In this document: piece by piece, positions 1 to 33,417 of the stretch
Layout of the letters: each line of letters begins with the position of its first letter
Numbering within the stretch: the stretch's first letter is position 1
NCBI GenBank assembly: GCA_947629745.1
Contig: CANREZ010000001.1
Location: 189,181-222,597, forward strand
Length of the DNA: 33,417 nucleotides
Direction: 5' to 3'
Source: an uncultured Clostridia bacterium
Lineage (GTDB): Bacteria; Bacillota; Clostridia; Christensenellales; UBA1242
Made by a program: the position numbers and the translations under genes
Notes under the pieces: generated by a model
What the model saw: the letters and a program-made list of their open reading frames with translations, nothing else
Told to the model about the DNA's origin: nothing
Database searches by the model: none

Positions 1-2
1 AT

Positions 3-3000
3 GCTAACGTAGATTACTTCGAGATCACATCTCGTGATGCAAATAACGGGACACTTGGCGTTGTCACATTCAATCAATTATACAAGTCTGGTGACAACTT
101 CTATCGTCTAAATCAAGATATAGCAGGCGCACGCGGGCAACGCGTGGCAAAGGTTAGCGAACAGATCACTTCTAACCCGAGCGATTATGTCACAATAACC
201 GACCGCGTATTTGACGGGCAATTGTATTTGGCCGTATTCGTGGGCGAAAACTTCAGGTCGACAAATTCTGTCGTCATCACTCTTTATGGCTATAATAAAG
301 AAGGCAATGTCGTCTACACAAAGGAGATAAACTTATTTGTTGTGGAATCCCCAAGGATTGTCATGGCTTATGAGAATATGAATTACGGCGTCGTAGCACC
401 AAATACTACTATGGACTTCGTAGCCGTGAAGTATGGATTCACGGAGGATATAGACTTCCGCGACTCAACTATCCTTAGAAATGGCCAAGTGATAAATAGT
501 GTGCTAAATAATAATTTTGAGATAGTACATCTATCGGGCAATAATTATAGACTGCGCGCAACCTCGGTGAATGTAGGAGACACTATCATCCTGCGTGCTC
601 GTGCTACAAAGATTGTAGAGGGCAGGATGCTACAGGCTGCATTCGAATTGGATATCAAGGTAGCGACATTCGTTATCGACCGATTCACTATATCTCAGGG
701 CACGGACGGCGTGCTGATAGACAATGGTTATCTGCATGGAATATTCGGTCAATCCTATCCAATGAATATCAAGCTTTATACCACCAACCCAAATATAGAT
801 AATTCCACAATGTTGACGGATAAGGCAAACGAATTTAGTACCAGTGACCATACATCATTTAAATATAGACTAAATAGTAATGATGATAACTATACAGAGC
901 TTGATAAACCTCAAGATAATACTAATGAGACTACGAGTTATGCAGGATTCTCCGCTACATACAAGGTGGCAGAGAAGAAATATTATCTGCGTAATACCGA
1001 TATAGATACCACCACACTTGTTAGTATCTACATCACATATGTTTACAACGAAGATGGTAGCATCACCATTGTCGATGACGCGTCAACAAATGGATTACTG
1101 TATAAATTTAGTCGAACTATCGAATTTGGATTCAATTGCTATAGGTCGAGCGACAACGAACATCCTGAGCCAATCGAGAGCGCAGATCAATTCCTCGACG
1201 CTATGAAGAGTGGCACTAGTGACTATATCCTGATGAACGATATTACGCTAACTAACTGGAAGCCAATTGACACCAACGTTAATAGCTTCGATGGCAATGG
1301 ATACTCTATCACAATCAATTCTTTTGATACATCAGAATTACCATCTGACACGACCAGTGTGAATGCCGGAATATTTGGCACAATCGCCGATGGCACTATT
1401 ATCAAGAACGTCATAATAATCGTCCCACCTACTACAGATAGTATTGAAGACGAGAAGGCTATTGCAAACCTCAATAATCCACAGAGCGTCACCAATCACA
1501 CATTCGACTTAGTGGCAGATATGAATGGTCACTCGACTATTAGATTTGGATTACTTGCCGGCACGAATAGAGGTAGCGTAACCAACGTGCAGATATCATA
1601 TATCGCAGGTAATATCCCATCATATAGAGGGGGCTATATTGATCAAACGCACTTAGATAGGACCTCATCCTTTGTGCGTGTGAATGCTCCTACAGAGGGC
1701 GTGCGTGCAAGCATCGGATTGCTCGTTGGAACGAACTTTGGTTATATCACCAATTCCAGTGTGGAAAATGTCTCCATCATCGGCGTTGGCTATGTCGGAG
1801 GACTAGTTGGTGAGAATGGCAATAAGATATCGTCATCATATTTTAAGGGTGGCAATATCCAGAATCAATCCACATCATCTCAGGAAGCAGGCACAGGTGG
1901 ACTTGTAGCATACAACAACGCTAATGCATCCATCACCTACTCCTATGCACTTGGTAGAGAGCAATATCCAGATATGTACTACACCGAGACCGTGCTAGAT
2001 AGGAATTATACTACTGGTAATGGCACAAAGGATATCTCAGGTATAGCAGATAATGAGAAGCAAAACTTCGCAGGGTCTAGATACGATGATCTAGATAGTA
2101 GCCTAAAGGGCTATCGTGCGATGAATAGCAGTATATCTGCCAATACTCCAGCAGGTGGATTCACCTATTACAATGCAGGATACATCACCAATTCTTATAG
2201 CAACATCCTAGTCAATGGTTCGGCATCTGCAGGATTTGTCTATCACAATACAAATAGTGGACAGATCACTGAGACTTACTCACTATCGTCCGTGAGACTA
2301 AATTCTACTACGCACTCACCATTCACAGGTAGAAATACAAATGGTAGTTACCTTGATGAGGGTAGTATCGGTAGTAGTTACTATCTAAAACTAGACAGAC
2401 AACCAATTTTAAACAATAAAAATGGCGAGGAAACTTATAGTGAAGACTTCGCTGATACCAATGGGGCAGATGAAAATCTAGTGATACTAGAGCATGCTAA
2501 CCCAATCAATTCCGCACAGTTTGCTAATTACACTACGTTCGCTGGTTTCGCATTCAACGATACCGATGCAGAGGAAGATATCCTCACATCTCGTGCAAGC
2601 GTCGTGTGGTTCATGCCAACGAGTTATGCGGATAGTAATACTATTGGAAATGGAGCAGAGAATTTCAAACGCTCTATCTATAGGTTTGGCAGACCAGAGT
2701 TGGTCTCAGCTAACCTCAAGACTATTTCTTATAGGAACTATGCGGATGACGTCATATACGACACATCCGATCCAGATAACGTGCCACAAGTGAATTACGA
2801 GTGGGATGAGAATTACATCATCGGCACTACTGTGGCAAATCCATACCTCATCCACAGTGCGTCAACATTTGATGAGCAAATGGTCAATGCTACTGCGCTA
2901 AAAGGTACAGGCCAAGCAGCAGCTACGAGCAATCAGTCAATCTTCACCCGTATGATAAACGATATATCCTATAGGAATGACGATGGCACGCAAGTACCTA

Positions 3001-6000
3001 TCAATACTTATACAATCAATTATCAAGGTATGCTCGATGGCAACAACATGACAATTAGTGATATAGGAGTTGTTGCAGACTTCACAGAGGAGGAAACCAA
3101 AGTCTCCAATATCACCGACCTTGGATTATTCGCTAAGATTACTCGTGGTATAGTAAAGAACGTAAATCTCGTAGTCGAATCAGTAGATGGCTCGGCTGTG
3201 AAATACGTGGGCTCGCTCGCAGGAGAAGTGGTCGATTCCTACATCTTCAACGTAGATATCACGGGAGGAGAAAATACTGTCATCCACGGACTAAATGCAG
3301 TCGGTGGAGCAATTGGTAGAGTTTCCGGCAAGAGCGAGATAGTCAATGTCTCGGCAAATATTAGCGCACAGGCACACATGTCAGTGCATAGGAATGACTA
3401 TTACAATGGTTACTCCGCAGTGGATACCACATACGAGAGTTATAATACAAATGGAGACAATATCTCAAGAGTATCCTACGTCGGTGGGGTAATTGGAATT
3501 GTCGACGTTACAGTTAGGTCAAATAGCGTAGGCACGGGCAGTAGGACCTTTGGTTCACGTGTGCGTGTTATCTCTTCTCGTGGCGCAATACTGACAGGTG
3601 AGAACGTCGGAGGACTTGTTGGATACCTAAGCGATTCCTCATCGATGAGCAATAGCTACTTTGTGGTAGACCCAACTACTTCTCCAAGGTTCTATGGCAC
3701 AAGGTCAGTCGGTGGAGCAGTGGCTGAGAATCACGGCACATTGGACCGCGTGTATATCGAGCACGTCGCATCGACGCAAAATACAATTGACCAATATTTG
3801 AAGAATAATGCAAGTAGAAACAATGTATATAGCACATCTAACTACAGTGAGCTATTCGGTTATAATACAAAGACTCAGATGCGTAATAGGAACGCTCACT
3901 ACGTGGGAGGCTTAGTCGGTATCAACATAGGTGGAGATATCGGCAATAGTTATAGCAAGGTGCCAGTAGTAAGTTACGATAGCTTGTACGCAGGAGGCCT
4001 AGTTGGTTACTCCATAGCAGGCTCTATCACCAATTCTTACACTACATCAAATGTCAGGTCAAACAAAGTAGCAGGTGGTCTTGTCGGCTACGTGTTATCC
4101 ACATACAATATTTCAACAGATGGGGATAATAAGTCCATCGACTTGTATATCTCGAATATCAGCGATTACATGCTGACAGAGAGCAATGAGAATATCGCAA
4201 AAGTGCCAACGCTTATCGATGGCAGCACAACACTTTCTATCACCGGTGGCGTGGCTATGAATACTTGGAACGAAGGAGATATCACAGGCCAACTCCCATA
4301 TGCATATGTGAAAGGTGCATTCGTCGGTGTCATCAATGATAATAAATCTAATGATGATATATCCTACGCACTCAGTACCAACCTCGTAGAGGATAGGGCA
4401 AGAGTGGAGGATAACTACTATGCATTTATCACCGGCCTTGACCCAATTGGTTATGAGGAGCAATCAGCAAGAGAGATCAACTTAACTCCAAAGACTGTAG
4501 ATACTAAGAATGTCAATACTCTATATACCGGTGGTCTAAAGGTGCGTGACGAAGCACAGCAGACAGAGACATACAATTACTACTTGTACAAGAATCTATC
4601 CGCTTACGCATCAGGCAGGTCGTACAGTGAGTTTGTAAGTAGAACCCTCACATATCTAGGCCAGAACGATTGGAACGACAAGAATTGGAATAATAAGGCT
4701 GAAGATGGGAAAATAGATTTCGGTAGTTTAGGTAGTGATAAGATAATTGCCAACGACATCTATGGAGTTTACTCCGATGTGTATTGGGATGGCATCAATG
4801 CTTCTACTGTCGGTACGGACAATTTCGTGACGCCACATATCAAGCAAGAGACCTACAAGAGTGTGGTCTATGTGTACAACGAAAAGGATCTAAATACTCT
4901 TCGCGACTACGTGGATAGCGAATTCATCATCATGAACGACATCGAATTGCAGCATCCATGGGTGCCAATGACCGAACCATTCATGGGCACACTCCGTAGT
5001 AGTGACGGGCAGCATTATAGTATTTCGAATGTAAATATAGTGGATTGTGCTAGCGAAAATGTTGGATTCTTTGAGACAATCTCAGGCGCTACACTAAAGG
5101 ACTTTGACCTCGGTATCAATCAGATTACAGCAAAACCAGCTGGGGATATCAAGTCACAGAATGTCGGCGGCTTAGTAGGAAAGATAGTTTCCGGCACAGG
5201 CAGCATTATCCAGAATATTAAGGTGTATGGCATATCCGCTGTATCAGCAGATGTAACGGGTATAAAGGATGGCAAACTAAATGGCCATGTCACTGCAATC
5301 AATCCTCGCTCACTTGGTGGAGTGATTGGTCTATCCCAGAGCGTCACAATAGATAGCGTGACAAACGAGGGCCTCACACTAAATGCTTATTATGACAATA
5401 ACTTTGGCCCACAGACAGGTGCAAATGCGGGAGATATCCAGGCAAACGATATAGGTAGTGGTACTACAGGAATATCCAATATCGGCATCGGCGGTATCAT
5501 TGGTTATGCTAATAATAGTTCACCAAATCCATCTGTCTATGGCACAATGGATGTAGATGCGGTGAAAAATGCCGAGATCAAGCCTCAGATATATGTATCA
5601 GGTAGTGCTGAGGTAGGCTACAATTCATCTATAGGTGGATTGATTGGTCACTTCTCCGAGGCAACACTGATGTTTAATAGCGAGATAGATGTAAATGGAC
5701 ATGAAATCTCCAAGACAGATATCATAGGAGCCCTTGCTACTAAATATAAGGATAGTAATCTAGATAGCTCTTACAATGTATCCAATATCACAGTGGATGC
5801 AACGAATCTTAGTGTGGCAAGTGGCAAAGACTTGCGCCTAAGTGCAGGCATAGGCTACTACTCAGTCACACAGTGTGCAGAGAATAACGCAGTGATGCAG
5901 ACTGCAGACTTTAGCGGTGACGAGATTAGATTGGATGTCACAATCAGTGACTCTCACGTGAAATCATCAGCTACTACACCATCCGCACAACTAGTCGGTG

Positions 6001-9000
6001 GCGCCTTTGGTAGACTGGATATCACTTGTAACAATGGTGTATCTGTCGACAGCGCATCAAATACCATAAATATTGATACTAGTGCAAAGAGATATGTCGT
6101 CGGTGGTGAAGTTACGAATGTTAAGTTTACTACTTCAAAGGAAGTAAACGACATTGGTGGTTTTTGTGGATCTATCAAGGCAATTGTAGATACAGTAAAT
6201 ATTCAGCAGGTATCTATTACTGGTACCAGCACTAATAACAAAGTAGGTCTCTATGCAGGGTCTACCTATGAATATTCATCTACCAATATTGATATATCAA
6301 GTAACTCCTCTTCTTTGGAGATAACTGGTAATGCAGATGTTGGTGCTTTGATTGGAAATGTAGATGGCACAGCAATTAGTGATTGTGGCGTACAGGCAAA
6401 TATAACTTGCGGTGGCGCACATTATTTTGGTGGTCTAATTGGAATAGTAGATAGTAGTAGTTTGATCACTAGATGTTATGTAAATAACAATTACAAACAA
6501 CATAGTGAAGATAATGAATTTGCAGGCAGCTTTGGTGGAGCATTTGGATATTTAAATAATGCAATAATAAGTAACGTTAGCGCAGGCGGCACTATTGCTG
6601 CTGATACGGAAAAAACAATTGACTTTGACAAAGCAGGAGGATTTGTATCATCCATTGGTCAAGTTGTGCAAATAAATTATTGTTATACTAACACACCGCT
6701 CCAAACTATAGATAGCGACACATTAGCAGGATTTGTGTACAGTGTTTCAGATCCATATTCAGATATAGATCATTGTGCCACAACTTCTAGTATGGTAATC
6801 TTAGGAGATGTTGACACTAATATATATGGTTTTACTGGCAGCAAGGTCCATGTTAACAATAGTTTTACTTCCGCTCATGTGATGTATCATCATGCTTACA
6901 GTGAGGAAGCAGGTAATTTTACATATGAAGTCTTTGGAGATATTAGTGGAGAGAATAACACTTATGTTTCCAGTGTTATTTCAGAAAAATTCCATGTTAC
7001 AAATATTAGTGATGCACAGGCCGTAGAAGTACCAGATGTAAATCTTAGCCAAGTACATGTATTTACTGATACCCATGATATTAACAAGGGTATTAAACCA
7101 TTTGTGGTGGCAGATACAGATATTGGCGAATGTGCTGACGACTGCGTGTACTTCATGAATGGCAATAATGTGACAGCAACTTCTCTTCCAATGAGGTCCA
7201 TGATCGTTGGAGCAAGCAGTATTCCAGCTACCTTTGAAAACAATGGTGTCATCATACATAGCAGTATTGGTCATGATACTACAATAACCAACCATGGTAT
7301 CTTAGATACAATTACTGCAACGACCGATACTGCAACCAGCTATAATGTAACTCTAAATGATCAACAAGCAAACTCCGTGGTCTATAGGTTGGCAGCAAAT
7401 AGCTTATCTACAGACGCAGCAGGGACATTCGAGGAAATCAGTGTAACTACTGCAAACGTAGGAGATAATACCATTCTCCACAACTCAATAATTGGCGAAA
7501 CAATTGTATTAAAGCAAAATGGCTCAACTAGTTATGTAGCAGTTTCGGGAATTGTTAACCAATCTATCTCTGAGATAATGAAATATAGCAATTCTTCAGA
7601 TTACACTTATGTATTCGACCCAATAGATGTATTCTATCTATCGATAAATGAGAATGGTACGTACAAGACTCCAGCTCTTCGCTGGATAACCAATGTGGAG
7701 TATTGGAATGATATAGATTCTAGCGCAGTCAATCTAGATGTAAATGAAATCAATGCATACACTGTATCAGACGGCGAGGAGCTATATGCAGCATTAAAGA
7801 ATAACGACAAAGACATAGTGCTGACCGAGGATATTGACTTATCCGCCAAGATGTCCAAGCCAATTTCAACATTCAATTATTCGATAGAAGGCAACGGCCA
7901 TAGCATATTACACTTAACGATGGCAGTAGGGCATATAGCAGCATTTATATTAGAGGGTGATCCTACAATTACCAACCTTGGTTTTGAGGATGGATATGTA
8001 TATAGTGGTGGTCCTTATGCTTCAGGTTTGATGTTCTCTAACTATGGAACTATTAACAAAGTGTTTGCAGATAGCCTTGAGGTTCTTTCACCAATAGGTA
8101 TAGCTAGTGGGCTTGTAGATCGTAACGAGAAGTCCATAACCAACGTCTATGCAGTTAATAACAGATTGTGGGAGGATACTAACCATACTGAGCATGCAGA
8201 TAATGGAATATTTGGTTTATACGCCGATGGAGTTTTACGTAGTAATGCAACGAATGCTACATTCGAAACATCTTATTCCAGTTTCAAGGATGTGAAAACT
8301 TGTGACAGTGATAATTGCACAAATGTCTATGGTTACGTTGATGAACAGAAGTTACAAAATGACGACCTAGGATTTGACTGGATGGCAACTTGGACACGAA
8401 ATAGTGTGACAAACGATGGCACACCAATACTTATGTTCCAAGCAACATATTGGGCTGAGCGTGGCAAAGACGCCGTGCTTGGTACTGATGTGGCTGTCAG
8501 CGGTCATAATATTACTATTAAGACCAATACCGGTCTTGGCTGGTTATCATTCTGGACGAATAATATTGGCAATGAGCAATCCGGCGCAAAGTCTTTCTCT
8601 AATGGAAATGAGATTGTAGACTTTAACGCAAGTGATATGAAGATTTCTTCATCACCTGTGTATATTAAGAACAGTGGTGGCTCATGGCAGACTATTAGCC
8701 ATAGCAATAGTAATGATTACACAATAGGTAATCTCCGTACTGCATCTATTACAATAGAAAGTGACCTAGATATGAATGGTTCACTCTGGACACCTATGTA
8801 TGGTGGGTTAGCCTTCATTGGTGAATTCAATGGTAATAATAAGACTATTAGTCATCTAGCTACGACCACTAGATCCACTAAGTTTAATGAAGAACTTGAA
8901 AATATGAATAATGACTTAGCACTCTTCAACCGTGTGGGTGGAAGCGACCATGCCACAAATATCCATAATCTAAAGATATCTAATGCAGATTTCAGAGGAG

Positions 9001-11468
9001 TAAATTACATCGGTGGTGTGGTGGCAGATACTACATCTACTAATAACAATATTACTTTAGATAATATCACTGTGGAGAATAGTATCTTTAGAGGAGATAG
9101 ATATATCGGTGGTATTGGTGGCAGAGTTTCGCTCGATCTATCCGGTGGCAAGATTACTAACAACACAGTAAACGGCTGTACTATCACAGCTACTGGTGCT
9201 ACTGAGGGTGGTGCATTTGCTATACTAAATGGTACATCAAGCTATGCAAACGATCATACATGCATCTACAATAACAAAGTGCTATCCACTACGATTACAG
9301 GAAAATCTGTGATGGGTGGTTTCGCCGCACAGACATCCAATGTGTGGATCAATAAAACGGAGATAAGTAATGTCACTCTGTCAGCTACAGTATTCACTAC
9401 ATCTACTAGTTTCCAGTCCGGTCTTGGATTCGTGGTAGGAACGCTAGATTCGGGGTATATCACCCAATCAAGAGTGAATAACCCAATAGACGATGTGGTA
9501 ACTTCTAATGGAAGAGAAGTATTTGGCGCAATAGTTGGATATGCTTCCGGTGCAACTCTTGGTGAAAACACTGTGACAAGTGCACAGAGATTTGAAAGTA
9601 TTGCATACCTATGTCACACATCAGATGGCGTCAAAGTCAGGAACTTCTACACAGACGCTGCTTCTGGCAACCTCTATGGCTCATCTAAGCCAACAGCAAT
9701 ATTCCTAACTAAATTAGGTGGCAATTTCGTGGATAACACCTTGCCAGACAAAGTGGCAAAGAATACCTATATCTGGCAATCTGGCGATAACAGCACGATA
9801 AATCTAGAGAATGTAGATTTGCCATATAATCAAACTAATTTTGATATATATAGCGCGGATGATTGGAATATTTTAAGATATATATTGACGCTTGAATTTA
9901 CTGGGGATAAGACTACAGGAAATGCTGGTACATATCATGATGCTGATACATCATATACAGTTACTGTGAAGAATAGTATAAAACTTGAAGGTGGATTGTC
10001 TCATAATATGGTTGGTAACGACAGCTATAGATTCATAGGTACAGTGAGCGGAAACGGAGCAAAAGTAGTTACATTGAGTGTACCAGCAGATGAAGAGGCT
10101 GATAAACAAATGCTGAATGATAGCGGAAATACACAATTTGGATTATTCCCAAATGTTGCTAATACTAAATTTGATGCATTCTATTACGATTGTAATTATG
10201 ACTTCGCAAAATCGCTTGATAAAGACGACTTGACTATAGGTCAGTTGATTGGATACGGACAGAGAGTAACTATTAGCTTAGGGAAATACAATTTTGCTGA
10301 TATGACATATTTCCATAGTGGTGGATGTGTGGGGTCTATTGCTGGTAGACTATATTATGATATATTTACATCAAGTCTTGGATTTAGTAATATCATAAAG
10401 CCAGATACTATGACTACAAGAGATATAATGACTAATTCTTATAGCGTTGGATTGTATATCGGCGTATATATGTATTGGGGATCTCAACCAGGATCTCACA
10501 TACAAACGCTTTATACAATATATCCAGGTTATTCGTATGATATTTCTTCATTAAATACTTCATCAAATACAGACCCTACATCATTTTTAAATGAAGATAA
10601 ATTAAATACGTCAGAAACAAAAAATTTAGAAATTAATATGTATTCAAGAATAAGAATATATGATTCTGGAACATTAAATATCTCAAATAGATCATTCCAT
10701 AGCGCAGGTCAATATGAAGGAGATATAGTAAAAGTTGAATTATCCTTTAATAAAAGTGTAAATAATATTCGTCAAGATTATATCAATTTACAAAATCATC
10801 CTGGTGGTGGACCTAATCGATTTGGAAAAGAATATTCTTCTGATAACATAGGTGAATTCGAAAAAGCAGCTTATCAAAGTTATGGAACACGAACATATGA
10901 TGAACAATCAATTAATTTAATGAATGAAGATTATGGAATTCAACCAACTGCTATTGTTGGACCTGGAGGTGGAAATCAACCTACGAAAGCAGTATTATCT
11001 CAAGGATGGAGCGTGTCCTATTTTAAAAAGAATACATTTAAGATATATGATGTAGACAATGATCGTTTTGACTTAAATATGGAAGTATATGATAACGGAT
11101 ATTTATGGGAAATAGGTGAAGAAAGTGAAAAATTTTACACACAAGTAGATATTAAAGAAGGACACACTTATACAGTAGATTTTATGGATGAAAATATAGG
11201 ACAATGGGTAGGTATATGGCAATCTCCAACATACAAAACAGAAAGATACCCATCAGGTATAGTGACTACTCCACCTTCAGGAACTCCACTAGTAGGCGTA
11301 AATTCTTTATTAATTGGTCTTATCGATTATGATAAACTTTATTTATATTTTGACATTTTGGCAGATAAGAATGGAGAAGTAATGATTTTTGATTGGACTT
11401 ATGATATAAATAAGAGCCCTGGACCACGTAATGCTGAAGACAATTGTTTATTAATTCAATACCTCTAA
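3..11468 (+). CDS. Giant GLUG-motif surface/adhesin-like protein, 5'-partial (continues upstream of the window)
   Basis: The 3774-aa ORF is called from a GTG at 144, but the frame is open to base 3 (translates ...ANVDYFEITSRDANNGTLGVVTFNQLYKSGDNFYRLNQDIAGARGQRVAKVSEQ), so 144 is not the real start. Many GLUG-like repeats (GGLVGENG, GGLVGYLSDSSSMSNSYF, GGLVGINIGGDIGNSYS, GGLVGYSIAGSITNSYT) and 'DGNGYSITI'-type beta-helix strands. No LPXTG at the C-terminus. Confidence 0.9.
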   Translation, partial: ANVDYFEITSRDANNGTLGVVTFNQLYKSGDNFYRLNQDIAGARGQRVAKVSEQITSNPSDYVTITDRVFDGQLYLAVFVGENFRSTNSVVITLYGYNKEGNVVYTKEINLFVVESPRIVMAYENMNYGVVAPNTTMDFVAVKYGFTEDIDFRDSTILRNGQVINSVLNNNFEIVHLSGNNYRLRATSVNVGDTIILRARATKIVEGRMLQAAFELDIKVATFVIDRFTISQGTDGVLIDNGYLHGIFGQSYPMNIKLYTTNPNIDNSTMLTDKANEFSTSDHTSFKYRLNSNDDNYTELDKPQDNTNETTSYAGFSATYKVAEKKYYLRNTDIDTTTLVSIYITYVYNEDGSITIVDDASTNGLLYKFSRTIEFGFNCYRSSDNEHPEPIESADQFLDAMKSGTSDYILMNDITLTNWKPIDTNVNSFDGNGYSITINSFDTSELPSDTTSVNAGIFGTIADGTIIKNVIIIVPPTTDSIEDEKAIANLNNPQSVTNHTFDLVADMNGHSTIRFGLLAGTNRGSVTNVQISYIAGNIPSYRGGYIDQTHLDRTSSFVRVNAPTEGVRASIGLLVGTNFGYITNSSVENVSIIGVGYVGGLVGENGNKISSSYFKGGNIQNQSTSSQEAGTGGLVAYNNANASITYSYALGREQYPDMYYTETVLDRNYTTGNGTKDISGIADNEKQNFAGSRYDDLDSSLKGYRAMNSSISANTPAGGFTYYNAGYITNSYSNILVNGSASAGFVYHNTNSGQITETYSLSSVRLNSTTHSPFTGRNTNGSYLDEGSIGSSYYLKLDRQPILNNKNGEETYSEDFADTNGADENLVILEHANPINSAQFANYTTFAGFAFNDTDAEEDILTSRASVVWFMPTSYADSNTIGNGAENFKRSIYRFGRPELVSANLKTISYRNYADDVIYDTSDPDNVPQVNYEWDENYIIGTTVANPYLIHSASTFDEQMVNATALKGTGQAAATSNQSIFTRMINDISYRNDDGTQVPINTYTINYQGMLDGNNMTISDIGVVADFTEEETKVSNITDLGLFAKITRGIVKNVNLVVESVDGSAVKYVGSLAGEVVDSYIFNVDITGGENTVIHGLNAVGGAIGRVSGKSEIVNVSANISAQAHMSVHRNDYYNGYSAVDTTYESYNTNGDNISRVSYVGGVIGIVDVTVRSNSVGTGSRTFGSRVRVISSRGAILTGENVGGLVGYLSDSSSMSNSYFVVDPTTSPRFYGTRSVGGAVAENHGTLDRVYIEHVASTQNTIDQYLKNNASRNNVYSTSNYSELFGYNTKTQMRNRNAHYVGGLVGINIGGDIGNSYSKVPVVSYDSLYAGGLVGYSIAGSITNSYTTSNVRSNKVAGGLVGYVLSTYNISTDGDNKSIDLYISNISDYMLTESNENIAKVPTLIDGSTTLSITGGVAMNTWNEGDITGQLPYAYVKGAFVGVINDNKSNDDISYALSTNLVEDRARVEDNYYAFITGLDPIGYEEQSAREINLTPKTVDTKNVNTLYTGGLKVRDEAQQTETYNYYLYKNLSAYASGRSYSEFVSRTLTYLGQNDWNDKNWNNKAEDGKIDFGSLGSDKIIANDIYGVYSDVYWDGINASTVGTDNFVTPHIKQETYKSVVYVYNEKDLNTLRDYVDSEFIIMNDIELQHPWVPMTEPFMGTLRSSDGQHYSISNVNIVDCASENVGFFETISGATLKDFDLGINQITAKPAGDIKSQNVGGLVGKIVSGTGSIIQNIKVYGISAVSADVTGIKDGKLNGHVTAINPRSLGGVIGLSQSVTIDSVTNEGLTLNAYYDNNFGPQTGANAGDIQANDIGSGTTGISNIGIGGIIGYANNSSPNPSVYGTMDVDAVKNAEIKPQIYVSGSAEVGYNSSIGGLIGHFSEATLMFNSEIDVNGHEISKTDIIGALATKYKDSNLDSSYNVSNITVDATNLSVASGKDLRLSAGIGYYSVTQCAENNAVMQTADFSGDEIRLDVTISDSHVKSSATTPSAQLVGGAFGRLDITCNNGVSVDSASNTINIDTSAKRYVVGGEVTNVKFTTSKEVNDIGGFCGSIKAIVDTVNIQQVSITGTSTNNKVGLYAGSTYEYSSTNIDISSNSSSLEITGNADVGALIGNVDGTAISDCGVQANITCGGAHYFGGLIGIVDSSSLITRCYVNNNYKQHSEDNEFAGSFGGAFGYLNNAIISNVSAGGTIAADTEKTIDFDKAGGFVSSIGQVVQINYCYTNTPLQTIDSDTLAGFVYSVSDPYSDIDHCATTSSMVILGDVDTNIYGFTGSKVHVNNSFTSAHVMYHHAYSEEAGNFTYEVFGDISGENNTYVSSVISEKFHVTNISDAQAVEVPDVNLSQVHVFTDTHDINKGIKPFVVADTDIGECADDCVYFMNGNNVTATSLPMRSMIVGASSIPATFENNGVIIHSSIGHDTTITNHGILDTITATTDTATSYNVTLNDQQANSVVYRLAANSLSTDAAGTFEEISVTTANVGDNTILHNSIIGETIVLKQNGSTSYVAVSGIVNQSISEIMKYSNSSDYTYVFDPIDVFYLSINENGTYKTPALRWITNVEYWNDIDSSAVNLDVNEINAYTVSDGEELYAALKNNDKDIVLTEDIDLSAKMSKPISTFNYSIEGNGHSILHLTMAVGHIAAFILEGDPTITNLGFEDGYVYSGGPYASGLMFSNYGTINKVFADSLEVLSPIGIASGLVDRNEKSITNVYAVNNRLWEDTNHTEHADNGIFGLYADGVLRSNATNATFETSYSSFKDVKTCDSDNCTNVYGYVDEQKLQNDDLGFDWMATWTRNSVTNDGTPILMFQATYWAERGKDAVLGTDVAVSGHNITIKTNTGLGWLSFWTNNIGNEQSGAKSFSNGNEIVDFNASDMKISSSPVYIKNSGGSWQTISHSNSNDYTIGNLRTASITIESDLDMNGSLWTPMYGGLAFIGEFNGNNKTISHLATTTRSTKFNEELENMNNDLALFNRVGGSDHATNIHNLKISNADFRGVNYIGGVVADTTSTNNNITLDNITVENSIFRGDRYIGGIGGRVSLDLSGGKITNNTVNGCTITATGATEGGAFAILNGTSSYANDHTCIYNNKVLSTTITGKSVMGGFAAQTSNVWINKTEISNVTLSATVFTTSTSFQSGLGFVVGTLDSGYITQSRVNNPIDDVVTSNGREVFGAIVGYASGATLGENTVTSAQRFESIAYLCHTSDGVKVRNFYTDAASGNLYGSSKPTAIFLTKLGGNFVDNTLPDKVAKNTYIWQSGDNSTINLENVDLPYNQTNFDIYSADDWNILRYILTLEFTGDKTTGNAGTYHDADTSYTVTVKNSIKLEGGLSHNMVGNDSYRFIGTVSGNGAKVVTLSVPADEEADKQMLNDSGNTQFGLFPNVANTKFDAFYYDCNYDFAKSLDKDDLTIGQLIGYGQRVTISLGKYNFADMTYFHSGGCVGSIAGRLYYDIFTSSLGFSNIIKPDTMTTRDIMTNSYSVGLYIGVYMYWGSQPGSHIQTLYTIYPGYSYDISSLNTSSNTDPTSFLNEDKLNTSETKNLEINMYSRIRIYDSGTLNISNRSFHSAGQYEGDIVKVELSFNKSVNNIRQDYINLQNHPGGGPNRFGKEYSSDNIGEFEKAAYQSYGTRTYDEQSINLMNEDYGIQPTAIVGPGGGNQPTKAVLSQGWSVSYFKKNTFKIYDVDNDRFDLNMEVYDNGYLWEIGEESEKFYTQVDIKEGHTYTVDFMDENIGQWVGIWQSPTYKTERYPSGIVTTPPSGTPLVGVNSLLIGLIDYDKLYLYFDILADKNGEVMIFDWTYDINKSPGPRNAEDNCLLIQYL

Positions 11469-11470
11469 TC

Positions 11471-11500
11471 AAAAAAAGAAGGCTTTGGCCTTCTTTTTTT
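11471..11500 (+). terminator. Rho-independent terminator of the giant surface protein gene
   Basis: AAAAAAAGAAGGCTTTGGCCTTCTTTTTTT immediately after the stop codon. Confidence 0.85.
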
Positions 11501-11620
11501 ATGCGCTTATGGATGTGTTATATGCCTTTTATGTGGCTTTGATATATCGCTTATTTGATTGGTTATTTCCGCATAAAGGTTGGGAAAATTTGCCAAACTA
11601 AGGTAATGATGGGAGGCTTT

Positions 11621-13138
11621 ATGGGGAAGTACACAGAGGCTGTAGACAACTCAGAATTTAAGATAGATACTCCTATGGTGGATATCCCCGAGGGGAAGAT
11701 AGGAAAGTCGTTATCACGAAATATGGCAAAGCTTGACCGGGCTTATGCTAGCGACTTAATCAAGAAATCTATCACTATTGGTGGCAAGGATGCCGAGATA
11801 GTATATATCCTAGGATTAGTCGAGGTCAATTATATCTCCCGTTACATAGTAGACCCCCTACTTGCGGCAAAAGGCAAAGTTGGGACGATAGAGGATATCA
11901 AGGGGCACTTGCTATTGCCCGAGGCGAAGATATGTGAGACCTTTAGCGATATAAATATAGAGATATGCAAGGGCAAGGCGATAATCCTAGTAGATGGGAT
12001 GAATCAAGCGCTGTCCTGCTCGGTGGATAACTTCAAAGTGAGATCGATCGAGGAGCCGCCAAATAGTGCCGTGCTATATGGTCCGCGTGCGGGATTTACC
12101 GAGGATATCAAGAGTAATATAAACCAGATCCGAAAAATACTCTCTACACCACATTTAGTGCGAAAGAGCATGAAGATCGGGCGCATCACACACACCGATG
12201 TGGCCATAATGTACCTAGATAACGTGGCAAGCCCCGAGGTAGTGAGAAAGATAGAAAAAGCTTTGCTTGAGATAGATATAGATGGAGTGATAGATAGCCA
12301 TTACCTCACGCAGTACTTGTCTAGCCGAAAGTACAGTGTGTTTAAACAAGTGGGCATTACCGAGAAACCCGATATTGCCGCAGCCAAGATGTTGGAGGGT
12401 AGGGTAGCAATCATTGTGGATGGATCACCAATTGTGTTGACATTGCCATTCATGCTAATAGAGGATTTGCAGTCCAGCAACGATTATTACTCCAATAGGC
12501 AGAGGGCAGTATTCCTAAGAGTGCTTAGGATGCTATCCATAGTGATCACTGTGTATATCCCTGCCATGTACGTAGCCGTACAAATTTACCACTACAAGGC
12601 CATTCCATTAAAGTTCCTAGTGACTATCATTAACGCGACACAAGGCCTGCCATTCACACCGTTTGCTGAGATGGTGTTTACCCTACTATTATTTGAGATA
12701 CTATATGAGGCTAGCCTTAGGATGCCATCATATCTAGGCCTTGCTATGAGCATTGTGGGGGCGCTAGTGTTAGGCGATATGGCAGTTGCAGCAGGATTAG
12801 TCAGCCCACCAGCTGTGATGATAATGGCTCTATCCGGCATCACGCTATACACCATTCCGCACCAAGTGACACAGTTTTCGCTGCTAAGGCTATTATTCGT
12901 GGCTGTGGGCGGCACACTAGGATTCTATGGCATTGTGATACTCACCATATACATTGTGATGTATTTGTGCGACTTTGACAGCCTCGGAACGCCATATCTT
13001 GCGCCAATATCACCTATGTATGAGGTGGATATGAAGGATGGGATATTGAAGTACGATATTAGCAAGATGACGACAAGACCTCGTGCTATCCCATCAATAA
13101 ATACTCGTCGTCAAAGGAATAAGGATAATAAGCGATGA
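11621..13138 (+). CDS. gerAA: GerA-family spore germination receptor subunit A
   Basis: GerA-family block 'EEPPNSAVLYGPRAGFTEDIKSNINQIRKIL' and C-terminal membrane helices. The ORF track starts at 11555, but ATG 11621 has a GGGAGG ribosome-binding site at 11611-11616. Confidence 0.92.
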   Translation: MGKYTEAVDNSEFKIDTPMVDIPEGKIGKSLSRNMAKLDRAYASDLIKKSITIGGKDAEIVYILGLVEVNYISRYIVDPLLAAKGKVGTIEDIKGHLLLPEAKICETFSDINIEICKGKAIILVDGMNQALSCSVDNFKVRSIEEPPNSAVLYGPRAGFTEDIKSNINQIRKILSTPHLVRKSMKIGRITHTDVAIMYLDNVASPEVVRKIEKALLEIDIDGVIDSHYLTQYLSSRKYSVFKQVGITEKPDIAAAKMLEGRVAIIVDGSPIVLTLPFMLIEDLQSSNDYYSNRQRAVFLRVLRMLSIVITVYIPAMYVAVQIYHYKAIPLKFLVTIINATQGLPFTPFAEMVFTLLLFEILYEASLRMPSYLGLAMSIVGALVLGDMAVAAGLVSPPAVMIMALSGITLYTIPHQVTQFSLLRLLFVAVGGTLGFYGIVILTIYIVMYLCDFDSLGTPYLAPISPMYEVDMKDGILKYDISKMTTRPRAIPSINTRRQRNKDNKR

Positions 13139-14256
13139 AAGAAAAGATATCTCCTAGGCAAGCAAGTGTGCTAATATTCCTTGCCATAATCTCAATGAAA
13201 TTCCTATTCATGCCAGCCACGATGACTAGGTTTTCCGGCCTGGATATTTACCTGTGTGTGGCCTTTGGCCTCGTGTGTGACATGCTAACTCTAGTCATTT
13301 ATTACTATTGCTCAAAGAAAATGCCAGATGCTACACTTTTTGACATTTTATCCCGAGTTTTTGGCAAGATTGTCACTAAAATTGTCTATATTGCCCTAGC
13401 ATTTATATTCTTTATTAAGGCAGTATTTATCATCAAGGCACTGCATCTGTATATCCTAGATACACTGTATGAGACTTTGCCTTATGTGATGTACACCGTG
13501 CCTATTGCGATACTCATTTTCTACGCGCTTAGGAAGAATCTTGTCACATACGCTAGGTGTTGTGAGATATTCCTAATTGTGATAGCCCTAGCCATTATTG
13601 CTTGCATCACAATACCAATTCAGGCGATTGACACTCTAAATTTCTTCCCAATGCTAAAGGATGGATTCCTCGCCCTGCCACGCGGATATCTCTACTGTGC
13701 GTATGGGTTCGGGGATTATTTGGTGCTAGCGGTGCTGCTTGGTCATATCGATTACAGCCGTTCAAAGGGTCATAGCATCATCTATATTAGCATAGTTGCA
13801 GCGAGCTTAATTGTGGCATATTATGCTATATTTGTTGGAGTATTCGGCAATATGGGTGTGGCGCAAGCACTAGCTCTATCCGACCTATCCATCCATGCGC
13901 AGTTGCCAAATACACTAGGCAGGCTCGACTGGCTGATAATCTTCCTGTGGTCATTCACATTGGTGCTAGAATGTGTGCTGTACCTATTCTACTGCAAACG
14001 CTGTATTGTGGCCGCCACAACGGATAGAATTGACAAGTATCTGCCAATTGTAATTATTACACTTATGATTACCACAATGGTGATACTCTATCGCGATATA
14101 GACCGAGTGCTAGGACTTGTGACAAGCACGGCTTTTGTCAGCATAGCATTTAGCATATATTTTGGCGTGCCAGCACTAATACTCATTGCGTTGGTTGTAG
14201 GGAAAATTAGGGAGAGGAGTCATGAAAGAAAAGTTAAAAAACCTATGCGTGCATAG
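13135..14256 (+). CDS. gerAB: GerB-family spore germination permease (APC-type)
   Basis: ATGA 4-bp overlap with the upstream gene; multi-TM protein starting 'MKEKISPRQASVLIFLAIISMKFLFMPA', typical of the GerAB family; position in the A-B-C operon. Confidence 0.9.
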   Translation: MKEKISPRQASVLIFLAIISMKFLFMPATMTRFSGLDIYLCVAFGLVCDMLTLVIYYYCSKKMPDATLFDILSRVFGKIVTKIVYIALAFIFFIKAVFIIKALHLYILDTLYETLPYVMYTVPIAILIFYALRKNLVTYARCCEIFLIVIALAIIACITIPIQAIDTLNFFPMLKDGFLALPRGYLYCAYGFGDYLVLAVLLGHIDYSRSKGHSIIYISIVAASLIVAYYAIFVGVFGNMGVAQALALSDLSIHAQLPNTLGRLDWLIIFLWSFTLVLECVLYLFYCKRCIVAATTDRIDKYLPIVIITLMITTMVILYRDIDRVLGLVTSTAFVSIAFSIYFGVPALILIALVVGKIRERSHERKVKKPMRA

Positions 14257-15451
14257 CACAGCTATAGTATTCTTTGTGCTCGCAGTGTTCCTCGTGCCTA
14301 TCGCTATGTACACAGCCTCGGCTTTTGATAGATACGCCCTTGTTGCAGTGTTGGGCCTTGATGCAAAAGATGACAAGTACGAGGTATCCGCACTAGTTAT
14401 CACCCCACAGGTGTCGGGGCAGTTCTCCGAGAGCCTTAGGAAGTTTGATTCATCAGGGGATAGTGTGGCGCAGTGCCTGCTATCCATGGGAATTTCCCTT
14501 GGCAAGCAAATTGACCTTGCTCACTGCGAGGCCATAGTGCTAGGAGATGAAATACTGGAAGATGATGCGACAAAGTATCTAGATTATTTCATGAGAAATA
14601 GCAATCTTGCGATAAACAGCATTCTCATCAACGCACCAGGTGGGGCAAATGAGTTGCTCGATGCAATATCTAGTGCGCAGACCAATGACGATATCTCCAT
14701 CCAAAATATTATAGCGTACCACAAGGATGTGCTATTCACCGCCGAGGTCAATGTGGGGAATTATTATAGATATTACAATAGGCCGGACCAGACGTATTTC
14801 CTGCCAATTTTTGAGGGCAAACAGGGTGGAAGTGCGGCAAATGATGGTGGTAGCAAAGCCGGAGGAGAAGCCGAAGGTGACGGCGGTGCTGGAATGCCCC
14901 AGGGTGGCGGTGGCGGAGATAAGACGATTGACGCAGCAGGCAAGACCGCACTAATTAAGGCCGGCAAGAAACTCCGAGAACTCGACCAAGAAGAGATCAT
15001 TGCATACAATATTTTCTCACGTTGGACTACTAGGACGCAGTTTACCGTTCCCGATCCATACCACGATGGAATGCTCGTTATAGACGGTACGGAGAAGAAA
15101 GTGAGTGTGAAGACAAGATTTGAGGACGGTGTGCCAGTGATTACCTTTAAGGTATCCATGCTAGCCCTATCCGATGAATTGCAGAAGTCTAGATACAACC
15201 TCACCGATTTCTTCACTACAGATAGTATGATAAATGTCCGCATGAAGGATATTATCCACGATCGCATGGAAGGTTATCTAGATATGTTAGCCGCTAATAT
15301 TGCACGTGACAACACCGATACGCTAGATATCTACCAGCATTTTGATGCGTTCCACCACAGCGAGTGGCAGGAGTTTGTAAAACGTTATCCAAATGATTAC
15401 CTATCCCATGTGAAATTTGAGTTCCAGTCCGACATCAAGGATACGCTGTAG
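14222..15451 (+). CDS. gerAC: Ger(x)C-family germination protein, atypical (no lipobox Cys)
   Basis: Overlaps gerAB by 35 bp; AGGAG RBS before ATG 14222; 'FDRYALVAVLGLDAKDDKYEVSALVITPQ' aligns with the GerAC N-terminal block; Gly-rich insert mid-protein; third gene of the operon. Confidence 0.85.
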   Translation: MKEKLKNLCVHSTAIVFFVLAVFLVPIAMYTASAFDRYALVAVLGLDAKDDKYEVSALVITPQVSGQFSESLRKFDSSGDSVAQCLLSMGISLGKQIDLAHCEAIVLGDEILEDDATKYLDYFMRNSNLAINSILINAPGGANELLDAISSAQTNDDISIQNIIAYHKDVLFTAEVNVGNYYRYYNRPDQTYFLPIFEGKQGGSAANDGGSKAGGEAEGDGGAGMPQGGGGGDKTIDAAGKTALIKAGKKLRELDQEEIIAYNIFSRWTTRTQFTVPDPYHDGMLVIDGTEKKVSVKTRFEDGVPVITFKVSMLALSDELQKSRYNLTDFFTTDSMINVRMKDIIHDRMEGYLDMLAANIARDNTDTLDIYQHFDAFHHSEWQEFVKRYPNDYLSHVKFEFQSDIKDTL

Positions 15452-15492
15452 GGAAAAACTATTTTAGGTGATAAAAAGTGTCACTTATATTA

Positions 15493-15780
15493 TTAGAGGG
15501 TGGAGGAGTTGGAACTAAAATGGGTGAAAAAAGCCCGCTCAATGTGGCACGCCACTGTCCTTGATTACAATAGAGTGTAGTTATTGAATTATTTAGAGGG
15601 AATTTAGTTGGAATTAAGGTAGGTAAAAGAGCTTGCTCAATCCCCTCAGTCTGCACATTCGTGCATCCAGCTCCCCCTACTACGGGGCGCCTAAATAAGG
15701 TTAAAAGAGATAATATTTGGATTTGCAGGGCGCATTATATGGATAAAATTAATAAGATAACTACTTCACTTGTGGGTGCC
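15493..15780 (+). repeat. Composite intergenic repeat copy A (arm I + arm II + 3' extension)
   Basis: Arm I 'TTAGAGGGTGGAGGAGTTGGAACTAAAATGGGTGAAAAAAGCCCGCTCAATGTGGCACGCCACTGTCC'; arm II 'TTAGAGGG...GCTTGCTCAATCCCCTCAGTCTGCACATTCGTGCATCCAGCTCCCCCTACTACGGGGCGCCTA'; extension 15716-15780 shared with copy B. Confidence 0.9.
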
Positions 15781-15805
15781 TTATTAGAATTATTTTAAAA
15801 AGCAA

Positions 15806-15836
15806 CAAAAAAGGTGAGATATTTCTCACCTTTTTG
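15806..15836. terminator. Bidirectional intrinsic terminator between the ger operon (+) and gene X (-)
   Basis: AAAAAAGGTGAGATATTTCTCACCTTTTT. Confidence 0.8.
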
Positions 15837-15949
15837 TATTTATGATTAATTATTATCTAGATATTAATTATTACTACACATCGTTGATTTATTTGTATCA
15901 ATATAGGATAATTTTTATCTATCTATATAATTGATGTATAGAGAATTAA

Positions 15950-16888
15950 TTAACGGTCCATGCCTTCATCAAATTTTTCGGAAATTCTTGGTTTATTATT
16001 TTCAAGTGCTACTTTTAGGACGGTATCTAGCATATCCATATATTTATCTATATAGTGTTCATCCCAATGTGCGTTGTAATTTTCCTTTTGCTGTCTAAGG
16101 AGTCTTAGATATTCCACTAATTCTATATAAGTACGTGGATGTGGAGCGTCACAAGGCTGTGCTTTCTTAAAAATTTCCAGCCAAAGCACATTCGCATCAT
16201 TTAGGATGCTTGTGGCATTGTAAGCATATTCCCTAGAATTGTTATTAAAGGACTTGTAGCAAACATTCTTCCTGCCATAGAAATTGTCCACTCTATTTGC
16301 AAGATTTTCATACGAACCTTTGATCTCGTCGATATCTACTTGAGTTAGGAAAGTACTTAAGCAATATCTTAGTCTAAATAATTCGTCCTCAAAGAATATC
16401 TTGTCAGCATCGACATTGGTCTCGGTGAGGCGAGTATCGTCATAATAACTTCGCCTATCTACAGACCTTGGTTGTCTATAATCGTAGCTACCCTCGATGG
16501 TATCTACTATTAGTGACTCGTTTAGCGGGCCATCGTTGCGCAAACGATTGAGAATTGAACGTAGTGTACTTTGTCGGTCAAGGAATCTATTCATAAAATA
16601 TGAGTAGATATCCAAATTCTTAAGCTCAAGTGGGGTCATCTTGGAAACGTCATTTACAAAATTTGGATAGTCGACAATCATTATATTGCCAAAGCTACGG
16701 ATAAATGGTATGAACAAATTGCATGCGGTGTCGGTGTATTTATTGCTCTTGCCATACACTTCGTAAAACATAGGACATGCTACGCCTAGACTCCAGAGTG
16801 TATCGGTATATATCTTCATAGCACAACTCATGCCAGCTTCAAGTATATCTCTAGCTTCTTCACTTAGATTGAATTTCTCTTTTTTCAT
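15950..16888 (-). CDS. Uncharacterised cytosolic protein ('gene X')
   Basis: Intact ORF with AGGAG RBS and a strong promoter upstream; start trimmed from TTG 16891 to ATG 16888. No TM segment or family motif recognised. Confidence 0.8.
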   Translation of the reverse strand: MKKEKFNLSEEARDILEAGMSCAMKIYTDTLWSLGVACPMFYEVYGKSNKYTDTACNLFIPFIRSFGNIMIVDYPNFVNDVSKMTPLELKNLDIYSYFMNRFLDRQSTLRSILNRLRNDGPLNESLIVDTIEGSYDYRQPRSVDRRSYYDDTRLTETNVDADKIFFEDELFRLRYCLSTFLTQVDIDEIKGSYENLANRVDNFYGRKNVCYKSFNNNSREYAYNATSILNDANVLWLEIFKKAQPCDAPHPRTYIELVEYLRLLRQQKENYNAHWDEHYIDKYMDMLDTVLKVALENNKPRISEKFDEGMDR

Positions 16889-16920
16889 CAAATTCTTCTC
16901 CTATTTTACATTTCAATAAT

Positions 16921-16949
16921 ATTATCTTAATTTTAAATATAAAAGTCAA
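16921..16949 (-). promoter_or_regulatory. SigA-type promoter of gene X
   Basis: Minus strand: TTGACT (16949-16944), 17 bp, GATAAT (16926-16921). Confidence 0.75.
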
Positions 16950-16965
16950 TAAATTTTTTATCACT

Positions 16966-16982
16966 TTGTGCAATCTGCACAA
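16966..16982. promoter_or_regulatory. Palindromic candidate operator upstream of gene X
   Basis: TTGTGCA-ATC-TGCACAA, perfect 7-bp arms; ends 16 bp upstream of the -35 box. Confidence 0.7.
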
Positions 16983-17045
16983 GAGGATTTATGGGGAGAA
17001 TGAAAAGATGTAGGGATATAACAAACTAGTGTTAAAAGTATTTGA

Positions 17046-17326
17046 GTTAGAGGGTAGAGGAGTTGGAACAAAAGTGGGTGAAAAGAGCCTGCGTTAGTCC
17101 CCTCAGGTGGCACGCCACTTTCCTAAATGTAAATTATGTGTACTCATGTAACTATGTGGTGGAATATAGTTGGAATATAAGTTGGGAATGTATGCTCGCT
17201 CAATCCCCTCAGACCGCAGACGCGGCCAGCTCCCCCTACTACGGGGCGCCTATATAAGGATTTGGATTTGCAGGGCGCCTTATATGGATGAAATTAATAA
17301 GATAACTACTTCACTTGTGGGCGCCT
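17046..17326 (+). repeat. Composite intergenic repeat copy B (arm I + arm II + 3' extension)
   Basis: Same architecture as copy A; central hairpin CCGC-AGAC-GCGG; extension 17261-17326 'TTTGGATTTGCAGGGCGCCTTATATGGATGAAATTAATAAGATAACTACTTCACTTGTGGGCGCC' differs from copy A at about three positions. Confidence 0.9.
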
Positions 17327-17400
17327 AGAAAGAAGGAATTATTTTAATTAGAGATTATAAAGAACTATTTTGTAAACGCGATGTTTAATAGCAAAAAATG

Positions 17401-17421
17401 TTTTGTGCAATGTGCACAAAA
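17401..17421. promoter_or_regulatory. Palindromic candidate operator upstream of gene Y
   Basis: TTTTGTGCA-ATG-TGCACAAAA; core 17403-17419 matches the gene X site except in the 3-nt centre. Confidence 0.7.
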
Positions 17422-17435
17422 AGTGTATTTACTTA

Positions 17436-17465
17436 TTGACTTATGGGTATGAAATTTAAGATAAT
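17436..17465 (+). promoter_or_regulatory. SigA-type promoter of gene Y
   Basis: TTGACT (17436-17441), 18 bp, GATAAT (17460-17465). Confidence 0.75.
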
Positions 17466-17518
17466 AAATGTGTGAGTGATATACTTGCATAGCAAGGATA
17501 TTAAATAGGGGAGAAAAT

Positions 17519-18547
17519 ATGAGAGTAACCGATAACTCAAGTTTGCACACAATTCATGTGTCAGATAGAATTCAAGAGAGAATTCTTGGGTGCAAAAATT
17601 TGGATGATGCTATGTACAATGTAGTGGCAAAAATTTGTAGTGACATTAGTCATAGCAAACTAGATGAGGTAAAACGCGAGAAATTATTTGATCTAGTAGT
17701 TATTCCGCTAATGGATTTGATCCCACAGTACAGGTCAATTGCTTCTTCTTGGGAAAATGCATTTAGCAATTATGATAGAGAGTACGAGGAAAAAGTCTCA
17801 ACAATAAAGGATCCGAAGATATTAAAACATTACTACAAGGAAACTCTTGCAAAAGAAGTGGAATTGGACAAACAAGTGCTCCATACTACAAGGTATTTCC
17901 TATCTGTATATCGTAACGCAGTAGACGATGTGGAGTCTATGATAAAAAAGGACGAGATTGACGAATCCCTAGTCATGCCAATATATGATTTATTCACCAA
18001 ATATTGCGGCACACTACGTATTGGCCTAAGGGATGAAGTGAAGGATATTGACACCGATGACGTGGCAAAGCGTGAACTCTACTTTGACATGATAGGTGAA
18101 GATATTAGATATTTCATGGATATGCTAAGTAGTATCCATACGCTTGCGAACAAGCATATGAAAAGGACGGACAAAAAGCGCCTATCTGTGAATAGGCAGC
18201 ACGATAGATTATCATCCTACAACATGGCAATAATGCTGCCAAAGCAATTAAAAATGATGAACCTACTAGAGCATGACCGCGCAACCAATAGGGAAGTTGA
18301 AAGATATTTTAGAGAGGTTCAAGAATTTTACGATAAATTAGCACAGGCTGAAAAGTTGATGGAAAATAACTTCATTAACCTATCTAAGTACAATCCATAC
18401 AGGAATGTAGCAAAAGTCTACAAAGAGGAAAGCAAACTGGGTGATGCCGAACTATATGTCGATACGAAAGTGCCAAGATATGAGGGCGAAGATGACTTCA
18501 TCGACCATAATATATTCTATGGCTACAATGATGATGACGAAAGATAA
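17519..18547 (+). CDS. Uncharacterised cytosolic, helical protein ('gene Y')
   Basis: Intact ORF with GGGGAG RBS before ATG 17519; promoter and terminator present; no family motif recognised. Confidence 0.8.
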   Translation: MRVTDNSSLHTIHVSDRIQERILGCKNLDDAMYNVVAKICSDISHSKLDEVKREKLFDLVVIPLMDLIPQYRSIASSWENAFSNYDREYEEKVSTIKDPKILKHYYKETLAKEVELDKQVLHTTRYFLSVYRNAVDDVESMIKKDEIDESLVMPIYDLFTKYCGTLRIGLRDEVKDIDTDDVAKRELYFDMIGEDIRYFMDMLSSIHTLANKHMKRTDKKRLSVNRQHDRLSSYNMAIMLPKQLKMMNLLEHDRATNREVERYFREVQEFYDKLAQAEKLMENNFINLSKYNPYRNVAKVYKEESKLGDAELYVDTKVPRYEGEDDFIDHNIFYGYNDDDER

Positions 18548-18574
18548 TTAGAACAATTTAAAATAAAGTGAGAT

Positions 18575-18609
18575 AAAAAAAAGTGTTACATGGTGTAACA
18601 CTTTTTTTT
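18575..18609 (+). terminator. Intrinsic terminator of gene Y
   Basis: AAAAAAAAGTGTTACATGGTGTAACACTTTTTTTT. Confidence 0.88.
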
Positions 18610-18900
18610 ATTATTAAATTATTTTATTTTAAAAAATATTTTTAATTTAAATTTTAATTTTTTAATATTAATTTTCCAAAAAAATTATTTTTAAATGCTA
18701 ATTTTTGATTTTATTTTATTTTTAAATATTAAATTTTAATTAAATTTTAACATATTTTATTTTTTATTTTAATTTTAAATTATAATTTTATTTATTATTT
18801 TAATTTTATAATTTTTAAAATATTTTTAATTTTTATTTTTACTTGTTATAAAATTTTAATATTATTTTTTATATAAATTGTTTTGCAAATTAATATAGAT
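18610..18900. other. Extremely A/T-rich low-complexity intergenic tract
   Basis: Only about a dozen G/C bases across ~290 bp; runs of TTTTAA / ATTTTAAAT. Confidence 0.9.
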
Positions 18901-18921
18901 ATTTGTAAATATATTATCAAT

Positions 18922-20697
18922 TTATTTTAGTACAGCTTTTATGCGGCGAACGCCTGCACCACAACTCTCTTCTTTTATGATATGGAACGTGCCAAGTTCG
19001 CTAGTATTCTTCACATGAGGACCTTTGCAAATTTCCTTGCTATAATCTCCCATGCTATACACTGTCACTTGGTCGCCATATTTGCTATCGAATAGTCCAA
19101 TGGCGCCGGACTTCTTCGCCTCGTCCACTGTGGTTGTGATACATGTGACTGGCAGAGCAGCCTTGATCGCACGATTCACTTCATCCTCAATTTCCTTGAT
19201 CTCCTCTGGGGTCATTTTGTGGTCGAGATTGAAGTCAAAACGCAAGCGCTCTGGAGTATTGTTGCTGCCGCGTTGGTGCAGGTCAGATCCATACTTCTTC
19301 CTAAGTGCGGCATGGAGCAGGTGAGTTGCAGTGTGATACTTTGTCTCCATCTCACCCGTGCCAGATAATCCACTAGTAAAGACCTTGGTATTATCTCGGG
19401 AGGCATTGCGATGCGCCTCACGACATCTATTATATTCCTCCATATCTAGAGATAGGTTATTTTCCTTTGCCATCTCGATAGTGAGTTCAATTGGGAAGCC
19501 AAATGTCTCATACAGCCTAAACGCCACATCTCCTGGAAATACTGTGCCACTAATTGTGGACAGAGCCTTTCTAAATTCCTTTAGTCCCTGGCCAATAGTG
19601 TTATTAAATTTCTTTATCTCACGCACAAGTTCGGTCGTGACAAATTCGTGGTTTGTTTCAAGGCAAGTGTAATATTCCTTGAATTGGCTAATGTATAGCT
19701 CGGCTAATTCCACTAGTCTCATCGCGTCAATATTGAGTCCGCGGGCGTAATTAACCGATCTGCGGATCAGCCTCCTTAGCACATATCCACGGCCAAGATT
19801 TGATGGGGTGGTAGGATATTCATCGCCAAGTATCATAGTAGCAGCTCGCATATGATCTGCTATTATCCTCATGGCGCGAGTGGTGTCATGGTCTTTGCCA
19901 TAAGTCTTGCCCGATGCAGCCTCTATCCAATGAATTGCAGGTAGATATGCATCGCAGCTGTACACACTGTCTAGTCCATTTAGCACGCAGCACACACGCT
20001 CTAGTCCCATGCCGGTGTCAATATTCTTTTGCTCCATCTCCACTAGTTTGTGGTCCTCGGTGTGGCGATAACCCATGAAGACATCGTTCCAGATCTCAAG
20101 GTATCTGCCGCAGTTACAGGATGGGTTGCAGTTTGGCCCACATGGAGCTTTGTCTGTGATGAAGAACATCTCACTATCTGGTCCGCAAGGGCCGACGTCG
20201 GATGCTTGCCACCAATTGTCCTCGCAGTAGAATATGTGATCCTTTGGGATGCCAAGGCTTGCCCATTTATTGTATGCCTCAGTGTCACGCGGAGCATCGC
20301 TATTGCCTGCAAAAACTGTGACGGCCAAGCGTTCTACTGGGATATCCAAGTACTCCTTTGAGGTGAGGAATTCGAAGCTATAGGATATCATCTCATCCTT
20401 GAAGAAATCCCCAAGACTCCAATTGCCTAGCATCTCAAAGCATGTCAGGTGTCCGATATCTCCCACTTCGTCAATGTCGTTGGTGCGGATGCATTTCTGA
20501 TAATCGCACAGACGCTTTCCCGCAGGATGTGGTTGGCCTAGTAAATATGGGATAAGTGGGTGCATTCCGGCTGTGGTAAATAGCACGGAATTGTCGTTCT
20601 GCGGCACTAAGCTCGCACTGTCTATTTGCTTGTGTCCATGACTTGTGAAGTATTTTAGCCACAAGTCCTTAATTTGCTTTGTAGTATAATGTTTCAT
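18922..20697 (-). CDS. alaS: Alanyl-tRNA synthetase, short form (catalytic + editing domains, no C-Ala)
   Basis: N-terminus 'LVPQNDNSVLFTTAGMHPLIPYLLGQPHPAGKRL', 'GNWSLGDFFK', 'NIDTGMGLERVCCVLNG', editing motifs 'THLLHAAL' and 'CKGPHV...GAGVRRIKAV'; 591 aa total. Confidence 0.95.
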   Translation of the reverse strand: MKHYTTKQIKDLWLKYFTSHGHKQIDSASLVPQNDNSVLFTTAGMHPLIPYLLGQPHPAGKRLCDYQKCIRTNDIDEVGDIGHLTCFEMLGNWSLGDFFKDEMISYSFEFLTSKEYLDIPVERLAVTVFAGNSDAPRDTEAYNKWASLGIPKDHIFYCEDNWWQASDVGPCGPDSEMFFITDKAPCGPNCNPSCNCGRYLEIWNDVFMGYRHTEDHKLVEMEQKNIDTGMGLERVCCVLNGLDSVYSCDAYLPAIHWIEAASGKTYGKDHDTTRAMRIIADHMRAATMILGDEYPTTPSNLGRGYVLRRLIRRSVNYARGLNIDAMRLVELAELYISQFKEYYTCLETNHEFVTTELVREIKKFNNTIGQGLKEFRKALSTISGTVFPGDVAFRLYETFGFPIELTIEMAKENNLSLDMEEYNRCREAHRNASRDNTKVFTSGLSGTGEMETKYHTATHLLHAALRKKYGSDLHQRGSNNTPERLRFDFNLDHKMTPEEIKEIEDEVNRAIKAALPVTCITTTVDEAKKSGAIGLFDSKYGDQVTVYSMGDYSKEICKGPHVKNTSELGTFHIIKEESCGAGVRRIKAVLK

Positions 20698-20706
20698 AAT
20701 TGTCCT

Positions 20707-22170
20707 TTAAAATATATCGTCTATATTGCCGTCGTCGATAGGTGTCATATCTGGCTCATCATCGCTATCTTCTGCCTGCTTCTTAGCCTTCTTTGGGGCA
20801 GAGGCGTACAATGATTGTTTGTTAGCATCTTTTTCGAGATTCACAAAGGTGGTTGTGCTTGGTATCCACTTGACAGGTATGGTCTTTAGCTCACCATTCC
20901 TATGCTTTGCTATTATGATCTCAGCTAAGTTCCTGCCTTTCTCTGCTTCAGGAGCATCTGCGTACATATCTGGTCTATAGATGAACATGACTATATCGGC
21001 ATCTTGCTCGATAGAGCCTGATTCACGCAGGTCAGATAGCATTGGCCTATGATCTTTCCTTGCCTCAGGGTTACGAGATAACTGAGATAGTAGCAGGATT
21101 GGCACATTTAGTTCACGTGCTGCGATCTTTAGACTACGGGTGATCTCGCTCACTTCCTGTTGCCTATTATCTGTGGATTTGCCACTGGACATGAGCTGCA
21201 GGTAGTCTATCATGACAATATCTAGACCTTTTTCGCTCTTTAACCTCCTACATTTTGACAAAATGTTGGCAGGAGTATTCAGTGAGCTATCGTCCACATA
21301 TATCTCTGCTTGGTCAAACTTTGTCTTTGCTTGGAGCAGGGCTTGCCACTCAGTCTTATTGAGTTCGCCTTTTAACGCTTTGCCCATATCGACATAGGCT
21401 AGCGAGCAGATGGATCTCTGGGCGAGTTGAATCTTTGGCATCTCAAGAGAGAATATAGCGACCTTTTTCTTGCCACTCACTGCAGCATAGTTCACTATAT
21501 TCATAGCAAGAGAAGTTTTACCGCAACCAGGTCGGGCTGCTATTAGTATCAGGTCACTATTTTGTAGACCATTTGTCACCTCGTCTAGGCCAAATAGTCC
21601 GGTGCTGATACCGCGCAGGCTATCCTTATCCTTTTGGATAGTCTCGAATTTCTCTAACACTTCGTTGAACGTTGGCTGAATGGACGTGAGTGAGGAGCGC
21701 TCTTCATTCTGAGATATGGAGAATATTGCACTCTCGGCGAATTCTATTGCGTGGTCCTTGTCCTTGCCATTGTATGCGTTCTCTATAATATCGTTGGATG
21801 CGGATATTAGTTGGCGGAGGATGCTATCGCGCTTTACCATATCCATATATGTTTTAAAGTTGCTTGCACTAGGCACGCTATTTGTAAGCGTTGCGATATA
21901 ATCATATCCGCCCACGCTATCTAGCATATTCTCATTCTCTAATTCGTCCACTAAGGTTACTAAGTCAATAGGCCTGCCTGCAGTGTACACCTGATACATT
22001 GCATGGAATATCAGTTTGTGGGCCTCTAGATAAAAGTCGCCTTCCTTTAGTTCGTTTAGGATGGATATAGGCGCGCTCTCATCAATTAGGGCACACCCTA
22101 GCACACATTGCTCATTTTCCACACTATGAGGCAGAATTTTTGAGGTCTTATTCTTGCTTGATTCGTTCAT
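20707..22170 (-). CDS. dnaB: Replicative DNA helicase DnaB
   Basis: N-terminal 'PHSVENEQCVLGCALID', Walker A 'ARPGCGKTSLAMNI', 'DIVMIDYLQLM', 'LSQLSRNPEARKDHRPMLSDLRESGSIEQDADIVMFIYR'. Confidence 0.97.
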   Translation of the reverse strand: MNESSKNKTSKILPHSVENEQCVLGCALIDESAPISILNELKEGDFYLEAHKLIFHAMYQVYTAGRPIDLVTLVDELENENMLDSVGGYDYIATLTNSVPSASNFKTYMDMVKRDSILRQLISASNDIIENAYNGKDKDHAIEFAESAIFSISQNEERSSLTSIQPTFNEVLEKFETIQKDKDSLRGISTGLFGLDEVTNGLQNSDLILIAARPGCGKTSLAMNIVNYAAVSGKKKVAIFSLEMPKIQLAQRSICSLAYVDMGKALKGELNKTEWQALLQAKTKFDQAEIYVDDSSLNTPANILSKCRRLKSEKGLDIVMIDYLQLMSSGKSTDNRQQEVSEITRSLKIAARELNVPILLLSQLSRNPEARKDHRPMLSDLRESGSIEQDADIVMFIYRPDMYADAPEAEKGRNLAEIIIAKHRNGELKTIPVKWIPSTTTFVNLEKDANKQSLYASAPKKAKKQAEDSDDEPDMTPIDDGNIDDIF

Positions 22171-22172
22171 AA

Positions 22173-22463
22173 TTATTTATCCTTCTTGTTAGATTTTTTA
22201 TCGCTCTTGATTGTAGTAGAGGAGTGGATATGATCACTTGCCTCGTCCTCAGCCTTCTTCACACTGAGTCCGGCATGGATTATTAGACATAGCAGGAATA
22301 CAACTAGTCCACTACCCACGGTGATTAGAATGGAATATATCTGTTGCATATTGCGTGTCAGCACTGCGGCTAGCACCATAAATGGCAGGGCAATTAGCCC
22401 ATATATTAGGTACAACTTCGCGGTCGCTTTCACCCTTCGTTTGTCAAAATAATATTCATTCAT
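22173..22463 (-). CDS. Small membrane protein (two predicted TM helices, Lys-rich tail)
   Basis: 96-aa ORF 2 bp upstream of dnaB on the same strand; RBS AGGAGA; two hydrophobic segments. Confidence 0.7.
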   Translation of the reverse strand: MNEYYFDKRRVKATAKLYLIYGLIALPFMVLAAVLTRNMQQIYSILITVGSGLVVFLLCLIIHAGLSVKKAEDEASDHIHSSTTIKSDKKSNKKDK

Positions 22464-22522
22464 ACGTTTTTTGTCTCCTATTATATTATCACATAAATAT
22501 ATCTTTTACAAGTAACAAAGTC

Positions 22523-23428
22523 TTAATTGGATTCATTAGACTGGTCTTTTGGCGCACGTTTCTTTTTCACATAATTTCCCACTGCGATCACTATTAACAT
22601 CACAGCAACCGATCCTGCGATGATTGCAGATAAGATGTACCAATTAGTTGCATTCGGGATATTATAGTAAAATTTTAGATAAAAATCTTTTCCCACATCA
22701 TCAGTTAAATTCCACTGATACTTCGTGTAGCCATAGGTCTCGTCATATTCCACACTATCGGCATTGGTGTGCATCTTGGTGCTAGGGCAGATGTAGGATT
22801 GGGTGATATTCAGCGAATCGGTGAAATTGTCCATCGTGTATTCCGTGCCCTCCATGTATGAGGCAAATACTTCACGGTTGGACTCATCCTCCATGAATGA
22901 CTGGAACCAGTTCTTAGAATATGTGGCATAGTGTATGACGAAATATTCTTCTTCAAGCACATATCCTGTATCTTCCTCTTCTTCTGGTGGAGTTGGTTCT
23001 TCCTCAGACGGGAATAGACTGCCTGTACTAAATAGGTAGAACATATTAAGGATATCTTCATTTGCATACGTCCTAGATATTTGGGCTACATATGAAGAGG
23101 AGTTATCGAGCGTCCTACACAGTATCTGCAAGCCATTCATGTAGTAGTCACGCTGGGCAGGGTCGTCCTTAAAATACACATTCATCGCTTGATTGTAATC
23201 AGATTTTAGATTGCTACAATAAGCGGACGCATCGGCATAGAAATTATCAAAGATAGTCTTTGCGGTATTACTTGTAGTGACATTCGAGCTAGGTTTCTCC
23301 ACAGTGATCAGATATTCATCACGAATAGAGCCATTGCCGCTAATAGTGCGACTAAAATCCACACTCGCACAGCCAGTGACAAATACACACATTATGGATA
23401 AAAGTAATGCAAATAAAAACTTTTTCAT
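22523..23428 (-). CDS. LppM-like lipoprotein with C-terminal TM segment
   Basis: Signal peptide with lipobox 'MCVFVTGC-ASVDFSRTISGNGS'; C-terminal 'NWYILSAIIAGSVAVMLIVIAVGNYVKKKR'. Confidence 0.78.
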   Translation of the reverse strand: MKKFLFALLLSIMCVFVTGCASVDFSRTISGNGSIRDEYLITVEKPSSNVTTSNTAKTIFDNFYADASAYCSNLKSDYNQAMNVYFKDDPAQRDYYMNGLQILCRTLDNSSSYVAQISRTYANEDILNMFYLFSTGSLFPSEEEPTPPEEEEDTGYVLEEEYFVIHYATYSKNWFQSFMEDESNREVFASYMEGTEYTMDNFTDSLNITQSYICPSTKMHTNADSVEYDETYGYTKYQWNLTDDVGKDFYLKFYYNIPNATNWYILSAIIAGSVAVMLIVIAVGNYVKKKRAPKDQSNESN

Positions 23429-23590
23429 ACTACTCCTACGATAATTATATAATATTACACTTTTAAAGTAAAGTAAGTGAATTGTACCATTCTACAATTA
23501 TCGTCAACTATCGATAGGAAAATTATTCAAATTGCTACATAAGTGCGTGACCCATAAAATATAATAATACAAATAACCTTGGGGTGAGAA

Positions 23591-24061
23591 ATGAAAGAAA
23601 AGAAAGATACTTTTTGGAATTTAATACTATCAATACTCGCAGCAGGCACAGTAGCGCTACTGTCAAACGCGTTCGTCAATACCAATAGTCTATGGTACAA
23701 TTCACTCTTGCTTCCTGCTTTTTATCCACCAAATATAGTCTTTGCCATAGTGTGGAGCATAGTTTACATCCTCTTTGCAGGGATAATATTTTATCTATTG
23801 CAAAATGGCAAATTCACTCGCGACCTGACTGCAGTATTTATCGGAAACGGCATACTAAATGTGGCTTGGACTCTAGGCTTCTTCACATTACAAAATGTCA
23901 GCCTTGGTCTAGGCATAATCATCGCTAACCTGATATTCGCAGGCACTCTCACGTATCTATTATTCAAGCAAAATAAGACTGTAGGATTCATTAGCCTAAT
24001 ATATCTAGCATGGTTAGCCTTTGCCACCACTCTAAATGCCTTTATCTTTGTGTTAAACTAG
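23591..24061 (+). CDS. tspO: TspO/MBR family protein
   Basis: Five hydrophobic segments; 'WYNSLLLPAFYPPNIVFAIVWSIVYILF' and 'NGILNVAWTLGFF' match TspO/MBR signature blocks. Confidence 0.88.
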   Translation: MKEKKDTFWNLILSILAAGTVALLSNAFVNTNSLWYNSLLLPAFYPPNIVFAIVWSIVYILFAGIIFYLLQNGKFTRDLTAVFIGNGILNVAWTLGFFTLQNVSLGLGIIIANLIFAGTLTYLLFKQNKTVGFISLIYLAWLAFATTLNAFIFVLN

Positions 24062-24205
24062 AAAATAGCAGTATATCTTTGTGTTAAAGATTACTAAACC
24101 TAAAGAATTAGATAATATAAAAAAATATTATCACAAAAAATTTAATCAAGTAAGTTAGCAAAGTAGTTGCTAGCAAATGTAAATGCTAATTACAAATATG
24201 GATAC

Positions 24206-24237
24206 AAAAAGTGCACCACAGCGGGTGCACTTTTTAT
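24206..24237. terminator. Bidirectional terminator between tspO (+) and copZ (-)
   Basis: AAAAAGTGCACCACAGCGGGTGCACTTTTTATT. Confidence 0.8.
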
Positions 24238-24257
24238 TTGTATTATTTTGCTTGTGA

Positions 24258-24476
24258 TTAGTCCACTAGGGTATAACCTAATTCTTCCGTGACGGACTTT
24301 AGGGTGGCAGAGTCTAGAGGAGATTTTGATACTATCTCCACTTTGCCAGATGCATAGTCTGCATGGACTTTTGTGACACCAGCAAGGTTGCCAAAAGCTG
24401 TCTCCACGCGCTTTGCACAGTGTGCGCAGTGCATACCACTAATTGTAATAGTTGTATTAATTTTCTTGCCAAACAT
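24258..24476 (-). CDS. copZ: Copper chaperone / heavy-metal-associated domain protein
   Basis: 'ISGMHCAHCAKRVETAFGNLAGV' HMA motif (CxxC); 72 aa; directly downstream of copA. Confidence 0.9.
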   Translation of the reverse strand: MFGKKINTTITISGMHCAHCAKRVETAFGNLAGVTKVHADYASGKVEIVSKSPLDSATLKSVTEELGYTLVD

Positions 24477-24478
24477 AA

Positions 24479-26695
24479 TTATCTCTCCTTATTTACTTTT
24501 ATTAGTTTTAGTCTCAGAGCGTTAAAGACTACACTTAGGCTGCTTACCATCATGCAGGCACTTGCAATCATTGGGTTAATTAGAATATTTGCAAATCGTA
24601 GTGCACCGAGAGCAATAGGTATCATGAGCGAGTTGTAGAAGAACGCCCAGAATAAATTTTGCTTTATATTCCTTATAGTATACTTGCTTATTTTTAACAA
24701 GTCCAATATTTTAGACAAATTGTCTTTTAGTAGGATGATATCAGCTGAATCGATGGCAATACTTGTGCCACCTTGCACGCTCACGCCAATATTTGCTGAT
24801 GCTAGTGCTGGGCTATCGTTGATGCCGTCTCCGCACATCATGACGATATTTCCTTCACTTTGCAACTTGCGGATAAACTTTGCTTTGTCACTTGGGAGTA
24901 TCTCTGCTACTATCTCATCTATGCCAAGAGCGCTTCCAATAGACTCTGCTACTTCCTGCCTATCTCCAGATAACATCACCACACGCAGACCTTGGTCCTT
25001 CAGACTAGATACGACGTCTTTTGCCTCCTCGCGGATTATATCTTTAACTCCAAATGTGGCTACATGAGAGCCATCTATTGCCATATACACTAGACTATTG
25101 CCACTAGCGGCGAGTGCTTTAGTATCAGCCGAGTGCGTGATCTTTACCTTGTTATTTCTTAGTAATTTCTCGTTGCCAAGGAGTATTCTTTTATTTTTAA
25201 TCACAGCACTGAGCCCGTAGCCTGCGAGATTCTCCACGTCCTTTGTTTCTAGGAGTGTTAGACCATTATCCATTGCATAGGATGTAAATGCGCGGGATAT
25301 TGGGTGAGTGGATTTTTCCTCCAAGGAATTTGCTATCTCTAACAAGTCTTTGTCACTAAGGCTTGAGTAGTTGTTGATAGATGAAATTTTCAGTTGTCCA
25401 TAGGTGAGTGTGCCAGTTTTGTCGAAGACTACGACATTTGTCTTGCTGGATAGTTCTAGCGACTCACTTTTCTTTACTAAGATGCCAGACTTAGCACACA
25501 CTCCCACACTGACCACTACCGATAGAGGAGTGGCAAGACCTAGCGCACATGGGCAAGCCACAACAAGGGTTGTAGCGAATGTAACAAGGGCAGTATTGAT
25601 ACCCGCACCGATTATCATGTAGACTGCAAAGCCAATAGTTGCAATTGCCATCACTAGCGGCACAAATATTCCACTCACAGTGTCAGCGATTTTTGCAATA
25701 GGCATTTTGGTATTAGTGGCCTCGACAACTAACCTTACTATCTCAGATATGGTGGAGTCCTTGCCAATCTTCTCCGCTCTGTAGAGGATATATCCGTCAA
25801 AATTGATGCTGCCGGCAAGCACTTTATCTCCCACATTCTTTGTGGCAGGCACGCTCTCGCCCGTGATAAATGATTCATCAAAGTGCCCCGAGCCACTAGT
25901 GATAGTGCCGTCGACCGCTATTTTGTCACCCGCATGGCACACGACTATATCTCCAATTTTTATCTCGTCGATTGTGGTTACTACTTCCTTGCCATCACGC
26001 AGGATAGTAGCATTTGGTGGGGTGATCTGCACCAAGTCGCGTATGGCACTAATTGTGCGGGACTTGCTAGCATGGTCAATAGTTCGGCCTAGTTTTATGA
26101 AATAAATTATCATAGCACAGGACTCGAAGTATAGGTTGTCCACAAACATTGCCTGTCCCTGCCATATCATAACGAGGGAGTAAATGCTGTATCCTAGACT
26201 AGTTAGCACACCTAGTATTACCAGTGTGTCCATATTTGGCCGGCCATGGAACAACGCTTTCGTGCCTGTGTAGAATATATCATAACCGTAGATGATGAAT
26301 ATTAGTGCTAGGGATAGCATCACCATGCTGTAGACTTTTGGCGCATGATGCATGCTAAGAATCTTTGGTACTGGCAGGCCTATCATGTGACCCATGGATA
26401 GGTACATCATAAGTAGTATTAGTATGCCGAATATCACAAGTAGGGTGATAGGCAGTGCCATACTTCGTTCCTGCTGCATTCGGTATATTCCCGTACTCTT
26501 GTAGCCCGATTCCTTTATGAATCCCTCGATCTTCTTTTGGTCAAGGATAGCCTCATCATACTCGATGGTAGCATTTGCCATCACGAGATTGACTGAAGCA
26601 GATATTATGCCTGTTTGCTTATTTAGATATTTCTCAATAGCATTAGAGCACGCACTGCAACTCATGCCACTAATGCCAAGTGTTATCTTCTTCAA
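24479..26695 (-). CDS. copA: Copper-translocating P1B-type ATPase
   Basis: N-terminal HMA 'GMSCSACSNAIEKYL', 'ACPCALGLATPL', 'VVFDKTGTLT', 'MCGDGINDSPALA'. Confidence 0.96.
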   Translation of the reverse strand: MKKITLGISGMSCSACSNAIEKYLNKQTGIISASVNLVMANATIEYDEAILDQKKIEGFIKESGYKSTGIYRMQQERSMALPITLLVIFGILILLMMYLSMGHMIGLPVPKILSMHHAPKVYSMVMLSLALIFIIYGYDIFYTGTKALFHGRPNMDTLVILGVLTSLGYSIYSLVMIWQGQAMFVDNLYFESCAMIIYFIKLGRTIDHASKSRTISAIRDLVQITPPNATILRDGKEVVTTIDEIKIGDIVVCHAGDKIAVDGTITSGSGHFDESFITGESVPATKNVGDKVLAGSINFDGYILYRAEKIGKDSTISEIVRLVVEATNTKMPIAKIADTVSGIFVPLVMAIATIGFAVYMIIGAGINTALVTFATTLVVACPCALGLATPLSVVVSVGVCAKSGILVKKSESLELSSKTNVVVFDKTGTLTYGQLKISSINNYSSLSDKDLLEIANSLEEKSTHPISRAFTSYAMDNGLTLLETKDVENLAGYGLSAVIKNKRILLGNEKLLRNNKVKITHSADTKALAASGNSLVYMAIDGSHVATFGVKDIIREEAKDVVSSLKDQGLRVVMLSGDRQEVAESIGSALGIDEIVAEILPSDKAKFIRKLQSEGNIVMMCGDGINDSPALASANIGVSVQGGTSIAIDSADIILLKDNLSKILDLLKISKYTIRNIKQNLFWAFFYNSLMIPIALGALRFANILINPMIASACMMVSSLSVVFNALRLKLIKVNKER

Positions 26696-26871
26696 CTAAA
26701 TTTCTCTCCAAAAAAGTTATCTTATTGTATCACAATAATTACCTATCCGCAAAAAAAATATTTGTGTAGTAGAGCCCTACAATCGAAAAATTTTCTATTA
26801 TTACAATATTTTTAAAATTTTTTGTATCAAAACGGGGCAGACTGTGGCGATCTCATATAACGTAAATATAT

Positions 26872-26901
26872 TTGGTGGCAGAGTGTATATTATGGTATAA
26901 T
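26872..26901 (+). promoter_or_regulatory. Candidate promoter of the Nudix gene (extended -10)
   Basis: TTGGTG, 18 bp, TATAAT preceded by TGG, about 17 bp upstream of the start codon. Confidence 0.5.
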
Positions 26902-26918
26902 ATTTCTAGAGGGTAAGA

Positions 26919-27416
26919 ATGGAATTAGTAGATATTTTTGATAGACGCAGGACGCCTCAAGGCCGGGTGAAGGAACGCCACGACCTAGCAGATGGCGAAT
27001 ATAGGATATCCGTACATATATGGATAATAGATGGGGATAAGATACTTGTGCAACAACGCTCACTCTCGTCCCATAGATTTGCTGGGCTTTGGTCACAAAC
27101 TGCGGGTGGCGTGGATGCAGGTGAGAGCAGCCTCGATGCTTGCAAGCGTGAGTGTATGGAGGAGCTTGGCTTAAGTATCACAGACCAGGATATATCTTTC
27201 GTTGGCAGTTATGCTAGGACTAACGACATTGTAGATATATTCGCTGTGGAGCACGAGATTGATTTGGCTAAACTTGTCAAGCAAGATAGCGAGGTAAATG
27301 ATATCCGCATGCTGACACTGGATGAATTTGACCGCATGATTGATAGCGGCCTAGTCGTGCCATCTATCGACCCATCGTATACATATTTTAAGAATTATTT
27401 GAAGATGTATAGGTAA
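26919..27416 (+). CDS. Nudix hydrolase
   Basis: Nudix box 'GGVDAGESSLDACKRECMEELGL' (GX5EX7REUXEEXGU). Confidence 0.93.
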   Translation: MELVDIFDRRRTPQGRVKERHDLADGEYRISVHIWIIDGDKILVQQRSLSSHRFAGLWSQTAGGVDAGESSLDACKRECMEELGLSITDQDISFVGSYARTNDIVDIFAVEHEIDLAKLVKQDSEVNDIRMLTLDEFDRMIDSGLVVPSIDPSYTYFKNYLKMYR

Positions 27417-27436
27417 GGGATAAAATAAAATTATAT

Positions 27437-27464
27437 AAGACCTTTATTATTAGGGGTCTTTTTT
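27437..27464 (+). terminator. Terminator of the Nudix gene
   Basis: AAGACC-tttattattagg-GGTCTT-TTTT. Confidence 0.65.
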
Positions 27465-27536
27465 GTGCAGGGAACGGTCCTTGATTTTAACAAGTAATCT
27501 ATAAAATATAATGCAAATATTTTATCTCTTTATTTT

Positions 27537-27737
27537 TTAGAGGGAAGAGAGTTGGTAACAAGGTTGGATGAAGAGCTTGCTCAATCCCCTCAGGTGGCAC
27601 GCCACTTTTTTAGGATGATAACATAGTATAATTGTTTAATTATTAGAGGGTATGAAGTTGGCACCAAGGTGGGTGAAAAGCTTGCTCAATCCCCTCAGAT
27701 TGCATACGCATTCAACTCCCCCTACTACGGGGCGCCT
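27537..27737 (+). repeat. Composite intergenic repeat copy C (arm I + arm II)
   Basis: Arm I 'TTAGAGGG...GCTTGCTCAATCCCCTCAGGTGGCACGCCACTTTTTTAGGATGATAACATAGTAT', then arm II 'TTAGAGGG...GCTTGCTCAATCCCCTCAGATTGCATACGCATTCAACTCCCCCTACTACGGGGCGCCTA'. Confidence 0.9.
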
Positions 27738-27750
27738 AAATTAGGGTAAA

Positions 27751-27781
27751 AAATAAGACCAAATTTTTGGTCTTATTTTTT
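27751..27781 (-). terminator. Terminator of the BspA-like gene
   Basis: AAATAAGACCAAATTTTTGGTCTTATTTTTT. Confidence 0.8.
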
Positions 27782-27793
27782 ATTACTTTACTA

Positions 27794-30700
27794 TTACTTT
27801 TTCCTCATTTGAGTATTGGATTTTAAGTAACTTGCTGCGGCGGATGGAGTGGATAGATTGCTCTCGTCCACGCTAAGATAAGTGTCGTCGTAATTCAAGT
27901 ATTCCCAATTAGAAGGGGAACCTACATTTACTGATGTTAGAGCACCACAGCCCATGAATATAGATGAACCGATCTTATTGAGAGTAGCTGGTAGGTCGAT
28001 TGACTTAATATTTTTGTTATTAGCAAATGCTTGTGAGCCGATCTCTTCTACAGCATTGCCAATATTCATAGTTGGTGTACTACAAGAGTAGAATGCCTGA
28101 TAGCCAATCTTCTTCACAGTATTTGGCAGAGTAATGTACTTGATGCTCCTGCTATGGAATGCATGGTCACCAATTGCAACTATATCTAAGTCACTTAGAT
28201 TAAATTCGCCACCACGGCCACCAAAGATAACTGTCTTAGAAGCTTTCTCTATTACTAAAAGGCCCTCTAATTTACTCTCATAGTTAGCATTCTCAGCAGC
28301 AATATTGAGTTTTTCCATATTTTGAGAATCAATAAATGCGTTTGCTGCGATCTTTGTAGTTTCCTTTGGAACTGTTACATAGTACATTGTCATTCCGGAG
28401 AATGTAAGTGGCTTAATCTCAGTCACACCCTCTGGGATAGGAATGTCTTTGCAGTTGTAATCTTTTCCCTCTAATAGCACGGTATCGCTTGGGGTAAATA
28501 GATTTTGACTCACGCCTAATATATCCACATTGCACCAATTAGCAATACTTGGGATGCGCACTGTGCGGTGCTTGTATAATCCTGATGTGTCAAATGCGTA
28601 TTCGCGGATAGTTTTTAGTCCGGCATTTATTGTAATATCGGATATAGTAGTAGACTCGAATGCAAAGATTCCAATGTCTTCCAAACTCTCTGGAAGTACT
28701 AAAGTGTTATAATTCTTATACGCAAGAGCGTAGTTATCAATTGCTTTTACTCCCTCTGGGATACTGCCTGTGCTGCTTGCGATTAATTTCTTATCTAGTC
28801 TTGTTATCAGTGAACCACTTTCCACATAGTAATTTTGGTTATTAGAGGATATGGTAATTGAGGTGAGACTTGGTGTATGGTAGAATGCCATCATACCAAT
28901 GCTCTCCACACTCTCTGGGATATCAATAGATTGTAACTGACCATAACCTGCAAAAGCCATTGGGGAGATACTAGTGATTCCCTCTGGCACAGTTACATCC
29001 GTTATAGTCTTGCCATCAATTTGTAACACTGCCTTGCCATTGGATAGAGGGTTAGAGTCAATGCTGTCTTTCATTTGTGCCATCACATTTTCTGGGACGA
29101 AAGTAATACCCATCCAAACATCTATGCTTGGCACTTTCACTGTAGCAAGTTTGCTTCCGCAATCAAAAGCATCGCTACCAATTTGTTTTATTCCAGTACC
29201 AAATTCCACTGTGGTTAGAGTGTTGCAACCTGCGAAAGCAAGTTTGTCAATTCGCTCAAGTGAATTTGGGAATGTTAGGGTAGTTATCTTTTCGCAGAAT
29301 CTAAATGCGTTGACGCCAATAGTTCTTAACCCGTTGTTGAACGTCACGCTGTCAATATTAGAACAATTGTAGAATGCCCAATCAGCTATAACGCGTGTGT
29401 TAGAATGTAAATTGACAGATGATATATTATCTTGACTATTTTTCACAGCTACTACGTACTGATTATTTTCATTGCCAATGTATTTGACGTTATTGTAAGT
29501 TGTATATTTTACTTGAGTGCTTGCATAGAATACATCGTCGCCCACACTCACCACGTTGTCTCCGATGGTTACTTTGGTGAGGCCTGTGCAATATTGTAGG
29601 GCATAGCTACTAATTACTAGTGGTCCATTACCTAGATTAACAGTTTTTAATTTGTCACACGAAGAGAAGATTGCAGTACCAATATGCTCGACGTTAGGGA
29701 ATGTAGCTTCTTCAATTTGAGTAGTATAGAATGCCCAGTCACCAACTTCCTTTAATGATTGAGGGAAAGTTATTGTTTTTGGCATAACGCAATTCATAAA
29801 TGCACCATATGCGATTGTTTCAAGCCCTTCATTGAATGTTACATCTTTTAGTGCATAACAAGCAGAGAAAGCCCACTGGCCAATATTTTTTACACTGCTT
29901 GGGATAACAATGCTTGTGAGTTTGTCATTACCCCAGAATGCTTCTTGTTCTAAATCTTGTATGTTATTTCCAAGGACAACACTTTTTAGAGAAAATCCTA
30001 TCCGAGTTTTACTAAATGCATATGCTGCAATTTTTGTGACAGGGTAGCCATAGTATGTGTCTGGAATGACTATATTTGTTAGGCTGCCTTTGCTATTAAA
30101 TCCCGTGACGGATACGCTAGCACCGTCTGGGTTTAACTCAAAGGATAGATAATCTGTAGAACCTTTGTTGTAGTGACAGATTTTGCACTCAGTGCTTCCT
30201 GGGTTGTATGAGTGCTCCTCGTGTGTGTCATCTTCTCCACAACCATGTAGGCAGGTGTGGTAGTGATGAGTTGGAGTCTGGATGTAATTTCCAGTAAAGT
30301 CATGACCTAGGCGAGTAATCGTGGCAGTATCGACTTCGCTACAAGTAGTGCAGTTCCTAGTCATTGTGCCATCGCTCGTGCAGGTCACCGGGGTGGTTAT
30401 TGTCCAATCGGACCAATTGTGTTCGTGGATCTCGGGTGTAGCAAATTCTCGCTCATAGCCACATACACTACAAATATCGCTATCAGTAGGATATGTATGC
30501 TCGGCGTTGTCTATTATCGTCCCACAACCATTCTTGCATAGATGATAGTGATGAGTGTGGGTCTTGATGTATGGGTCTGTGAAGTTGTGACCAGTCTTAG
30601 CTACAGTGGTGGATTCGCTATAGTCGCAACCGTTGCAGCTTCGCTCTAGCGTGCCATCCTCAGTGCAGGTCACTTGCTTCGTCATCACCCAACTCGACAT

Positions 30701-30821
30701 ATCATGCTCGTGCGGAGTATAGGGGGGGGGTAGAATTAGGCTGAGTACAGCCAAAAAGTATCAGTGCTGGCGCAAAGAGTACGCCAAATAATGCGGTTAA
30801 AAATAAAGATTTCTTTTTCAT
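27794..30821 (-). CDS. BspA-like leucine-rich-repeat surface lipoprotein, frameshifted at a 9-nt homopolymer (signal peptide in a different frame from the body)
   Basis: Body ORF 27794-30754 has many BspA LRRs ('LTSIVIPSSVKNIGQWAFSACYALKDVTFNEGLETIAYGAF'). Upstream in a different frame: GAGGTGATT RBS, ATG at 30821, MKKKSLFLTALFGVLFAPALILFGC-TQPNST. The frames meet at C9 (plus strand G 30722-30730); C8 would give ...GCTQPNSTPPYTPHEHDMSSW.... Confidence 0.88.
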
Positions 30822-31022
30822 AATCACCTCGTCTCTCGTAATCTATTATATAGAAAAATTTCAAAAAGTCTAAGCAGTTTTCGCTATAAAATAAAATTTT
30901 AATTAATTTGTTTACTAGTATAGTTGCTCCTTACTTTTACTTTGGCCTAATATGGCACTAATTAGTCATATGTGGGGGAAAATTGTGAGGGGAAAGGGGA
31001 TAAGAAGTGAATGAATATTATT

Positions 31023-31214
31023 GTTAGTGTGTAGGAAGTTGGAACTAAGGTGGGTGAAAAACACGCTCAATGTGGCACTCCACTTTCCTAGGGTGATAAT
31101 ATAGTATGTTGATATTATTTTTAGAGGGAAGAGAGTTGGTAGAAAGAGAGATAAAAGCCGGCTCAATCCCCTCAGGCAACGAAAGTTGCCAGCCCCCTTA
31201 CTAAGGGCGGCCTA
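31023..31214 (+). repeat. Composite intergenic repeat copy D (arm I + arm II)
   Basis: Arm I 'GTAGGAAGTTGGAACTAAGGTGGGTGAAAAACACGCTCAATGTGGCACTCCACTTTCCTAGGGTGATAATATAGTAT', then arm II with hairpin GGCAAC-GAAA-GTTGCC and 'AGCCCCCTTACTAAGGGCGGCCTA'. Confidence 0.88.
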
Positions 31215-31237
31215 GAGAAAAGGTTATTTATTGAGTA

Positions 31238-31294
31238 CAATCCCCTCAGTCTGCACATTCGTACATCCAGCTCCCCCTACTACGGGGCGCCTAT
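31238..31294 (+). repeat. Partial repeat copy (3' half of arm II only)
   Basis: 'CAATCCCCTCAGTCTGCACATTCGTACATCCAGCTCCCCCTACTACGGGGCGCCTA', nearly identical to the arm II of copy A. Confidence 0.88.
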
Positions 31295-31398
31295 AATAGG
31301 TTGTAGATATATAAAATTAGGTCAAAAGACCTAATTAATAATAAGTTTATTAAAAAGAAAAATTATATTTTTAATTATCTATTCACTTTTCACCTCAT

Positions 31399-31472
31399 AA
31401 GGCTCCCTTTTAGTAAGGGGAGCTGGCGGAGACTTCCGCCAGAGGGGATTGAGCCGACTTCTGTGCCCTCTT
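31399..31472 (-). repeat. Inverted single-arm repeat copy E
   Basis: Minus strand: AAGAGGGCACAGAAGTCGGCTCAATCCCCTCTGGCGGAAGTCTCCGCCAGCTCCCCTTACTAAAAGGGAGCCTT. Confidence 0.85.
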
Positions 31473-31596
31473 AGGTTCGCGCACACTTGCCCACTAAAAA
31501 ATAAAGTAAAGATAAGGTCGAAATATTAGAATAAGATATATTTATATAAAAGATAAAAATAAATTACTAACACATAAACATCTACTTATTGGCTAA

Positions 31597-31625
31597 AAAA
31601 AAGACGACTAGCTAAGTCGTCTTTT
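31597..31625 (-). terminator. Terminator of the right-edge surface protein gene
   Basis: Plus strand AAAAAAAAGACGACTAGCTAAGTCGTCTTTT; on the minus strand, a stem followed by a U-run. Confidence 0.8.
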
Positions 31626-31630
31626 GGTTC

Positions 31631-33417
31631 TTATCGCGCGTTACCATGTATAGATGTCCTTAAATTCATAATGTGGTCATCAGTCACGCCTTGTAGCGTT
31701 ACATTGCGATATACCTGTTGTTTATGCCAAAGAATATGTTGCTCGTTCTTGACACCTTTTTCCGTATATTCACATTGCAAACGAATATATCTATCTTCGC
31801 TAAAAATATTTTCTTCATCTTGCGATAATTGAACTTGAACATATTTAGGATCAATTAATTCTACTTTTGCATGATCAATGCGCTGTCCATTCTCATCTAA
31901 TATCTCATATGTCCATGCATAATAACCAAAGGCAAGTTCTTTATTGACTATTTTAGCACCATTTGACAATTCCACTCCACTTGCTAGTACATAACTACCA
32001 TTTTGCCATACTTTGACGGTGGAAGTGATATCACCCATTACAAACATCAACACATTGACATATGCTCTGTCTGTAGTTTCTGTATCAGTTTGTGATGTAC
32101 CTGATGGATAAATAGTAAATGTATCAGTCCCGTGCCATTCTAGATAATCTTTAACATTGGCAACAACTGTGCTATACATCATTCCAACTAATGGATTCAT
32201 GCCCTCTAGACCCGTCTTATTATTAAAATTGAGTATATCTATATTGCCTTTTAAATAAACATCTGGATTATGTTTATTTTTGTCATCAATTAAGATGCCG
32301 ACGCCTGTTTCCACAATAGTAATATTTTCTACATAAAGTGGTTCATTCTTATACAATTGAATAGCGGCCTTTGGTATGCAGGAGAATACTGTATTCTTCA
32401 CATAGATAGCATTGTCTGCCGTCCTTAGCTTGTAATAATATGATAAGTCACAATAGTAAGCATAACTCATCATGAGCACAAATTTTTGTTTAGTAGAACT
32501 GATCTCATCTATTGGGTTAGAACCTTTTATCACTGCATTGTATGCTTTATGAATTTTAACACCTGAGTTTTCATCTTTACTTGAGAATGATTCATTCATT
32601 GCATTCAAGTTCACTTGATAACCATTGCCAAATATTGTTGATTTGTCCAGTTTATCTTTGTTGCTTAGGAATAAATTTTGTGCAGTAGCTTTGTCGAATA
32701 AATCTCCGCTAGTGCCGAGTTCTCCAACGCCATACAAATTGTTTTGAAGGACGACATTATCATTATTATAATATCCATCAGCATTCACTACGTTGACAAG
32801 AGTAATATCATCAGGGTCAGCTAGTACGTTAAAGTTAAAGTAACAATTCTTGCTACCAACTACGCCGTCGCCTGCCTCAATCCTTAGGAATGAGTAGGCA
32901 CCTTCTGATGGGGTGACTATCACGCCACCACCTTTTGTGTCATTTTGTACTTCTGGGGTAGTGTAGTCTGGCATATTATCGAAATTGCCAAAGTAATCGT
33001 TGTATACATCGGACTCAGATAATCCACCAAAATTTCCAAAATAAATTCTTGCATAACCATCTGCGCTCTCGGTATATGCGTCTACCCAGATGTATCCTTT
33101 AGAGTTCTCTCCGCCTACACCTGAGACAACCTGGTCGCCATCTTTCAGCACATATTCATCACCGGATTTTTCTATTCTGTAAGTCTTATTATCAATTATC
33201 ACGAGATCTCCTAATTGAGAGGTGAGAATAGCTGCATTCCTATCTCCTACGTATCTAGTAAGAGTCCAAGAAATGGTGTCAGCTGATGCATAACTCTTGT
33301 CGTCGGTGATGCTGGTGAGTGCTGAGAGTGGAATCCTAAAGAAATCCACAGTCTTGCCGTCGTAGTAACTATGTTTTGCAAATACGCGCACTTGTTGATA
33401 ACCCTTGTGGACATCGC
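31631..33417 (-). CDS. Large surface/beta-helix-like protein, 5'-partial (continues past the right edge)
   Basis: Called start at 33391 is GTG, but the frame stays open to the window end (...DVHKGYQQVRVFAK...). Beta-rich sequence with 'STIFGNGYQVNL' and 'NAIYVKNTVFSC...VENITIVETGVGILI', typical of right-handed beta-helix proteins. Confidence 0.75.
   Translation of the reverse strand, partial: DVHKGYQQVRVFAKHSYYDGKTVDFFRIPLSALTSITDDKSYASADTISWTLTRYVGDRNAAILTSQLGDLVIIDNKTYRIEKSGDEYVLKDGDQVVSGVGGENSKGYIWVDAYTESADGYARIYFGNFGGLSESDVYNDYFGNFDNMPDYTTPEVQNDTKGGGVIVTPSEGAYSFLRIEAGDGVVGSKNCYFNFNVLADPDDITLVNVVNADGYYNNDNVVLQNNLYGVGELGTSGDLFDKATAQNLFLSNKDKLDKSTIFGNGYQVNLNAMNESFSSKDENSGVKIHKAYNAVIKGSNPIDEISSTKQKFVLMMSYAYYCDLSYYYKLRTADNAIYVKNTVFSCIPKAAIQLYKNEPLYVENITIVETGVGILIDDKNKHNPDVYLKGNIDILNFNNKTGLEGMNPLVGMMYSTVVANVKDYLEWHGTDTFTIYPSGTSQTDTETTDRAYVNVLMFVMGDITSTVKVWQNGSYVLASGVELSNGAKIVNKELAFGYYAWTYEILDENGQRIDHAKVELIDPKYVQVQLSQDEENIFSEDRYIRLQCEYTEKGVKNEQHILWHKQQVYRNVTLQGVTDDHIMNLRTSIHGNAR

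Follow-up and report, generated by a model that had tools for sequence, protein, structure and literature searches.

The question raised by this locus is whether two orphan genes that carry the same palindrome at the same distance from their promoters answer to one regulator, and to what kind of regulator. The relevant features of the window (the whole stretch of 33,417 nucleotides that was analysed, from an uncultured Clostridia bacterium) are listed below, with palindrome centres counted from predicted start sites.

15950..16891, minus strand: gene X, 313 aa, an orphan without Pfam or PDB match
16921..16926, minus strand: -10 box GATAAT of X, spacer 17
16944..16949, minus strand: -35 box TTGACT of X, 16 bp from the palindrome
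16966..16982, minus strand: 17-bp palindrome of X (TTGTGCAATCTGCACAA), centred at about -60
17403..17419, plus strand: 17-bp palindrome of Y (TTGTGCAATGTGCACAA), centred at about -61
17436..17441, plus strand: -35 box TTGACT of Y, 16 bp from the palindrome
17460..17465, plus strand: -10 box GATAAT of Y, spacer 18
17519..18547, plus strand: gene Y, 342 aa, an orphan without Pfam match and without significant PDB match

The first-pass annotation had reported the same palindrome at 16966-16982 and 17403-17419, which was confirmed to the base, and had described the order palindrome, exactly 16 bp, TTGACT, 17 bp (X) or 18 bp (Y) and GATAAT, reading toward each gene, which was found as described at both. 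Within the window, two palindrome matches with ≤ 2 mismatches were observed versus 0.18 expected. The likeness between the X and Y promoters extends beyond the palindrome, so one of them may be a copy of the other. Homologues of X and Y were absent from the 79 other genomes of the family, and the structure predictions for the two proteins were all-helical and of low confidence (mean pLDDT 52 and 49, respectively), too poor for comparison. A hairpin-rich dispersed repeat sits between the two palindromes (17040-17340), with 78 matches in its own genome, about 60 of them over the core CCCCTCAG...AGCTCCCCCTACTA; three core words gave no match in the sister species, and in character the repeat resembles a REP- or MITE-type element restricted to this species. 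Elsewhere in the window, at 11555-15451, three consecutive genes read, by eye, like GerA, GerB and GerC of a spore-germination operon, the whole genome being just 1 Mb.

To place the palindrome in its genomic context, the joined bacterial contigs (973,366 bases; assembly 95% complete) were searched with the consensus TTGTGCANNNTGCACAA, which gave 6 perfect and 4 one-mismatch copies across the 973 kb. Twelve palindromes built from shuffled half-sites gave no perfect copies in the same search (0-1 one-mismatch copies each, the single one coming from one palindrome), and the original half-sites at spacings of 0, 1, 2, 4 or 5 bases had zero copies genome-wide. The 3-base spacing is thus fixed, which matches the need of a dimer with fixed geometry. 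Searches of Rfam around the sites returned nothing near gathering score, and a literature search on the motif letters found no relevant title.

All six perfect copies lie upstream of a gene, at 65-110 bp. Using a half-site-only score, 14 sites were found ≤ 77 bp upstream of a -35 box among 319 promoter-like sites, compared with a mean of 0.67 and a maximum of 5 for 60 shuffled half-site controls; the promoter linkage for which the earlier reading had proposed a genome scan is therefore present, and the motif is not scattered. Distances from site to -35, determined with a matrix that includes degenerate sites, were 15, 16, 16, 17, 17, 20, 29, 43, 43, 56, 57 and 57 bp, with three further matrix sites at 100 bp or beyond and the ctsR site at 9 bp. 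Five sites (X, Y, o866, o372 and o373) stand 15-17 bp from -35 and are centred near -60, and some others lie about one helical turn above this group, as judged from predicted start sites. Relative to -61.5, two sites are out of helical phase, that of ctsR at about -53 and that of the zinc-ribbon gene at about -64, and class I geometry in the strict sense therefore does not apply at every target; either the geometry is non-uniform or else the protein has more than one mode of action. Several degenerate sites score higher because they directly follow T-tracts of the upstream gene's terminator, and part of the degenerate sites may be due to chance.

Perfect sites precede X, Y, o435, ctsR, o856 and o866; most product names of the targets were read by eye from sequence. 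We take o435 to be a WG-repeat-like protein and o856 to be a zinc-ribbon acidic protein (Pfam support for WG repeats and for the zinc ribbon lies only below cut-offs), while ctsR presumably heads a ctsR-mcsA-mcsB-clpC operon and o866 presumably comes after sigG. The promoters of the WG-repeat-like paralogues o435 and o313 are near-identical, and these two, perhaps X and Y too, may have been copied from each other and hence be non-independent. A giant 5840-aa surface-protein-like gene, the 3' part of which occupies window positions 3-11468, is preceded by an array of five sites, four TTTAGTCANNNTGCACAAAA and one TTGTGCANNNTGCATAA (G000 C1:182564-182816, outside the window). Codon usage similar to that of ribosomal genes (≥ 74th percentile) was found for 12 of the 15 listed targets, a list that includes one paralogue without a site (X, 90th; Y, 81st; o435, 94th; o856, 98th; ctsR, tmk and o866, low). 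The codon usage of most targets would fit strong expression; this is weak evidence, since AT-rich genes can score high too.

Conservation was assessed in the second species of the genus, with a mean identity of 60% over 587 orthologue pairs. This species keeps the site at ctsR (10 vs 9 bp to -35), at the zinc-ribbon gene o856 (20 and 20 bp) and at rpoB (28 vs 29 bp to -35, same position), and it has a surface-lipoprotein-like gene with two sites. Copies of the motif with ≤ 1 mismatch number 10 in the own genome, 8 in the sister species and 0-7 in other genera, and perfect copies are rare across the order. Two other genera have perfect sites upstream of rpsJ, in front of the S10 operon (G002, G082, G019 and G071), and a one-mismatch site lies upstream of hrcA in one relative. 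From the rpsJ/S10 sites and the copy counts of the other genera, it follows that the motif is kept in the family while its targets change, and regulon turnover between genera is quick.

A single conserved site thus occurs at many promoters and is kept at orthologous promoters. Sequence evidence gives good support to the view that these genes form one regulon under a single regulator, which probably activates them, and the palindrome is most likely the binding site of a regulator that is not of the Crp/Fnr type. We think it probable, with real room for doubt, that TTGTGCANNNTGCACAA is the operator of a homodimeric activator acting just upstream of -35 at sigma-A promoters. Each 7-bp half-site would be bound by one subunit of the homodimer. 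Placed at about -60, as predicted for X, Y and three other genes, the dimer would make a class I contact with the C-terminal domain of the RNA polymerase alpha subunit; at other targets it would sit farther upstream, or nearer in the case of ctsR. CRP at class I promoters binds at -61.5 or farther upstream and contacts the alpha C-terminal domain (PMC2859248). The regulon would be small, about 10-14 promoters, and would comprise species-specific, probably highly expressed genes (X, Y, the WG-repeat-like paralogues and the giant surface protein) together with rpoB, the ctsR-clpC operon and the zinc-ribbon protein. Binding by one protein, activation and the start sites are what we infer here; activation is favoured because the sites are placed ahead of an intact -35 and seldom inside the promoter.

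The sign of regulation cannot be read from position alone, and a dimeric repressor could control these promoters from an upstream site, through looping or wrapping or by obstructing the alpha C-terminal domain. Repression would be compatible with the good -35/-10 boxes that accompany many sites, the spread of distances (9 to 57 bp) leaves room for other modes, and the five-site array at the surface-protein gene would also suit such a protein. Most simple repressors bind the promoter core or leader, and only 3 sites were found in the promoter core or leader/downstream, versus 14 upstream; we therefore judge repression unlikely. Somewhat less likely still is an element that works with no regulator (a chromosome-structure site, a hairpin or an UP-like sequence) and that spread with copied promoters. 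The similar X and Y promoters and the near-copies at the WG-repeat-like paralogues speak for such spread, as does the terminator hairpin that directly precedes half of the sites. Against it stand the largely unrelated flanks of the six perfect sites, the G/C-containing half-sites at fixed spacing, and the presence of sites at distinct genes (S10, rpoB) of distinct genera. The run behind the palindrome's stem consists of A, not T, so the palindrome is not itself a terminator, and that reading was rejected. A homodimeric activator thus remains the preferred reading, and the earlier suggestion that it would be Crp/Fnr-like fared differently from the rest of that proposal: a shared promoter-linked site at X, Y and about ten other promoters, in an activator-type position, stood, and the Crp/Fnr assignment did not. 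The class I-like centre at -60/-61 and the outer bases TGTG...CACA had favoured it. HTH_Crp_2 (PF13545) is absent from the own genome (95% complete) and was found in 14/14 control genomes, and no gene with cNMP_binding (PF00027) co-occurs with the motif in the 8 motif-bearing genomes, versus 10/14 control genomes with the domain. Known Crp/Fnr sites are TGTGA-N6-TCACA (16 bp) and TTGAT-N4-ATCAA (14 bp); the palindrome, at an odd 17 bp with halves 3 apart only, fits neither. With these domains absent and the site geometry wrong, a Crp/Fnr-family regulator was rejected as extremely improbable, and the reading is largely refuted, within the limits of an assembly that is 95% complete.

Candidate proteins were picked by eye from the genome's proteins and twelve of them were checked against Pfam, a procedure that may miss regulators of novel families. 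Those common to both species include Spo0A, SpoVT-like, ArsR-like, NrdR, HrcA, CtsR, Rrf2, LexA, ArgR, WhiA, Spo0J and a membrane-anchored PadR. LexA was rejected on account of its own GAAC-N4-GTTY box upstream of lexA, and ArgR, HrcA and CtsR on account of operators of known type at their own promoters. TetR o827, three XRE proteins and o521 were rejected for want of a reciprocal best hit in the second species; two of the XRE promoters carry different repeats. Adding a name to the best explanation, the site might belong to ArsR-like o376, SpoVT-like o325, NrdR o489, Rrf2 o651 or membrane-anchored PadR o678, an attribution that we hold only tentatively. All five types are present in both species, and the ArsR promoters of both retain a TGTGCAT element, albeit with its halves arranged oppositely. 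NrdR and Rrf2 have known sites that are unlike the palindrome, and PadR's own promoters bear another motif, TTGCATAGTA. For SpoVT, no consensus site is known (PMC5061766). Ahead of the ArsR-like gene, TATGCGACAAAATAT...TGTGCAT is retained in the two species (L054, upstream of 2828; G001, at the orthologue), and a divergent gene adjoins it. PadR o678 (L038:8256-10025, G000 C10) consists of a PadR-type HTH, a long acidic linker and membrane helices, is mostly single copy where its type occurs, and has its conserved element just above its own -35. Two tandem small proteins at L062:14467-15207 (G000 C7), each without Pfam match, combine a part that may be a winged helix with a membrane helix at the C-terminus and are conserved in the sister species.

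A broader proposal, possible although we would not expect it to hold, is that an undescribed regulator runs a fast-changing activator regulon in which core growth genes (rpoB, the S10 operon) are linked with ctsR-clpC and lineage-specific orphans; such a regulator could be among the uncharacterised ones that members of this family, Clostridia with genomes of about 1 Mb, have in common. What the analysis provides is an operator of defined sequence and a brief list of targets for one regulator of an uncultured lineage, whose genomes are very small and retain few regulators. The targets span rpoB, several orphan genes and, in relatives, the S10 operon; identification of the protein would thus reveal how so reduced a cell tunes its growth, and would offer an entry point to genes that have no known relatives.

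The palindrome shares features with several known systems. PadR-type regulators are near-universal in the family (72/80 genomes), and their promoters carry a TGCA-containing palindrome or half; their motif, GTACTATGCA-N-TGCATAGTAC or half of it, differs from the present one in spacing and outer bases. The Rex operator is TTGTGA-N6-TCACAA, 18 bp. It has the same outer TTGTG...CACAA letters, but the site here is one base shorter, and Rex was rejected because its DNA-binding domain (PF06971) is absent in all 8 motif-bearing genomes. With the CtsR/HrcA regulons, the system has in common that both species keep the ctsR operon as a target and that a one-mismatch site precedes hrcA in one relative; however, the CtsR and CIRCE operators are separate and lie downstream, and CtsR was further rejected since it is missing from G002 and G055, both motif-bearing. 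Compared with CRP class I promoters of the E. coli lac type, the genome lacks a Crp/Fnr protein, the site is TTGTGCA-N3-TGCACAA and not TGTGA-N6-TCACA, and some targets are off phase; what they share is an intact -35 preceded by a palindrome whose centre is near -61, and by analogy a contact with the alpha C-terminal domain as in CRP class I is plausible.
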